A stretch of 64,000 nucleotides of DNA from NCBI RefSeq assembly GCF_000376785.1, contig NZ_AQXX01000122.1, positions 1 to 64,000 on the forward strand, written 5' to 3'. Both the position numbers and the translations under genes were made by a program. Positions 1 through 64,000 of the stretch are shown piece after piece. Every line of letters starts with the position of its first letter. Positions within the stretch are counted from its first letter, which is position 1. The notes under the pieces were generated by a model. It ran no database searches. It saw only the letters and a list, made by a program, of their open reading frames with translations, and was not told the DNA's origin. The DNA is from Hahella ganghwensis DSM 17046 (GTDB lineage: Bacteria > Pseudomonadota > Gammaproteobacteria > Pseudomonadales > Oleiphilaceae).

Positions 1-238
1 GTTTCACCTGGGCCTTGAGCCTTCTGATCTCCTCCTGCTCGGGAGTTAGCTTCCCATTGCCTCGAAAAGCCTGGCCGTCATCTCTGCGATGTTCCCTTAT
101 CCAGCGGCCCAGCATATTGGGGGTAATCCCAAGGCTTCGAGCAGCATCGGTTTGACTGTAGCCTTGATCCAGAACCAGGCTGATGGCATCCAATTTAAAT
201 TCTTTTGAGTACTTCTTTCGTGTGGTCAATTTCTTCAT
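1..238 (-). CDS. IS3-family transposase OrfA, partial
   Basis: The reading frame starts at an ATG at 236-238 and runs off the left edge (79 codons visible). It begins MKKLTTRKKYSKEF and contains a helix-turn-helix (YSQTDAARSLGITPNMLGRW) followed by the start of a leucine-zipper-like segment (LTPEQEEIRRLKAQVK). This is the standard layout of the DNA-binding OrfA of IS3 elements, which is normally joined to the OrfB DDE integrase by a -1 frameshift. OrfB would lie outside the window. The family call is firm; activity of the element cannot be judged. Confidence 0.85.
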   Translation of the reverse strand, partial: MKKLTTRKKYSKEFKLDAISLVLDQGYSQTDAARSLGITPNMLGRWIREHRRDDGQAFRGNGKLTPEQEEIRRLKAQVK

Positions 239-285
239 CTCCAGTTAGGGGTATTATCCTTAACTGGGTTGGTCTGTTCTATTAG
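1..285 (-). mobile_element. End of an IS3-family insertion sequence
   Basis: The stretch holds the 5' part of an IS3-type orfA on the minus strand and then about 45 bases of non-coding terminus. Read on the minus strand, the outer end begins near position 285 with TG and runs into GGCCTAATAG, which resembles an IS terminal inverted repeat; I cannot see the other end or a target duplication because the element leaves the window. The element abuts, and apparently supplies the stop codon of, the truncated oxidoreductase at 282-677. The exact boundary is uncertain by several bases. Confidence 0.7.
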
Positions 286-677
286 GCCACGTCATAGTTC
301 TGAGATGCATATTGGTAATACTTATTTAATGCTTCATAAGAGACTGGCCAGTCGTGGGCTTCAAGATAGTTTCTTCCCTGAATTTCAAAGTCTTCAAAAT
401 GGGTGCATAAGCCGCCCCAGGTATTCGTAGCGCCGCCAAGGGCAAACTCCCGGGAATTTCGTTTGATGGAGAGATCTGAAAAAGAAACGTCTTTAAGCGC
501 TCGATTGTGGAGATTGTCCAGTGTCATATCGCCGCTTTCAATCAAACCGACACTGTTCCCAGGAAACTTCTTGACCAGCTCCCTGGCTACAATAATTCCA
601 GCAACACCGCCCCCTATGACACAAAAATCAAAAGCATAAGACTTGGGCTTGGAGACAGATTGATAGTCAATTCTCAT
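282..677 (-). pseudogene. GMC-type FAD-dependent oxidoreductase, truncated by the IS
   Basis: About 131 residues remain of an enzyme that normally has about 500. The N-terminus carries the FAD-binding Rossmann signature GGGVAGIIVAREL, then an acidic strand end (LIESG) and the ALGGATNTWGG segment found in glucose-methanol-choline family and related oxidoreductases. The frame stops in TAA at 282-284, which lies in the terminal sequence of the adjacent insertion element, so the substrate-binding and catalytic C-terminal domains are missing. The ATG at 675-677 is preferred over an upstream TTG at 695. In this setting it probably belonged to the polysaccharide locus. It is almost certainly non-functional. 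Confidence 0.75.
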
Positions 678-969
678 ACTGGTCCACAAAGGCAACGTTT
701 AATCTTAGTCTGTGCTGATGATGTGGAGGAAGCCTTGCCGATAACGAGGGTGCTTTAAGTCGATCACCAAGTTGTCTGCATTTGTTGATTATTGTTGTTT
801 TCATCTACCTGATCAAGGCCATAAGGAGTAGGGGGAGTGCGGAGCATCTATTTTGTGAGACAAGGCAATATTTAAGAGCTTTTTACATTTTAGTCAGGAT
901 TCAGGATACTCAGCAGCGTCTTCGTAGTATATATTTTGTTCAAGGTGACCGGGGAAGTATAGACTTTCG
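678..969. other. Intergenic region between the truncated oxidoreductase and acyltransferase
   Basis: This divergent gap of about 290 bases should hold promoters for both sides. It is AT-rich, but I see no convincing -35/-10 pair, operator or RNA gene. Short frames in it have no family resemblance and are not called. Confidence 0.4.
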
Positions 970-1974
970 GTGGGTGAAGACGTGTTCTTAGGATATATAC
1001 ACTCTTTCAGAGCTCTGGCTATTTTTTTTATTGTCGCCGGGCATGCTATAGATGCATTTGTGTGGGCGGAGGGAAGTAGTCTCGAAAGGGCCTTGAGAAT
1101 CGGGGTCAGCAATGGGAGCACCCTTTTTGTTTTTATTGCTGGCTATTTATTTCAGCATTTGTCGGCAAAATATCAGACTCGCAAATATATGACGAACAAA
1201 TTCAAGAACGTCATATTGCCCTACTTCTTTATTTCAATTCCGGCGATTGCCGTGTTTGTTACCGTTATACAGCGGGATAGCGTATGGACTGGATTTTATG
1301 ACAATCCGGCTTGGCTGCAGATATTTTACTTCTATGCTACGGGTAAACATCTGGCTCCTTTATGGTTTGTGCCGATGATTGCGATTTTTTATCTGGTCGC
1401 CCCCCTGCTGGTCAGACTGGATCGTCAGGAGCGAATTTATTATCTACTACCGGTATTTTTGTTGATCTCCTGTTTTATCAACAGAGGGCTGCCTTTGATG
1501 AGCTTTGTTCACTTTTTTTCAGCTTATCTGTTAGGGATGTACTGCAGCCACTATAAGAAGAACATCAACCCGAAGCTTAGTCAGTCCAATATAATGTTGG
1601 GCCTTGGATTGTTGGCACTGATATTGGGGATTGCTGAGTTTTACCTTATGAAGGGGACTATGACATACGTAAGCTATCTGCAGAAAATTGCGCTTTCTCT
1701 GTTTTTTCTTGGGGTGTTTATCCGCTTGGGTGAAAGGCTGCAGTCAGACTTTATCAGTATTGTTGCCGACACTAGCTTTGGGGTGTTCTTTATCCACTCC
1801 TATATTCTCACCAGTGGGAAGATTGCTGTGAGTCAATTAAACGGGGGGCTCTATGGAGGTAATATCCTTGCTTATGGTTTGGTTTCGGTGGCTACACTCC
1901 TGCTGTGCGTTTTCCTTATACTCGTGATAAAAAAGATACTTGGAGGCTATAGTCGCTACCTTGTTGGAAGTTGA
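970..1974 (+). CDS. Acyltransferase 3 family membrane protein
   Basis: This is an integral membrane O-acyltransferase of the OafA/ExoZ type (334 residues), which moves acetyl or other acyl groups onto sugars of surface polysaccharides. The N-terminal motif IHSFRALAIFFIVAGH carries the family's conserved arginine and histidine, and about ten hydrophobic segments follow, including PLWFVPMIAIFYLVAPLL and SFGVFFIHSYIL. The length is normal for the family. The chosen start is a GTG at 970, because no ATG precedes the first conserved motif. It opens the polysaccharide block and faces away from the IS-damaged gene. The acceptor sugar cannot be inferred. Confidence 0.8.
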   Translation: MGEDVFLGYIHSFRALAIFFIVAGHAIDAFVWAEGSSLERALRIGVSNGSTLFVFIAGYLFQHLSAKYQTRKYMTNKFKNVILPYFFISIPAIAVFVTVIQRDSVWTGFYDNPAWLQIFYFYATGKHLAPLWFVPMIAIFYLVAPLLVRLDRQERIYYLLPVFLLISCFINRGLPLMSFVHFFSAYLLGMYCSHYKKNINPKLSQSNIMLGLGLLALILGIAEFYLMKGTMTYVSYLQKIALSLFFLGVFIRLGERLQSDFISIVADTSFGVFFIHSYILTSGKIAVSQLNGGLYGGNILAYGLVSVATLLLCVFLILVIKKILGGYSRYLVGS

Positions 1975-2010
1975 TACTTCAAACTTTTGGCTGCTCAATA
2001 GAAACTTGGG

Positions 2011-2787
2011 CTACACCATTCCGAACTGTTCTCGAAGGGAATTATTTAACCTACGTCCCTTGATATATGGCTTGAGATAAGCTTTGAGGGCTTTGATCGG
2101 GCTATCTCTCCAGCGATCGCTGATATTGTCGCCACTGGCAAGCATGTAACTAATCATGTTGTCGTTGACCTGAAGATAGGGTTCTTTAATTTCCTCCTTG
2201 AAAAAACGTTGCATTGCCATATGAGGATATCTGGCCCAGGGAATCTGGCCAATTGTTTCTTTGGTAATATTGATCGGCACTGTCAAATAGCGATCAGCCA
2301 GGATAGAGGTCGATCCGCAATACTGGGACATCGATTTTGTTTCGATAGCACGGTTACAAGAGTCATAGACGATGTATCCTCCATCGATAATCGCGCCTGC
2401 ATAACCATCTAGCGTGCCTATCGTCTTGACGAAATCCCGATGTAGAAGGTCATCTGAATCAAGTTGGTACCAAAAATCGATGTTTCCGCTTTTAAGTGCG
2501 GCAATGCCGGTAACAATTTTGATGTTCTTATCAAGAATCAGGTCCTGATGAGTAAATCCGGGAGCGGATCTGTCTGGAACCGGGGTGGAGACGGAAATAA
2601 ATTTGATTCTGGGGATCGTGTGATCTTTTAAAAAGTCCGGACAGTCATGTCCTACGATCACAACATCGTAATTATCAACGGATTGTTGGATGATTGATTG
2701 AATGGTTCTGTGCAGAGCCTGACAAGTTATCTGCCAATTGCGGGATATAGACTTTGCCTTGAGTGGTATAACGATGCCGAGCTTCAT
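2011..2787 (-). CDS. Glycosyltransferase family 2 (GT-A fold)
   Basis: This 258-residue protein begins MKLGIVIPLKAK, the usual first beta strand of GT-A family 2 enzymes. At about residues 110-120 it has WYQLDSDD, the DxD-type metal/nucleotide-sugar site. No membrane segments are evident, so it should act at the cytoplasmic face, adding a sugar to a lipid-linked glycan. It is convergent with the acyltransferase gene and divergent from the polymerase gene. Sugar specificity cannot be read from the sequence. Confidence 0.75.
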   Translation of the reverse strand: MKLGIVIPLKAKSISRNWQITCQALHRTIQSIIQQSVDNYDVVIVGHDCPDFLKDHTIPRIKFISVSTPVPDRSAPGFTHQDLILDKNIKIVTGIAALKSGNIDFWYQLDSDDLLHRDFVKTIGTLDGYAGAIIDGGYIVYDSCNRAIETKSMSQYCGSTSILADRYLTVPINITKETIGQIPWARYPHMAMQRFFKEEIKEPYLQVNDNMISYMLASGDNISDRWRDSPIKALKAYLKPYIKGRRLNNSLREQFGMV

Positions 2788-3246
2788 TAACTGCCTTTAT
2801 GCATTTTCCTTTTGGAAGACTTTTCTTCCAGGGCTACCTGATCGGGACTTAAATTTCAGACTGCATACTAATGCAATTCAGGGATTCTGATAAGTTCAAA
2901 AAGAGGAAAATTCTGTGATTTCTCTTGGGGCGATTTAATCAGAGGGAGGCAAGGGCAGTTACAGGGACGAAGAAGGAGCGATAAAAGTTTTACGAAATAA
3001 TGATTTTGGACTATTTACATTATTGTCAGGTAGTGGGCTCATAATTAAGAATCTGAATTCCTGTTGGAAAATCAAAGATTTTTCAGGTTTTTTGGCTTCA
3101 GGTGATGCTTGATAAGGGATGAGCCGGTATGATTTACGCCATCACTTCAATGGATCTGGGAGCCGTCAGAGCGGAGATTGTCAAAGCTTCTGCCCGTCTG
3201 TCTGGCTTCAAGGCAACTATCTGGTTTTGTTGCAGTTATCACAAAA
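2788..3246. other. Intergenic region upstream of the polymerase gene
   Basis: About 460 bases lie between the divergent glycosyltransferase and polymerase genes. The only clear structure is a small perfect inverted repeat at 2815-2830 (GGAAGA, four-base loop, TCTTCC), without a U-tract. I searched this stretch by eye for sigma-54 promoters (GG-N10-GC) and found none. If the polymerase starts at the upstream TTG at 3178, the gap is shorter. Confidence 0.4.
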
Positions 3247-5529
3247 ATGAAATCTACCAATATCCTCGTGTCACAGATTGCTACTACCGTGATTGCTGTC
3301 GTGGCAATAATCTCGGCTTACCTATTTGGGCTCTATTTACCATTTAACCTGTTGGCTACCCTTGCCAGCCTCACAATCTTTACTGTTCTACTGACTGTCT
3401 TTCCGACACTGTGGATGATCCTGCTTCCGTTTTTTTGTCTGGTCGTTAATCTGGCCCCCGAAACAGGGAGGTTTATCTTTAACGAATTGGATCTGGCATT
3501 TCTGGTGGTGGTTGGAGGTGTCGGCTTGCATATGGGACTAATAAGAAAATGGGTACCAGCATTTCCCGGATGGACAATACTGGCTTTTCTTGCGCTTGCA
3601 CTTGTACCAATAACACAGGTTCCATTTTCTGAGCTTCTCGAGCCTTCTCTGGGTAACCCTTATTATTCGCCGGCCTATTTTTATCAGGTTGCAAAAGGGA
3701 TCGTTCTGGCGTTCGTCCTCGCATTGTTTACTCGCGAAGAGCTGAATCATAATCGCCAGCGAACCCTGAAAGCCCTGGTAGCCGGGGCCTGGTTAGCCAG
3801 TGTCGCGATATTTGTCATTGTATTGTGGGAACGTGGTTCCCTGGGAGTGATGGCAACTACGACTGACCTCTACAAAATAGGGAACTCCTTACTCAACCTG
3901 TCTACCACATATCGGGTGACCGGTCTGTTGGCGGACATGCATACAGGAGGGGAGAGTCTTGATGGATGGTTCCTGTTGCTCATTCCACTGAATATGCTTG
4001 GCGTGATGGTGTTTCGTTCTCAAAAGGCGCGATTGGCATCCATTGTTTGCTTGGGAATGGTGTTTTATTGCGTGGTCATGGGCTTTACCAGAGCGACCTA
4101 TGCCAGTGCAGCAATTTCGGTGGCAGTTTTTATCGTGCTCAGCTTGTATAAGAGTCGCAGAGAAAACCAGGGGCGACTGGCGCATATGTCACTTATTGAG
4201 CTGGTACTTCTGGGAGCGTTTGCCATATGCACATGGGTTGCATATTCGGTGTCCGGATTTTACGTATTAATTGCCGCCGCACTCTTGCTGTTTGGAGGGT
4301 TGGTCCTGGCAATGTACCGAGAGCGACTCAACGGTTTTTTCTGGCCTGCACTGGCTGTCATTGCCTGCCTTGCGGCCGTTATCAATTTTGACTCACTTTC
4401 AGATAGCCGTTGGGTTGATGATTCTATGGCTAACCGCCTGAAATTGGCGGGGGTCACTCTTGGGCTTGTCGTCGCTGCGGTCTATATATATGGCTTTCGG
4501 AAAATTACCAATACGAAGCTATACCTCTATTCAAATATATTCACGTTGATGATCGCGTTGGCTCTATGCCTTGCTTTGGGTGGAAGCAGAATTCAAAGTC
4601 GAATGGAGACAGTGGAAAACGATTGGCAGACTCGTTTGAAGCACTGGTCAAACGTCATTGCCTCCTCTGAGTGGCGTTTATCGGATCATTTAATTGGAAA
4701 CGGTCTTGGGAGCTTTACCGCTAATTATCTGACCTATAATCCAGATCTGGTAAGAGAGGTTGGCAGCTTTTCCGTGCTTAGCGATGATCAGGGAAGCGCC
4801 ATACTTGCAGTCGGACCGGAAGGGGATCAGATGGTTGGTCAGCGTGTCAGTATACGCCGTGGTCAGACATACAGAGTGGAAATGGTTGCTCGGGCAAACG
4901 ATAAGCTTGAAGTTCGTTTCACCTTCTGCGAGAGAAACCTGATCATTTTTGATCGATGGGATGTCAAGTGTACAGGGCGTAACTTCCCTGTGAGGGCGTC
5001 TGAAAATTTTGAGAAGTATCAATTGGAAATAAAGTCAAAGAAGGTTGGCAGAGAAAGTATTACCCAGCTACCGACACTGTTTATTGTTAAGCCAAGGAAG
5101 GGGGACTCAATATTGGAGATACAGTCCATTCGAGTGACAGATGCTGATGGTAGAAATCTCATTTCCAACGGCGATTTTGAGCAGGGGATGGACAATTGGT
5201 TTTTCTACCATGACTTTAAACATCTTCCCTGGCACATTAAAAATATCTATCTGTCCCTGTATTACCAGCTAGGGAGTATAGGGGTTGTGTTATTTGCTGT
5301 TATGACTGGTGTCTTGATCAGGCGAAACCTTCGCCCTTCTGAAGATAGTCATCTAATTACGGCCATTACAGCTATAGTGGCGAGTTATCTCGCCTTTGGG
5401 ATGTTTGGTGATCCGTTGGATTCGCCTAGAGTCAACTGGCTGTTTTACGCCTTATTATTTTTTGCCTGCGCAAGGAACAGAACCTCTACGCGCCGGGTTG
5501 TAGGAAGTGTTGGAGCTAGAGCTGCGTGA
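3247..5529 (+). CDS. O-antigen polymerase/ligase-like membrane protein with an embedded soluble domain
   Basis: This is a large polytopic membrane protein (760 residues from the ATG at 3247; an in-frame TTG at 3178 would add 23). It has about a dozen hydrophobic segments and resembles the Wzy/WaaL superfamily, which polymerises or ligates lipid-linked glycans at the periplasmic face. Between the segment ending near residue 490 and the last pair of membrane helices lies a soluble stretch of about 150 residues. It contains RGQTYRVEMVARAND and LISNGDFEQGMDNWFFY, typical of jelly-roll carbohydrate-binding modules. The gene ends by overlapping the next by four bases (GTGA), so the two are translationally coupled. 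The polymerase versus ligase role is undecided. Confidence 0.75.
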   Translation: MKSTNILVSQIATTVIAVVAIISAYLFGLYLPFNLLATLASLTIFTVLLTVFPTLWMILLPFFCLVVNLAPETGRFIFNELDLAFLVVVGGVGLHMGLIRKWVPAFPGWTILAFLALALVPITQVPFSELLEPSLGNPYYSPAYFYQVAKGIVLAFVLALFTREELNHNRQRTLKALVAGAWLASVAIFVIVLWERGSLGVMATTTDLYKIGNSLLNLSTTYRVTGLLADMHTGGESLDGWFLLLIPLNMLGVMVFRSQKARLASIVCLGMVFYCVVMGFTRATYASAAISVAVFIVLSLYKSRRENQGRLAHMSLIELVLLGAFAICTWVAYSVSGFYVLIAAALLLFGGLVLAMYRERLNGFFWPALAVIACLAAVINFDSLSDSRWVDDSMANRLKLAGVTLGLVVAAVYIYGFRKITNTKLYLYSNIFTLMIALALCLALGGSRIQSRMETVENDWQTRLKHWSNVIASSEWRLSDHLIGNGLGSFTANYLTYNPDLVREVGSFSVLSDDQGSAILAVGPEGDQMVGQRVSIRRGQTYRVEMVARANDKLEVRFTFCERNLIIFDRWDVKCTGRNFPVRASENFEKYQLEIKSKKVGRESITQLPTLFIVKPRKGDSILEIQSIRVTDADGRNLISNGDFEQGMDNWFFYHDFKHLPWHIKNIYLSLYYQLGSIGVVLFAVMTGVLIRRNLRPSEDSHLITAITAIVASYLAFGMFGDPLDSPRVNWLFYALLFFACARNRTSTRRVVGSVGARAA

Positions 5530-6779
5530 AAGTTTTATTTATTTCTCATCGTATTCCTTATCCCCCGAACAAAGGGGAGAAGATACGGACCTACAATCAG
5601 ATTCGATTCCTGGCTGATCGTGGCCACACAGTATTCGTTGCGTCTCCATTTGAGTCTGAGTCTGAGCTTGCTCACTTTCGTGAATTGGAGAAACTTCACT
5701 GTCAAAAGTCGTTCGGCGCTAAGCTGGGCAATAAACCGATTCGACTGCTTGGTGGGCTTTTAAGTGGAAAAGCATTGAGTGTTGCTAACTTTTACAACAA
5801 AGATTTGCAGGTTTCCATTGACCGCTTTCTGTCTGAAGAATCGCCGGATGCTGTCATATGTACCGCTTCCAGTGTGGCTGAGTATGTATTTCGCTCAAAA
5901 GTAATATCAAAAATGGCCAATAAACCCACACTGATGATGGATTTTATGGATCTCGATTCAGATAAATGGCGGCAATATGCGGCCCAGAGTGGATTTCCAA
6001 TGAAGTGGGTATACCAGAGAGAGGCGAATCTCATTCTGAATTATGAGAAGAAAATCGCAGAGTACTTCGACGCTAGTCTGTTTGTGACTGAGGCGGAAGT
6101 GGCGCTCTTTGAGAAATTTGGCGGTAGCGTCGATAAGGTTCATGCTATTGAGAATGGGATGGACACTGACGAATTCCAGCCGACACAGTTTAAAGATAGA
6201 ACTGAGGCTCCAGTATGCCTGTTTACGGGGGTGATGGATTATTCTCCAAACATTGATGCAGTCGTCTGGTTTGTTGAAAACACCTGGAGCCGGGTATTGG
6301 AAAAATGGCCTGATGCCCGGTTCTTTATCGCGGGCATGAATCCAACAGAGAAGGTGAAAGCTCTAGAGCGGTACAAAGGGGTAACTGTTACAGGATTTGT
6401 TGAGGATATTCGCCCCTACTTTGACCAAGCCACTATTTTTGTCGCACCGTTTCGGATCGCCAGGGGGGTTCAAAATAAGGTACTACAGGCATTCGCTTGC
6501 GGTTTGCCGGTAGTTGCAACACCGATGGGAGCCGAAGGGATACGGTATGAAGACGGAAAGAATATCCTACTGGCGAATGATTCAGGAGATTTTCTAGCAA
6601 GGTTGGTGCAGCTGACAGAAGACAAAGCTCTTCACGAATCTATTTCGATCCAGGCATTGGAGACCATTCATCAACATTATTCCTGGAAAAGCATCCTGGC
6701 TCCATTTGAGACCTTATTGTCAGGAACTGGGCAAGCGATGCCAGGAAAGAGGATTAATGCTAATGAGGTGGCAGAATGA
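5526..6779 (+). CDS. PEP-CTERM/EpsH1-associated sugar transferase (GT4-like)
   Basis: This is a 417-residue GT-B glycosyltransferase. The opening MKVLFISHRIPYPPNKGEKI and the GHTVFVASPF strand match the exosortase-associated sugar transferase family TIGR03087. The C-terminal half has the nucleotide-sugar segment VAPFRIARGVQNKVLQAFACGLPVV with the EX7E-like region nearby (GAEGI). The GTG start overlaps the polymerase stop, and the gene's own stop overlaps the next ATG (ATGA), giving a three-gene coupled unit. It probably adds a sugar to the repeat unit that the upstream membrane protein polymerises. Donor and acceptor are unknown. Confidence 0.85.
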   Translation: MKVLFISHRIPYPPNKGEKIRTYNQIRFLADRGHTVFVASPFESESELAHFRELEKLHCQKSFGAKLGNKPIRLLGGLLSGKALSVANFYNKDLQVSIDRFLSEESPDAVICTASSVAEYVFRSKVISKMANKPTLMMDFMDLDSDKWRQYAAQSGFPMKWVYQREANLILNYEKKIAEYFDASLFVTEAEVALFEKFGGSVDKVHAIENGMDTDEFQPTQFKDRTEAPVCLFTGVMDYSPNIDAVVWFVENTWSRVLEKWPDARFFIAGMNPTEKVKALERYKGVTVTGFVEDIRPYFDQATIFVAPFRIARGVQNKVLQAFACGLPVVATPMGAEGIRYEDGKNILLANDSGDFLARLVQLTEDKALHESISIQALETIHQHYSWKSILAPFETLLSGTGQAMPGKRINANEVAE

Positions 6780-7357
6780 AGGAGATGATGAAAGATGCCG
6801 TACATGTCTGCTTTTTAATTCTTGCTTTTCCGTTCTTTCTGCTATTTTGGCTGCTTTCGACAATTTCATCAAAGGACAGGCTCTTCAGTAGTTTTTCTCA
6901 ATTTATGAGCTTATTTCCGGGAATTTTCGGGAACTACTTAAGATTAGGTTTCTACCGGCTCGCAATGTCACATTGCGAGAAAAACATCGTGATATCCTTT
7001 GGAACCTTGTTCTCACAAGTCGATACCGAAATTCGGCGTGGGGTCTACATTGGACCTCAATGTAATATTGGTAAATGTCAGATCGAAGAAAATTGCCTAC
7101 TCGGAAGTGGAGTTCATATTATGAGTGGCAAAGGGCAACATAACTTTTCCGATCTGGATACTCCTTTGCGTGAACAGGGAGGGGAGTTTAGCAAGGTCAC
7201 AATCGGTGAGGACAGCTGGATTGGGAACGGCGCACTGATAATGGCGAATGTTGGAAAGAAGTGTATTGTAGGTGCTGGCGCAGTCGTTATTAACGACGTC
7301 CCGGATTTTGCGATTGTGGGCGGCAATCCTGCGAAGGTTATAAAAATGAGGAAATAG
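6776..7357 (+). CDS. Hexapeptide-repeat (left-handed beta-helix) acyltransferase
   Basis: This 193-residue protein has an N-terminal hydrophobic segment (VCFLILAFPFFLLFWLL). It is followed by a left-handed beta-helix with repeating [LIV]G units (YIGPQCNIGKCQIEENCLLG, then IGEDSWIGNGALIMANVG, then VGAGAVVINDVPDFAIVGGNPAKVI). The ending is typical of acetyltransferases of the WbbJ/CysE-like group that act on cell-surface sugars using acetyl-CoA. The start ATG overlaps the preceding stop by four bases, so it belongs to the polymerase-glycosyltransferase unit. The membrane anchor suggests work on a lipid-linked glycan. Confidence 0.8.
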   Translation: MKEMMKDAVHVCFLILAFPFFLLFWLLSTISSKDRLFSSFSQFMSLFPGIFGNYLRLGFYRLAMSHCEKNIVISFGTLFSQVDTEIRRGVYIGPQCNIGKCQIEENCLLGSGVHIMSGKGQHNFSDLDTPLREQGGEFSKVTIGEDSWIGNGALIMANVGKKCIVGAGAVVINDVPDFAIVGGNPAKVIKMRK

Positions 7358-7384
7358 GACTCGCAGCTTCAGTGGAGTCTCTTC

Positions 7385-7403
7385 GATCAGATAGCATCTG
7401 ATC
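7385..7403. other. Perfect 8-bp inverted repeat after the acetyltransferase gene
   Basis: GATCAGAT, a three-base loop and ATCTGATC form a short hairpin 28 bases after the acetyltransferase stop. No U-tract follows, so it is not a standard intrinsic terminator. Confidence 0.4.
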
Positions 7404-7468
7404 AATAATTCGGCTATTTGCGCAATCGGAATGTCTGTAGCTATTAATCTTGTTTAATGGAATAGCAT

Positions 7469-8584
7469 GTGACGATGATTGGCTGGCACCTTTCTCAGAA
7501 ACTTTGTCTTATCTCTCTATTGATCCTGTTGATAGTGTCCGGGAGGGTGTCGGCTGCCTCGGAGGAAGTTACCTCTACGGGCACAGGTGAAACTGAGCAA
7601 AGCACCATTGTCGTCAAGGACAGCAAGGACTTAATTAACACGATTGCCCTGGCAAACAACCTAGGGTATACCACAGTGTTACTTAAGGATGGAATCTATA
7701 GAATAAAAAAGACCCTGGTTATTACCGGAGATCATATTTCTATTGCCTCGTACAGTGGTGATAGAACAAAAGTGATCTTGAGAGGCAATGGAATGCGCGG
7801 AAGTAAGAAAGTTGAAAACCTCATCAGGGTATCTGGAAAATATTTCTCACTGGATGGAGTTACGCTGGAGCAGGCAGGGAATCATCTGCTTCAGATAGCT
7901 GGCGAAAAAGACGCCGACTTTCCGAGTATTCGTAACTGTATATTACGGGACAGTTACGAACAGCTTCTTAAGGTGAGTTATAACCGCAAAACCCGAATCG
8001 CCAGCGATTTCGGCGTCATAGAGAATAGTCTTTTTGAATATTCGGCAGGTATTGGACCTCAGTATTACATTGGTGGCATCGATGTGCACGGGGGGCAGGG
8101 TTGGATCGTCCGGAATAATGTGTTCAAAGATATCGCTAGTCCTTCCAAGCATATTGCAGAACATGCGATTCATTTCTGGAACCGGACCAGAGACACCCTT
8201 GTTGAGGGGAATGTCATTATTGACAGTGATCGTGGCATTGGTTTCGGCCTGATCAATAGACCCAATGAGGGAGGGATTATTCGCAATAACGTCATCTACC
8301 ATAGTGATAATGATGATCCCTATGCCGATGCTGCGATTATTGTCGAGGAAAGCCCCAATACAGTGATTGAGGGTAACAGGATTTACCAGGCTCACTCTTA
8401 TCCAAACGCAATTGAGTATCGCTTTGAAGAGACAACCAATGTTGTCATCCGTAACAACATTAGTAACAAAAAAATAGAACGACGAGACGGCGCCAATGGA
8501 CAAGTCGGAGGAAACAAAATCGAATTGGAATTAACCAATGTTATTGGTCCTGAAACATTGCAGAAGCATGGACTGGCTTTCTGA
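7469..8584 (+). CDS. Secreted right-handed parallel beta-helix protein
   Basis: This 371-residue protein has a hydrophobic N-terminal signal (LCLISLLILLIVSGRVSAAS, cleavage after VSA likely). The mature part contains many short repeats typical of a right-handed parallel beta-helix, such as GGIIRNNVIYHSDND, TVIEGNRIYQAHS and NVVIRNNIS. Such proteins are often polysaccharide lyases, epimerases or hydrolases, including chondroitinase-B/alginate-lyase-like enzymes. Position next to glycan assembly genes suggests periplasmic trimming or modification of the exported polymer. No catalytic residues can be assigned with confidence, so the enzymatic class stays open. Confidence 0.7.
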   Translation: MTMIGWHLSQKLCLISLLILLIVSGRVSAASEEVTSTGTGETEQSTIVVKDSKDLINTIALANNLGYTTVLLKDGIYRIKKTLVITGDHISIASYSGDRTKVILRGNGMRGSKKVENLIRVSGKYFSLDGVTLEQAGNHLLQIAGEKDADFPSIRNCILRDSYEQLLKVSYNRKTRIASDFGVIENSLFEYSAGIGPQYYIGGIDVHGGQGWIVRNNVFKDIASPSKHIAEHAIHFWNRTRDTLVEGNVIIDSDRGIGFGLINRPNEGGIIRNNVIYHSDNDDPYADAAIIVEESPNTVIEGNRIYQAHSYPNAIEYRFEETTNVVIRNNISNKKIERRDGANGQVGGNKIELELTNVIGPETLQKHGLAF

Positions 8585-8706
8585 ACAGAAAGTCACATTC
8601 ATCAATTAAACATTACTTTAACTATATAAATTGCCTGTTTAGATCAATAAATGTACTGCAATAACATGAGGACTCCAATAACAGCGGACGTGGGTTAAGT
8701 CTTAAA

Positions 8707-11616
8707 ATGGCACATCATCGTAAATTCTTCATGTTGGCAGTCATGTTCTACTGCCTGGATCTCTCAGCCACTACTATTGACTATGATATTGTCTACGTCA
8801 GACAGCCTAGGCATGGTGACTCCGAGCACATTAAATGGCCGGAGGCAGCCTCACCGGGCCGCGTAGAAATGGGATCGGATCTGGTTCTGTTGCATCCGGA
8901 TGGATCAGAAGAAGTGCTGGTGGATACGGAAGTCGGAGCTGTTACAGATCCCAATGTATCGTTAGACGGCAAGTGGGTTTATTACAGTTATTTTCACGAT
9001 GTCTCCTCAGAGAAACTTAATAGACAACGATATGGTCTTTCAGAAGGCGGGTCTGATATCTATAAGATCAATCTGGAAACTCGGGAAATTGTCAGATTGA
9101 CGCACCAGGAGTTTACGCCGAATACGGGTAGCGGACACTGGAATGAGAAAAACCCAGTAAATCCAACCGGCGGATACAACTACTTGGGGTATGGAATTCT
9201 CAATACTGGTCCTGCGCCGATTGCGGGTAATAAGATAATTTTCACAAGTAACAGGAATGGTTTTAAGCCAACCAAAAGTTACTCCAACCCTACCATGCAG
9301 CTTTATGTGATGGATGAGGATGGTAAAAATGTGACACCCATCGCGCCAATGACACTTGGGTCTGCTCTGCATCCTATTTCCCTGACAGACGGAAGAGTTA
9401 TATTCAGCAGTTACGAGTCTCAGGGGTTACGAGATGAACGTTTATGGGGTCTATGGTCCATCTATCCTGATGGTCGGCATTGGGAACCTGTTGTCAGTGC
9501 TTTCTCACATGCTGCGGTATTCCATTTCGCAGCGGAAACCAGTGATGGGCAAATAGTCGTCGAAGACTATTACAACAAGAACAATTTTGGATTTGGTGCA
9601 CTCTATGCCTTTCCTATAGAAGCTGGTTATGGACAGCCAAAATTCCACAGCGCTGTGAGCGAAGAAAATCCAGAAATCGCGCGAACCGTGGATGGAGATC
9701 TAAGATCCTTTACAATACCGTTCTCACCAAAAGGTATCTATTCTCTTACGCCTTCCGCATCTTCTTCAGATCGGGCAGCGACACCGGGACAAGGTAAGTA
9801 CACGCACCCGGCTGCTGCACCTGATAATGATTTACTGGTGGTATGGTCTGACGGCCCGGTCAATACGCTAAAAAGACCCTCGCCATATCCGGCTGTAGAC
9901 TCAGGGATCTATATGATTGATAGAATGGATCCCGTGATAGATTCCCAGCAACTGGTCCTGATTAAAAATGATCCTAATTACAATGAAGCCTGGCCAAGAG
10001 CAGTTGTTCCCTATAAGCGTATCTATGGAATTGATGAGCCGAGGTCAATTGCGTGGCTACCCAATAAAGGAGAGGAGCATGCTCAGCTTCCTGAGGGGAC
10101 AGCGTATGGCTTAATAGGGACTTCAAGCTTTTATAATAGGGAAACCTCTCCTGGTGGAGAGGATAATGAAGGAAGTTTTGACGGTTTGGATGCGTTTAAC
10201 ACCAGAAGCAACAATCAAAGTCCGAACTGGGTATTGCAGGGTGCTGATGCTGGTAAATATTCAAATGATGATATCTGGGGGGTACGCATTCTTGCTATGG
10301 AGCCATTTTCCCATAAGTCTTATGGGCCGGGATCTGATCGGAAACGTTCAGCTTTCTTTTTCAATCATGTTGGAGAAAGGTTGAGGATACTCGGGGAAAT
10401 TCCCCTGAAAAAATACAATCTCGATGGATCATTGGTTATGGACCCAACCGGAGAACCGGATACGAGCTTTCTGGCCAAGATCCCTGCAGATACGCCATTT
10501 ACTTTTCAGACAATTGATAAAAATGGCAGCGTCCTGAATATGGCGCAAACCTGGCACCAGGTTCGACCTGGTGAAGTGCGGACTGACTGCGGAGGCTGTC
10601 ACGCGCATAGTAAAGAGCCTGTGAAGTTTGAGCAGACGGTAGCAGCATCAGCAAGCTATCAAGTATGGGATTTAACCAAATCAACCCCATTGCTGACCCA
10701 GGAACAGGATGGCACACCGAGAATTTATGAAAAACCAGAGCCTGTAGTAAATGTTGAGTTCTACAAAGACATCAGGCCGATTCTGCAGAACAAATGTGTT
10801 TCTTGTCATAACTCGGTGGGATATAACGGAGCTCCCGCACAGCTTGCTCTGGAGGATGTCTCAATTCCTGAAGGTAAAGTATTGCCAAATGATTATTCAC
10901 GGTTGTGCTCAGATTCATACGCTAGTTGGGGAATCCCATCTGTGGTGAGAATAGGGACTGATGAACGTCCGGTCTGGAGGCAATCCAATGCCAGCAGATA
11001 CGTCAGATTGTTTCAGAGCCGACGTAGTCTGTTGATATGGAAATTATTTGGGGAGCGTCTTGATGGCTGGACTAATGATGACTTTCCGACCGAAGAAGTG
11101 CCTGGTGATCCTGATACCTTACCGGAAGGTGCTGGCGCCAGTGGAGCCGACATCGATTTTACTGGCGACATCATGCCTCCAGGACACCCTTTAACGGCAG
11201 ATGAAAAGCTGGCATTTGTTCGCTGGATTGACCTTGGATGCCCGATTGATACTGCCAGCAACACTGATAAAGATGGGTATGGATGGTTTCTTGATGAAAC
11301 AAGGCCGGCACTGACTGTAACCTATCCTGCGCCTGGTGTGTCTACTGAACCGCTGACACGTATATTGGTTGGTGTGTCTGATGCTTACACTGGTGTCGAT
11401 CATTCATCTCTTGAGATATATGCAGACTTTGAGATTGAAGAAGTGGTACCTGGCAGCTCTTTAAAGCATAAATTTACTCAAATCGCTGATGGTGTGTATG
11501 AAATGAAGTTTGCGAGCAGGGTAGTGAGCCTCCAGAACGGAACCTTGTATGTGTCAGTGAAGGATAAGCAGGGTAATATCACCAGGGTAGAAAGGTCTTT
11601 CTCTATCATTCCATGA
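8707..11616 (+). CDS. HzsA-like exported protein with two CxxCH haem motifs
   Basis: This is a 969-residue protein with an N-terminal Sec-type signal (about residues 1-21). The N-terminal half looks like a WD40/PD40-type propeller (ITFSSNRNG-like repeats, for example KIIFTSNRNGFKPT) and resembles the hydrazine synthase alpha-subunit family. Two c-type haem motifs are seen at residues 628-632 (CGGCH) and 697-701 (CVSCH), the second in a cytochrome-like context after IRPILQNK. A C-terminal domain from about residue 880 is Ig-like (PALTVTYPAPGVS onwards). It is presumably periplasmic and needs the cytochrome c maturation system. There is no sign of a real hydrazine synthase complex, so HzsA names the fold only. 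Its role beside polysaccharide genes is unknown. Confidence 0.65.
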   Translation: MAHHRKFFMLAVMFYCLDLSATTIDYDIVYVRQPRHGDSEHIKWPEAASPGRVEMGSDLVLLHPDGSEEVLVDTEVGAVTDPNVSLDGKWVYYSYFHDVSSEKLNRQRYGLSEGGSDIYKINLETREIVRLTHQEFTPNTGSGHWNEKNPVNPTGGYNYLGYGILNTGPAPIAGNKIIFTSNRNGFKPTKSYSNPTMQLYVMDEDGKNVTPIAPMTLGSALHPISLTDGRVIFSSYESQGLRDERLWGLWSIYPDGRHWEPVVSAFSHAAVFHFAAETSDGQIVVEDYYNKNNFGFGALYAFPIEAGYGQPKFHSAVSEENPEIARTVDGDLRSFTIPFSPKGIYSLTPSASSSDRAATPGQGKYTHPAAAPDNDLLVVWSDGPVNTLKRPSPYPAVDSGIYMIDRMDPVIDSQQLVLIKNDPNYNEAWPRAVVPYKRIYGIDEPRSIAWLPNKGEEHAQLPEGTAYGLIGTSSFYNRETSPGGEDNEGSFDGLDAFNTRSNNQSPNWVLQGADAGKYSNDDIWGVRILAMEPFSHKSYGPGSDRKRSAFFFNHVGERLRILGEIPLKKYNLDGSLVMDPTGEPDTSFLAKIPADTPFTFQTIDKNGSVLNMAQTWHQVRPGEVRTDCGGCHAHSKEPVKFEQTVAASASYQVWDLTKSTPLLTQEQDGTPRIYEKPEPVVNVEFYKDIRPILQNKCVSCHNSVGYNGAPAQLALEDVSIPEGKVLPNDYSRLCSDSYASWGIPSVVRIGTDERPVWRQSNASRYVRLFQSRRSLLIWKLFGERLDGWTNDDFPTEEVPGDPDTLPEGAGASGADIDFTGDIMPPGHPLTADEKLAFVRWIDLGCPIDTASNTDKDGYGWFLDETRPALTVTYPAPGVSTEPLTRILVGVSDAYTGVDHSSLEIYADFEIEEVVPGSSLKHKFTQIADGVYEMKFASRVVSLQNGTLYVSVKDKQGNITRVERSFSIIP

Positions 11617-11636
11617 AGTTAATTTCGAGGTGGCAA

Positions 11637-12533
11637 TCAGTCGGTTATGCCAATGACATCATACTGTTGATGTTTAAACTGATCGTAAAAAGGAGTCTTG
11701 CGGTCAACCGGCTGATTGCCTTCCAGAGGAACAAGCCATTTAAAGTTTCTTTGTTTTTCCGCTGCTTCAAATATTTCTTCAGGGGTCATGTTTTCCCTTT
11801 TTAATACGTCGGGATGCAGCTCCACTAAAACAATCATCTTACTGGCACTTTTTATAGTCTCAGAAGCCCCCTCAAAAAAGGCCTTTTCCTGGCCTTCCAC
11901 GTCAAGTTTTATTGCAATACAGTCGTGGCTTGTCAGTGCAAGATCCTTGCTCAAAGTATCAAAGGTAGTAACCTTTGTTTGATAATTGTTTGAGGTTTCT
12001 TGTGCTTGAGTGAGCGAAATATGCCCCTCGTGATCGGATGCCACGCTTTCATCGAAGTGGAAGTAGGCAGAGCCGGTGAAATTGGATATTGCCGCTTCTT
12101 GGGTCATCGCTTTTACGGGAAGGTGGGCGGCATTCAAAGCTAGAATGTCATAAGACCTTGGATTAGGCTCCACCGCGAGGATTGTACTCAGATTCTTGCA
12201 TCGGGATGCCACAAGCGCAGAAACAATCCCAATGTCTGCTCCCAGGTCGATAAAAGCGATTGAGCCCTGTTCCTGACGAAGTATCTCCAGAAAAGGATCG
12301 ATTTCATCCAGATAGTAGTTTTCCGGGCCTCGATTATACCAGAAGCACCACTGATCCCAGGGAACGTAAAAGTCCTGGTTGTCAATTCTGTGCTTGATTA
12401 AATGCCGCCCGTATCGTCCCTTAAGATGCTGGTAAAGAAAATATTTTCCCGGCGGATCATAACGCTGTATTTGGGTAATGATCCAGTTGACCGCAGAAGG
12501 AAAAAAACGCTGTTTACTCATAAGTGAATTCAT
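11637..12533 (-). CDS. FkbM-family SAM-dependent methyltransferase
   Basis: The 298-residue protein carries a class I methyltransferase core: FIDLGADIGIVSALVAS (SAM-binding glycine-rich loop), ILAVEPNPRSYDILALNA (acidic residue for the ribose) and IAIKLDVEGQEKAFFEGA, the hallmark of FkbM enzymes. FkbM proteins usually O-methylate sugars or polyketide-like acceptors. It is the last gene of the exosortase operon, 23 bases after the xrtA stop, and is convergent with the HzsA-like gene, whose stop lies about 20 bases away. A role in methylating the surface glycan is the simplest reading. Confidence 0.8.
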   Translation of the reverse strand: MNSLMSKQRFFPSAVNWIITQIQRYDPPGKYFLYQHLKGRYGRHLIKHRIDNQDFYVPWDQWCFWYNRGPENYYLDEIDPFLEILRQEQGSIAFIDLGADIGIVSALVASRCKNLSTILAVEPNPRSYDILALNAAHLPVKAMTQEAAISNFTGSAYFHFDESVASDHEGHISLTQAQETSNNYQTKVTTFDTLSKDLALTSHDCIAIKLDVEGQEKAFFEGASETIKSASKMIVLVELHPDVLKRENMTPEEIFEAAEKQRNFKWLVPLEGNQPVDRKTPFYDQFKHQQYDVIGITD

Positions 12534-12556
12534 GATCTTTTTTGGCCATCCTTCTC

Positions 12557-14086
12557 TTATTGAGTAAATGGAAGTGTCTCTGTCAGTCGGGGGTACAAGC
12601 TCTCGGCTGCCGAGATTAGTTGCTCTTGCCTATTTTGATATTCGTTATCGTCAGCTTTTACAGAAAGAGCAATAAACGCACCTTCCTGTTTTCCTGTAAA
12701 CAAAAGTTCTGCAGTCTGCCTGAGCTTGATGAGCGTTTTAGAGGATGACTGGAAGTCAGCGAGCTGGTACCAACTGAGAATAATGCGTTTTTCTCCTTCT
12801 GGAGAAGTGATCATCATCAGGGTTCCCTGCACTGAGTTTGGACCGAAGGATATGGTCTCCTGATGTATCAGACTCCACTTTTCAATGTCAAACTCTCTGT
12901 TGAGGTAGGAAACCAGTTCACCTTTGCTGCCTGTGCCGTACCAAGCCAGATAGACGTCGCAATTTTCATCCTGGTAGGGCTGGCGGGTATGCAGGGTTTG
13001 CGTCGCACCTTCAAAAACGGGATGCCATTTAGGATTAACGACCTTTGTATCCTGGATAAAATCCAGCTGAATGCTGGAAGAGCTCTCTGTTCTCTCCGCG
13101 TCGATCCAGAAATTTGCTACTGCTACCTGAATTGCCAGTAAAGACCCTATTAATAGTGCAGGCTTCTTGAACGTCTCGATATTCCAGTTAGCAGAATAAT
13201 CTATCCCTTGGCTTTTCTTCATTAGAGCCTGGCGTTTGAAGGCAGATTCCGGTTCGCGGCCGATTTCACCCATGAGTATCAGAAGAAATATGACGATGCT
13301 GAAGAAGAACCAGCCATAAATCAGGTGATCTGCACCGACGGCGTACTCCATATCGGAATAGAACGCGATAATTATAATGCCATAAACCCTGAGGATATTT
13401 GCCGCTATAGGGACTAAGAATGAAATAAGAATAAACAGCGACTTCTTCCAGAGTTTGGTGTAATTCAGGTGTGCCAGCAGACTTCCAATGACGACAGACA
13501 CAATCGTAAAGCTGATACCAGAGCAGGCCTCTGCGACAAGAAACCTGCCTTGAGGGATGTCAATGTAGAGACCGTTTCTGAAAACAGGCACAGAAGAATA
13601 ATTAAGTAATACAACTGACCACTTTGCAGCAATATCCTGAAGTGTGGGAATTAATTGTTCGCCGACAGGGATTGCGAAAACAAAGAAGAAAAGGGGGTAG
13701 AAGATAGCAAGTGCGGATCTGAGACCTATGCAAAGAAAAATGGCAAACGGAATAAAGGAGAAGGCTGCCAGATGCATTAATACGTTAATATCACCCGCTT
13801 TCCCGAAAAGATATACCAGTGAAATCAGTAGTAGAAACGTAAAAACAGAATAGGTCGGTACCGGTTTGGTCAGGACCAAATCCTCTCTTTTGCGATAAAT
13901 CAGGTATATTGCAAATGGAATAACAAATGCGCAGTGATTAAAAATCTCATTGTTCAGCCAAATAAAGGCTGCTGTATCAATGCCGGTCTGAAATGCGAGA
14001 TACCAGGCTAGGGATAGTATGATTATCAGTAAAACAAGAGGCTTGTTGCTCTTTATGTTTTCGATGAAGGTGGTTAATGCTTCCAT
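12557..14086 (-). CDS. xrtA: Exosortase A fused to an EpsI domain
   Basis: This is an integral membrane transpeptidase-like sorting enzyme for PEP-CTERM proteins. The first 290 residues form about eight membrane helices with the three expected catalytic residues: Cys188 in VAEACSG, Arg233 in NILRVYG and His254 in GADHLIYGW. After the last helix (near residue 320) comes a periplasmic EpsI-like domain (for example YLAWYGTGSKGELVSYLN), a fusion known in class A exosortases. At 509 residues it is the usual fused length. It sits fifth in a six-gene minus-strand operon. Its visible client in this window is the PEP-CTERM protein at 19120-19881. Confidence 0.93.
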   Translation of the reverse strand: MEALTTFIENIKSNKPLVLLIIILSLAWYLAFQTGIDTAAFIWLNNEIFNHCAFVIPFAIYLIYRKREDLVLTKPVPTYSVFTFLLLISLVYLFGKAGDINVLMHLAAFSFIPFAIFLCIGLRSALAIFYPLFFFVFAIPVGEQLIPTLQDIAAKWSVVLLNYSSVPVFRNGLYIDIPQGRFLVAEACSGISFTIVSVVIGSLLAHLNYTKLWKKSLFILISFLVPIAANILRVYGIIIIAFYSDMEYAVGADHLIYGWFFFSIVIFLLILMGEIGREPESAFKRQALMKKSQGIDYSANWNIETFKKPALLIGSLLAIQVAVANFWIDAERTESSSSIQLDFIQDTKVVNPKWHPVFEGATQTLHTRQPYQDENCDVYLAWYGTGSKGELVSYLNREFDIEKWSLIHQETISFGPNSVQGTLMMITSPEGEKRIILSWYQLADFQSSSKTLIKLRQTAELLFTGKQEGAFIALSVKADDNEYQNRQEQLISAAESLYPRLTETLPFTQ

Positions 14087-14129
14087 TTAATTTATAACGG
14101 CCTCTAGCAAAATCTCTGTTTCTGTTGCC

Positions 14130-15236
14130 TTAGTGGGTCTTTTCTTTGTCGAAGAATGTATTTCCCAGAAAATACTCAATAATCAGCCGCCAGGCTTTAT
14201 TGACGCTGTGGTATATCAGAACAGGGAGCGGCATCTTTAGATGGTGACCTCTTAAAAAACCCATGAATGCCGCCAGGGAATAGCTGGGAGAGCGAACAGT
14301 CGGATGGCTGGGAATTAGGAGTTGAGTGAAGATGAAATCTACTATTGGTAAAATCGGACCACTGTTTTTTTGATTAAGCAGGTTTACTACATGCTCGGGT
14401 ATTGCTGTGGAGGTAAGCCTGTTAGTGTAGCGGCAGGCATAGAATAGCTCTCTTTCGAATCCGGTGGATTCGGCAAGGTCAAGTAATTGCTGCCAGTATT
14501 CTTCGGTATTGTCTGACATGAGAAGATGGAGATCGAGCAGATCTCGGTATCCGTACTTGAATTCCTCGTTGTAGAAAAGGTGTATCAGGCTATGCAGAGT
14601 CATCGCAGGTTTGTCCAGAATCTGGTAGCCATCCTTTGTGATAACGGTATGTTCAAATAACAGATTAATGTCTGGGGCGCGAGTGGAAACCACCGGGATA
14701 ATATTATGGTGTATATCGATTAACGTTCCTCGGGTCGCATGTTTCATTGGAGGAATTTCGTGAGCCCACTGCCGATAGTATTTTTGATCGTATTCGTCCA
14801 TTTCCTCCGGCAGCCAGCCATTTAGTGACATGGTTTTCTCGATATCGCTGATAGCTGTCTTATCTACGAGAATGTCGATATCGCTGTAAGTTCTTCCAAC
14901 ACCGACCGATAGACCGGATAATGAGTAGCCGGCACCTTTCAGAAAAATGAGGTGAGAGCCAATGCCGCCGATTTGTTGTTGTAGCAATGATGCCTCGTAA
15001 TGGACCTGCTGATATTGCTTGTCTGCAATAATCTCTGCGTTTATGAGGTGATGTTGCGCATACTTATGTACCTGCTCAAAAACACCGGCTTTTCTGATTC
15101 TCTTGGCGTAACGGGCAAGTAGTTGTTGGTAACGAAGAACCAGAATGATCTGTTGCCACCGTTCTGCATCGATGGATGCGGCAGATTCTGGATGAAGAAA
15201 TAACTGTATGACGTCGCGGGCGGAAATATCAGGCAT
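14130..15236 (-). CDS. Nucleotidyltransferase-fold protein (NTP_transf_5 type)
   Basis: This 368-residue protein has the minimal nucleotidyltransferase signature: FLKGAGYSLSG followed by RTYSDIDILVDK, with the paired aspartates in the SDIDILVD segment. It fits the NTP_transf_5 family often found beside HprK-related kinase A and PqqD-like proteins. The ATG at 15234-15236 is preferred over an upstream in-frame ATG at 15299, because it overlaps the upstream stop by only eight bases and gives a family-like start (MPDISARDV). It probably transfers a nucleotide or phosphate-containing group in the same modification pathway as the HprK-like protein. The substrate is unknown. Confidence 0.75.
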   Translation of the reverse strand: MPDISARDVIQLFLHPESAASIDAERWQQIILVLRYQQLLARYAKRIRKAGVFEQVHKYAQHHLINAEIIADKQYQQVHYEASLLQQQIGGIGSHLIFLKGAGYSLSGLSVGVGRTYSDIDILVDKTAISDIEKTMSLNGWLPEEMDEYDQKYYRQWAHEIPPMKHATRGTLIDIHHNIIPVVSTRAPDINLLFEHTVITKDGYQILDKPAMTLHSLIHLFYNEEFKYGYRDLLDLHLLMSDNTEEYWQQLLDLAESTGFERELFYACRYTNRLTSTAIPEHVVNLLNQKNSGPILPIVDFIFTQLLIPSHPTVRSPSYSLAAFMGFLRGHHLKMPLPVLIYHSVNKAWRLIIEYFLGNTFFDKEKTH

Positions 15237-16101
15237 TGTCGATAATGTCTTGTTCCAGAAATTCCATGACTTCTTCAAGATTGCTATAAAAGATCTCAAA
15301 GGATTCGGCTGATTCTATAACTTTCGTAAGTGTATTGAACCCTGAGACACCATTCACGCCAAAATTGAAGGCATTCTCAGCGAACTGCATAAATCCCTGT
15401 GTCTTATTGAGCTGATAGATTTCGAGCTCTCTTCCAGCTCTATAACTTGGGAAGACAATTGCTACGATTCTGGCATCCACTTCCTTTTGTTGCCAGCTTG
15501 CCTCTGGCGGCGATAAGTGAACGACATTACCTTTGTGAGTGTTGTGGGCAACAGTGGAAAAACGTCCTTGAGAAAACCAGGACTTTGCTAAATCAATGGA
15601 ATGATTTTTTAGGCAGATCGGACGTACAAACGGCGTTACGACATTACTGTTTGGGTTGATCAAGGCCATCTCGTCTGAAAGTAGGCGCCATCCCTTAAAT
15701 GCCAGATAGGCTGTCAGAGTGCTTTTACCTGAGCCGGGAGGGGCGGGAAACAAAATGGCCTTGTCATCTTTGGCGAGTACTGCCGAATGAGCTATGACGT
15801 ATTGCATCTCGTTAGAAGCAATGGTCCAGTTCATTCCCCACTCAAGTAATGCGTAGCCTTGTTCCTGTCTGAGTGGTTTGAAAGGTTCTTTCTGATCGCA
15901 AAAGAAGCGAGCCTGTGGCTTGAAATAGCGTCTGAGCCCGGAGCCATTGTTCAGCGAAAGGGTATAGTCTGTTACCGGCGTTGGCTCTGAATCGATTAGC
16001 CCCGGATACATCTTGAGTAAGTTTTGTTCAATGAGCTTGAGGTCGGTATTTACTCTGAATGAAAAAGGGTAAAGGTTCAGGCAATAGTTCTGCAAGGCCA
16101 T
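15229..16101 (-). CDS. HprK-related kinase A
   Basis: This 290-residue protein has a Walker A motif at about residues 118-130 (FPAPPGSGKSTLTAYL) followed by GWRLLSDEMALI, matching the HPr kinase/phosphorylase C-terminal domain. The N-terminal HPr-kinase domain is absent and replaced by a different region. This is the layout of the HPr-rel-A family, which travels with a PqqD-like protein and a nucleotidyltransferase rather than with HPr. It should phosphorylate, or otherwise act with nucleotide on, a protein or peptide; the target is not established. It lies 43 bases after pqqD-like and overlaps the next gene. Confidence 0.85.
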   Translation of the reverse strand: MALQNYCLNLYPFSFRVNTDLKLIEQNLLKMYPGLIDSEPTPVTDYTLSLNNGSGLRRYFKPQARFFCDQKEPFKPLRQEQGYALLEWGMNWTIASNEMQYVIAHSAVLAKDDKAILFPAPPGSGKSTLTAYLAFKGWRLLSDEMALINPNSNVVTPFVRPICLKNHSIDLAKSWFSQGRFSTVAHNTHKGNVVHLSPPEASWQQKEVDARIVAIVFPSYRAGRELEIYQLNKTQGFMQFAENAFNFGVNGVSGFNTLTKVIESAESFEIFYSNLEEVMEFLEQDIIDNA

Positions 16102-16144
16102 CAGAAACTTCTTATTAAATTCGGTGAAAGTTGAACCGGGAATA

Positions 16145-16375
16145 CTAATCGCAGGCGTTAATGAAACCCTTTTCCACCAAGCCTTTCAAGGGGTTATGAA
16201 ACTTTTCAGAGTCACTTTGTTTGAAATAGACGGCGAGGGCCTCTTCGATCTGCTCTAACCTTAGCTCTATACCGATGGTTTCTCCAGTGTGAGCGCTAAA
16301 AAACACACATCCAGATCCATCAGAAAAGGGGTGGATTGCCACCCCTTTTGCCAGTTTGCAGCCTGATAACGACAT
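16145..16375 (-). CDS. HPr-rel-A system PqqD-family chaperone
   Basis: This is a short (76-residue) winged-helix PqqD-like protein. The core VAIHPFSDGSGCVFFSAHTGETIGI resembles the PqqD beta-hairpin region that binds precursor peptides in RiPP pathways. It is followed by helices ending in the LKGLVEKGFI segment. It starts three bases after the Tat-signal gene stop, so the two are co-transcribed. In known systems PqqD-like proteins hand a precursor peptide to a modifying enzyme; here the likely partner is the HprK-like protein immediately downstream. A strong hairpin lies inside this gene at 16324-16349. Confidence 0.8.
   Translation of the reverse strand: MSLSGCKLAKGVAIHPFSDGSGCVFFSAHTGETIGIELRLEQIEEALAVYFKQSDSEKFHNPLKGLVEKGFINACD
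16324..16349 (-). terminator. Terminator-like hairpin inside the pqqD-like gene
   Basis: Read on the minus strand, AAAAGGGGTGG, a CAAT loop and CCACCCCTTTT form a perfect 11-bp stem with a four-base loop and a short (four-base) U-tract. It starts 26 bases after the pqqD ATG. It could act as a partial terminator or mRNA-stability element that lowers expression of the downstream enzymes relative to the upstream Tat-protein gene. The U-tract is short, so full termination is unlikely. The bases also encode protein, so selection on codons is an alternative. Confidence 0.45.
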
Positions 16376-16378
16376 TAA

Positions 16379-17089
16379 CTAGGAAACGTCACAGCTGGCA
16401 GATTCTGCGTCACAGTTCTGGATGACATACTCCAATGATGACGCCAGTGCGTAGGAGTTGGTCAAAGCTTTGTCGCAAAGATACTGGGCAAAAGCCTCAA
16501 CTGAACCAAAGACGTTGGTGATTGGGTAGTAGATGCCACGCGATCCGTGATACAGCGCGTTCATGTACATACATACCATATATAGGTTGACATTATGTGG
16601 ACCGGAAAGGTCAAAATAATTGTCGCCGTCCTTGGTTTTGATGTAGTCAGGATTCTGGCTGCCATCAAGTTCAATTAGAGAGTTATCTATAATTGATCCT
16701 GAATCGCCTTCGGCTCCCTTGGCGACTTCATAGAGACTAAGGTCAAAGTAGTGGTTGTCCTTTGACTTAACTTTGCAGAAGCCCGAATAGTTGTTTTCAC
16801 TCAATGGTTCACAACCGAACACATTCTTGAAGGAAAGGTTCTTGTCGCCAGACGGAAAGTGATTTTTCCAGTAACCTGGGGATCTGAGCTGAATTGTGTA
16901 ACCATCAGCCCAGTCAGAACCGTGACCGGATGCGACGATTGATTGGGTAATGCCCCCGCCACCAGCCCATACGGATTTGGTGGGAATAGTTGCGAGTACT
17001 GCACCGGCAGAGGCGCGTTGTAAAAACTGGCGTCTGGAGGATTTGCCTACAGCAGACTCAGCAATTTTATCCTGCTTATTCGATTCCAT
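16379..17089 (-). CDS. Tat-signal exported protein of the exosortase operon, unknown function
   Basis: I do not recognise a catalytic family. The 236-residue protein starts with a twin-arginine signal (SSRRQFLQRASAGAVLATI, cleavage probably after SVWA near residue 42), so it should be exported folded. The mature part includes the motif SPGYWKNHF, which recurs in various bacterial surface proteins. Six cysteines are spread across the mature chain, two of them close to the C-terminus (NCDAESASCDVS). It is the first gene of the operon, three bases before pqqD-like. That place is the one usually held by the substrate or precursor, so it is the best candidate for the modified protein. Confidence 0.6.
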   Translation of the reverse strand: MESNKQDKIAESAVGKSSRRQFLQRASAGAVLATIPTKSVWAGGGGITQSIVASGHGSDWADGYTIQLRSPGYWKNHFPSGDKNLSFKNVFGCEPLSENNYSGFCKVKSKDNHYFDLSLYEVAKGAEGDSGSIIDNSLIELDGSQNPDYIKTKDGDNYFDLSGPHNVNLYMVCMYMNALYHGSRGIYYPITNVFGSVEAFAQYLCDKALTNSYALASSLEYVIQNCDAESASCDVS

Positions 17090-17171
17090 TGGTTTACCCT
17101 AGAATGACGTTTAGCGGCTATTGTACGACTAAAATATTTAAGTTTTAGTAAAAATGTTATAAATATAGTTA

Positions 17172-17187
17172 AGCAAAAAGTGAGCCG
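17172..17187 (-). promoter_or_regulatory. Candidate sigma-54 promoter of the Tat/PqqD/HprK/XrtA operon
   Basis: On the minus strand the sequence CGGCTC-N5-TTGCT has GG and GC separated by exactly ten bases, the invariant sigma-54 spacing. The -12 element is perfect, while the -24 element differs from TGGCAC at two positions. It lies about 85 bases upstream of the first ATG, so a leader of about 70 bases would result. PrsR, the sigma-54 activator encoded at 29418-30815, is the natural regulator. Confidence 0.45.
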
Positions 17188-17266
17188 GATATTAAGTTAT
17201 TGTTTTGTAAGGCTTAAATCGAGAAAAAAAAATTACTTGTAAATTATCCTGACATTGATAAACCGT

Positions 17267-18046
17267 ATGGAAACTCTTTTCTTTCTAAAAAAGGTGATCG
17301 GGTCTTTATTGGCTCCGGTTCCGTTGGTGGTTTTGCTGCTTTTAGTCGGTGTGTACCTCCATTTCGTGAAAAAAAATTATAGAAACTCAGGGAGGTTTTT
17401 CCTCGCAGCTGTTGTTCTTTTATTGGTTTTTTCAGTTCCTGTGATACCAAGCTCAATGCTTCGACCTCTGGAAACGGAATTTCCGGCTTTTAATGACCCA
17501 CCGATAAAAGTGGATAATATCATGGTGTTAGGGGGGTGGAACAATGAAGATGAAAAGCTTCCTGGTATTTCCCGCATTTCGTCTTATTCATTATACCGGG
17601 CTGTAGAAGCCTATCGTCTTTCCAGAGTATATCCTGAAGCTACCGTGGTGCTGTCAGGGCATAAAATAAATGGATTTGAATTATCGCACCCGGACTACAT
17701 GGCTGATTTTTTAATTTCTTTGGGGCTGGATCCTGGTCGAATCATTATCAGATCAGGAAGTCGGGACACGGAAAGCGAAGCTCTGTTAGTCAAAGAGCTT
17801 GCCCTGGGAAAGAATAACCTCCTGGTGACCTCTGCTAACCACATGGAGCGCGCTGTTAATATTTTTGACAGTGCAGGAATTGAGGTAATCCCTGTTCCGG
17901 TTGGTCACTTGACTAGCCGGGGGAAAAGTATTTCGTATCATATATTTACCCCGGATGCGGATGCTTTGGAGCTTAGTGAAGCGCTGGTGTACGAGACGCT
18001 GGGAAGCATTTGGTTTGCAATGAAGGGGTGGCTGTCTGGTGAATAG
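17267..18046 (+). CDS. elyC: ElyC/SanA/YdcF-family (DUF218) membrane protein
   Basis: This protein of about 259 residues has two N-terminal membrane helices (FLKKVIGSLLAPVPLVVLLL and FFLAAVVLLLVFSVPVI) and then a periplasmic DUF218 domain with the IMVLGGW strand, SRVYPEATVVLSGH and the TSANHMERAVNIF segment. It resembles Escherichia coli ElyC, which is needed for envelope integrity and undecaprenyl-phosphate lipid-carrier metabolism. That fits a locus that uses lipid-linked glycans. The ATG at 17267 is preferred over an upstream TTG at 17255. The gene is divergent from the exosortase operon, with the intergenic region shared. Confidence 0.8.
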   Translation: METLFFLKKVIGSLLAPVPLVVLLLLVGVYLHFVKKNYRNSGRFFLAAVVLLLVFSVPVIPSSMLRPLETEFPAFNDPPIKVDNIMVLGGWNNEDEKLPGISRISSYSLYRAVEAYRLSRVYPEATVVLSGHKINGFELSHPDYMADFLISLGLDPGRIIIRSGSRDTESEALLVKELALGKNNLLVTSANHMERAVNIFDSAGIEVIPVPVGHLTSRGKSISYHIFTPDADALELSEALVYETLGSIWFAMKGWLSGE

Positions 18047-18070
18047 TGGGTAATAAGGTTGGAGCTTCAA

Positions 18071-18108
18071 GAAGAGAGTGTCAGTGAGAAAATACCCTCT
18101 CTTCTTTT
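18071..18108 (+). terminator. Probable intrinsic terminator after elyC
   Basis: GAAGAGAG at 18071-18078 pairs with CTCTCTTC at 18097-18104, followed by TTTT. The 18-base loop is long, so the strength is uncertain. It lies 25 bases after the elyC stop and between convergent genes. Confidence 0.5.
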
Positions 18109-18175
18109 GTTAAATATTCTCGGCTATGTAAATCTTGGAGTTCTGGGCGGGTATCTATTCGGGACCTGCGATTAA

Positions 18176-18868
18176 TTACTCGGCAGACGTTGATGAATCA
18201 GCAGGCGGTTTTCTGCAAACCACATCGTAACAGTTGCCGGAAATTTTCTCGTATGTAATCTCATAGCCTGATTCCAGCAGTTTGTCTCTAAGTTCATCCT
18301 GGTGGTACGGGGTATAAAGAATGCCCTTCTTTATACCCCAATCATTGATTCTCTGGGCTATCTTGTTAAAAGGCCATGGTGTTCTCGGATATAGCAATAC
18401 ATTGCAGGCCAGGGTGCCTCCCGGTTTCAGTACCCTATATATATCTTTCAAAGAGCCGTCTATGCTGGGGAAACAGTGAATAGAATTGGCAATATTGGCC
18501 GTGTCAAAGAAATTGTCAGGATACGGGAGCTCGGCAGCATCTGCGTGCTTGAGGGTGACATCGGGCGTGTTTTTGAAGCGTTCAACTGCGCCAGCCAGCA
18601 TTGACTCGGCATAGTCCACCCCGACGATTTTAGATGGCGGCATCTTTTTTAACTTGCGCCAGCGGAGTACCAACTCCAGTAAAGTCCCAGTTCCACACGC
18701 AACTTCAAGATGGCTGGGCCCAAAATTGGGCGCAAAAAATCTCAATTGAGCCCATATAGTGCTGTTATAGGCGAATGTCAGGATAAAGAAGCCCCTGATA
18801 TCATACCACCATGGGGGAGATGAGTAGGCCTCGGCAATTTCGTCTCGAGTTTTGCCTGTGTTTTCCAC
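18176..18868 (-). CDS. Class I SAM-dependent methyltransferase
   Basis: This 230-residue protein has the methyltransferase motif I (HLEVACGTGTLLELVL), motif II (KIVGVDYAESMLAGA) and a following acidic strand (LKHADAAELPYPDNFFD), as in the UbiE/BioC-like group. The acceptor could be a small lipid-soluble or sugar molecule. It stands alone on the minus strand between elyC and the PEP-CTERM gene. Location in the exosortase region is the only functional hint. Confidence 0.75.
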   Translation of the reverse strand: MENTGKTRDEIAEAYSSPPWWYDIRGFFILTFAYNSTIWAQLRFFAPNFGPSHLEVACGTGTLLELVLRWRKLKKMPPSKIVGVDYAESMLAGAVERFKNTPDVTLKHADAAELPYPDNFFDTANIANSIHCFPSIDGSLKDIYRVLKPGGTLACNVLLYPRTPWPFNKIAQRINDWGIKKGILYTPYHQDELRDKLLESGYEITYEKISGNCYDVVCRKPPADSSTSAE

Positions 18869-19061
18869 TATGCTGCAGTCCGTTGTTAGGTTTAATGGGG
18901 ATACTTATCAGTAAGGTTATACCTTATTGATTATAGGTAAAGTCGACAGCTCTAGAAAGTTAGATAAAACTCCAATGAGGTGTCAGTAAATCTTACATTC
19001 AGTAAGTTTTGGTTTTGAATGATGTTTCTTAACTGTATGAAATATAAGATAAAATAAAAAT

Positions 19062-19077
19062 TGGCACGCGTAGTGCT
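19062..19077 (+). promoter_or_regulatory. Sigma-54 promoter of the PEP-CTERM gene
   Basis: The sequence TGGCAC-GCGTA-GTGCT matches the sigma-54 consensus TGGCAC-N5-TTGCW at all but one position, with GG and GC exactly ten bases apart (19063-19064 and 19075-19076). It ends 42 bases before the ATG at 19120. PrsR is a sigma-54 activator encoded in the same window, so RpoN/PrsR control of this substrate gene is strongly suggested. No upstream activator site was recognised by eye. Confidence 0.75.
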
Positions 19078-19119
19078 TTGTTAATGGCGTATAACTACAC
19101 CTTGTTAAGGAGCAATTCG

Positions 19120-19881
19120 ATGTTCAAGAAAAGTGCGTTAAACGCTGCTGGAGTAGCGACCTTGTGCGCGGCATTCTCATTCCAAGCCACCGCTGGCTTC
19201 CTGGATTTCCAAGTTGACGAGACCCCATACGGCGGTACTGTTCTGACTGCAGACAAGCTGAATGGTGGATACCAGGAAAACCTGACTTTTGACGGTGCAG
19301 GCGGTTTCACAATTTCCGCTTACGCAACTTTCGGTCAGCTGTTTGGTAACGACGGTACTACTGATCTGGGCGCTAGCTCTCAAATTGGTGACTCTTACCA
19401 GATTTATGCGAAGTTTTACTCTGGCGGTACTGTTTCTCCAGTAGCTCCTGGTATTACTGAGTTCACTGGTTCTGGTGGTTCTGTTGAGATCTATCTGGAT
19501 GCCAACAACGACACTACCGGTACCCTGGGCGCTACAGCACTTGATCCCATCCTGATGTCTAACGATGGCGATGACTTGTTGCTGGCTGCCACTACTGACT
19601 TGGTATACGGTACTGGTTTGTTGACTGGTGTTGGTGGTTTCTTTGATCTTTTGTTTGATAACTTTGCTTTGACTGCTGACGGTGCGGACTACTTCGTATC
19701 TCCAGATCCTTTCTACATCAAAGTAAACGTAGACGGCGATTTCGATACATTCGAATTGACCGGTACTCAAGTTGTAACTGGTGACATAAGCGCGGTATTC
19801 GTACCTGAGCCTGCTTCTCTGGCTATCTTGGGTGTTGCAGCAGCAGGTTTAGGATTTAGTGCACGTCGCAAGCGCGCATAA
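19120..19881 (+). CDS. PEP-CTERM sorting-domain protein (exosortase substrate)
   Basis: This is a secreted protein of about 253 residues with a Sec signal (MFKKSALNAAGVATLCAAFSF, cleavage probably after ATA). The mature chain is glycine- and aspartate-rich and devoid of cysteine. The C-terminus is a textbook PEP-CTERM tail: VPEPASLAILGVAAAGLGF followed by a basic cluster (SARRKRA). Exosortase cuts at the PEP motif and releases the protein to the surface or to an extracellular matrix. The ATG at 19120 is chosen because AAGGAG stands seven bases upstream; an in-frame TTG at 19078 lies in the promoter. Codon use (many GGT, GCT, CTG) looks like that of a highly expressed gene. It is flanked by a sigma-54 promoter and a strong terminator. 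Confidence 0.93.
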   Translation: MFKKSALNAAGVATLCAAFSFQATAGFLDFQVDETPYGGTVLTADKLNGGYQENLTFDGAGGFTISAYATFGQLFGNDGTTDLGASSQIGDSYQIYAKFYSGGTVSPVAPGITEFTGSGGSVEIYLDANNDTTGTLGATALDPILMSNDGDDLLLAATTDLVYGTGLLTGVGGFFDLLFDNFALTADGADYFVSPDPFYIKVNVDGDFDTFELTGTQVVTGDISAVFVPEPASLAILGVAAAGLGFSARRKRA

Positions 19882-19902
19882 TCTTAGGAATGCTCCTAAA
19901 AC

Positions 19903-19932
19903 AAAAAAAGCAGCCTTATGGCTGCTTTTTTT
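19903..19932 (+). terminator. Intrinsic terminator after the PEP-CTERM gene
   Basis: GCAGCC, a TTAT loop and GGCTGC form a six-bp GC-rich stem that is extended by A/T pairs and followed by seven T residues. It starts about 20 bases after the stop codon. It makes the PEP-CTERM gene a single-gene unit and can work in both directions. Confidence 0.85.
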
Positions 19933-19983
19933 ATGCGTCGATAAAGATACTAGGAAAGGCTTGAAGAGCTAGCTGATCTGTCT

Positions 19984-20799
19984 TTAACTCTCTTTAAGCT
20001 GACTCAGGATTGAGCGCTGGATACCAGACTCAAGTGCTTTAAAGCCAGGCTTCAGGCTTTTAAGGAAGATTTCCTGGTTGATGTAGTAGGGCGCGCGTTG
20101 CCCGTGATACTCAATTGCAGGTCCTATTTGTTCAAACTGGATACCTATTAAAGCCATGCTTCTGGCCAGTCTAGGTTCCATCATCACGAAAGCGTGCTCG
20201 ATACCTTTTTCCAGCGCAAGTCCAGCGGCAGCCAGATAAAGCCCAATTGAGATAAACGGAAAGCACCGGAGCTCTTCTTCTGAATAGGTGATCTCGTTGA
20301 TTACCCCCGTGCCGGCCCCCCCATACTTGTCACTTTTTCTGCGTCTAAATTCGGCTAGTACTGCCAGCCGTGAAATTTCACAAATTCTGTTGCTTGGAAA
20401 ACTCTCTGGTCTCAGGGAGCTGTCCTGGTAGGCGTGTGAGCAGTACTTTTGGATAGGGAGTTTCTCTTCTGGCTGTGTTGGGCAAACGACTCTTACACAA
20501 CCTGCATACCTGTCTGTGGGGATATGTCTGATCAGGCAATGAGAAGAATATAAATCACAATCATCTATTTCAAGTCCGTCCGGACGCGGGGGCTCGAACT
20601 TGAGCTCTTCACAGTAGACTTGGTGGCGAATTTGAAAAACGTGTTGTCGATGGAGTTCTGTTTTTGCAATGACAGGTGCAAGAAACTTATCAAAATGCTC
20701 TGAGATTGTTGTTGCTTCCTTGTTGACTCTGTTGGCTACCATACCGCCAAATAGCTTTCCGCCAATTCTGCTTTGTCCCAGTTTCTTTATCACGCTCAT
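19984..20799 (-). CDS. PEP-CTERM/exosortase-associated acyltransferase
   Basis: This 271-residue protein belongs to the GNAT/autoinducer-synthase-like family TIGR03694. The diagnostic core is FQIRHQVYCEELKFEPP, then YAGCVRVVCP, and RICEISRLAVLAEFRRR. These proteins co-occur with exosortase A and are thought to transfer an acyl group, from acyl-CoA or acyl-ACP, to an unknown acceptor. The amphipathic HAFVMMEPRLARSMALIGIQFEQIG segment is part of the fold. It has no real link to homoserine-lactone signalling beyond fold. It is divergent from the ThiF-like gene, and the pair may share a pathway. Confidence 0.88.
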   Translation of the reverse strand: MSVIKKLGQSRIGGKLFGGMVANRVNKEATTISEHFDKFLAPVIAKTELHRQHVFQIRHQVYCEELKFEPPRPDGLEIDDCDLYSSHCLIRHIPTDRYAGCVRVVCPTQPEEKLPIQKYCSHAYQDSSLRPESFPSNRICEISRLAVLAEFRRRKSDKYGGAGTGVINEITYSEEELRCFPFISIGLYLAAAGLALEKGIEHAFVMMEPRLARSMALIGIQFEQIGPAIEYHGQRAPYYINQEIFLKSLKPGFKALESGIQRSILSQLKES

Positions 20800-21092
20800 A
20801 TTTGGTGCTCTTTTATCCCAGGCGATACAAGTTTCCGTTCAATCCAGGCTATATGACATATCATCAGTATAGCGCTATAAATAGAGGAGTGTTAGAAAGG
20901 AGATTGCCACAATAGTGGGTGAAAATAATGCAATTAAAAGTAAGTTTTAAGAAAAATATATAAATTATCGATATCTAAGACGCGGCTAGGCTACAATATC
21001 TATAACTCCATGATTTTCAAGCTCTTAGTAAAAGAGTAATCATAACAGCTTTAGTGCAAAATATTGTAAAAAGGATCGGATTCTTAAGCAAA
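20800..21092. other. Divergent intergenic region, acyltransferase / ThiF-like gene
   Basis: About 290 AT-rich bases, with no clear operator, promoter pair or RNA gene. I looked for a sigma-54 element on the minus strand and found none. Confidence 0.4.
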
Positions 21093-21953
21093 ATGTATAA
21101 CTACGAAGCTGCAATATCGAGAAATATCGGTTGGCTTTCAGAAAGAGAGCAGCATGTCCTGAAAGATAAACGGGTTGCAATTGCCGGGATGGGGGGCGTT
21201 GGCGGTGCCCATCTGGAAACCCTTACAAGGTTGGGTATTTCAAAGTTTCAATTGTCCGATTTTGATGTGTTTGAAGTGCATAACTTCAATCGCCAGGCGG
21301 GGGCTGCCATGAGCACGGTAGGGCAGCCTAAGCTGGACGTTATGGTAAAACGAGCTTTGGATATCAATCCTCAGTTGGAGGTTCAGTATTACGATACGGG
21401 AATAAACGAAAAAAACGTTGATGCGTTTTTGGAAGGGGTGGACCTATATGTTGATAGCCTTGATTTCTTTGCTTTAAGTGCTCGAAAGTTGGTTTTTCGA
21501 AAATGCCAGGAAAAAGGTATACCGGCAATAACTGCTGCTCCAATGGGAATGGGATGTGCGTTTCTGGCATTTCTACCTGGTGGAATGACATTTGATGAAT
21601 ATTTCAGGCTTGATGGTTATTCAGAAGAAGATCAACTTATACGCTTCCTGATTGGCTTGTCACCTGCCGTGCTTCAAAAAAGTTACCTTGTTGATCCAAG
21701 TAGAGCGAACTTTCAAGAAAAGAAGGGGCCTTCCACTCCGATGGCTGTTGATTTGTGTGCAGGTATTGCAGGGACGAATGCTGTCAAAATTCTACTAGGG
21801 CGCGGCAAGGTTGTAGTCGCTCCATATGGGCTACATTTTGACGCCTACAAAAATAAAATGGTGAAGACTTGGCGCCCGGGTGGGAATGCGAATATTTTGC
21901 AAAGGATTGCGTTTGTCGTAGCAAAGCGCATTCTCACTAGAAAAAAACGCTAG
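21093..21953 (+). CDS. ThiF-family E1-like adenylyltransferase
   Basis: This protein of about 286 residues has the E1 Rossmann signature VAIAGMGGVGGAHLETLTRLG, a nucleotide-binding FDVFEVHNFNRQ strand and a long C-terminal region. It lacks the paired CxxC zinc sites of MoeB and HesA-type E1s, and no cysteine is obviously placed as the catalytic one; a single conserved-looking one is in VDLCAGIAG. E1-like enzymes adenylate a C-terminal glycine or a carboxylate. Here no ubiquitin-like or sulfur-carrier protein is adjacent. The ATG at 21093 (MYNYEAA) is chosen; an in-frame GTG at 21054 is also possible. Its neighbours suggest a small-molecule or protein-tagging step in the exosortase system. Confidence 0.7.
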   Translation: MYNYEAAISRNIGWLSEREQHVLKDKRVAIAGMGGVGGAHLETLTRLGISKFQLSDFDVFEVHNFNRQAGAAMSTVGQPKLDVMVKRALDINPQLEVQYYDTGINEKNVDAFLEGVDLYVDSLDFFALSARKLVFRKCQEKGIPAITAAPMGMGCAFLAFLPGGMTFDEYFRLDGYSEEDQLIRFLIGLSPAVLQKSYLVDPSRANFQEKKGPSTPMAVDLCAGIAGTNAVKILLGRGKVVVAPYGLHFDAYKNKMVKTWRPGGNANILQRIAFVVAKRILTRKKR

Positions 21954-21978
21954 CCCAGCTCTGCTTGACGGGAATTAT

Positions 21979-24288
21979 TTAAGCATGGTTTGGGTTGCTG
22001 CCGCTCCTCTGGCGACGATCCAAGTTAAGTAGAATGACTGGTAACAGGAAGAAATCGAGTATCAGGGCAAATACAATGGTCATTGCCACCATTGAGCCCA
22101 TATAAGAATTTACGTTAAATTCTGAGAAAGCCAAGGTCAGAAAACCCACTGATAGAACCAGAGTCGTTACTACAATGGCCTTTCCAACATGATGGAAAGC
22201 ATAGGTGACAGCCTCTTCGGCGTTTAGTCCCAAGTCTTTTCTGGCTCTTATGTATTTGGAAAGAAAGTGGACAGTATCGTCCACAATGATTCCAAGCGTA
22301 AAAGAAAATACGATGGCTACGGCCACGTTCACTTCTGCAACCGTTATACCCCAGATTCCAAAGGCCATTGCCGCTGGCAGAGCATTTGGAATTATGCTGA
22401 TCAAACCATATTTGATTGACCTAAGTGCCAAAATCAGAGTGATGGTGATAAAAAATAACCCCAGTAGTGATCCGGATACCATGGAGTGAATATTATTCTG
22501 ACCCAGATGGGAGAACATGATTGATATTCCACCACCTGCAGTTCGGAGTTCCGGTAAATGGGTCGCCAGCCATTGATCTATTCGGGATTCAATTTCCAGT
22601 AGCTGTTTTGCCTTTTGCCCTTTTACCAGCGCGGTAATTTTTAAAGCGGATTTGTCGAAATTGATAATATTGTTCAGGTCAAGTCCGAAAGGCAGCGACA
22701 GTTCGTAGAGTAGTTGATATTGTGCAGACAGCTCTCTGTTTTCCGGTATTCGATAGTAAGTCTCATCTCCGGCGTTCATGTTTTGGTTTAGTCTTTTGAT
22801 GACATTGGTGTAGCTGACAACATGAACGATTTCTGGTTGTAGCAATAGCCAATCTTTGAAGCGATCAACTTTTTTCAGAAATTCAGGTTCATTGATGCAA
22901 TTGGTTTCCTGGCATCTGAGGGCGTAATTAAATGAATCAAAACCGGTCAGGTTTTCCTGCATGAAATCTGCAGCCTGGCGAAAAGGGACGCTTGTTTTGA
23001 AGTAGCCCAAAGTATTGTCGTTCAGTTCATTTCTGGGGATCTGGGAAACGACAACCAGGATCAGTAGTGGGCCGAGAATGAGGACTCTTTTTTGATTCCT
23101 GATTAAAAATGCACTAAATCGATCAGCAAAATTAACGCTGCTTTGTTTCGGTACATTGATAGGAAGCCAATAAAGCAGTGCGGGCAGTAATGTCAGGCTC
23201 CATAAGAATGCCAGCATAATACCTACCGCCCCCCAATTTCCAAGCTCCCGAAAAGGAGGCGCTTCGCTGAAATTCATGGCCAGAAAGCCCACAGCAGTCG
23301 TTGCACTGGTAAGGAAGACAGGCTGAAGATTTGATTTATAGGTATTGATGAGAGCGGTTAACTTGTCCTGTCCGATAGCGCGATGGAACTGGAAACTGTA
23401 GATCAAATGTACGGAATCGCAAATGGCAATAGTCATGATAATGACGGGGAGGGCGGCTGTTACCTGATTGAGTGGAGTGTTGATCCACCCCATGATACCA
23501 AGGGTACAGGCGACGCTGGTTAAAATGATGACGAGTGTCGCGAGCATGCCGGTGAAGGATCTGAGTAACAGGATTAAGAGCACTGCCATCAGAACGATCA
23601 TGATCGGAAATAGAATTTTACTGTCCTGTTCTGAGAGCGTGTTAAAAGTAGCGACAACAGTTGTTTGACCTGCAAGCTGAATATTAAGGCCGGGGTATTT
23701 TTCCATAACTGCTGAAGCCAGTTTTCTGGCGGCAGATACTACCTCGATTGACGCTCGATCTTTTTCAATGGGGTCATCTGGTAAAATGAGGGTGACATTG
23801 GCGGCACTTACGCTGCCATCATCTGACACTATAAAGTTTGATAGTTCGGGTTCCCCGATAGCTATTTGGCGAACTTCATCGAAGTCACCTTGTTCGAGCA
23901 CGTCATCATCAACCAGGTCGCCGACAAACAGTTCATCTCCGACTGCATCTGTGTGCTGGTGATTAGTGATGGAATCCACTCTTCCTGAATAGGGGAGCTT
24001 CCAGGCTTCATCGGTTAGATAAATGATTCCTTCCAGATTTTGGCGATTAAAAAGATGATCGGATGAGCTGGAAATAACAAATGAAACGGTATCGGACTTA
24101 GTGAATTCATCCTCAATGAGGTGATGCTGGACTAACTGAGGGTTTGTTGGATCGAAAAAGACAGAGTAGTCACTTTCAACGTAAAGGTTGGGAAGTCCGC
24201 ATATCGAGAAAACTATGATGGCTATACTGACAACCGCAAGCCAGTCTTTACCGGATACCAGAAAGTTGGCGATTCGGTCACTTTTCAT
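21979..24288 (-). CDS. MMPL/RND-superfamily exporter
   Basis: This large protein of 769 residues has two repeats of the same layout: a large exposed loop (about residues 35-210 and 410-600) followed by five to six membrane helices. It belongs to the HAE3/MMPL-type RND group, which moves lipids or hydrophobic molecules using the proton gradient. Acidic motifs such as ICDSVHL and GIIVDDTVHFL lie in the membrane segments at positions expected for proton transfer. No membrane-fusion protein is next to it. It follows prsT in the same direction, so it is likely to transport a lipid or glycan component of the exosortase pathway. Confidence 0.8.
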   Translation of the reverse strand: MKSDRIANFLVSGKDWLAVVSIAIIVFSICGLPNLYVESDYSVFFDPTNPQLVQHHLIEDEFTKSDTVSFVISSSSDHLFNRQNLEGIIYLTDEAWKLPYSGRVDSITNHQHTDAVGDELFVGDLVDDDVLEQGDFDEVRQIAIGEPELSNFIVSDDGSVSAANVTLILPDDPIEKDRASIEVVSAARKLASAVMEKYPGLNIQLAGQTTVVATFNTLSEQDSKILFPIMIVLMAVLLILLLRSFTGMLATLVIILTSVACTLGIMGWINTPLNQVTAALPVIIMTIAICDSVHLIYSFQFHRAIGQDKLTALINTYKSNLQPVFLTSATTAVGFLAMNFSEAPPFRELGNWGAVGIMLAFLWSLTLLPALLYWLPINVPKQSSVNFADRFSAFLIRNQKRVLILGPLLILVVVSQIPRNELNDNTLGYFKTSVPFRQAADFMQENLTGFDSFNYALRCQETNCINEPEFLKKVDRFKDWLLLQPEIVHVVSYTNVIKRLNQNMNAGDETYYRIPENRELSAQYQLLYELSLPFGLDLNNIINFDKSALKITALVKGQKAKQLLEIESRIDQWLATHLPELRTAGGGISIMFSHLGQNNIHSMVSGSLLGLFFITITLILALRSIKYGLISIIPNALPAAMAFGIWGITVAEVNVAVAIVFSFTLGIIVDDTVHFLSKYIRARKDLGLNAEEAVTYAFHHVGKAIVVTTLVLSVGFLTLAFSEFNVNSYMGSMVAMTIVFALILDFFLLPVILLNLDRRQRSGSNPNHA

Positions 24289-24340
24289 AATTCCCTCTAA
24301 CAGGCAGGACTTGTGTAGACGCTCAGCTTCCAGGAGTTAC

Positions 24341-24382
24341 TCTCTCGACATGGCGCTCCTTCACTGATGCCATGCCGAGAGA
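24341..24382 (-). other. Stable hairpin between prsT and the exporter gene
   Basis: TCTCTCG-A-CATGGC at 24341-24354 pairs with GCCATG-C-CGAGAGA at 24369-24382, giving 13 pairs interrupted by a single A/C mismatch, with a 14-base loop. No U-tract follows on either strand. In the prsT-exporter transcript this could act as an mRNA stability or processing element. Confidence 0.55.
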
Positions 24383-24395
24383 AATTGGGGCAGAC

Positions 24396-27212
24396 TTACA
24401 AAGTTTTCAAAAGTTTATAGGCTTCTTCTTTCTCTGGAAAATCTTCAGATTCCAGCTTGGTCAAGAGAGCTTTAGCTTCTTCTGTCTTGCCTGCCTGACT
24501 GAGAACCATTGCATAATGGAAGGTAATTGTAGGTTCTCCGTTTGCCTGATTGTGAGCCTGAGACAAAATTTGTTCTGCTGTCTCTATGTCTCCGGACTGA
24601 AGCAGTAAGTAGCCATAGGTGTCAGCGATAGCGGCATTATTCTTCTGCAGATTGTAGGCTTTCTCTGCGTACTCAACAGCTTCGCTTAGACGCCCTTCTT
24701 GCCCCAGAGTCCAGGCGAGATTATTCAAGGCAACGTAGTTGTTGCTGTTCTGCTCCACAATGGCCTGAAACTGCTCAATTGCTGCACTGTTGTCGGTTGA
24801 CCCGCTGGCAATGTTCAGGTTAGCCCGATATAGCTTGGCAGCCTGATCCATGGGCTTGTCTTTCAGCCAGTCAGTAAGAAGAGCTTCGGCTTTGTCGAGT
24901 TGATTGTCACGCTTGTAAAGCTCTGCCAGTGTAATAAGTGTCTGGCTGGAAGGCTGCAATTTGTGTAGGTTAACAAAGTGCTTGATGGCATCCTTGTACC
25001 GGCGCTTTTTCAGGTAGTAGGTGCCCCGATAGGATTCCAGCTTGGCATTCTGTCCGTACACAGCCGTAAATTTCGCTATTTTGCTGTTGGCTTGTTCCGG
25101 CTGGTCCAGAAGCATGAGCACCTGAATTTCCGCCAACTGAAGGTCCTTATGCCCCGGAAGTTCCGTCAGTCCCTTTTGGATGACTGACATGGCGTCCCGG
25201 TATTTTTCCTTAGACATATGGCCTTTCGCCATAGCGAGATAGGCCCTTGCGTCTTTAGGGGAACGGAGTGTCCAGGCTTTGTACTTTTCAAGTGCCTTTT
25301 CCGGTTTTCCAAGCTCTAGGTAGATATTGCCGGATGTGGACAGTGCACGAATATATTGAGGTGAGGTTTCTTCAATAGATTCTAAGGTTTTTAGTGCACC
25401 TTCCAGATTCTGCTGATCAACCTCTGTCATTGCTTTGATTATCTTAACGCTACCCTGTTTGGGTTTGTTGCTCAGCGCCCTTTCGATAGCCTTGGTCGCT
25501 CGTTCGACGGATCCTTCGTTTTTGGCAAGGCGGTAAGTGGTAATCAGAGCGTATTCATTTGCAGAGTCGATTTTGAGAATTTCCTCCAACCTTGCATTGG
25601 CTTCTTGAAGCTTTTCTTCTGATAGAGCCAGCTTGAAGTAGGCAATCAGAGTGGGAATGTGCTGGTTATTGATTGAATAAGCCTTATCGAGAGTTTTCTT
25701 GGCTTTGCCTTTGTCGCCAGTAGCGCTATAAACCTCTGCAGCAAGTAGAAGTGGTTCTACTTGGTCAGGGTTGGCGTTGACGAGCTCTTCGATCGTTTTG
25801 GTGGCTTTATCGTAGTCCTCCACCTTCAGGTAATGTTTAGCCAGTGCAGCTCTTGTCCATAGAGAATTGCCATCCTGCTCAAGTGCTTTTTCAAGATCGG
25901 ACACGCCCGACATATCACTCAACTGCAGTTTCAGTATACCTAACCGGGTCAGGGACTCAGAATCTTCCGGGTTGAGCCCAGCGGCAGTTTCGAACAAAGA
26001 ATAAGCTTGATCCACTTGGCCTTTCTTTAAAAACTCTTTACCGAAAGTTGCCAGGAGCTTGGTGTCTGTTTCCTTGAGATCGCCAAGATTTTCCAGCACT
26101 TCGTCAGCGGATTGGCTGTAACCCAGTTTAAATTCTGAATAGCTCAACATACGCTGGGCTATATGACCAGGACGAACGAATTCGTGGACCGCGGTTAGCC
26201 TGTCTCTTGCCATTTCCCAGTTCTGCAGATAGAAATTTGCCATCCCGGAAAGCAGTTTTGCCTGTTTGTTCACTTCGCTGATATTGATCGCGTTGTCCGC
26301 ATGCACACGGGCGGCCTCCCAGTCTTTGGCATGCAGTCTCAGCGTTGCTTTGATTATGTTGGAAGGCAAGTGGCTGGGAGCCTTTTTAAGTACATAGTCA
26401 ATGTTCTTCTCAGCATCCTCGTACTGATTGGCAACGATCTGCAAACGTGCGGCATCGACATAAAGCTGCAGTCTGTTAGGCTGAAGCTTCAGGGCTTGTG
26501 CCATGTGGTTGGCAGCATCTACAGGTTTTTCAAGAGCAAGCTTGGCCCGGCTCAGTAGAAGGTGTACCTCTGCGTCATCAGGCGATGATTTTACGAGCTC
26601 TGCACCAATTTCTTCTGCGGTAGCAGGCTTGTCAAATATGAGGTAGAGATACCCTTGAGACAACTTTCCATATAACGAATCCGGTGCAGCATTGGTTGCG
26701 GCGTCGAACTCCTTTTGGGCATCGTCTACATTGTTAAGGTTGATGTTGGAGACCGCTCGGTAGAAGTAAATTTCAGCGGTATCCTCCGCTGTGGTTTCCT
26801 CTGGCAGAGTGCTCGTGGCTTCCAGGAGTTCTTTATATTGATACTGGAAGAAATAAGCCTGAACCAGATATTTGGTGACGGCACTTTTGCGAGCACCGTA
26901 CTCAATGGCTCTGTTAAGCTCCTTTTCTGCCGGAGCGCCGAGCTGATTAGCTACGTAAAACTGGCCGAGAAGGAATCGGGCCTCCGCGTTTTCCGGATTC
27001 TGTTGTAGAGCATTTTTCAACTCAATGGAATAAGACTTGTAATCCCCTTCCGCGGCGTACTTTTTAGCGGATTCGAGATATTCAACGTCGGTTTTGTCTT
27101 GGGTACAACCATTTAGGCCAAGGGCTAAAATGATAATTAAAGAACTGATTGGTTTTGCAATTTTGCTGCACGACTTGACCTTGCCAACAAGCAAAAACCT
27201 AGGCGCTTTCAT
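24396..27212 (-). CDS. prsT: PEP-CTERM system TPR-repeat lipoprotein
   Basis: This long (938-residue) TPR protein starts with a lipoprotein signal. The lipobox LGLNGC has the acylated cysteine at residue 36. The following sequence (YLESAKKYAAEGDYKSYSIELKNALQ onwards) matches PrsT, TIGR02917. About 20 TPR repeats fill the rest, giving a large alpha-solenoid. PrsT is a constant companion of exosortase A and PrsK/PrsR, likely tethering or scaffolding partners at the outer face of the membrane. It is read in the same direction as the exporter and, together with it, divergent from the protease gene. Confidence 0.92.
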   Translation of the reverse strand: MKAPRFLLVGKVKSCSKIAKPISSLIIILALGLNGCTQDKTDVEYLESAKKYAAEGDYKSYSIELKNALQQNPENAEARFLLGQFYVANQLGAPAEKELNRAIEYGARKSAVTKYLVQAYFFQYQYKELLEATSTLPEETTAEDTAEIYFYRAVSNINLNNVDDAQKEFDAATNAAPDSLYGKLSQGYLYLIFDKPATAEEIGAELVKSSPDDAEVHLLLSRAKLALEKPVDAANHMAQALKLQPNRLQLYVDAARLQIVANQYEDAEKNIDYVLKKAPSHLPSNIIKATLRLHAKDWEAARVHADNAINISEVNKQAKLLSGMANFYLQNWEMARDRLTAVHEFVRPGHIAQRMLSYSEFKLGYSQSADEVLENLGDLKETDTKLLATFGKEFLKKGQVDQAYSLFETAAGLNPEDSESLTRLGILKLQLSDMSGVSDLEKALEQDGNSLWTRAALAKHYLKVEDYDKATKTIEELVNANPDQVEPLLLAAEVYSATGDKGKAKKTLDKAYSINNQHIPTLIAYFKLALSEEKLQEANARLEEILKIDSANEYALITTYRLAKNEGSVERATKAIERALSNKPKQGSVKIIKAMTEVDQQNLEGALKTLESIEETSPQYIRALSTSGNIYLELGKPEKALEKYKAWTLRSPKDARAYLAMAKGHMSKEKYRDAMSVIQKGLTELPGHKDLQLAEIQVLMLLDQPEQANSKIAKFTAVYGQNAKLESYRGTYYLKKRRYKDAIKHFVNLHKLQPSSQTLITLAELYKRDNQLDKAEALLTDWLKDKPMDQAAKLYRANLNIASGSTDNSAAIEQFQAIVEQNSNNYVALNNLAWTLGQEGRLSEAVEYAEKAYNLQKNNAAIADTYGYLLLQSGDIETAEQILSQAHNQANGEPTITFHYAMVLSQAGKTEEAKALLTKLESEDFPEKEEAYKLLKTL

Positions 27213-27510
27213 CTAATACTCCCTTAAATGACTCTTTGCATGTCGTTGTAGTTGTTGTAGTTACTGCTATCTGCGATTGTAACTGCGTTTTAATAAGATT
27301 TTAACTGTTGTTAATCAAAGGATGGGGTTATCCGATATAACGCCCGACCATTCCTTGGTCAATGCGTACCGAATTACTTTGTCCTGGCAAGTCATTTAAT
27401 CTTCAACAAAGACAACGACTCGAAATCAACAGAAAAAAATGCTTAATAGGGTAACCAACATAACAGACATTTGTGATGCTGGCGAAGTCCCCAAAGGATG
27501 TGATTTTAAG

Positions 27511-28299
27511 ATGACCAGAGCGAAATACAACGTGAATTTTTCAATCTTGAGAATATATAGGTTGCTGACAGGGCTTATATTGGTGTTTTGGACTACTTCG
27601 GCATTGGCCGATTTGCCTAGCACTATCGCTTCCATTAAGCCCTCAATTGTCGGAGTTGGGCAATACAACGAATTGGCGAGCCCGAGGGCGCAGGTATCAG
27701 GGACCGGGTTTATTGTCGGTGATGGAAGTATTGTAGTGACCAACCAGCATGTCGTTAAGGCTATTGAGAGTCAGAAAGGTTTTGATCTGGTGGTTTTTAT
27801 TGGCACCGGCAATACACCCGAAGTTCGAAAAGTTTCCGTGTTGGCAAAAGACCCCTTATATGACTTGGCATTATTGAAACTGCCGGGAAAAACGCTACCA
27901 GCGCTAACTGTCACTGAAGCCAGAGTCAGGGAGGGGGAGGATGTGGCCTTTACCGGGTTCCCCATTGGGGTTGTGTTGGGTCTTTATCCCGTGACTCACC
28001 GGGGCATTATCAGCTCTATTACGCCGATTGTTATTCCGGCGAGTTCAGCGCGGGGGTTGAATGCAAAAATGCTCAAGAGGCTAAGAACGCCATTTGACGT
28101 GTATCAGCTTGACGCAACAGCATATCCGGGCAATAGCGGTAGCCCCATGTTCCATCCTGATACTGGTGAAGTGCTGGGAGTTATCAACAAAGTTTTTGTC
28201 AAAGAGAGTAAGGAAGCTGTATTGGAAAAACCCAGTGGAATTACCTACGCCATTCCTGCGCAATATCTCAGGCAGATGTTGGACGAATTGAATAATTAA
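27511..28299 (+). CDS. Trypsin-like (S1C, DegP-type) serine protease without PDZ domain
   Basis: This protein of about 262 residues has a signal segment (LLTGLILVFWTTSALA) and then a trypsin-like domain with the complete catalytic triad: His80 in VTNQHVV, Asp118 in LYDLALLKL and Ser209 in AYPGNSGSP. No PDZ domain follows, unlike DegP/HtrA. It should be periplasmic. The ATG at 27511 is preferred, although a start at 27439 with a longer leader is possible. It sits in the divergent slot next to prsT, so it may process or monitor exosortase-system clients. That is inference from position only. Confidence 0.75.
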   Translation: MTRAKYNVNFSILRIYRLLTGLILVFWTTSALADLPSTIASIKPSIVGVGQYNELASPRAQVSGTGFIVGDGSIVVTNQHVVKAIESQKGFDLVVFIGTGNTPEVRKVSVLAKDPLYDLALLKLPGKTLPALTVTEARVREGEDVAFTGFPIGVVLGLYPVTHRGIISSITPIVIPASSARGLNAKMLKRLRTPFDVYQLDATAYPGNSGSPMFHPDTGEVLGVINKVFVKESKEAVLEKPSGITYAIPAQYLRQMLDELNN

Positions 28300-28443
28300 C
28301 CAGCGCGGCGGTTCCATTTGAAAGTAAGAAATAACCGGACATATGCATGGTAGACCTCGTAATAGCGCTTCTAAGCGAGTATGAGGGCACTATTTGCCTG
28401 TGGGGTTATAGCAATATAACGAAAGGTCCGGGGGCAGGGAGCC

Positions 28444-29289
28444 TTAGAAGATGGCCATGGTTTGCGGGCTCAGGATTGAGAGAACGTTAATGGCTTCAAG
28501 GTTGGCATAATCGGTGGCATTCACAATGTCTTCCATATCAAGGTTGAGTAGCTCAAGTTGAAGCGGTTGGATGAGTTGCTCCAGATCGACCTCCTCCCGA
28601 TTTTCAAGTGCGTAGGCGATCTTTCTTGCCAGGGACATCAATGTTGCTTCAATTGGAAAGCGGCTGGCTTCAGGGTCGTTAATAGAGCCCACCACTTCAT
28701 AGATCTCTGGTGGTAGCTGCCACCCCTTCATAAACTCCATGGATAGTTGCAGGTAAGTAAAGCCCAGCATGGAGCTCTGAAGTTCCAGAGCGAGATCCGG
28801 GTTGGATTCACTGGCAATTTCGCGAGCCTGCTCAGGTAGCTGGATAACGCAGATAAGTTCGCCGATATTATGGAGAAGACCGGTGACAAACAGCCTTTCC
28901 ACACTTTGATTGGAAACAGATTTTCCCAACTGCTTGGCAATCAGAGCGCAATCAACGCTTATTCGCCAGAAGCGGTCAAGATCGATGACATCCTTGGGTA
29001 AACGGTTGAAAGTATCGAGTGCGCTGTTGGCTAAGGCAAGATTAAATACCGCGTCAGCACCAATGATATTAATTGCCCTTGGGATGGTGTCAATTTTGGC
29101 TGCAAAGGTATAGAAGGCACTGTTGGCAAGCTTTAGTAGCTTTGAGGTAAGAACCGGATCCAGTGAAACAACATCAGCAACATCTTCAAGTGTGGACGCT
29201 TTGTCCTCTAATATTTCCTGAAGTCTGATAACGACATCCGGAAGGGCGAACAGGTTATCAGTGTTGGCAATAAGATCTTCTGTATTCAT
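28444..29289 (-). CDS. HDOD-domain signalling protein
   Basis: This is a 281-residue soluble protein consisting of one HDOD domain (LASVVSLD-like N-terminal helices, LLKLANSAFY, and the GLLHNIGELI segment where a degenerate HD pair is visible). HDOD proteins are cytoplasmic regulators, often scaffolds for cyclic-di-GMP or stress signalling, and usually lack phosphohydrolase activity. It is directly downstream of prsR in the same direction, so it is probably part of the Prs transcription unit. The link to exosortase is from position only. Confidence 0.8.
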   Translation of the reverse strand: MNTEDLIANTDNLFALPDVVIRLQEILEDKASTLEDVADVVSLDPVLTSKLLKLANSAFYTFAAKIDTIPRAINIIGADAVFNLALANSALDTFNRLPKDVIDLDRFWRISVDCALIAKQLGKSVSNQSVERLFVTGLLHNIGELICVIQLPEQAREIASESNPDLALELQSSMLGFTYLQLSMEFMKGWQLPPEIYEVVGSINDPEASRFPIEATLMSLARKIAYALENREEVDLEQLIQPLQLELLNLDMEDIVNATDYANLEAINVLSILSPQTMAIF

Positions 29290-29374
29290 ATAAGGGCTTC
29301 AGACGGGTAGCATCATTACCTAATAATAGCCAACCTGGACAAGAGTACTAAATAGAGACTTCAATTAGATATTG

Positions 29375-29404
29375 TGAAGAACTGTGTGCCAGCACAGTTC
29401 TTCA
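29375..29404 (-). other. Perfect 12-bp hairpin between prsR and the HDOD gene
   Basis: TGAAGAACTGTG at 29375-29386 pairs perfectly with CACAGTTCTTCA at 29393-29404 with a six-base loop. It lies 14 bases after the prsR stop. No U-tract follows on the minus strand, so it is not a canonical terminator; it could stabilise the prsR mRNA 3' end or serve as an operator for the HDOD gene. Confidence 0.6.
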
Positions 29405-29417
29405 CTGAATCCCGATA

Positions 29418-30815
29418 TTATTGAGCTGTCGTGATGTTGTACTTATCTGTCAGGCTGTAGAGAGTCGGCCGGGTAACACCGAGAAGGCGAGCGGCTTTGG
29501 ACATATTGTACTCACAGGATTCCAAGGCCTGCTTGATGGCCGCTTTTTCCGCATCTTCGCGAACCTGGCGGAGGTTGAAGACCTCTTTCGCACCACCTTC
29601 AACATGACCAAGTTCAAGATCTGACGCGGTAACCCGTTTACCTTCAGACATGATTGTGCCCCGTTTGACCTTGTTGATCATCTCTCTCACGTTACCGGGC
29701 CACTCGTAGTTTTGAATTGCCTGGGCGGCATCTTCGCTGAACGTTAATGTACCTTTGTCATGCTGTTTGGAAAAAGACTTCAGTAAAGCCTGGCCAATAA
29801 CCAGGGCGTCACCCTGTCGTGCCCTCAACGGAGGTACTTCAATGGTGATCTCGCTGACGCGGTAATACAAATCTTCCCGGAAACTACCTTCGACGATCAA
29901 TTGCCTGACATCCCGGTGGGTTGCACAGACGACTCGGACGTCAACGGGAATTTCTTTGGTGCCCCCGACGCGCTCAACGACACGTTCTTGTAAAAATCTG
30001 AGCATTTTAGCCTGCAGCGGCATGGGCATGTCGCCAATCTCATCAAGGAACAGAGTTCCGCCATTGGCAAGTTCGATTTTGCCTTTCTTCATCTGAGTGG
30101 CGCCGGTGAAAGCACCTTTTTCATAACCAAACAGTTCGCTCTCCAAGAGGTTTTCTGGAATAGCTGCACAGTTGATTGCTGCAAAATTGTGATCTCTTCT
30201 CGGACTCAGGTCATGAACTGCCCGGGCCAGAACTTCCTTGCCGGTACCGGTCTCGCCGAGAATCAGCGTGGTAACATCGGCAGGCGCAATTTTTTCAACG
30301 GTCCTGCAAACTTCCAGCATAGAGGGACTGGAGGCTATGACGCCTTTGAGTCTTGAGGTTGACTTGTTTTCCGAAAGTTCTCTGTTTTCATGCTCTAGTT
30401 CGTAAAGACGAAAAGCGCGATTGACAACAAAAGACAATATGTCGGCATCAAGAGGCTTCTGGTAGAAATCGCAAGCGCCCAGTCCGATAGCCTTAACTGC
30501 ATTCTCACGTTCTTCTCGACCGGTAACCACGATAATCTTGGTCATTGGGGACAATGTCAGTATTTCCTGAAGGATGGCAAAGCCTTCACTGGAACCTCCA
30601 GGATCAGGAGGCAGTCCGAGGTCAAGTGTAACGACCTGGGGTTCAACCCGCCTCAACTGAGAAATGGCAGACTCCCGGTCATCCGCGACGAAAACCTCAG
30701 TGTCTTCGAAGCACCATCTCATCTGGCTCTGCAGGCCAGGATCATCTTCAATGATTAGCAAACGTTTATTCACAATGACTTTAGCCTTGTTGTGGTCATT
30801 AAATGTTCTGTTCAA
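29418..30815 (-). CDS. prsR: PEP-CTERM-box sigma-54 response regulator PrsR
   Basis: This 465-residue NtrC-type regulator has a receiver domain with phospho-acceptor Asp65 (VVTLDLGLPP). Its AAA+ domain has Walker A (GETGTGKE), the sigma-54-contact GAFTGA loop and Walker B (LFLDEIGDM). The C-terminal Fis-type helix-turn-helix is MSKAARLLGVTRPTLYSL. The layout matches TIGR02915, the partner of PrsK. It should activate RpoN-dependent promoters such as those at 19062 and 17172. It lies downstream of prsK (109-base gap) in the same direction. Confidence 0.95.
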   Translation of the reverse strand: MNRTFNDHNKAKVIVNKRLLIIEDDPGLQSQMRWCFEDTEVFVADDRESAISQLRRVEPQVVTLDLGLPPDPGGSSEGFAILQEILTLSPMTKIIVVTGREERENAVKAIGLGACDFYQKPLDADILSFVVNRAFRLYELEHENRELSENKSTSRLKGVIASSPSMLEVCRTVEKIAPADVTTLILGETGTGKEVLARAVHDLSPRRDHNFAAINCAAIPENLLESELFGYEKGAFTGATQMKKGKIELANGGTLFLDEIGDMPMPLQAKMLRFLQERVVERVGGTKEIPVDVRVVCATHRDVRQLIVEGSFREDLYYRVSEITIEVPPLRARQGDALVIGQALLKSFSKQHDKGTLTFSEDAAQAIQNYEWPGNVREMINKVKRGTIMSEGKRVTASDLELGHVEGGAKEVFNLRQVREDAEKAAIKQALESCEYNMSKAARLLGVTRPTLYSLTDKYNITTAQ

Positions 30816-30924
30816 TTAAACTGGTCACCCCGGATATTATCAGGGCCTGCAGTCAATTCAATCATCTAAAGGGTCGAGAAGGGGATAAACCCGTCATTAT
30901 ATCCTGTTATGGAATGTTGACTGG

Positions 30925-33024
30925 TTATCCGCTATATGCCGCTCCCTTGTAGTTGCCGTAACCCGCGCTGGTATTGATGAGTGGTATCTTGATGGTGAAA
31001 CAGGTGCCTACATCAGGCTCGCTGGTTACATCAATGGAACCGCCGAGTTTACGAATATATTCCCGGCTTTGGTAGACACCAATCCCCATGCCGGTGAGCC
31101 CTTTGGTACTGGAAAAGGGCTTGAACAACTCTGCTTTAATAAATTCGTCACTCATGCCAATACCGGTATCCTGGACGAAGATAACAATCCAGCCTGTACT
31201 TTTTTTAACCGATATTGTGACGTCGCCAGATTTTTCCGTGGCATCCTGTGCGTTCTGTATCATGTGTACAAAAACGCTACTGAGCTTTTCCTTGTCTGCT
31301 TCGATGATGACAGGGGATTCATCGCCGGTAAACATGGGGACAGGATCACGGCGTGACTCCTGTTGAACGATATCTTTGAGAAGTTCAGTGACATTGACCT
31401 GAGTAACATCATCCTGGGTCACTGGATTGCGTATTTGCAGAAGAAGATGGTTCATCTTTTTCAGAGCATGTTCAGTTGTTCTGATCATGTCATCTACAAA
31501 CACAGGGTTGGACTTGTGTTTACCCGCATTATTCACCAGAAGAGACAGCTGCGCGATGATGGTTTTAAGATCATGAACCATAAAGGCTGATGTTCTGTTA
31601 ACTGCTTCAAACTGTTTGGATTCGGAGAGACGGTTCTGAGCATGGACCAACCCGATATAGCTGGCACATTGTCGGGCCACAATCTTCAGCAGGTCATAGT
31701 TTTCCCAGTTCAGTTCGATCTTGGCCAAAGGTTCAGAGATCAGTACAAATCCAATCAAGGAATCACCGATGAACAGAGGGACGAGCAACCAGGGTTTGTG
31801 GGTTGTCCAGAGACAGTCGGGTATTTCCATCAGGTGATAGCGAGTGGGATCGAGCTGATATTCTTTCAGGTCAATAATCCAGTCGCTCTGGCGCATGAAA
31901 TCGATCAGTTCGGAATTGTTGTCTATCTTGTCGAACTTGATTTCAGGCATATTCCAGAAAGTGGTGGCTGAGAAATTGTTGTCTTCATTTTTGAGCCAAA
32001 GAGCTCCCGCCTGGCTTTCAACCGGCTCTGCCATAAGTTGAATAACCTTTTTCTCCAGATCGTCATTACTTTCCAGAGAAGTAACCAGACCGGTGGCATT
32101 AAGCCATTCCTCGCGATAGTCATACTTATAGTTGAAGAAGTGCTGACTGATAAACACCATCAATCGAGCTCTTAATCTGGCAGACCCGGCAAGAAGGATG
32201 AGGAATACCGTAGCGGAGAAAAAGAAGATGATCAGCAGGGCCTCTGACCATTCGCCTCCGGCTGTGTTGATGTAATATCCGCCAGCGGCCATGATAAGCA
32301 GATAGAGGCCCGCAAAGACCAGCGCACTGGTATGGAAAACAAACTGCCTTGAAATCTGAACATCCAGTGGTTGTTTGCGCGTGTTGACCATGGTCAGAGC
32401 GATCAGCGGTGCACACACCGTATTGATTGCACCACGAGCGTCCCAGAAAGGTTGCGAGATCTGATTAAAGAGCAGAGCGTCAGAGTACATAAAAAAGTCG
32501 TACACGAACAATGTCCCGATCCCCAGGCACAGATATCGGGTGTTCTGCCGCTTGTAACCGGTGACGTTTCTCCAGACTTGTTCCAGTAACACCAGCCCGC
32601 CGAGAGATACAACAATCTGGCCGGTGAGAAGTGTCTGTCCACTGAATACTGCCTCGCCCATGAAACCGCGGGCCAAGCCTGCGATCAGCATGAATATGAG
32701 TATCCCGGCAATGGTCATTCCCAGCCAGAACTGGGTACTGCCCGCGCTGCTTTTTCTTGTCAGCCGAACGCCGAGAAGTACAAAGAGCACGCCTATCCAG
32801 GCGGCATTGCGTAAAATCTCAAAGGTATATCTGAGGAAGAAAGTGGGAGTGTTGAAGACCTGCTGGCTGGCGATAATCGCTAACCAGATGGAGGTTAACA
32901 GGCAGGCGGCCAGAAGAGCCCTGTCTGTTAGCCGGCGCAGGTAACCCTGAGCCAATAATCCCATGATGAGAAGATATACAAGGGCTCCGGTCGCGTGACT
33001 GATGCCACCGAAAGTGATATCCAT
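30925..33024 (-). CDS. prsK: XrtA/PEP-CTERM system histidine kinase PrsK
   Basis: This 699-residue membrane sensor kinase has an N-terminal block of nine or ten membrane helices (to about residue 290), a GAF-like domain (to about residue 470), then a dimerisation/phospho-acceptor helix with VHDLKTIIAQLSLL and a C-terminal ATPase (N-box MIQNAQDATEK, G1 DTGIGM, G2 TGMGIGVYQSR). The layout fits TIGR02916. The signal it senses is unknown; the many helices suggest an envelope or lipid cue. It phosphorylates PrsR, encoded next in the same direction. Confidence 0.95.
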   Translation of the reverse strand: MDITFGGISHATGALVYLLIMGLLAQGYLRRLTDRALLAACLLTSIWLAIIASQQVFNTPTFFLRYTFEILRNAAWIGVLFVLLGVRLTRKSSAGSTQFWLGMTIAGILIFMLIAGLARGFMGEAVFSGQTLLTGQIVVSLGGLVLLEQVWRNVTGYKRQNTRYLCLGIGTLFVYDFFMYSDALLFNQISQPFWDARGAINTVCAPLIALTMVNTRKQPLDVQISRQFVFHTSALVFAGLYLLIMAAGGYYINTAGGEWSEALLIIFFFSATVFLILLAGSARLRARLMVFISQHFFNYKYDYREEWLNATGLVTSLESNDDLEKKVIQLMAEPVESQAGALWLKNEDNNFSATTFWNMPEIKFDKIDNNSELIDFMRQSDWIIDLKEYQLDPTRYHLMEIPDCLWTTHKPWLLVPLFIGDSLIGFVLISEPLAKIELNWENYDLLKIVARQCASYIGLVHAQNRLSESKQFEAVNRTSAFMVHDLKTIIAQLSLLVNNAGKHKSNPVFVDDMIRTTEHALKKMNHLLLQIRNPVTQDDVTQVNVTELLKDIVQQESRRDPVPMFTGDESPVIIEADKEKLSSVFVHMIQNAQDATEKSGDVTISVKKSTGWIVIFVQDTGIGMSDEFIKAELFKPFSSTKGLTGMGIGVYQSREYIRKLGGSIDVTSEPDVGTCFTIKIPLINTSAGYGNYKGAAYSG

Positions 33025-33084
33025 ACTACTGCAACTTAAGTCAACTTATTAAATTGGGCGTTTATCCCTTTGGAGGGACTGAAT

Positions 33085-33336
33085 TTAGTGCGATTCGTCA
33101 AGTATGCTGAAGGATATAAAGGCTGTAAACAAAGTTGTGCCAATTATCAGCGGTACGGAGGGATTTAGCAGCATAAAGGTACCCGAGACCAGCCAGATAT
33201 TTTTAACGGTTTTCTTTTTGATTTTGTAACGGCGTGTATGTCGTCTGCCATCAGGGTGATGCTTGTTTGGTATGATCTCTTTTTTGGCGACATACAAATG
33301 GCACAAAAGCCGGTCCAAAATATCGTATGAATCCAT
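33085..33336 (-). CDS. Small membrane protein upstream of prsK, unknown
   Basis: I do not recognise a family. This 83-residue protein has a soluble, histidine- and lysine-rich N-terminal half (KKEIIPNKHHPDGRRHTRRYK) and a C-terminal hydrophobic stretch of about 33 residues (NIWLVSGTFMLLNP then LIIGTTLFTAFISFSIL) that could form a hairpin of two short helices. It is 60 bases upstream of prsK in the same direction and so may be translated from the same transcript. It could be an accessory to the sensor. The possibility that it is unrelated remains open. Confidence 0.5.
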   Translation of the reverse strand: MDSYDILDRLLCHLYVAKKEIIPNKHHPDGRRHTRRYKIKKKTVKNIWLVSGTFMLLNPSVPLIIGTTLFTAFISFSILDESH

Positions 33337-33535
33337 CCCAAACCACCCCTTGCTGTTGGTAGGCGTTCCTCTAAGTTTAGTACAGCAAAAATGTGTGTAA
33401 ATGGCCGCTCAGGGTTAAAGGAATAATTTAACGTTAAGCTTTTTCGGGAATTCAAGGTGGCGACAGGCATTCCTGATGGGATGTCATCAGGAGGCTGCCA
33501 CCAGGCATTACCGGTTCTACTGCTTTTGAAATGTT

Positions 33536-34486
33536 TTAGGATTTCATGGAGCGATAGTATCTGAAAATTTCATTCAGCGAATATTGTGGCTTGAACCCGA
33601 AGGTGTTGTTAAACAAGCTACCATCAAGCACAACGGGATATTTGAAGTAATTGAGAAGATACGAAGGGAATGTTTTGAGCCGCAAGAGGCTGCTGATGGC
33701 CCTGGGAAGAACCGGCGGCACAGATAAAATGGGGACTTTGCGGCAGGCTGAGGAGGTCAAGGCATCCTGATAAGCCACCCAGTCATCGGTGGCGACGTTG
33801 TAAATACCGCCTTTGGTTTTAACAACGGTCAGTGCGATGGCATCTGCCATGTCATCTATGTGGATAAACTGCATCATGGGAGAGAATCCTGCCAACACGG
33901 GAGTATATTGACTCGACAGCAGTGTGGATATGGTGTTTTTCACCCCTGGGCCTACGATATTACAGGGGCGTAGTACGGTAATATTCAAGTCTGGATAGCG
34001 CCATAGATAGATGTTAGCCAGATTCTCAAGCTCCACGGAATCAATCAGGTCCATGGTCAGCTCAGCAGCTTTCAATGGCGCACTCTCGTCAATCAACGCA
34101 GGATTATAGGCGTTTGCACCATAGACATGATAAGTGGAGAGAACGATGACCTTACTAATTCCATACTTATGGCACAGGTCCAGAAGGCGATGGGAGCCGA
34201 TGACGTTGGAGTTGTAACGACGCATGCGGTTTTCTTCACTGGCGATCATTCTTCCCAGATGCACCACGGTTTTTATATCGTGTTTGCGGAAGATGTCTTC
34301 AAAACCGCGTTTGTTGACGTCAATTCGATAGCTGGCAATGTCATCGCTGAGATACACCTGCTCCCGGAAGTCTACAGCGATCACCTTGAATTGCTCGCGA
34401 AGACGCTTGATCACTTGCTGGGCAAGTGCGCCGGCAGCTCCTGTAATCATGATGGCTGGCTTGCTGGTATTTCTTTTGTTCGCCAT
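33536..34486 (-). CDS. NAD-dependent epimerase/dehydratase (extended SDR)
   Basis: This 316-residue protein has the NAD-binding motif MITGAAGALAQQVI, the conserved STYHVYGANAY segment (extended-SDR active-site tyrosine region) and VLRPCNIVGPG. It is likely a nucleotide-sugar epimerase/reductase, although some relatives act on lipids. It is the second gene of a two-gene unit, with its ATG overlapping the upstream stop by one base (TAATG). The partner is a PlsC-type acyltransferase, which points to a lipid or envelope context. Confidence 0.75.
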   Translation of the reverse strand: MANKRNTSKPAIMITGAAGALAQQVIKRLREQFKVIAVDFREQVYLSDDIASYRIDVNKRGFEDIFRKHDIKTVVHLGRMIASEENRMRRYNSNVIGSHRLLDLCHKYGISKVIVLSTYHVYGANAYNPALIDESAPLKAAELTMDLIDSVELENLANIYLWRYPDLNITVLRPCNIVGPGVKNTISTLLSSQYTPVLAGFSPMMQFIHIDDMADAIALTVVKTKGGIYNVATDDWVAYQDALTSSACRKVPILSVPPVLPRAISSLLRLKTFPSYLLNYFKYPVVLDGSLFNNTFGFKPQYSLNEIFRYYRSMKS

Positions 34487-35301
34487 TAAAAAAGACCTTC
34501 TCTTTCCTGCAGACCTTTATCAATCAGTTTGCTGATTTCCGCTTTTACAGAATCCACTCTTCGGGTGACTTCTTCCTCAGAACACTCCTTCTGGTCGAAT
34601 TGCATAGGTTCGCCAAAGTTCAGTATCACTTTGGCTGGCAATATCAGAGGAAGGGCGACAGGAACGTAAGGAATTCCCAGCATCCGAGCGAGTGGAGCAA
34701 TGTTGGCGATGGCAGGAATGGTTTCTTCACACCCGACAACACCTACTGGCACAATCGGCGCGTTGTGTTGCATCGATAGATACATGAAGCCGTTCCCGAA
34801 ACGTTTGAGCTGGTATCGTTCGCGATAAAGCTTGCCGGATCCTCTGATTCCTTCAGGAAAGACGATGACCGCTTCATTGCGGGATAACATTTTGGAGCAG
34901 TTCACCGGGTCACCGAGTACGCCGCCCATTTGATTGAGAAGATTGCCCAGGTAGGGGACGGTGGGGAAGAAGCGTTCAATCATTGCACGAGGCAATCGGG
35001 GGTGGGGCTGACGTGTTGCGAGGGCGTAAGCAATCAGGGTTCCGTCGATTGGGAGCTGCCCAGAGTGATTGCCTGTCAGTAGTACCGGCCCGTCAGCTGG
35101 AACATTTTCAATACCTCGAACTTCCACCCTGAAATATTTCTCAAATATAGGCTTGAACAGGGCCACGGCAATTTTGTTGGTGTCGACATTAAACCCCCAT
35201 GGGTCATAACCCAGTGATCCGACTGGCTTTTCGATTGCATCCAGCTGAGCATCAAGATCTCCGGGGACAAGCACTCGCTTAAGGAGGGAACGCACTTTCA
35301 T
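34486..35301 (-). CDS. PlsC-type lysophospholipid acyltransferase family protein
   Basis: This 271-residue protein has the PlsC acyltransferase signature with the catalytic-type motif GNHSGQLPIDG (HX6D-like variant rather than HX4D), followed by FPEGIRGSG (motif III). It should transfer an acyl group from acyl-CoA or acyl-ACP to a lipid acceptor. It lies upstream of and overlaps the SDR gene, so the two probably work together on a lipid. A leader region with a terminator stands about 180 bases upstream. Confidence 0.75.
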   Translation of the reverse strand: MKVRSLLKRVLVPGDLDAQLDAIEKPVGSLGYDPWGFNVDTNKIAVALFKPIFEKYFRVEVRGIENVPADGPVLLTGNHSGQLPIDGTLIAYALATRQPHPRLPRAMIERFFPTVPYLGNLLNQMGGVLGDPVNCSKMLSRNEAVIVFPEGIRGSGKLYRERYQLKRFGNGFMYLSMQHNAPIVPVGVVGCEETIPAIANIAPLARMLGIPYVPVALPLILPAKVILNFGEPMQFDQKECSEEEVTRRVDSVKAEISKLIDKGLQEREGLF

Positions 35302-35394
35302 GTGATTTTATCCTTGGGTAAATAGACCCTAGAACGGCGACGGTTTATTTGGGCGTTATATCTGACCAGCAGTCATTGATTATACTGACGTCAT

Positions 35395-35538
35395 TTAAGC
35401 AATTGGAAGGTCTCTAGGGTGGACTAGGGTGAGAATTTTGATCCACTCATCGAAAATGTGGGATTGATGTTCCTGAATGGTCATAAAAAAACCCGGACCT
35501 AGGGGAGGTTCCGGGTTAGAGGTGTGAGTAGTATCCAT
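35395..35538 (-). CDS. Short leader-like reading frame containing a terminator
   Basis: This is a 47-codon frame (MDTTHTSNPEPP onwards) with a strong ribosome-binding site (AGGAAG, six bases before ATG). After eight codons its sequence runs into the stem of the terminator at 35484-35517, so NPEPPLGPGFF is encoded by the hairpin itself. That arrangement is the one used by leader-peptide attenuators. It has no recognised family. It may be a regulatory leader for the acyltransferase-SDR unit, or an independent short transcript. Confidence 0.4.
   Translation of the reverse strand: MDTTHTSNPEPPLGPGFFMTIQEHQSHIFDEWIKILTLVHPRDLPIA
35484..35517 (-). terminator. Intrinsic terminator (possible attenuator)
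   Basis: On the minus strand AACCCGG pairs with CCGGGTT, extended by an inner four-bp stem and one bulge, followed by six T residues. It lies 210 bases downstream of the YiiX-like gene and 180 bases upstream of the acyltransferase gene. It could end the former, or attenuate the latter. Confidence 0.8.
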
Positions 35539-35722
35539 GAAAGACTTCCTACATGACTGCACTGGGTTTGCCAGAACAGTCACCCTTAAGTATTGACGCT
35601 TTGCAGGCAATTACAAATCAAAATGCTCACTTTTTAATCATATTTTATTCTAACGATATGTCGTTAAGATCCAGAACTTATAAGTGGGTGAAGGCATATA
35701 TTAAGTTGTTCCTGGTGAGCCA

Positions 35723-36577
35723 TTATTCGAATCGGTCGTGAGGAACGGGGGCGTCATCAAGATAGTACCCATGTTCTTCAGATGTCAGCCGTGCATTTCC
35801 CTTCCAGGGAAGCAGGCGATAACGGGTATTACTGTGGGAAAAGTCCACAAAGGGATATTTGATGATGTCAAAGTAAGGAGAATAATCAAAATCACTCGGA
35901 GTGCACAGCTTGGGGTTTCTGCGGAAAAGTTTTAAACCCTCTTCGGAAGTTTTCTTCACCAGAGGGAGAATTGGATACTGTATTGAGCCGAAGGCTTCGG
36001 CAATCATCGTAGAGCAGACAGTTTCCGTCTGCTTGCCAGGATGGGTTTTAAACAATGATGAACGCCAGCGTCTCGGTAAAATTGACCAGGGCATCAGAAA
36101 ACGGAAAAGATCGAGAATCTGCCTGACATTGTAGTTGGAGCCTAGCTGTCTTACGGCAAAGCCGATGACACTTTGCGAATCCTGGAAAGTCAGCTCCCTT
36201 GGTCGACAGATTCTGACATGGTCTCTGTCATAGGTGGACAGGGGCCGAATAATGGTGCCGAGTCCGAGTTCGCTCTCAATGATCAGTTGCGTGTCCGGCT
36301 GGCCATCGAAAAAAGCCTGGATGCGTTTGCGGGTGAACGGGCTCTCGATTTCATGAATCCTGCCAAGATAAAGTGCGGCATGTGACCATCGGCTCTGTGT
36401 GACCAGTTTGATGACATCGCTGACTCTCGTGCGGCCTTCCACCAGAATGACATCGCACGGACGGATCTCATGCCTGAGTCGGTCAAAATTACTTAATGGA
36501 ACCTCTGTGGCGGACTTTTCCCTGGTCAACCATCGGGTGAGAACTTCAGCGATTCGCTCTTTCGGTCGGCCTGTCAT
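35723..36577 (-). CDS. YiiX/YebB-like permuted papain-fold protein
   Basis: This 284-residue soluble protein shows the circularly permuted NlpC/P60 (papain-like) motif: the histidine in SRWSHAALYLG comes first, and the cysteine in TVCSTMIAEAF comes later. The family (PF05708) is linked with cysteine peptidase or acyl-hydrolase activity on peptidoglycan-like or lipid substrates. No signal peptide is seen, so it is probably cytoplasmic. It stands alone, followed by the terminator region. Confidence 0.75.
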   Translation of the reverse strand: MTGRPKERIAEVLTRWLTREKSATEVPLSNFDRLRHEIRPCDVILVEGRTRVSDVIKLVTQSRWSHAALYLGRIHEIESPFTRKRIQAFFDGQPDTQLIIESELGLGTIIRPLSTYDRDHVRICRPRELTFQDSQSVIGFAVRQLGSNYNVRQILDLFRFLMPWSILPRRWRSSLFKTHPGKQTETVCSTMIAEAFGSIQYPILPLVKKTSEEGLKLFRRNPKLCTPSDFDYSPYFDIIKYPFVDFSHSNTRYRLLPWKGNARLTSEEHGYYLDDAPVPHDRFE

Positions 36578-36713
36578 AGAGGTCTAGTTAGATGTCTCCA
36601 ATGCAACTATTATAATTGTGGTCCAAAAACACGGGTTCGACCAATATCGGTTGAGCTTTACAGCTTTGGCCGCCAGAATAACTCCCATGATATAGCACAA
36701 CTGAGAAGACTCA

Positions 36714-37121
36714 ATGACTGACGACAAGCAAAACTCCAAAATGGTATCCCAAAAAATCAAGGAATCTGCCAGACAGATCTGGTTGGCAGGTCTGGGAGCC
36801 TATAACAAAGCCGAAGAGGATGCCGGTAAGGTGTTTGACAAGCTTGTCCAGGAAGGTGAGGAGTTGGAAAAAAAGACCAGAGGCGTGTTTGAAAAACAGG
36901 TTAAAGCTGTCGAGGGAAGAGTTGAAGAGGTTAAAGATAGGGCTAACACTACCTGGGACAAGCTGGAAACAGTATTTGATCAACGTGTATCGCGAGCGCT
37001 ACACCGCTTGGGAGTTCCTACCTACAGTGAATTTCAGCAGTTAAGAAAAGAAGTGGATGAGCTGAAACAGAAGCTGGCCGACAAGGAAAAACCGAAGAGA
37101 ACAAGAAAGAAAGCAGATTGA
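36714..37121 (+). CDS. Polyhydroxyalkanoate granule-associated protein (phasin)
   Basis: This 135-residue protein is a phasin-type amphipathic helical protein (SARQIWLAGLGAYNKAEEDAGKVF, then a coiled region with many Lys/Glu). The C-terminus is lysine-rich (KPKRTRKKAD), as in PhaF/PhaI of pseudomonads. It coats PHA granules and may control their size. No PHA synthase gene is in the window; it is next to a convergent TetR gene that is probably its regulator. Confidence 0.9.
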   Translation: MTDDKQNSKMVSQKIKESARQIWLAGLGAYNKAEEDAGKVFDKLVQEGEELEKKTRGVFEKQVKAVEGRVEEVKDRANTTWDKLETVFDQRVSRALHRLGVPTYSEFQQLRKEVDELKQKLADKEKPKRTRKKAD

Positions 37122-37135
37122 TCCAGCCTCAGAGA

Positions 37136-37756
37136 CTAACTGAGATATTCCCTACTCATCGTCAGAAGATCCTGTCTTTCTTCCTCCCGAAGGAAAGGGG
37201 CTACCAGAGACATGACTTGGTGGATGCCTCGGGCGAGGTCAATCTGATGTTCGCCTGACCCATTTCTGATAATGTCGAAGCTAGACCAGTAGGTGGCTGT
37301 GAGAACGATGTTCTGGCACAGTGAATCCAGCTCATCATCGGTCGCAATCAGGATGCTCTGACTTCTCAAGCTGCTGCAGATTTTGTGCGAGGCTTCGATC
37401 TTCTTCTGCAGAATTTTTTTGAATTTTGTCCTGATTTTCTCATATCTTTGCAGAATATTGACCAGATCTTTGTATAGGAACTGGTATTCTGAAATGCACT
37501 CAAAAATAAGATGGAGAAACAGCCAGTGGTCTTCGAGGCTGATCTCGATATCCGGGACATCGAGAAGGTGCATGATCTGGCCTTCATAGCGATTGAACAG
37601 CTCGTTCAGAATTTCGGTTTTGTTTTTGTAGTGGTAGTAAAGGTTTCCGGGACTGATATCCAGTTCATCAGCAATTTGAAGCGTCGTGACGTTCGGCTCA
37701 CCATACCGGTTAAACAATTCCAGACTGACAAGTACAATCCTTTCCTTTGTTTTCAT
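37136..37756 (-). CDS. TetR-family regulator, PhaD-like
   Basis: This protein of about 206 residues has an N-terminal helix-turn-helix (LQIADELDISPGNLYYHYKNKTEILNELF) of the TetR family and a helical ligand-binding C-terminal half. The opening MKTKERIVLVSLELFNRYGEPNVT resembles the PhaD group, which controls PHA-granule genes. The ATG at 37756 is preferred over the one at 37774. It is convergent with the phasin gene. Confidence 0.8.
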   Translation of the reverse strand: MKTKERIVLVSLELFNRYGEPNVTTLQIADELDISPGNLYYHYKNKTEILNELFNRYEGQIMHLLDVPDIEISLEDHWLFLHLIFECISEYQFLYKDLVNILQRYEKIRTKFKKILQKKIEASHKICSSLRSQSILIATDDELDSLCQNIVLTATYWSSFDIIRNGSGEHQIDLARGIHQVMSLVAPFLREEERQDLLTMSREYLS

Positions 37757-37809
37757 GTCTAATCGTATCCGCAAGTCGTCATGCTTAACTTCATACTGCC
37801 ATTATTCAT

Positions 37810-37928
37810 CCGGCAGACAAATAACTTCCTGTTATCTGTCTGGGTTTACCGCCATGTGAAGGGAAGACAGTTATCTGTTGGAGCCGGGGGGATGCCAGCA
37901 CGGTAACCTTAAAATATCTGTCTGCCGG
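37810..37928. repeat. Inverted repeat between the TetR and xthA genes
   Basis: CCGGCAGACA at 37810-37819 and its complement TGTCTGCCGG at 37919-37928 are about 100 bases apart, and the match extends imperfectly by several bases. Between them there is also a repeated segment (GTTATCTGT twice, at 37831 and 37870). No family or target duplication is recognised; it may be a small transposon-like remnant or a regulator target. Confidence 0.45.
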
Positions 37929-37940
37929 GGAAGATTCAAT

Positions 37941-38750
37941 TTATAGTGCAAAGTCTGCCCAGATCGGTGCATGATCCGAAGGTTTTTCCATGCCTCGGAT
38001 ATCATAGCTGATGCCCGCTGCTGTGCAGGCACTACTGAGTGGGCTGGTCGCCAGTATCAGGTCAATTCTGAGGCCTCGTTTGGGGTCGGCTTCGAAGCCC
38101 CTGCTACGATAATCAAACCAACTGAAGCGGGAAGTATCATCCGGAAAATGCTTGCGGTAGGTATCTTCGAGCCCCCATCCAAGTAATTTGTTCAGCCACT
38201 CCCGCTCTTCCGGTAGGAAGCTGCATTTTCCTGTCCGGAGCCAGCGTTTGCGGTTTTCCTCTCCGATACCGATGTCTATATCCTGGTGAGAGATGTTGAC
38301 ATCCCCCATCACAATGATGGACTGGTCCGGGGATTTTTCCTGGAGATACCTTAAAGTGTCTGCGTAAAGTTGTTCTTTATTGGGAAATTTTTCAGGATGG
38401 CTACGATTCTCACCTTGTGGAAAGTAGCCGTTACAAACCGTGACCACCTGGTCCCCAACTTGATATTCGCCTGTTATCCACCGTTTTTGCGATTTCTTGG
38501 TATCTGTTGAAAAGCCTTTCTCAATCTTGATAGCCGGAGTTTTACTCAGTAGGGCGACACCGTAATGGCCTTTCTGGCCATGAAACTGCACGTGATAACC
38601 CATTTCTCGGATCGTCTCCTCAGGGAACAAAGCATCTTCCACTTTGGTTTCCTGCAAACCGATGATGTCGGGCTGGTATTGGGAAATCAGTGCTTCAAGC
38701 TGGTGCAAACGGGCTCGGATACCATTTACGTTAAATGATACAACCTTCAT
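37941..38750 (-). CDS. xthA: Exodeoxyribonuclease III
   Basis: This enzyme of about 269 residues is an AP endonuclease/3'-exonuclease of base-excision repair. The family motifs are clear: [14 protein letters not shown] start, [10 protein letters not shown] (metal-binding glutamate), IVMGDVNIS (metal ligands) and [10 protein letters not shown] at the C-terminus. The ATG at 38748-38750 is chosen because it gives the canonical XthA start; an in-frame start at 38843 would add 31 non-conserved residues. It is divergent from the DUF523/DUF1722 gene. Confidence 0.95.
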
Positions 38751-38889
38751 AGTGATCCTTTTGTCGGGAATGGATGGCCGGTGTCTTTCATAACGAGAAA
38801 TTTCAGGGCCAAGAAAAGCATAAACCGAAGTTCGACTCAACACGTAAAAATGAATTAATTGTCTGACGTCATAATCTGGAAAGAATGAA

Positions 38890-39846
38890 ATGCATGACCA
38901 AAAACGCCCGCTAGTTGCTTTAAGTGCTTGTCTAAAAGGGGAAAAAGTACGCTTTGACGGTAGCCATAAGAACTCTGTCTACATCAGGGAGCAATTGGGT
39001 GAAGTCATGGACTTCAGGCCAATTTGCCCTGAAGTGGGCATTGGGCTTGGCGTTCCCCGGCAACCGATTCGGCTGGTGGCTACCGATAATGGTGTTGCTG
39101 CCGTAGGTTCACGTGATTCCAAGCTTGAGGTGACTGCAGAATTAAAACGTTTTGCGGAAGAGCAGATTCCCGGGTTAAGGGAGGTGGATGGCTATATATT
39201 TATGCAGAAGTCGCCTAGCTGTGGGGCTTTCAGGGTCAAGGTCTACAATCAGGAGGGTAATCAGATTGTGTCTTCTCAGGCCGGGATCTATGCCGAAGCC
39301 ATTCAACGTGAATTGCCCGAGCTCCCTGTAGAGGAGGCGGGAAGATTGTCAGATCCGGTTTTGCTGGAAAATTTTGTAACCCGGGTATTCTGTCATATGG
39401 AATGGCGTACCAGGGTTGAGGAATGCCCTTCAATTGCCGCGCTAATGCACTTTCACACGAGACATAAAATGCTGCTAAAGGTGTATGCACCATCCAGGCT
39501 TGCTGAACTGGGTAATATCGTTGCATCTGCCCGGCATAATTCTCTAGATCATTCGCTGAAGCGATACAAACAACTTTTCATGTCTGTTCTAACGAAGCGT
39601 GCCAAAAGGAAAAACCATGCCCATGCTCTTCAGGAGTTGGCCAGGGAGGCTTCGAAACATATGAACAACACTCAAAGACAGGAGTGGGAAAACCTGATGC
39701 AGCAATATCGCCAGGGGGTGGTGCCTCTGATTGTTCCTCTGACACTTTTGAATCACTATCTTCTTGAAAACGGCAATGATTACATTTCCCGCCAGGTTTA
39801 CTTGAATCCACATCCCTATCAGTTGGGGCTGAGGAACCAGATCTGA
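38890..39846 (+). CDS. DUF523-DUF1722 fusion protein (YbgA-like)
   Basis: The 318-residue protein has an N-terminal DUF523 domain with [29 protein letters not shown] and [12 protein letters not shown], three cysteines possibly binding a metal or cluster. The C-terminal DUF1722 (YbgA) domain contains [18 protein letters not shown]. The fusion is common in gammaproteobacteria and often appears beside photolyase or DNA repair genes; here the neighbour is xthA. Function is not established. Confidence 0.9.
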
Positions 39847-39872
39847 TAGGGAGGCACTTTGTAGAGCTGTTC

Positions 39873-41327
39873 TCAAGAAGTTTCAACGCGCGGGTCACGA
39901 TAGAAATGCACGATGCGGGTGTCGGCGAATTTCTGGAAAAAGCTGCTTTCTTCGCTAATGAGTGAATAGTAGATCTGGGGAGATTGTTCGCTCAAAGGTT
40001 TTTTGTTAAGTACCTTAATTTTGTCGTAATCCTCTCGAATTTTGGAAAAACGGGCGTTTAGTTCGCAACAAACAATGTTATTCGGGTCAATATTGTTGAA
40101 TGATGCCACTTTCCGCACTTTCTCAAGTAGAAACTCCGGATCGACATTTTCAATGCTGTGAAGGTGCTCCAGTCGTCTGCGATCCATCATCATGGCAGAA
40201 AAGCTGTGATGATCTTTTTGTGCCCGGACTCTGAATTGTTCCCAGAAATAGTTGTCAGTCAGATACCGGAAAGAGTTGATATTGCTCAGGCAGTCGTCGA
40301 TGTATTCGTAGACTTCTGGCTGTGCCAGTACCTCCTCGATGGCTTGCCGTAGAATCCAGTCGAACCCTATCGACGTTTTGTGCCCGTAGACCTTGCGGTA
40401 CATCTGGTGCCGTGAATAGACAAAATCCTCCAGAGATCCCAGTCCTTTGGCCGTGATGGCCAGCCCCATCCAGTCAGAGGCTGGATCCCAGCCGATGTGG
40501 AGGTTCTTAAGCAAGTGGTCCAGGTTAAATCCGCCAATGGTGACAGATGAGTGGAAACCGTCTCTGAGCATATAGTCAGCCCGGTCCGCATCAATTTCCC
40601 CTGAGACGATCAAGGAAAAAACATTGCGCAGATGGTAGGGCGCGTTGGCTGGAGGGTTGGTGGATCCTGTGACAAGTTCCCATAATGCAAAAGCATGTTC
40701 TGAAAACCGGTCGCTGAGCACCACGGAAGTTGTTTCCATCAGAGCTATCACATCTCTGGCTTCAATACCTGTCATTCCGGTTATACGCGGACCCAGGATC
40801 TCGTAGGCGCATCTTACAGAGAAGTGCTCGTGTTCGAGCTTTTGGGGCGGGCTGGGGTATAGTTGAGCGGCATCGATGCCTGCCCATAGTGATTGAAAGC
40901 GTCCAGGTTTATCCAGCAGTTTTCCGATGCTGGACACCTGCGAGAACTGGTGCGAAAAGCTGCTGTGGCCGCAATCGTGCAAAAGGCAGGCAAGTCGGAT
41001 CAGCTGGTTGAAGTAATTAATACTGACGAGCTGGCGCTCCGTAAGAGAGCCTTCCTCTTTACGGAATCGCCTCAGGCAGGATTCTATCAGGCCCCGATAC
41101 ATCCTGTGCCCCACATGCATGGTGCCAATACTGTGAAGAAATCGGGAATGTGTCGCACCAGGAAAGACAAAAGAGAGTATGTCATTCTGGCAGATGTAGC
41201 GAAGCCGCTGAAACAATGGGTGATCAAGTACCGCGACCTCGTGCCTGAACAGCGATATGCCACCATGGACCGGGTCCATGATCAGTCTGTCCCGTACACC
41301 CAATAAATCGTAAATCGTGTTGTCCAT
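39873..41327 (-). CDS. HD-domain phosphohydrolase (dGTPase/SAMHD1-like)
   Basis: This is a 484-residue protein with the HD motif (LACLLHDCGHSSFSHQFS) and a preceding histidine (HSIGTMHVGHRM), as in dNTP triphosphohydrolase-like enzymes of the SAMHD1/YdhJ group. The ISGEIDADRADYMLRDGF segment carries another metal ligand set. It likely hydrolyses a nucleotide; the substrate cannot be fixed. It is convergent with the DUF523 gene. Confidence 0.8.
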   Translation of the reverse strand: MDNTIYDLLGVRDRLIMDPVHGGISLFRHEVAVLDHPLFQRLRYICQNDILSFVFPGATHSRFLHSIGTMHVGHRMYRGLIESCLRRFRKEEGSLTERQLVSINYFNQLIRLACLLHDCGHSSFSHQFSQVSSIGKLLDKPGRFQSLWAGIDAAQLYPSPPQKLEHEHFSVRCAYEILGPRITGMTGIEARDVIALMETTSVVLSDRFSEHAFALWELVTGSTNPPANAPYHLRNVFSLIVSGEIDADRADYMLRDGFHSSVTIGGFNLDHLLKNLHIGWDPASDWMGLAITAKGLGSLEDFVYSRHQMYRKVYGHKTSIGFDWILRQAIEEVLAQPEVYEYIDDCLSNINSFRYLTDNYFWEQFRVRAQKDHHSFSAMMMDRRRLEHLHSIENVDPEFLLEKVRKVASFNNIDPNNIVCCELNARFSKIREDYDKIKVLNKKPLSEQSPQIYYSLISEESSFFQKFADTRIVHFYRDPRVETS

Positions 41328-41646
41328 AAGATTAACGCTTGAATAGTAGAAGTGCGTATAAAATAAGAATTACCCAGTTAGTATGATAATTCTAATTTTT
41401 GTCATTATGTTGCATTTGAATGTTGCAGGTCGACTGATTCTCCGCTAAAAACAAGTATATAAACCTTTGTTTTTTAATATTCCAGTTGTTGATGCCACGC
41501 GGACGGAAGTTGGGATTGGTTAAGTGGTAAAGAGTTTTCAAACTTTTTTCCCGAACATGAAGCGACCTGACTGTATATTGAGCATAATACTGACAAAATT
41601 CGTGGCTTAGACACAATAACAATCAGGAAATATCGGCAAATAAACT
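41328..41646. other. AT-rich divergent intergenic region
   Basis: About 320 bases between the HD-domain gene and the SpoIIE-type gene. It must contain promoters for both, but I see no operator, RNA gene or repeat. A 76-codon minus-strand frame in it looks spurious. Confidence 0.4.
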
Positions 41647-42825
41647 ATGGCCGACCTTGAGGAAACACTCATAATTATCGATGCTGATGCAGAATCAGCT
41701 CGACATCTCAAAGAGCACCTGGACTCTCAGGGGTTTTATGTAGAAATTTTCAGCTCACTGGCTGATTTTACGCCCAAACTGGACGAATTATCGCCTGATC
41801 TGGTGATTGGCGACCTACCTACGTCTGAATTATCTGCGGTGACCCGCATGGTTGCGCCTTTGCGGCCTCGTCCTCCTCTGATTGTTATCAGTCAGGATGT
41901 CAGTTCCGGGCATATTCTATCTGCATTGCGAGCCGGAGCGGCTGGGTTTGTTGCCAAACCCATGGTGGATACCATCGAAATTGACCACTCGATTTCCCGT
42001 CTGATGGAGAGGGTCAGACTGTCCAGAGAAAATCAGCAGTATCGTCTGGATCTGGAGCAGGCCAACAAGAGCCTGAAAGCCGGTCTAGAAGAACTTCAGG
42101 CCGACCATAAGGCGGGTCGGCAAATCCAGATGAAAATGTTACCCGAGCATAATCTTGAGTTCGATAACATCTCCTTCGATCACTGCATTAAGCCATCCCT
42201 CTACCTGAGTGGTGATTTTTTCGACTATTTTCCCGTCAGTGATACTCAAGTTGCTTTCTATTTTGCCGATGTCTCCGGCCATGGGGCATCTTCTGCTTTT
42301 GTAACGGTCTTGCTGAAGAATCTCGCGAATCGACTGCAAAGGAATCTGAGGCGTCACTCAAGTGATGATGTGTTGCATCCCGATCGGTTTCTGAGCAGGG
42401 TGAATACCGAAATTCTTGAGACGGATATGGGCAAGCACCTGACCATGTTTGCAGGCATTATCGATACTGAATACCGTGTTCTGACCTATTCGGTGGGGGC
42501 GCACTTTCCGATGCCGATACTCTCAGTGAATGGCCATAGTCGTTATCTTGAAGGTAAAGGGCCGCCGGTGGGACTTTTTGAAGATCCTAAGTTTCCTGTA
42601 TACGAGGAGGATCTTGCTCCGGGATTTTCACTGGTAATCTGCTCTGATGGCTTGCTTGAAGTAATAAATGCCAAATCGCTAGCAGAAAAAGAGGAGAGGC
42701 TTCTTGAAACCGTACAATCTGCGAGTCACACTATAGCAAGTTTAGAAAAAGCATTCAGGTTGGATTGGGTAACCGAACTTCCTGATGATATAGCTATAGT
42801 GTCCATACTGGAATCAGCGGTGTAA
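41647..42825 (+). CDS. Response regulator with PP2C-type (SpoIIE) phosphatase output
   Basis: The 392-residue protein has an N-terminal receiver (acidic pocket IIDADAES, phospho-acceptor in DLVIGDLP) and a coiled linker (about residues 125-160). It ends in a PPM/SpoIIE phosphatase domain with SGDFFDYF, FADVSGHGASSA, ICSDGLLE and DDIAIVSI, which supply the metal aspartates. Such proteins control partner-switching by dephosphorylating an anti-anti-sigma factor. Its downstream neighbour is a STAS protein, so the pair makes a switch module. The sigma factor or target it controls is not in the window. Confidence 0.88.
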   Translation: MADLEETLIIIDADAESARHLKEHLDSQGFYVEIFSSLADFTPKLDELSPDLVIGDLPTSELSAVTRMVAPLRPRPPLIVISQDVSSGHILSALRAGAAGFVAKPMVDTIEIDHSISRLMERVRLSRENQQYRLDLEQANKSLKAGLEELQADHKAGRQIQMKMLPEHNLEFDNISFDHCIKPSLYLSGDFFDYFPVSDTQVAFYFADVSGHGASSAFVTVLLKNLANRLQRNLRRHSSDDVLHPDRFLSRVNTEILETDMGKHLTMFAGIIDTEYRVLTYSVGAHFPMPILSVNGHSRYLEGKGPPVGLFEDPKFPVYEEDLAPGFSLVICSDGLLEVINAKSLAEKEERLLETVQSASHTIASLEKAFRLDWVTELPDDIAIVSILESAV

Positions 42826-42828
42826 TTG

Positions 42829-43329
42829 ATGTCCGGGTATAAAATACTCCAGGCAGAGCAACAGGGTATATACGTCCTCAAGTTTATTGGGGAAATTCGG
42901 TTGTATCTTTGTTCAACATTGGATCGACTTATCGATCTGATGAAAGACGATGCCAACTTCCTGACGGTTGTGATCGACCTGACGGAAACGACAGTTGTCG
43001 ACAGTACCACTCTTGGACTACTGGCCAAGATTGGCATTTTTGCGCGCAAAAACAAAAAACTCCTTCCCACTATTATTTCCACCAACCCGGATATTACCCG
43101 GCTGATCTACTCCATGGGGTTTGATGAGTTGTTTATTATTGTGGAAAAAGCGGCCACAGAAATTGAACATCTGGATGAGATCCCCATATTACATGCATCG
43201 GAGCAGGAAGTTCGGGAGAAAGTTCTGGCTGCACATAAGGTGCTGATGGATCTGAATTCGAATAACAGGGAAGCGTTTAAGGATCTGGTGAAAGCTCTGG
43301 AAGATGAGCAGGCTCACACCTCCTCCTGA
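42829..43329 (+). CDS. STAS-domain anti-anti-sigma factor
   Basis: This 166-residue protein begins with a STAS domain (VVIDLTETTVVDSTTLGLLAKIGIFARKN); the serine in VDST is the expected phosphorylation site. A C-terminal helical extension (about residues 110-166) is not part of the core domain. The start ATG at 42829 lies directly after the phosphatase stop. Dephosphorylation by the adjacent SpoIIE-type phosphatase would release it to bind an anti-sigma or other partner. No kinase/anti-sigma gene is adjacent. Confidence 0.85.
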   Translation: MSGYKILQAEQQGIYVLKFIGEIRLYLCSTLDRLIDLMKDDANFLTVVIDLTETTVVDSTTLGLLAKIGIFARKNKKLLPTIISTNPDITRLIYSMGFDELFIIVEKAATEIEHLDEIPILHASEQEVREKVLAAHKVLMDLNSNNREAFKDLVKALEDEQAHTSS

Positions 43330-43470
43330 TTGGCAAATCCCCTGTACTATTTATCTTTTTGTCATCTCTGCCGAGTAAAAGTAAAACCAAATGCATGGTG
43401 ATAAGGCGTTATTTGAAGTCTGAAAAAGGCTCAGTAGCGCAGGGAAACCCAGACAAGAGATTCTCTATTC

Positions 43471-44481
43471 ATGAAAATTACTGTTTTGGGTGGTGGCAGT
43501 TTTGGTACTGCTATCGCCAATATTGCCTCAGGCAATAACTGTGAGACCATACTTTGGCTTAGGGATGAGGCCAGAGCGAACGAAATTAACCAGGAGCATG
43601 TTAATCGGAAATATCTCCCCGACACCCAATTGCATCAGGCGCTGGTGGCGACGACTGATATGTCGGAAGCTATTTCAGATGCCGATTTGATCTTCGTTTC
43701 CGTACCAAGCAAATCTTTTAGAAAGGTTGTCCAGGAAGCCAAAAAGTATCAAAAGCCCGGGCAGTATTGGATTAGCACAACCAAGGGTATCGAAGAGTCC
43801 GGCTTTTCGCTGATGAGTGAAATCCTTACCAGCGAATTGGAGGGCCGTGAAGTGGGAGTGCTTAGCGGACCGAATCTGGCGAAAGAGGTGGCAAAAGGCT
43901 GTTTGACTGCGACGGTGATTGCCAGTACCTGCGAAGACCTCCGGACGAAGGTGCAAGAGGTGCTCAGCAGCGCCAGCTTCAGGGTTTATGCCAATACAGA
44001 TATGTACGGCGTAGAGCTTGGAGGTGCCCTGAAGAATATTTACGCCATTATTTCCGGTATGGCGGCTGCGCTGGAGCTTGGTGAGAATACCAAATCCATG
44101 CTAATTACCCGGAGTTTGGCCGAAATGAGCCGGTTTGCGGTCGAATTGGGAGCTAATCCCATGACGTTTCTGGGGCTTGCCGGTGTTGGCGACCTGATTG
44201 TGACCTGTACGTCTCCGCTGAGTCGTAATTATCGGGTTGGGTATGCGCTAGGCAAAGGAGAGTCGCTTGAGGAAACTGTCGATAATCTCGGAGAGGTGGC
44301 GGAAGGTGTTAATACCACTAGGATTATTCATCTGAAGGCTCAGGAGATGCAGGTGGAAATGCCTCTGGTCAAAGGGCTTTACAAGATCATTTACGAAAAG
44401 ATTCCCGTTGAAAAGGTAATCACTCAGCTAATGTTGAGAGACCAGAATAGTGATGTGGAGTTTGTGCTGCCTCGTACTTAA
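43471..44481 (+). CDS. gpsA: NAD(P)-dependent glycerol-3-phosphate dehydrogenase
   Basis: The 336-residue enzyme reduces dihydroxyacetone phosphate to sn-glycerol 3-phosphate for phospholipid synthesis. The N-terminus is [14 protein letters not shown], and the family motifs [27 protein letters not shown] and [18 protein letters not shown] are all present. Length is typical. It is followed by a sixA-like gene. Confidence 0.95.
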
Positions 44482-44609
44482 GGCGCTGGAATTATTCACT
44501 ATTTTAGCGTTCTCAAGGAAGCATGGGTTTTGATCCGGTTGCAGATGGTCTGGCAGGAAAGGGCGTTGTCTGATGAGAAAGGATGAAGTCCGGTAAGAAA
44601 GGAAGGTAT

Positions 44610-45083
44610 ATGAGTCACATATTTATCATGCGGCACGGTGAGGCTGAAATGCATGCGGCTTCCGATTCGGAAAGGGAGCTAACGCCTTATGGTTTGGCTT
44701 ACACTAAGCAGGTGGCCCAGCAACTGGCTGATTACCTGGAGAAGCTTGAAGTCAATTCTCTGGTGGTCTTGCATAGTCCCTTTACCAGGGCGAGGCAAAC
44801 TGCTGAAGTGCTGGATGCATTGTTGCCTGTCAGTCAGAAGTTAATTCGCCTTGAGTTTGCAACGCCAGACGACGACCCGAGCGCATGTTTTGAAAACCTT
44901 GAGCAATACGCCAGTCATAATTTTATCCTGGTGAGTCATATGCCCTTGGTGTCGTCATTGGGGTCATTGCTTGAGCATGGAAACCTGTATCATGGTCAGG
45001 GGTTCCACACAAGTGAGATCAGGGCTTACTCCTCGGATGTTTGGGGGGCAGGGTGTGGACAGTTTATTGGACGCCTATACTGA
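44610..45083 (+). CDS. sixA: Phosphohistidine phosphatase SixA-like
   Basis: This protein of 157 residues has the histidine-phosphatase catalytic motif IMRHGEAEMHA and a second-half histidine in ILVSHMPLVSSL, as in SixA, which removes phosphate from histidine-phosphorylated proteins such as ArcB or PTS components. The ATG at 44610 is chosen because AAGGAAGG stands immediately upstream; a start at 44583 would add nine residues. Confidence 0.88.
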   Translation: MSHIFIMRHGEAEMHAASDSERELTPYGLAYTKQVAQQLADYLEKLEVNSLVVLHSPFTRARQTAEVLDALLPVSQKLIRLEFATPDDDPSACFENLEQYASHNFILVSHMPLVSSLGSLLEHGNLYHGQGFHTSEIRAYSSDVWGAGCGQFIGRLY

Positions 45084-45128
45084 GACTGCTATAGCGTTTG
45101 TCTGCAACCCTGCTGTCTGGTTGCATGG

Positions 45129-46304
45129 CTAACCTGAGATGCTTTTCTGTTTCTCACATGCTGTTGCCAGCTTTTCACATGCCGCAGCAAGTTTTTCATC
45201 TGGTGTGTAGAAGTGTGGGGAAAACCTAATCCCACCACCACGGGCCGCGCAAAGAATATTGTGGCTTTGCAGTTCCTCAAATAATAATCTGCTATCTATT
45301 TGACGGCTTCTGAAAGTCAGGATGCCGGCAAGTCGGTTATCCTCCAGATTCGTGATAATCTCAATGTCTTTAAGCGCCTGTAAATGCTCTTGGAGTTTTC
45401 TGATTTTACCCTTAATCAGAGTTTCAATCTGATCCATGCCAATCTCAAGCAGCAGGCCGACACTTTCATTCAGTGCGTGCGTAGCCAGCATATTGGGGCT
45501 GCCGCATTCGAATCTAACTGCTGAATCGACCGGTTCCCAGTCGTGGCGATCGAAATTGCCTCTATCCTTCACCATATGCCAGCCATACTGATTAAGCTCA
45601 AGCCTATCCTGCACTTCCTTCTTTACATATAGAAGCGCGAGGCCCTCTGGCCCCAGCATCCATTTATGACCATCGGCCATCAGAAAGTCGATCTGGTCCC
45701 TTTGTACATCCAGAGGGGTGGCGCCCACTGACTGAATTGCATCGACACAGAAGAGGATGTCGCGGGATTTGATTTCATTTCCGAGCCTGTTCAAATCTAG
45801 CTTCAAACCCGTGCCATACTGCACGGAACTCACCGAAACGATTCGGGTCCGGGAAGACAGGCAGTCTATAATGGCTGCTTCCGGATCATCATTGGATAGG
45901 TCTGCGACTTTTACAATAACGCCGAATTTTGCTTGAAGAGACTCCCAGACAATCCGGTTTGACGGAAACTCTTGGTTGCTGATGACGACTTCGTCACCGG
46001 ATTGCCATCTTATTCCATAGGCGACAATAGAGAGTGCTTCGGAAGTGTTCTTGCTGAGAGCTATCTCGTTGACTGACGCTGCGTTGATCAGTTGACGTAA
46101 TCTCAGGCGCAGCTGGTTTTCTGTTTTCAGCCAGTTCAAATAATTCTGAGAGCCCTGGTACATGTTTTCTTCAGCAAACCGTTTGACGGCGTTAACCGCT
46201 CGCATTGGCCAGGGGCCAACAGCTGCATGGTTAAGGTGAATCAGATCCTGCTCCAGAGGGAATTCTGTGCGACATAAAGCATTGAGGGTGTTCGAAGTCA
46301 TCAT
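45129..46304 (-). CDS. Class V aminotransferase (PLP-dependent)
   Basis: The 391-residue enzyme starts with DLIHLNHAAVGPWP and shows the class V core, including VDAIQSVGATPLDV and the PLP-binding lysine in MADGHKWMLGPEGLALLYV. It resembles cysteine-desulfurase/kynureninase-like or selenocysteine-lyase-like family members. The substrate cannot be told from sequence. It is divergent from the radical SAM gene. Confidence 0.85.
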   Translation of the reverse strand: MMTSNTLNALCRTEFPLEQDLIHLNHAAVGPWPMRAVNAVKRFAEENMYQGSQNYLNWLKTENQLRLRLRQLINAASVNEIALSKNTSEALSIVAYGIRWQSGDEVVISNQEFPSNRIVWESLQAKFGVIVKVADLSNDDPEAAIIDCLSSRTRIVSVSSVQYGTGLKLDLNRLGNEIKSRDILFCVDAIQSVGATPLDVQRDQIDFLMADGHKWMLGPEGLALLYVKKEVQDRLELNQYGWHMVKDRGNFDRHDWEPVDSAVRFECGSPNMLATHALNESVGLLLEIGMDQIETLIKGKIRKLQEHLQALKDIEIITNLEDNRLAGILTFRSRQIDSRLLFEELQSHNILCAARGGGIRFSPHFYTPDEKLAAACEKLATACEKQKSISG

Positions 46305-46468
46305 ATTTCCTGATTTGCTGGCATCGTCAAAAATTTGTGCTCAATATTTGATGGTTTATTCGGAAAAATGGTTCCGGATGTCTGGCCAAGCGTTATAAAT
46401 CCATTTGGAGCCGTTATAATATCGGCATCCGTCAAAAACTAACTTAAAACCTCGAAGACCACAATTGA

Positions 46469-47362
46469 ATGTCTGTTATCCCACTAAATTATATTGAGCC
46501 GGTTTTCCGGCCACCCAGTGAAGCTGGCTCATTAATACTACAAGTGACCAATGGTTGCTCCTGGAACAAATGTACGTTTTGCGAAATGTACACGGCGCCT
46601 CAAAAAAAGTTCAAGCCGAAACAGGAGGACGAGGTTCTTTCAGAGATTAAAGCTGTTGCCAGTAGCCAACCGTCGGTCCGCCGGGTTTTTCTGGCTGATG
46701 GTGATGCGATGGTGCTTTCTTATCGTCGATTGCATCAGATTTTAGTCTGGTTAAACGAATACTTTCCAAATTTGCAGCGAGTGTCCTCCTATTGCCTGCC
46801 AAGGAATATTAGAAATAAGACAGTCGCAGAGCTTGCTGAATTAAAATCGCTGGGCTTGGATATTTTGTATGTCGGAGCTGAGTCCGGAGACGATCTGGTG
46901 CTTGAAAAAGTGCAGAAAGGTGAGACTCAGGCGTCTACAGTGGATGCATTGGTGAAAATTAAACAGGCGGGGCTCAGAAGTTCTGTCATGATTTTGAATG
47001 GCTTGGGTGGTCGCCGATACTCGGAGCAGCATGCCGTTAACAGCGCTAATATGGTTAACCTGGCGCAGCCAGATTACCTGGCAACATTGGTGGTCAGTTT
47101 TCCTCTGGGTGAGCAAAGGTTAAGGTCCGGATTCGATGATTTTGACATGTTGAACCAGAAAGAGTTGTTCAGGGAGGAGCGCCTTTTTTTGGAGCATACA
47201 GACTTGTCGAAAACGATCTTCCGAAGTGACCACGCTTCCAATTATCTAGTCCTGAAAGGAGTGCTGGGTCGAGATAAGGTTGCGATGTTGAATAAACTTG
47301 ATCTGGCGATTGATAATCCTGAAATGGTCCCGTTGCGACAGGAATGGCAGCGAGGCCTGTGA
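46469..47362 (+). CDS. Radical SAM enzyme, CX4CX2C type
   Basis: This 297-residue protein has the iron-sulfur motif GCSWNKCTFC, which is CX4CX2C rather than the standard CX3CX2C; this spacing is common in one branch of the radical SAM superfamily. The core continues with VFLADGDAMVLSYRRL and DILYVGAESGDDLVLEKVQKG, typical of that branch. The reaction is unknown. A TATAAT at 46415-46420 may be its -10 element. The next gene starts 14 bases after its stop and is probably co-transcribed. Confidence 0.85.
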   Translation: MSVIPLNYIEPVFRPPSEAGSLILQVTNGCSWNKCTFCEMYTAPQKKFKPKQEDEVLSEIKAVASSQPSVRRVFLADGDAMVLSYRRLHQILVWLNEYFPNLQRVSSYCLPRNIRNKTVAELAELKSLGLDILYVGAESGDDLVLEKVQKGETQASTVDALVKIKQAGLRSSVMILNGLGGRRYSEQHAVNSANMVNLAQPDYLATLVVSFPLGEQRLRSGFDDFDMLNQKELFREERLFLEHTDLSKTIFRSDHASNYLVLKGVLGRDKVAMLNKLDLAIDNPEMVPLRQEWQRGL

Positions 47363-47376
47363 AAGGAGATAGGTGT

Positions 47377-47949
47377 ATGCAGAAGAGAACACCAGAAGAA
47401 CTTGCGCAAGTGCTGGAGCAGATACAGAGCGCCAGTAAACCTCCCGTAGAAAAATGGAATCCGGAGGTCGAGGTTGATATTAACATGTCGATTAACCGGG
47501 ATGGAGAATGGTTCTATGAGGGAAGGCCAATAGCAAGAGAGGCTATGGTAAAGCTGTTTGCCTCCATTCTGGTAAGAGAAAATAACGGGGAGTATTACCT
47601 GAAAACCCCGGTAGAGAAAGCTCGGATTCAAGTGGAAGACAGCCCCTTCGTTGTCACCGGGGTGGAAGAGTTTCGGGATCAGGAGGGAGTTGATGCGATC
47701 GTATTCACAACGAATATTGGTGAGCAAATAGTGCTCTCAAATCAGCATGGACTACGAGTTCAGTACGTGGAAAAAAGTGGAGAGAGTATTCCTTATCTTC
47801 AATTGGATCGGGGGCTGGAGGCAAGGATTGCACGGAGTGTGTTTTATGAACTGGTCGCGCTCGCCAGGCAAGAGGAAGTAGAAGGTAGAGTCGTACTAGT
47901 GCTCGACAGTCAGGGTGAGTCTTTCGAACTTGGTTCAATTGATGGCTGA
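47377..47949 (+). CDS. DUF1285 family protein
   Basis: This protein of about 190 residues is DUF1285; WNPEVEVDINMSINRDGEWFYEGRPI and PLLVRENNGEYYLKTPVEKARI-like segments (here SILVRENNGEYYLKTPVEK) are typical. No function is established. The ATG at 47377 has AAAGGAG upstream at good distance and is preferred to the earlier in-frame ATG at 47344, which lies within the radical SAM gene. Confidence 0.85.
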   Translation: MQKRTPEELAQVLEQIQSASKPPVEKWNPEVEVDINMSINRDGEWFYEGRPIAREAMVKLFASILVRENNGEYYLKTPVEKARIQVEDSPFVVTGVEEFRDQEGVDAIVFTTNIGEQIVLSNQHGLRVQYVEKSGESIPYLQLDRGLEARIARSVFYELVALARQEEVEGRVVLVLDSQGESFELGSIDG

Positions 47950-47972
47950 ATAGGCCTGTCGGTCAGAGAATT

Positions 47973-48001
47973 AAAAAAGGCAGCTTGAAGCTGCCTTTTT
48001 T
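47973..48001. terminator. Bidirectional intrinsic terminator
   Basis: GGCAGC, a five-base loop and GCTGCC, flanked by A and T runs of six, lie between the convergent DUF1285 and ETF-QO genes. Confidence 0.9.
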
Positions 48002-48015
48002 GGGTTTGGGGTCAA

Positions 48016-49674
48016 TTACATGTTCGGATAATTGGGCCCGCCACCGCCTTCCGGCGTTACCCAGATAATGTTTTGGGTGGGATCTTTGATATCGCAGGTT
48101 TTACAGTGAACACAGTTTTGCGAGTTGATCTGGAATCGCTTGCTGCCGTCATCGTTTTCGACGACTTCATAAACGCCTGCCGGGCAGTAACGTTGAGCTG
48201 GCTCATCGTATTTTGGCAAGTTGTAGTTGATCGGCACATCAGCATCTTTTAGCTTGAGGTGACATGGCTGATCTTCTTCATGGTTGGTGTTGGACAGGAA
48301 TACTGAAGATAGCCTGTCAAACGTCAATTGATTGTCCGGTTTCGGGTAGCTGATCTTTGGACACTCGCTGGCTGGCTTCAGTGCTTCATGATCCTTATTG
48401 GGATCACGGAATGTCATTGGCAGACTGCCGCGGAGAATATTTTGCTCAAAGAACGCAACAGCACCTCCCAGAATGTTTCCGAATTTGTGCATTGCAGGGC
48501 CAAAGTTACGCTCGTCATAAAGCTCTTTGTATAACCAGGAAGCTTTGAACTTGTCAGTAAAGCCTGATAGCTCTTCTTTACCTTCGGAGCCTGCCTTTAG
48601 TGCTTCGAATACCGTTTCGGCACCGAGCATTCCGGACTTCATGGCTGTGTGAGAGCCTTTGATTTTGGATGAGTTCAAGGTGCCCGCATCGCAGCCCAGG
48701 AGCAAGCCGCCAGCAAAGGTCATTTTAGGCAGGGAGTTGAAGCCGCCTTTTGCAATGGCCCGCGCGCCATAGGCTACTCGCTTGCCGCCTTCCAGATATT
48801 TTTTAATTTCCGGGTGCAGCTTAAGGCGCTGGAATTCCTCAAATGGAGACATGTGTGGGTTGGAGTAACCTAGGTCAGTAATCAGTCCAACATAGACTTG
48901 ATTGTTCTCCAGATGGTAAAGGAATGAGCCACCTGTGGATTTACTTTCGGTCAGTGGCCATCCTGTTGTATGTACAACCAGGCCGGGCTGATGTTTGGAT
49001 GGGTCGATATCCCAAAGCTCTTTGATGCCGATGCCGTAATGTTGTGGATCTTTGCCTTCATCAAGGTTGAACTTGCTGATCAGCTCCTTGCCCAAGTGAC
49101 CACGGCAGCCTTCACAGAAAAGTGTATATTTGGCGTGAAGCTCCATGCCGGGGACGTAGCTGCCTTTTTGCTCGCCGTTGTGGCCAATTCCCATATCGCC
49201 GGTGAGAATACCTTTAACGCTGCCGTCTTCATGGTAAAGAATTTCGGCGGCCGGGAAGCCTGGGTAGACTTCTGCACCCATGCCTTCGGCTTTTTCGGCC
49301 AGCCAGCGGCACAGATTGCCCAGGCTGATGATGTAGTTGCCTTCATTGTGCATGTTTCTGGGGACAAAGGCATTGGGAACCTTGATGGCGGAATCCGGGC
49401 CACGCAGAACGAAAATATCGTCGCCGGCAACAGGAGTATTTAGGGGAGCGCCTTCTTCTTTCCAGTTAGGAAACAACTCGTTCAGAGCGGTCGGTTCAAA
49501 GACAGTACCGGCGAGAATATGTGCGCCGACTTCGGAACCTTTTTCTACAACACAGACGGTCAGTTCTTGCTCGTTTTCCTGAGCCAGCTGAAGGATTCTG
49601 CATGCGGCAGATAACCCGGCCGGGCCAGCGCCCACGATCAAAACGTCAAATTCCATCGATTCGCGTTCCACCAT
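48016..49674 (-). CDS. etfD: Electron transfer flavoprotein-ubiquinone oxidoreductase
   Basis: This 552-residue membrane-associated enzyme passes electrons from reduced ETF to the quinone pool. It starts with the FAD motif IVGAGPAGLSAA and ends with the 4Fe-4S cluster ligands in NCVHCKTCDIKDPTQN. The central region (TPVAGDDIF onwards) is conserved. It forms a divergent pair with etfBA, with the operator at 49966 between them. The gene is convergent with DUF1285. Confidence 0.95.
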   Translation of the reverse strand: MVERESMEFDVLIVGAGPAGLSAACRILQLAQENEQELTVCVVEKGSEVGAHILAGTVFEPTALNELFPNWKEEGAPLNTPVAGDDIFVLRGPDSAIKVPNAFVPRNMHNEGNYIISLGNLCRWLAEKAEGMGAEVYPGFPAAEILYHEDGSVKGILTGDMGIGHNGEQKGSYVPGMELHAKYTLFCEGCRGHLGKELISKFNLDEGKDPQHYGIGIKELWDIDPSKHQPGLVVHTTGWPLTESKSTGGSFLYHLENNQVYVGLITDLGYSNPHMSPFEEFQRLKLHPEIKKYLEGGKRVAYGARAIAKGGFNSLPKMTFAGGLLLGCDAGTLNSSKIKGSHTAMKSGMLGAETVFEALKAGSEGKEELSGFTDKFKASWLYKELYDERNFGPAMHKFGNILGGAVAFFEQNILRGSLPMTFRDPNKDHEALKPASECPKISYPKPDNQLTFDRLSSVFLSNTNHEEDQPCHLKLKDADVPINYNLPKYDEPAQRYCPAGVYEVVENDDGSKRFQINSQNCVHCKTCDIKDPTQNIIWVTPEGGGGPNYPNM

Positions 49675-49965
49675 TGATCTCCTTTTAGCTTCACAGCTTT
49701 AAAAAGCTTTTGGGTATTCTAAAAAGTTTCTGGCAGCACGGCTCTGAACACTCTTTGTTGCTTCCTTATATTTGAGTGCGAACGATAAAGCTCAATCGGC
49801 TTATCGCGATACATCCCTGATATACTTCGGTATTATTATTGTCGGTATCGCCCTGAAGGGTGATGCTCTGCCTCATTGTCCAGTCCGACTACGCTGTGCT
49901 GCAGGTCGTTAAAATCTCAGAAGTATAGAGGATTAAAACACCCGTAGCATAACCTATTTCATGAC

Positions 49966-49985
49966 TCAAACAAACGTTTGTTTGA
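49966..49985. promoter_or_regulatory. Perfect 20-bp palindrome, probable PsrA-type operator
   Basis: TCAAACAAAC followed by GTTTGTTTGA is a perfect palindrome between the divergent ETF genes. Its CAAAC/GTTTG half-sites resemble the operator of PsrA, a TetR-type fatty-acid-responsive regulator that controls etf genes in pseudomonads. It overlaps the -35 element of etfB, so repression is expected. The regulator is not encoded in this window. Confidence 0.6.
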
Positions 49986-50010
49986 ATTTTTCCCCAAAAT
50001 CGCCTTTAAT
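49982..50010 (+). promoter_or_regulatory. Probable sigma-70 promoter of etfBA
   Basis: TTGAAT (-35) and TTTAAT (-10) are separated by 17 bases. The -35 hexamer overlaps the right end of the palindrome. Confidence 0.55.
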
Positions 50011-50227
50011 AGGGCCAATGCAGTTGAAAGGAGAAGAATAAGCTCCCGCCAATTACTGCGATTTCTCGGGTGTGGACGGTTGACCTGCACGAGAGAAGCG
50101 TTCAGTATTGGGCTGCTTTGAAAACGCCTGATGGCGCGTAATGCGTTTAAATTTATGGATTTAAAGTCGTTACAGATTGCGCCGCAATGGTTCCAATTGA
50201 ACACATCACAACACAAACGAGGAATCT

Positions 50228-50977
50228 ATGAAGGTTCTGGTCGCTGTAAAACGAGTAATTGATTACAACGTTAAGGTACGAGTTAAGTCAGACAATACTG
50301 ACGTTGATCTAACCAACATCAAAATGGCAATGAACCCGTTCTGTGAAATCGCTGTTGAAGAAGCGGTTCGCCTAAAAGAAAAGGGTGTTGCAACAGAAGT
50401 CGTTGTCGTTTCCATCGGTCCCAAAGCCTCCCAGGAGCAGATCAGAACTGCTCTGGCTCTCGGTGCTGACCGCGGTATTCACATCGAAACTGAAGAGCAG
50501 GTTCAATCTCTGGCGGCAGCCAAACTGCTGAAAGCAGTAGTTGAGAAAGAACAGCCTCAACTGATCATCCTCGGCAAGCAATCTATCGACACTGACAATA
50601 ATCAGACCGGCCAGATGCTGGCGGCTCTGTGCGGATACGGCCAGGGCACTTTTGCCTCAGAAGTGGTTGTTGAAGGTGATAAAGTCAATGTCACTCGTGA
50701 AATTGATGGTGGTCTGGCTACCGTCAGTCTGAATCTTCCAGCCGTTGTCACAACGGATCTGCGTTTGAATGAGCCGCGCTATGCTTCTCTGCCAAACATT
50801 ATGAAAGCCAAGAAAAAGCCTTTGGATATCATCTCTCCAGCCGATCTGGGTGTGGATATCGCTCCGCGTCTTTCAACTGTCAAGGTTGAAGCGCCTGCCC
50901 AGCGTCAGGCTGGGGTCAAAGTCGGCAGCGTGGCCGAATTGGTTGATAAGCTGAAAAACGAAGCGAAGGTGATTTAA
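50228..50977 (+). CDS. etfB: Electron transfer flavoprotein subunit beta
   Basis: The 249-residue protein begins [19 protein letters not shown] and contains the AMP-binding [15 protein letters not shown] and [17 protein letters not shown]-type ([17 protein letters not shown]) motifs, conserved in ETF beta. It pairs with EtfA. A GAGG-like site lies just before the ATG. It is the first gene of a two-gene unit. Confidence 0.96.
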
Positions 50978-50979
50978 TT

Positions 50980-51909
50980 ATGAGCGTTTTGGTAATTGCA
51001 GATCACGACAACAGCGTACTGAAGCCAGCAACACTGAACGTTGTTGCAGCCGCCCAGCAAATCGGCGGGGATATCGAAATTCTGGTCGCTGGCGAAGGTT
51101 GCGGGGCTGTTGCCGAAGCCGCAGCCAAAGTTGCAGGAGTCAGCAAGGTTTTGGTAGCTGATAACGCCGTTTATGGGCATGCGTTGGCGGAAAACCTGTC
51201 TCTTCTGGTAGCAGAGCTGGGTAAAAACTACAGCCACGTTCTGACTTCTGCCGGTACTACTGGGAAAGACTTCATGCCACGTGTTGCGGCACTGTTGGAC
51301 GTGGCTCAGGTGTCGGATATCATCAAAGTTGAATCAGCCGATACATTTGTGCGTCCTATCTATGCGGGTAACGCGATCGCAACCGTGAAATCCAGTGACA
51401 GCGTCAAGGTTATCACTGTTCGCCCAACTGGTTTTGATGCTGTCGCCGCCGAAGGTGGTTCAGCTTCTGTTGAGGCTGTTGCCTCTGCACATGACGCAGG
51501 CGTTTCTTCCTTTGTTAAGGAAGAGTTGGCGAAATCTGATCGTCCTGAACTGACCAGTGCTGGCATCGTTATCTCCGGTGGTCGTGGTATGCAGAATGGC
51601 GACAACTTCGAGATGCTGTATAAGGTGGCAGATAAGCTGGGTGCAGCTGTAGGCGCTTCCCGTGCGGCAGTCGATGCAGGCTTTGTTCCTAACGATATGC
51701 AGGTCGGTCAGACTGGTAAGATCGTTGCTCCTCAGCTTTACATTGCTGTTGGTATTTCTGGTGCAATCCAGCATTTGGCTGGTATGTCAGACAGTAAAGT
51801 GATTGTTGCTATCAACAAAGATGAAGAAGCGCCGATTTTCCAGGTTGCTGATTACGGTCTGGTAGCTGATCTGTTTGACGCCGTACCAGAACTTGAGAAT
51901 TCTCTTTAA
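50980..51909 (+). CDS. etfA: Electron transfer flavoprotein subunit alpha
   Basis: The 309-residue protein contains the FAD-binding C-terminal motif [12 protein letters not shown], then [21 protein letters not shown]. It starts just after the etfB stop and ends at a strong terminator. The EtfAB heterodimer accepts electrons from acyl-CoA dehydrogenases such as the isovaleryl-CoA dehydrogenase encoded at 59609-60778. Confidence 0.97.
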
Positions 51910-51929
51910 GAGATATTCTTAACTCATTG

Positions 51930-51959
51930 AAAAAAGGAGAGCTTTTGCTCTCCTTTTTT
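51930..51959. terminator. Bidirectional intrinsic terminator
   Basis: GGAGAGC, a TTTT loop and GCTCTCC, flanked by A and T runs of six, lie between convergent etfA and the acetoacetyl-CoA synthetase gene. Confidence 0.9.
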
Positions 51960-51976
51960 GTTTGGTAAGTCTTGTT

Positions 51977-53992
<2,016 letters not shown>

Positions 53993-54101
53993 GTTAGGCC
54001 CTTGTTGATGTTGTTTTCATCGTGTCTGTATTGTTTGTCTTTCAGGGAGGTTGGATACCCTGATTGCAAATAAGTATCGGCGAACGATCGGTTTCTCTAG
54101 T

Positions 54102-55034
54102 TTAGCTTGTTTTAGGGAGGGCTGTGCTCTCCTGAATGCGGCGAGAGGATAGTGCCATCCCGACTTTGGAGCCGTTTCTGCGATTGAGAGTGTTGGATAT
54201 TTCATTGCCAACGTGCGCAAGATCTTGCAGGTTGATTCCGGTAGATATGCCGTTTCCTTCCAGCATGTATACGACATCTTCTGTGGCCACATTGCCGGAC
54301 GCGCCCTTAGCGTAAGGACAGCCTCCCAGGCCGGCAACCGAAGCGTCTACCACCCTGATGCCAGCGTCAAGTGATTGATCTATATTGGCCAGTGCCTGCC
54401 CGTAGGTGTCATGGAAATGCACCGCGAGCTGAGAAGCCTCGACTTCCCTAAGCAGGGCGTTAAGCAGTAACTTTGTCTGTTTTGAAGTGCCCACGCCGAT
54501 TGTGTCGCCGAGAGAGATCTCGTAGCACCCCAGTTTCAGGAGTTGCTTAACCACCTCTATCACAGCGGCGTGGGGGATATTGCCTTCGTACGGGCATCCC
54601 AGAATGCAGCTGACATAACCTCGTACGGGAAGGTCGTGTTTTCTTGCTGTTTCCACAACAGGAACAAAGCGTTCAATGCTGTCGCGGATGCTGCAGTTGA
54701 TGTTCTTCTGAGTGAAGGTTTCAGAAGCTGAGGTAAAAATGGCCACTTCGTCGGCCTTTGCCTGTAAAGCCGCCTCCAATCCTTTGAGATTTGGGGTGAG
54801 CGCGGCATAGTGAATCCCTTGGTGGCGGGTTAACAGGCTGAAGACCTCATCCGAGTTCGCCATTTGCGGGACCCACTTCGGTGAGACAAAGCTACCAGCC
54901 TCTATATGCCTGATGCCAGTGTCGGAAAGCCGGTTGACCAAGCTGGCTTTTTGTTCGGCGCTAAGTAAGGTTGACTCATTCTGCAGGCCGTCTCGAGGGC
55001 CGACTTCAACGATCTTAACCTGTGGCGTTTTCAT
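54102..55034 (-). CDS. liuE: Hydroxymethylglutaryl-CoA lyase
   Basis: The 310-residue enzyme cleaves HMG-CoA to acetyl-CoA and acetoacetate. It starts with [14 protein letters not shown], and carries the HMG-CoA lyase signature [22 protein letters not shown] with the active-site cysteine. It overlaps liuD by four bases. Confidence 0.94.
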
Positions 55035-57118
55035 CCTGTTGTACCGAATTGTTTATTATTTGAGGGTTCCTGTTCATCAAGTGTCTGTAACTCGATCAGC
55101 AACTGTTGGGACGACACCGTATCTTTTTCTTTGCACAACAGTTTGTGTACTCGGCCCTGATCCGGCGCCTTGATGGTGTGTTCCATCTTCATGGCCTCCA
55201 TCACCAGTAGCGGCTGGTCTTTTTCAACCTGTTGACCCTCTTCGCATAGCACCTTAATGATCGTGCCGCCCATCGGTGCCGTTAGTGTACCTTCGGCATG
55301 ATCTCCATGGTGCTGAACCAGAGAGCTGTCATTCGGTAATTCTATAGTGACGCCATGACCGTCGATGAACACTACTATCTGGTTGTTATCAATAAAATAG
55401 TGGTATTCCCGGAGTTTACCGTCGACTCTAGTCGCCAGGGTGTCGTCATCTAAAATGTGGTAATCAATCTCGCACTTATGTCCCTCGAAACTCAATTCAA
55501 AAGCACCACTGCTATCGCTATAGGTGCGAGGGGAAGTGAGTCTGACATTGATTTCCTTGCCGTTTAGCCAAAACTCGAAAGCATTGGATCTGGTGCCGTA
55601 AAGGCTCCACAACTCTGCTGAGTTCCAGGGGCTGGATTCATGGTCTTCGTACCGGCTTGACGACAACCGGCTCGCGACACGATTCCAGTAAAGCGCGGTG
55701 GCGGTGCTGATTAAGGGCAGGCTGACACTTTCGTCCGGAAGCAGGTCCTGTTCATTCTCCGTAATAAACTTTGTGGAGAGTTTGCCATCGAGAAAGTCGC
55801 TGTGCTCCAGGGCTTTTACCAGGAAACCATTATTGCTCTCAACACCAGTAATGAGTGTGTGTTTCAGTTGTTCGGCCAGGTGAAGGATGGCCTGCCGACG
55901 ATCAGTTGCCCAGGTGATGACTTTCGCAATCATGGGGTCATAGTGCTGACTGATCTCACAGCCTGTCGCAATACCGCTGTCTATTCGGAGAAACTTGTCT
56001 GCAGCATGATCAGGTTGATTAAAGCGGAGGTGTGGTTCTGGAAAGGTTACTTTCGTTAGTCGCCCAATACTCGGCAGGAAATTGTTGGTTGGGCTTTCGG
56101 CGTACAGGCGAACCTCGACAGCATGACCAGAGAGTTTTAATTGGTCTTGCGTAAGAGGGAGATCTTCTCCCCGGGCAACGCGAATCTGCCATTCAACCAG
56201 ATCCTGACCGGTGACCAGCTCGGTAACGGGATGTTCCACCTGGAGCCTGGTGTTCATCTCCATGAAATAGAAGTTTTCCTGTTCATCCAGCAAAAACTCC
56301 ACCGTTCCTGCACCTCGATAACGGATTTTTCTCCCGCAATCCAGAGCGGCTTCACCCATGCTTTTGCGGGTTTCAGTCGAAAGGTTTGGCGCCGGGGCTT
56401 CTTCTATCACCTTTTGGTGTCGCCGTTGTATCGAACAATCCCGATCAAACAGATATACACCATTACCCTTCTGGTCAAAAAATACTTGGACTTCCACATG
56501 TCTGGGTTGAAGGATAAGCTTTTCAAGAAGAACTTTATCATCTCCGAAGGCGTTTTGTGCTTCTCTTTTGGCGGCCTGTAGTGAGTCTTCGAACTCTGCT
56601 GAGGTCTCTACGGCGCGCATCCCTTTGCCACCACCTCCAGCACTGGCTTTAATCAGGACGGGGAAGCCAATTTTTGCAGCCTCCTGGCGGAGTGCGGCGA
56701 TGTCCTGATTGTCACCATGATAACCTGGTACCAGAGGTACGCCGGCTTCCTCCATGAGTCTTTTGGCGGCCGCCTTGTCTCCCATGGCAGAAATGGAAGA
56801 GGCCAGGGGGCCGATGAAGCTAATACCGTGGTCCTCACAGCGTTGGGCAAAGACAGCATTTTCAGACAGGAAGCCATATCCGGGGTGAACAGCATCGATC
56901 ATATGAAGGCGACACAGGTCAAATATCTTATCCTGGTTCAGATAGGTGTCTGTCGGACTGGTTCCTGAAAGAGGGTAAGCCTCGTCCGCAAAATTTACGA
57001 AAGGCGCATCACGGTCAATATCTGAATATATTGCAATGGTCGTAATGCCCATTTTTCGCGCTGTCATCATAACACGCAGAGCGATCTCTCCACGGTTGGC
57101 GGCTAACAGTCTTTTCAT
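55031..57118 (-). CDS. liuD: Methylcrotonyl-CoA carboxylase biotin-containing alpha subunit
   Basis: The 695-residue protein has a biotin carboxylase domain ([16 protein letters not shown] start, ATP-grasp [25 protein letters not shown]) and a C-terminal biotinyl domain with VMEAMKMEH, where the lysine is biotinylated. It carboxylates 3-methylcrotonyl-CoA with the beta subunit (LiuB). The start and stop overlap its neighbours by four bases each. Confidence 0.95.
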
Positions 57119-57939
57119 GAGAGATCTCCTGTATAACCTTTCCAGCGGGGTGGTCGTTTCTCTAGGAAGGCGCTCAATCCTTCCTGTCCCTCTTCGCTAA
57201 CTCGCAGGCGAGCGATCAAGTCGCTGGTATATTGCCGCGTTTCGTTGCCGATAGGGTGGTTCTGTATCATATCGAGAAGTTGCTTGGCGCTGGCCAGTGC
57301 CGCCGGACCGTTAGCCTTGATCTGTTGGCAGAGTTTCTCAACCGTGCTCTGGAGCTCGCCGTCTTCAACAATTTCATGGAGAATGCCGAGTTTTAGGGCT
57401 AACTCTGCGTCCATCAGTTCGGCGGTTAATGTATATCTTCGCATTTGGCGTGGCCCAATCGCCCGATTGACATAAGGGCTGATGACAGACGGGACGAGGC
57501 CTAGCTTTACTTCGCTCAGACAGAATCTTGAAGTATGCGTTCCTACGGCGATGTCACAACAGCAAATCAATCCCAGGGCGCCGCCGAAAGCGCTACCCTG
57601 AACCATTGCGATGGTGGGTTTGGTAAAGTGATAAAGCCGTTCCATTAATAGGGCAAGACGATTGGCATCTGCAAGATTTTCGTCATAGCCTGCCTGGCCC
57701 ATGGATTTCATCCACTTCAAATCGGCGCCGGCAGAAAAATGTTTGCCAGCACCAGCCAGCACCAGCACGTTTACCTGCTCATTAGAATCCAGACGATCCA
57801 GTGAATTGATCAGCTCCTCAATGACTTCAGCATTGAAAGCGTTGGATTTCTCCGGCCTGTTCAGGCGAAGAGTCGCAACGCCATCCACCAAGGTCACTTT
57901 GACGAAACTGTTATTGGCTTCTTGAATAAAATCGCTCAT
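57115..57939 (-). CDS. liuC: Methylglutaconyl-CoA hydratase
   Basis: The 274-residue crotonase-fold enzyme hydrates 3-methylglutaconyl-CoA to HMG-CoA. Crotonase motifs FSAGADLKWMK (oxyanion hole) and GSAFGGALGLICCCDIAV are clear; the context identifies the substrate. It is coupled to liuD by ATGA. Confidence 0.92.
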   Translation of the reverse strand: MSDFIQEANNSFVKVTLVDGVATLRLNRPEKSNAFNAEVIEELINSLDRLDSNEQVNVLVLAGAGKHFSAGADLKWMKSMGQAGYDENLADANRLALLMERLYHFTKPTIAMVQGSAFGGALGLICCCDIAVGTHTSRFCLSEVKLGLVPSVISPYVNRAIGPRQMRRYTLTAELMDAELALKLGILHEIVEDGELQSTVEKLCQQIKANGPAALASAKQLLDMIQNHPIGNETRQYTSDLIARLRVSEEGQEGLSAFLEKRPPRWKGYTGDLS

Positions 57940-57971
57940 GTGAGGTGTCCTTGAGTTTCTCTTTGAGGGCG

Positions 57972-59579
57972 TTACATTCTGAAAACGCCAAACCTGGTGT
58001 CCTGAATGGGGGCGTTCAGTGACGCGGATATGGCGAGTCCTAGAACTTTTCTGGTATCAGAAGGTGCGATTATGCCGTCATCCCAAAGCCGGGCGCTGGC
58101 ATAGTAGGGATGAGACTGCCGCTCAAACTGCTCGATAGTGGGAGCCATGAAGTTATCTTTTTCGCTGTCCGTCCATGACTGCCCCTGTCGTTTCATGGCA
58201 TCCTCTTTTACCTGGGCCAGAACGCCTGCAGCCTGTTCTCCACCCATGACAGCAATGCGGGCGTTGGGCCACATCCACATGAATCTGGGGTTGTAGGCTC
58301 TACCGCACATACCATAGTTTCCAGCCCCAAAGCTGCCTCCTATAACGACAGTGAACTTGGGGACTTCCGCACAGGCGACGGCGGTGACCATTTTTGCCCC
58401 ATGCTTTGCAATGCCGCCTTCTTCGTATTGTTTACCAACCATGAATCCCGTGATGTTTTGCAGGAATACCAGGGGGATTTTTCGTTGGCAGCATAACTCG
58501 ATGAAGTGTGCCCCTTTTTGGGCTGATTCACTGAAGAGAATACCGTTATTGGCTACGATCCCCACAGGGTAGCCGTGAATGCGGGCAAATCCGCAGACCA
58601 GAGTCGGTCCGAAAAGGGCTTTGAATTCATCAAAGTCAGAATCATCTACCAGTCTGGCAATGATTTCATGAACGTCGTAAGGCGTTTTCAGGTCTGTAGG
58701 GACTACACCGCCCAGCTGTTCCACATCATACCTGGGAGGTTTGGCGGGTTCGGTATCCAGTTGTCCAAGTTTCTTGTGATTAACCCGGCGTATTGCCTGA
58801 CGGGCCAACATCAAGGCATGCACTTCGTCTTCTGCATAGTGGTCGGCGACGCCAGAAGTGCGGCAGTGAACATCGGCTCCTCCCAGCTCTTCGGCCGAAA
58901 CTACTTCGCCGGTAGCTGCCTTCACCAGGGGAGGGCCAGCGAGAAAGATTGTGCTTTGGCCTTTGACCATGATGCTTTCGTCTGCCATGGCTGGAACGTA
59001 AGCTCCTCCTGCGGTGCATAAGCCAAGAACCACGGCGATTTGCGGGATTCCCATGGCTGACATTCTGGCCTGGCGATAGAAAATATGGCCAAAGTCTTCT
59101 TTGCCGGGGAAGACTTCATCCTGCTGGGAAAGGTTTGCGCCACCTGAATCCACCAGGTAAATACAGGGCAGCCTGTTCTCTTCCGCAATAGTCTGGGCAC
59201 GAATATGTTTCTTCACTGTCAGCGGATAATAAGTACCGCCTTTTACAGTGGAATCATTGGCAACAATCATGCATTCCACCCCTTCCACCCGGCCGATGCC
59301 AGCAATGGCTCCGGCAGCCGGAACGGCTTCATGATAAACATCGTGGGCTGCCAGAAGGCCTATTTCCAGAAAAGGTGATCCGGGGTCCAGCAGATGGGAA
59401 ATGCGGTCCCGGGGCAGAAGCTTGCCTTTGGAAAGGTGCCGTTCCCGGGCTTTCTCCCCACCGCCTTGCATGATCGTTGCAGCGAGAGTCTGAAGGTTGT
59501 CTACCAGCTTTGCCATATGATCATGACGCTGACGAAATTCGTCTCCGCTGATATCAATCTTGGATTCGATAATGGCCAT
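57972..59579 (-). CDS. liuB: Methylcrotonyl-CoA carboxylase beta subunit
   Basis: The 535-residue carboxyltransferase subunit has the characteristic [17 protein letters not shown] and [20 protein letters not shown]-like ([15 protein letters not shown]) motifs and the carboxyltransferase C-terminal domain with [15 protein letters not shown]. It forms the MCC holoenzyme with LiuD. It lies between liuA and liuC in the operon. Confidence 0.95.
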
Positions 59580-59608
59580 AGTATTTTCCTTTCCGGGGAG
59601 TGTTAACC

Positions 59609-60778
59609 TTATCGGGATTCATTAAACAGTTCCCGGCCGATCAGCATGCGGCGGATTTCTGAGGTGCCTGCGCCAATTTCATAGAGTTTGGCATCTCTGA
59701 GAAGTCGCCCTGTTGGGTATTCGTTAATGTAACCGTTGCCTCCCAGTATCTGGATGGCATCCAGGGCCATCTGTGTGGCTTTTTCGGCGCAGTAAAGAAT
59801 GACGCCGGCGGCATCTTTTCGGGTGGTTTCGCCTCGGTCACAGGCTTGGGCAACGGCATAAAGATAAGATCTGCAAGCATTCATGCTGGTGTACATATCG
59901 GCCACTTTACCTTGAATTAACTGGAATTGACCGATTGACTGCCCAAACTGCTCACGCTCATGAATATAGGGAACGATCTGGTTCATACACGCCTGCATAA
60001 TGCCGGTTGGGCCTCCGGAGAGAACAACGCGTTCATAGTCGAGGCCGCTCATCAAAACTTTGACCCCCTGATTCTCGCCACCGAGAATATTTTCCACCGG
60101 TACTTCGCAGTTATCGAACACCAACTCGCAGGTGTTGGAGCCGCGCATGCCTAATTTGTCCAGTTTGGGGGAGCGGCTAAAGCCAGGATAATCACGTTCA
60201 ACAATAAAGGCTGTGATCCCGTGAGGGCCTTTCTCAACATCGGTCTTGGCGTAAATAACGTAAGTGTTGGCGTCTGGTCCATTGGTGATCCACATTTTGG
60301 CGCCGTTTAGAACATAATGATCTCCTTTGCGCTCTGCTCTGAGTTTCATGCTCACGACGTCGCTTCCTGCATTGGGTTCGCTCATCGCTAGTGCCCCGAT
60401 ATGCTCACCGGAAACCAATTTGGGGAGATATTTTTGTTTTTGTTCGGTGGTGCCATTACGAAAAATCTGGTTGACGCAGAGATTGGAATGCGCGCCATAA
60501 CTTAATCCCACTGAGGCGGAGGCGCGGCTGATTTCCTCCATGGCGAGAACATGAGCCAGGTAACCCATATCAGACCCGCCGTATTCCTCAGAGACGGTAA
60601 TACCCAGTAGGCCGAGTTCTCCAAATCGTTTCCAGAGATGGTTTGGAAACGCATTTTCCTTGTCTACATCCGTCGCGATAGTGGCGATCTCACTTTGCGA
60701 AAAGGAGGACACCTGGTCCCGAAGCATATTCAGCGTTTCGTCAAAGCCAAAATTGAGTGAGTGATATCTTGAGCTCAT
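59609..60778 (-). CDS. liuA: Isovaleryl-CoA dehydrogenase
   Basis: The 389-residue acyl-CoA dehydrogenase oxidises isovaleryl-CoA, giving electrons to ETF. Motifs [36 protein letters not shown], and [16 protein letters not shown] at the C-terminus are typical. Placement at the head of the liu operon confirms the substrate. Confidence 0.95.
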
Positions 60779-60828
60779 ATGTCACCTGTATTGTTGTTTT
60801 CCTGTTTTAACTTCGTTGGATAAGTAAG

Positions 60829-61206
60829 CTAGGGATTTTCCGTCATCGCCTCACGGCAACGGGCCTCTGCCTCATCAAGTTCTTTTTGCATTACTTCGAT
60901 ATCTTTTAATTGCTGCACGAGAGCTTCCCGACGCTCCTGGATCTTGTTGAGAAGGAGTTGTAATTGTTCTTGATTGCCACTCTGGGGGTTGTATAGGTCG
61001 AGAATGGCGCGAGACTCAGCCAGACTGAACCCCAGTCGTTTGCCTCGCAGAATTAGTTTGAGCAATACCCGATCTTTTTCTGAGTAGATGCGTGTCTGGC
61101 CCTGTCGCTCTGGGCTGATCAGGCCCTCTGCTTCATAGAACCTGATCGTGCGGGTGGTAATACCAAATTCCTTGGCCAGTTCACTAATGTTGTAGGTTGT
61201 GCTCAT
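60829..61206 (-). CDS. liuR: MerR-family regulator of leucine/isovalerate catabolism
   Basis: This protein of about 125 residues has an N-terminal MerR helix-turn-helix (MSTTYNISELAKEFGITTRT, IRFYEAEGLISPERQGQTR) and a coiled-coil C-terminus. It is the usual regulator of liu operons. The ATG at 61206 is preferred to an upstream in-frame ATG at 61266 because it gives the typical MerR start. It is co-directional with liuABCDE and its own operator lies about 100 bases upstream. Confidence 0.9.
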   Translation of the reverse strand: MSTTYNISELAKEFGITTRTIRFYEAEGLISPERQGQTRIYSEKDRVLLKLILRGKRLGFSLAESRAILDLYNPQSGNQEQLQLLLNKIQERREALVQQLKDIEVMQKELDEAEARCREAMTENP

Positions 61207-61303
61207 GTTTGATCTGCCTGGCTTGTGGAGTGCGCCAAGCCTTTGTGTCTCTGAAGGCGGTCGCACCGGTTTGATTTTCAGATGTCTGCAAGTGTGTATG
61301 ACG

Positions 61304-61319
61304 TTGACGTAAACGTCAA
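61304..61319. promoter_or_regulatory. liuR box: LiuR-type operator
   Basis: TTGACGT, an AA centre and ACGTCAA form a 16-base palindrome that resembles LiuR boxes in gammaproteobacteria. It lies about 100 bases upstream of liuR; the minus-strand TTGACG in it may also be a -35 element. Autoregulation of the whole liuR-E operon is likely. Confidence 0.7.
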
Positions 61320-61449
61320 TATGGAGAGAAAGGCAATATCATCGGTTTTACCGTTGTATTTAACGGCTTTTAGCAGGTCTTTTCGCTAAGGGCCGGGGAG
61401 GGAAGAGTAAGGGGGAGGAGGTAAGTGGCCAGAGATCATGGAGGAGTGC

Positions 61450-62115
61450 TTAGAGGCTGGCCTGGAGTTGTTTCAGTAGCCGCTCATTAAGCTCATTCCA
61501 CTGGCTGAGCTTGGAGGATTCACCGACTTTCTTCCCAAGGCCGCGTTGCTTGGAGAGCCAAAGGCCATCGCCATTAAAACTGTAGATGGGGTAAAGGTCA
61601 TCCCGTTGGGAGCCGGGTCTTATATCTTTAATGAGATTGTCGAGAATCAGTGGTTCCGCGTCGGGGGCGGCGTAATAGGCTAATACCATGTGTGCCTGAT
61701 TCAGGCGCAGGGCTTTGACGTAGGTGATTCTGAGCTTTTCGTCGGATACACCGAGCTCACGGAGGGCGAAATATTTGGCAATAGAGTAATCTTCGCAGTC
61801 GCCGCCGTTGGTGATCAGGAATTCCATCGGAGTGGCCCAATAGTCTTCGCGGCCCCAGTGTTCAATGTCTGAAATAAAGTCAGTCTGGTTGAAAAACGAG
61901 TTCACCAGCATGAGCTTCTTGTCTTCAGCCAGATCTTTTGGAGTATTTAACAGACGCTGCCAACGCTCTAGGCGGTCCCGGGCGGGGCTACCAAATTCTT
62001 TTTCAACGCTCGATAAAACCTGAAGTGAAATCTCGAAGGCTGCCGAGGCAAGAACAGCCCAGCAGGCAAACATGATAATCACGGTTTTAGCTCGCAAATT
62101 TTTAAACGACAGCAT
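61450..62115 (-). CDS. LapG-like transglutaminase-type cysteine protease
   Basis: This 221-residue protein has an N-terminal membrane/signal segment (TVIIMFACWAVLASAAF) and a bacterial transglutaminase-like cysteine peptidase domain. The triad is visible: Cys107 in GGDCEDYSIAKY, His142 in NQAHMVLAYY and Asp159 in LILDNL. LapG proteases release large biofilm adhesins and are controlled by LapD; no LapD or adhesin is in this window. It lies downstream of the gspC-like gene in the same direction. Confidence 0.8.
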   Translation of the reverse strand: MLSFKNLRAKTVIIMFACWAVLASAAFEISLQVLSSVEKEFGSPARDRLERWQRLLNTPKDLAEDKKLMLVNSFFNQTDFISDIEHWGREDYWATPMEFLITNGGDCEDYSIAKYFALRELGVSDEKLRITYVKALRLNQAHMVLAYYAAPDAEPLILDNLIKDIRPGSQRDDLYPIYSFNGDGLWLSKQRGLGKKVGESSKLSQWNELNERLLKQLQASL

Positions 62116-62283
62116 TCGCGATGATGCCCCCTGAACTCTCCATGATAAAGAAAAGGGTTCTTGTTCTTCTTGATGGAGATAAGTATAGGCTGCTTGAGGG
62201 CGGGGTGTTGACAGAGATTTGTTAAGCTATGTAAGCAAACGTTGTGGACGTATCTCTGCCAGGTAACGCTGTCTTTGGTACGG

Positions 62284-63048
62284 TTATCCGTTGTTTTGTT
62301 GTCGTATCTGTTCTCTGAGTTGCTGTAGTCGATTACGGATTTCTTCCCGACGTTGTTCGTCCATCCCATCCAACGCGGGTTGGGCATTAACGGGTGGTTG
62401 GGTGAAGTCTATAGGATCGGGCTGTCCACTATAATCCGGTTCAGCATATTGTGGTTCCGGGTACTCCGGCTCAACATATTGCGGCTCTGGATATTCGGGC
62501 TCTTCGAAAGGCGGCTCGGAATAGTTGTCTCCCGAATCCCGGGAGCTGTCGTACACTTCAAAGGCTGAATTGTCGTATTCCACCGGGAAGAAGAGGTTTT
62601 CAAGCTTACCGCGACGGTCGATGACCACTCGGTTCGCGTAAACCGAGTGCAGAGTGGCATTTCCTGGCATGTCGTCACCAATCCTGAAAAACTCAGTCTG
62701 GCGGTCAGGGCCTTCGACTAGTGCGCCTCCAATCGAATCTTCTTCCGTGGCGGACACTCCCCGCAGAGTCAGTTTGAGATTGGTTTCAGGGAGATCTTCG
62801 GTTGCCTGAACCTCAGGTTCTGTCTTTTCAATCTTGCGGCCAAACAGATTAAGTGCCACGAGTGAGGAAATCGGGCGTTCTTTTTGAGCGGAAGCGACCT
62901 GAGAACTTTTGACTGATACTTCCTTGTCGAGGGTTTGATAGTCACGCCAGAAGGCATAAGCACGCAAGCCGATAAGTGCGGCTGCCATAACGACGATCAA
63001 TAAAGTGGCAATCCGGGGCAGTGATTGTTGTAATGCTTCCTGGTTCAC
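62284..63048 (-). CDS. gspC: Type II secretion GspC-like inner-membrane protein
   Basis: This 254-residue protein has a short cytoplasmic tail, a membrane helix (IATLLIVVMAAALIGLRAYAF) and a periplasmic homology region (LTLRGVSATEEDSIGGALVEG then VYANRVVIDRRGKLENLFF) as in GspC. The PDZ domain of longer GspCs is not visible. Instead there is a Pro/Tyr/Glu-rich stretch (YPEPQY repeats, residues about 190-215) and a coiled coil. No gspD follows in the usual place. It is divergent from gspE. Confidence 0.75.
   Translation of the reverse strand: MNQEALQQSLPRIATLLIVVMAAALIGLRAYAFWRDYQTLDKEVSVKSSQVASAQKERPISSLVALNLFGRKIEKTEPEVQATEDLPETNLKLTLRGVSATEEDSIGGALVEGPDRQTEFFRIGDDMPGNATLHSVYANRVVIDRRGKLENLFFPVEYDNSAFEVYDSSRDSGDNYSEPPFEEPEYPEPQYVEPEYPEPQYAEPDYSGQPDPIDFTQPPVNAQPALDGMDEQRREEIRNRLQQLREQIRQQNNG
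62438..62497 (-). repeat. Two tandem 30-bp repeats inside gspC
   Basis: Positions 62438-62467 and 62468-62497 repeat at 30-base period with several third-position differences and encode two ten-residue EYPEPQY(A/V)EP units in the periplasmic linker. Confidence 0.75.
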
Positions 63049-63302
63049 AATTAGTCCATATTCTTCAGGTAATACATAACCGACGGGTTACGAGTGTTGC
63101 TTGAGGCGGACTCATTTTGCCCGATTCCTGTTAAAAATAAAGAGATCCTTTGAGAGAATAATCATAAAAAGGGAAAATATCAGCATGCCATGTTGTGATC
63201 TTGCAGCATTAACCGGGCGATATAGGGGATAATTACAGGATCTTCATGGGGTACCATTACCGCTAATAGTGATATTTGCGCGACAATAAAGGAAGCAGCC
63301 TT

Positions 63303-63368
63303 ATGGATGATTTGTATGTACATCGTTCAGATTATGCCGAAAACCCACTGTATATTACAGTAAGTTAA
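63303..63368 (+). CDS. Candidate 21-residue small protein upstream of gspE
   Basis: The frame MDDLYVHRSDYAENPLYIT (and two further residues) is preceded by AAAGGAAG eight to nine bases before the ATG. It has no family and could be a leader or a chance frame. Confidence 0.3.
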   Translation: MDDLYVHRSDYAENPLYITVS

Positions 63369-63445
63369 GGTCGTCCGTTATGTGTTGAACATGCTGGAAT
63401 CATCTGAAAACTTGAAGTAGATTGCATACCCTGACTCGGTATCAA

Positions 63446-63464
63446 CTCTGGCACAATGCCAGAG
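63446..63464 (+). other. Perfect hairpin in the gspE leader
   Basis: CTCTGGC, a five-base loop and GCCAGAG form a seven-bp perfect stem 50 bases before the gspE ATG, with no U-tract. Confidence 0.5.
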
Positions 63465-63513
63465 CCGGAGCACACAAACACTGAACTCAAACAAATCGAA
63501 AGAAATCCGAACA

Positions 63514-64000
63514 ATGAACAGTACTCAGGTCATAGACACGGAAGACAGTATTCCTACTCTGGAGGAGACTGAGGCGCAAGCTCAGCCTATGGAGGGATCA
63601 CGCGATCACGCGTTATATCGGATTCCTTTTTCATTTGCCAAACGCCACGGAGTCTTTGTCGCCCAGCCGGATGCTGAGCATCATCAGGTGGTGTACTTCA
63701 AAAGAACCCTGAAACCGCAGATTTTTGCGGAGGTTAACCGTTTTGTCCGGGGGCAGTGTGAGTTTCGGCAGATAGATGATGCCCAGTTCGACGAGGAAAT
63801 CACCAAGGCGTACCAAAATGATTCTGCTGAAGCCATGCAGATGGTAGAAGGTCTTGGGGATGATATGGACTTGGCCTCATTGGCGGATTCTGTTCCAGAA
63901 ACTGAAGATTTGATGGAGCAGGAGGATGATGCCCCCATTATCCGATTGATTAATGCGATTTTGACCGAGGCGGTGAAAACCAACGCCTCAGATATTCATA
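63514..64000 (+). CDS. gspE: Type II secretion ATPase GspE, N-terminal part
   Basis: The frame starts at ATG 63514 and leaves the right edge after 162 codons. The region YRIPFSFAKRHGVFV and EVNRFVRGQCEFRQI matches the N1/N2 domain of GspE that binds GspL. It ends in APIIRLINAILTEAVKTNASDIHI, the start of the ATPase part. It should energise secretion of folded exoproteins. Its P-loop lies outside the window. Confidence 0.92.
   Translation, partial: MNSTQVIDTEDSIPTLEETEAQAQPMEGSRDHALYRIPFSFAKRHGVFVAQPDAEHHQVVYFKRTLKPQIFAEVNRFVRGQCEFRQIDDAQFDEEITKAYQNDSAEAMQMVEGLGDDMDLASLADSVPETEDLMEQEDDAPIIRLINAILTEAVKTNASDIH

Follow-up and report, generated by a model that had tools for sequence, protein, structure and literature searches.

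The window, a 64,000-nucleotide stretch of the Hahella ganghwensis DSM 17046 genome, contains six minus-strand genes in the order Tat-signal protein, PqqD-like protein, HprK-related kinase A, nucleotidyltransferase, exosortase A (XrtA), and FkbM-family methyltransferase (Table 1). All six open reading frames are present in the order given by an earlier note on this DNA. The Tat and PqqD-like genes lie 3 bases apart and the PqqD-like and kinase genes 43; the kinase and nucleotidyltransferase genes overlap by 8 bases, and gaps of 43 and 23 bases follow, with the nucleotidyltransferase start taken as the ATG at 15236 (the list of open reading frames had a TTG at 15299). The identical six genes occur in identical order in Hahella sp. 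CCB-MM4 (locus L032). Between the two loci, pqqD was the sole gene for which dN/dS could be computed (0.145), dS being saturated in the others.

Table 1. Genes of the six-gene locus and a neighboring PEP-CTERM gene, in window coordinates
Feature	Position	Strand	Basis
Tat-signal protein, 236 aa, candidate substrate/precursor	16379..17089	-	TIGR01409, 17.6 bits (cut-off 16.7)
PqqD-like (RRE) protein, 76 aa, probable leader-binding partner	16145..16375	-	Position, profile comparison, predicted fold
HprK-related kinase A (TIGR04352), 290 aa	15229..16101	-	306.5 bits (cut-off 200)
Nucleotidyltransferase, NTP_transf_5 family (PF14907), 368 aa	14130..15236	-	125 bits (cut-off 31)
Exosortase A (XrtA) with EpsI-type C-terminal domain	12557..14086	-	279 bits (cut-off 208)
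FkbM-family methyltransferase	11637..12533	-	Family match
PepA-type PEP-CTERM protein, neighbor outside cassette	19078..19881	+	NF033554, 191.5 bits (cut-off 80); TIGR02595, 21.3 bits (cut-off 16)

The first four genes form a conserved unit. Our sample comprised 398 genomes, 61 of which encode the kinase over its cut-off; whole-genome profile searches for the kinase, the nucleotidyltransferase, and the Tat protein covered the phylum sample only. A matching Tat protein (profile A5 or A4) was encoded in 60 of the 61 kinase genomes, and the sole genome without a match is 57% complete. These genomes are not an independent sample: they belong to 21 families, three of which contribute 8 to 11 each. 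The earlier note had placed the Tat protein with PqqD, the kinase, and the nucleotidyltransferase, and its genomic position agrees: the Tat gene adjoins the kinase gene in 54 of the 60 testable genomes, in a check for which some profiles contain the members found. When we looked for operons that keep the cassette and lack the Tat gene, the remaining six genomes proved to have it elsewhere, paired with PqqD in four and apart from PqqD in two (G081 and G214). Relative to the kinase, 53 Tat genes lie on the same strand and 1 is inverted; the other 7 genomes, including the untestable G189, have no nearby Tat match. Among the 337 genomes without the kinase over its cut-off, Tat profile matches were found in five, all weak (E = 2e-6 to 5e-4), two of which (G064 and G092) are Tat genes of a sister system described below. 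Because the Tat profiles were built from members of the same loci, it is the location and specificity of the matches that carry evidential weight.

Between Tat and kinase genes, a permissive PqqD profile built from members had a match in 51 of the 53 same-strand loci, the two without one being G126 and G340. Of 49 loci, 42 have a nucleotidyltransferase gene close to the kinase gene, and three of the seven misses fall at contig ends. Detection of the Tat gene in these 49 loci varied by stage, with 35 recovered by iterative profile search and 42 by a rule combining twin arginines and hydrophobicity, at least one of the latter falsely. In L052, a Tat-like open reading frame upstream of the kinase, which by eye resembled a cold-shock protein, was set aside as spurious; this genome carries its Tat gene in L094. 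Pairs of HprK and nucleotidyltransferase genes without a nearby Tat match do exist below the kinase cut-off (L148 and L161). In L148, a PqqD-HprK fusion looked likely by eye and was dropped as unsupported (domain E = 0.05). A single 706-aa open reading frame spanning HprK and nucleotidyltransferase in L078 was not used as evidence because that genome is fragmented, with 8% contamination, and because these genes often overlap.

Exosortase A and the FkbM methyltransferase are co-directional with the cassette and lie outside its conserved part; they are neighbors in Hahella, probably with jobs of their own. The earlier note had assigned them the export and display of the Tat protein, an assignment that the comparison did not support. 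They adjoin the cassette in only 2 of 49 loci, and 31 of the 61 kinase genomes have no exosortase over the cut-off. Moreover, the Tat protein had no match to a PEP-CTERM signal, which makes its export by exosortase unlikely; the signal was found instead on the nearby PepA-type protein, an ordinary candidate substrate of the enzyme. Genomic context together with the absent signal led us to reject exosortase as the handler of the Tat protein. It is very improbable that the pathway ends with exosortase A and FkbM displaying a modified Tat protein on the surface, despite the tight, co-directional arrangement found both here and in L032, and despite the presence of an exosortase over the cut-off in all 25 kinase genomes of eight families (f1, f9, f11, f17, f23, f28, f45, and f78), within 60 kb in 8 of the 25, including the window. 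There is a looser association of the cassette with exosortase and exopolysaccharide loci: an exosortase over the cut-off was found in 30 of 61 kinase genomes versus 37 of 337 others.

Apart from the Tat signal, the Tat proteins matched no named family. They are 82 to 287 aa long, and the long stretch before the twin arginine may be overstated, since each gene was read from its first possible start. The twin arginine is invariant in the alignments (18 of 18 and 24 of 24 rows). In the window protein it occupies residues 19 and 20 of a signal region spanning about residues 1 to 42, and conserved Ser50 and Ser54 stand just past the signal. With this signal, and with TatC encoded in the genome (G000; 248 bits), the window protein is a predicted Tat substrate whose export is likewise predicted. 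A structure prediction from a seven-row alignment reached a pLDDT of 38 and was excluded from fold searches.

The Tat proteins fall into two classes, and class agrees with the kinase tree, requiring two changes, the minimum possible, against a shuffled mean of 25.4. Class A is marked by a C-terminal [ST]CxxS[FLIM] motif, present in 48 of the 49 class A proteins at hand, a set that includes two from one genome and some found by a motif-containing profile. Of 1,570 open reading frames of at least 100 aa in the 49 loci, 25 carried it, and 24 of these were class A Tat proteins. Its Ser is invariant in 24 class A alignment rows, and one 82-aa protein (L028) extends scarcely beyond the signal and this motif. 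The C-terminal motif was found in none of 18 class B proteins, the class to which the window protein belongs. All 18 have an SxxxS pattern within a loose span of 55 residues, in some cases inside the signal (L049 and L063). The mature parts of the two classes have no recognizable relation, and with the C-terminal motif missing from class B, the two need not share a single acceptor.

What the two classes do share is a related N-terminal signal region. A class B profile that contained no class A rows gave 13 weak matches in the 398 genomes (E = 2.5e-7 to 9e-4), of which 11 were class A Tat proteins from genomes with the kinase; the matches all lay in the N-terminal part. The weak class B match in G342 was not accepted as a member: this protein is long and has no Tat signal, and what it shares is a GYWK motif. 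Separately, a weak class A match in G227 (L143) is a Tat-type protein whose mature part is long and unrelated. The shared region could also be read in terms of redox enzyme maturation protein (REMP)-like function, REMPs being Tat proofreading chaperones: PqqD would proofread the signal and the kinase would reversibly phosphorylate PqqD or the signal region, leaving the Tat protein without permanent modification. We regard this as quite improbable; although it accommodates a conserved Tat-signal region as the common element, it leaves unexplained both the nucleotidyltransferase and the invariant C-terminal Ser motif of class A.

The PqqD-like protein of the window fell into no NCBIfam family, and TIGR04353 gave no match even at E as high as 10; Pfam yielded one irrelevant sub-threshold match and none to PqqD. 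Proteins in the same place in relatives matched TIGR04353 in 19 of 28 cases, and their profile is linked to the window protein weakly (hhalign E = 2e-4, probability 46%). The four best PDB matches of its predicted fold were lasso-peptide B1 proteins with leader peptide (E = 0.07 to 0.21, none at or below 0.001), TbiB1 being the nearest. By predicted fold and by profile, the PqqD-like protein is nearest, weakly, to lasso B1 proteins.

The two enzymes retain their catalytic residues. These are invariant in 31 kinases (in the window, His105, the P-loop G123..K126-S-T128, and Asp143-Glu144) and in 28 nucleotidyltransferases (Lys100-Gly101, Asp119/Asp121, and Asp174). The nearest PDB matches of the kinase were HPr kinases at a modest E of 3e-4; the nucleotidyltransferase had no PDB relative at E = 0.01. 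Matched by eye only, the kinase has Glu at the presumed place of the second Asp in the His-Lys-Asp-Asp motif of lasso kinases, as that motif is given in PMC9266682.

A sister system has the same components with a radical SAM/SPASM enzyme added and with small, Cys-rich Tat precursors, a layout resembling that of ribosomally synthesized and posttranslationally modified peptides (RiPPs). We hand-picked 23 such loci from below-cut-off kinase matches and weak Tat hits; an extra stretch beside L159 (L167) was left out of the count. Thirteen of the 23 have all five genes, one of these with its nucleotidyltransferase cut by a contig end. One (L158) is without the nucleotidyltransferase, six are cut by contig ends (L144 and L153 share one genome), and three (L148, L161, and L164) had no Tat or radical SAM match. 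Together with the RRE-like fold of PqqD, this system backs the RiPP-like logic that the earlier note had proposed.

Alternatively, the kinase and the nucleotidyltransferase may supply the nearby exopolysaccharide with a sugar-phosphate or nucleotide-sugar building block, the Tat protein assisting that pathway from the periplasm and PqqD serving only as the chaperone of its signal peptide. The neighborhoods lend this some weight. In a scan of 84 of 131 selected open reading frames from 15 loci, 14 of them from genomes without an exosortase over the cut-off, neighbors matched three exopolysaccharide families of the XrtA/PEP-CTERM type at E ≤ 1e-10: TIGR03087 (12), TIGR03088 (8), and TIGR03108 (8), counts that include cross-matches among related glycosyltransferases (best E = 5e-158, 2e-168, and 0, respectively). 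However, PqqD-like proteins are typically peptide-binding, the radical SAM/SPASM enzyme of the sister system fits peptide modification, and a free-sugar pathway leaves the pairing of Tat and PqqD away from the kinase unexplained. We therefore consider a free-sugar pathway unlikely.

We think it probable, rather, that the four genes constitute a protein-maturation cassette acting on the Tat precursor before export. The Tat-signal protein would be synthesized as a precursor, and the PqqD-like protein would bind its conserved N-terminal signal region, in the way that RREs engage leaders, and bring it to the kinase. The kinase would then phosphorylate a hydroxyl residue of the precursor, probably a Ser; candidate acceptors are the invariant C-terminal Ser in class A and, in class B with the window protein, the Ser residues that follow the signal. 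Onto this phosphate the NTP_transf_5 enzyme would add a nucleotidyl or sugar group. PqqD seated on the signal may delay export until modification is complete, after which TatABC would export the folded, modified protein, whose probable site of action is the cell surface or exopolysaccharide. We infer this chemistry by analogy with lasso peptides, in which, according to PMC9266682, PadeK phosphorylates the C-terminal Ser of the precursor and PsmN is required for placing a hexose on that phosphate.

More tentatively, and with somewhat less assurance than we attach to the cassette itself, the Tat signal may serve as the RiPP leader of a widespread superfamily in which a PqqD/RRE protein reads the signal, a phospho-nucleotidyl or phospho-sugar group is put in place by the HprK-like kinase together with the NTP_transf_5 enzyme, and the folded product leaves through Tat. 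The HPr-rel-A branch, including the window, would act on proteins of about 80 to 290 aa in exopolysaccharide settings, and the radical SAM/SPASM sister branch on short Cys-rich precursors. In both, the chemistry would precede export, gated by the export-directing sequence itself.

Several known systems resemble parts of this arrangement. One is HPr-rel-A, represented in NCBIfam by TIGR04352, for which the window kinase is over the cut-off, and TIGR04353, a PqqD-family peptide chaperone matched in the relatives as above. Judged by its model names, HPr-rel-A comes with no substrate, and in the literature searched we found neither a substrate or reaction nor a paper using the two names; the present loci link it to a Tat-signal family and to an NTP_transf_5 enzyme. 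Likened by description, the lasso clusters of paeninodin (PadeK) and pseudomycoidin (PsmK/PsmN) also combine an HPr-kinase-like enzyme, a nucleotidyltransferase homologue, and a PqqD-like B1 protein, and their acceptor Ser is at the C terminus, like the candidate acceptor Ser of the class A motif. However, the leader peptidase B2 and macrolactam cyclase C are not among the six genes of the window, and the lasso substrate is a peptide precursor, whereas the candidate here is a Tat-signal protein. SynChlorMet likewise pairs an HprK-like with a PqqD-like protein (ScmC and ScmD), with weak matches to both models: the ScmC match scored 18.8 bits against a cut-off of 125, and ScmD was matched in 1 of 28. 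The cassette shares genomic surroundings with the PEP-CTERM/exosortase (EpsH) system, but its Tat protein is without the sorting signal and it also occurs in genomes with no exosortase over the cut-off. By term search, HPr and nucleotidyltransferase do not appear in the text of the 2006 paper on that system (PMC1569441).

Export signals in place of leaders have a precedent in bufferins and other MNIO-modified RiPPs with DUF2063/HvfC partners. PMC12452194 describes Sec signals where other RiPPs have leaders, and its authors propose that the signal stays covered by the partner ahead of export. HvfC was weakly matched by 2 of 28 PqqD proteins. Bufferins use Sec and oxidative MNIO enzymes acting mostly on Cys, whereas the cassette uses Tat, a kinase, and a nucleotidyltransferase. 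Our literature search found no Tat-leader RiPP among the matches listed. The Tat pathway normally carries folded or cofactor-bearing proteins.

The co-occurring Tat family provides HPr-rel-A with a concrete substrate candidate and, for class A, points to a possible acceptor residue. If the proposed maturation is correct, it would join RiPP recognition to Tat export and supply a reason why modification must precede export, and lasso-type phosphorylation and phospho-glycosylation would acquire a counterpart on protein-sized substrates. It would also give new access to surface proteins associated with exopolysaccharide and would represent a little-noticed form of protein maturation in which the export signal itself serves as the handle.

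All six genes read from the sequence in the earlier note were present as open reading frames on the minus strand, where successive genes were separated by 3 bases, 43 bases, an 8-base overlap, 43 bases, and 23 bases in a genome of 6.6 Mb. The gene order was identical in Hahella sp. CCB-MM4, whose proteins share 84, 80, 83, and 74% identity with their counterparts in the window across the first four genes, 70% for XrtA, and 65% for FkbM. We then compared 49 kinase loci: the window itself, eight named genome contigs, and a further 40 taken from the phylum sample. Only the window and CCB-MM4 had XrtA and FkbM; the nucleotidyltransferase was present in 42 loci, and a first profile search recovered the Tat protein in 35. 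The first four genes of the run form the conserved unit, a cassette already catalogued, by model names, as the HPr-rel-A system.

Features of the window and of other loci (L-numbers)
Feature	Position	Strand	Match
Six-gene run	Window, 11637-17089	minus	
Tat-signal protein	First gene of run	minus	Tat signal
PqqD-like protein, 76 aa	Second gene of run	minus	
HprK-related kinase A	Third gene of run	minus	306.5 bits, cut-off 200
NTP_transf_5 nucleotidyltransferase	Fourth gene of run	minus	Family match
Exosortase A (XrtA)	Fifth gene of run	minus	279 bits, cut-off 208
FkbM methyltransferase	Sixth gene of run	minus	Family match
969-aa protein	Window, 8707-11616	plus	NF052339, 52 bits, cut-off 800; PF18582
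PepA	Window, 19078-19881		
PepA-type PEP-CTERM protein beside acyltransferase	Window, 19078-20799		Acyltransferase TIGR03694, 255 bits
ThiF/E1-like protein	Window, 21054-21953	plus	PRK08223, 422 bits, cut-off 266
82-aa class A precursor	L028, 2685-2933	minus	
Second Tat-PqqD pair of G185	L141, 1530-2323	minus	
HprK-like and NTP_transf_5 pair	L148, 6175-7655		
HprK-like and NTP_transf_5 pair	L161, 4491-6571		
Sister loci	L142, L146, L147, L149, L150, L155-L157, L159, L160, L162, L165, L166		

A full census of the 398 sampled genomes identified 61 with a kinase over the cut-off, which represent 21 families and hence are not independent observations. We set apart one 57%-complete genome (G189) whose kinase gene is cut by a contig end. 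In 54 of the other 60 genomes, the Tat gene adjoined the kinase, in the same direction in 53 and inverted in one (G137), where the Tat-PqqD pair is turned round relative to the kinase. Among the remaining six, four have a kinase that stands apart and a Tat-PqqD pair elsewhere in the genome (G125, G069, G268, and G022), and two have a distant Tat gene that is also separate from PqqD (G081 and G214). Of the 61 kinase genomes, 60 had a match to the profiles of the two Tat classes, as did 5 of the 337 others; these five matches were weak (E = 2e-6 to 5e-4), and two came from the sister system described below. Operons that keep the rest but lack the Tat gene had been named beforehand as evidence against a tie between the Tat protein and the cassette. 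We looked for them throughout the census, and the outcome did not refute the tie, which supports placing the Tat protein with the cassette. Genome G185 has a second Tat-PqqD pair on a contig other than that of its kinase locus.

Beyond the signal, the Tat proteins had no convincing Pfam or NCBIfam family, only scattered weak matches in one to three members, and no PDB sequence match at E = 0.1. They fall into two classes. Class A proteins (24 rows in alignment A5) have variable mature parts, but 48 of 49 (all except that of L041) carry the C-terminal motif [ST]C[WFYLI]xS[FLI], followed by a median of 3 residues. The 49 loci contain 1,570 open reading frames of 100 aa or longer; the pattern occurred in 25, of which 24 are class A Tat proteins, and we regard it as a candidate acceptor motif. 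A minimal form, the 82-aa protein of L028, consists of the signal and about 20 residues ending in SCLDSFNGL, and would suit a simple assay in vitro. Class B proteins (18 rows in alignment A4, the window's included) differ in the mature part, and none has the motif; just past the signal, Ser50 and Ser54 are both conserved, each in 90% or more of the rows. The segment before the twin Arg is long (median of 31 residues in 42 proteins), although this may be inflated by frequent use of the first possible start. When built without class A proteins, the class B profile gave 13 weak matches in the 398 genomes, 11 of which were to the class A Tat proteins that kinase genomes encode. Each of these 11 covers the signal, and 5 of them reach no further than position 75 of 214; what the two classes have in common is the N-terminal part.

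Tat class followed the kinase phylogeny. On a tree of 75 rows (47 class A, 19 class B, and 9 sister), six of which were labeled by a Tat gene elsewhere in the genome, class changed twice, the least possible, compared with a mean of 25.4 after shuffling; support for a single origin of class B was low (69/64). His105, the P-loop, and Asp143-Glu144 were invariant in 31 kinases, and the kinase profile matched HPr kinase/phosphorylase structures (E = 3e-4). Compared by eye only, these residues resemble the His-Lys-Asp-Asp set reported for lasso-peptide kinases (PMC9266682). In 28 nucleotidyltransferases, for which we found no PDB relative, the invariant residues were Lys-Gly, the Asp pair of DxD, and one further Asp. 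No family model matched the window's PqqD, but the best PDB matches to its predicted fold (pLDDT of 81) were four lasso B1-leader structures, at modest E values (0.07 to 0.21). With a profile of 28 PqqD relatives, the sole PDB match was a weak one to the lasso protein TfuB1 (E = 0.029). At a permissive threshold, 51 of the 53 same-strand loci had a PqqD profile match located between the Tat and kinase genes.

The interpretation in the earlier note is supported in part. The note had further assigned export and surface display of the Tat protein to the exosortase and FkbM. This assignment was not supported, since XrtA adjoins the cassette only in the two Hahella-type loci of the 49, the window's Tat protein has no PEP-CTERM signal, and 31 kinase genomes keep the cassette without an exosortase over the cut-off. 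The genomic setting is nevertheless related. Exosortases were found in 30 of the 61 kinase genomes versus 37 of the 337 others, which is commoner than expected by chance in a statistic that takes no account of kinship. They occurred in all 25 kinase genomes of eight families (within 60 kb of the kinase in 8) and in 5 of the 36 from the other thirteen. Fifteen loci had XrtA-type exopolysaccharide genes among their neighbors, and in 14 of these the genome has no exosortase over the cut-off. A TIGR03088-type glycosyltransferase of the PEP-CTERM/XrtA system lay near the kinase in eight loci, exceeding the cut-off in L042 and placed by 46 to 66% identity to the L042 protein in the other seven (L045, L061, L064, L067, L073, L077, and L089). 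From this co-occurrence and these neighbors, the cassette belongs to exopolysaccharide settings. Within the window, the evident candidate client of the exosortase is PepA, which is encoded beside a PEP-CTERM/exosortase-associated acyltransferase. The same neighborhood has a ThiF/E1-like gene adjoining a large membrane-transporter-like open reading frame, the latter named by eye only. Convergent with the operon is the gene for the 969-aa protein, which partly matches hydrazine synthase alpha and has weak cytochrome-type matches.

Below the kinase cut-off, families f39 and f59 contained a sister system composed of NTP_transf_5 on the opposite strand, PqqD, an HprK-like kinase, a radical SAM/SPASM enzyme that carries the motif CNExCxHC, and small Tat precursors rich in Cys, of which there are one or two. 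In locus L146, for example, PqqD matched PF05402 (3.7e-10) and the kinase scored 69 bits against TIGR04352 (cut-off of 200). Of 23 sister-type loci that we chose, 13 had all five genes, 6 were cut by contig ends, 1 was without the nucleotidyltransferase, and 3 had no Tat or radical SAM match. A radical SAM/SPASM enzyme, PqqD, and a small precursor form a standard layout of a RiPP pathway. The sister system seems to be a RiPP class of its own, one that has a Tat leader, and because of its layout, it supports, by analogy, a RiPP-like reading of the kinase/nucleotidyltransferase branch. The HprK-like and NTP_transf_5 pairs of L148 and L161 had no Tat or radical SAM match; the L148 pair lies among exopolysaccharide-like genes (by eye), and this locus has a 70-aa open reading frame whose start resembles a Tat signal with Lys-Arg.

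We infer that PqqD would bind the Tat-signal region, after which the kinase would phosphorylate the precursor and the nucleotidyltransferase would extend that phosphate. The product may then be exported by Tat; TatC is encoded in the H. ganghwensis genome. There are published precedents. PadeK acts on the paeninodin precursor, whose C-terminal Ser it phosphorylates, and the hexose on the phosphate of pseudomycoidin needs PsmN, a nucleotidyltransferase homologue, with nucleotidylation as an alternative (PMC9266682). Bufferins have a Sec signal in place of a leader (PMC12452194; see also PMC12710340), which a partner was suggested to mask until modification is complete (PMC12452194). The literature matches listed included no Tat counterpart of such a leader. 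Within the scope of these searches, the novel points are the link with a dedicated Tat-signal family, the motif proposed as an acceptor, and the sister branch with its radical SAM enzyme, and we file the cassette as RiPP-like maturation with predicted chemistry.
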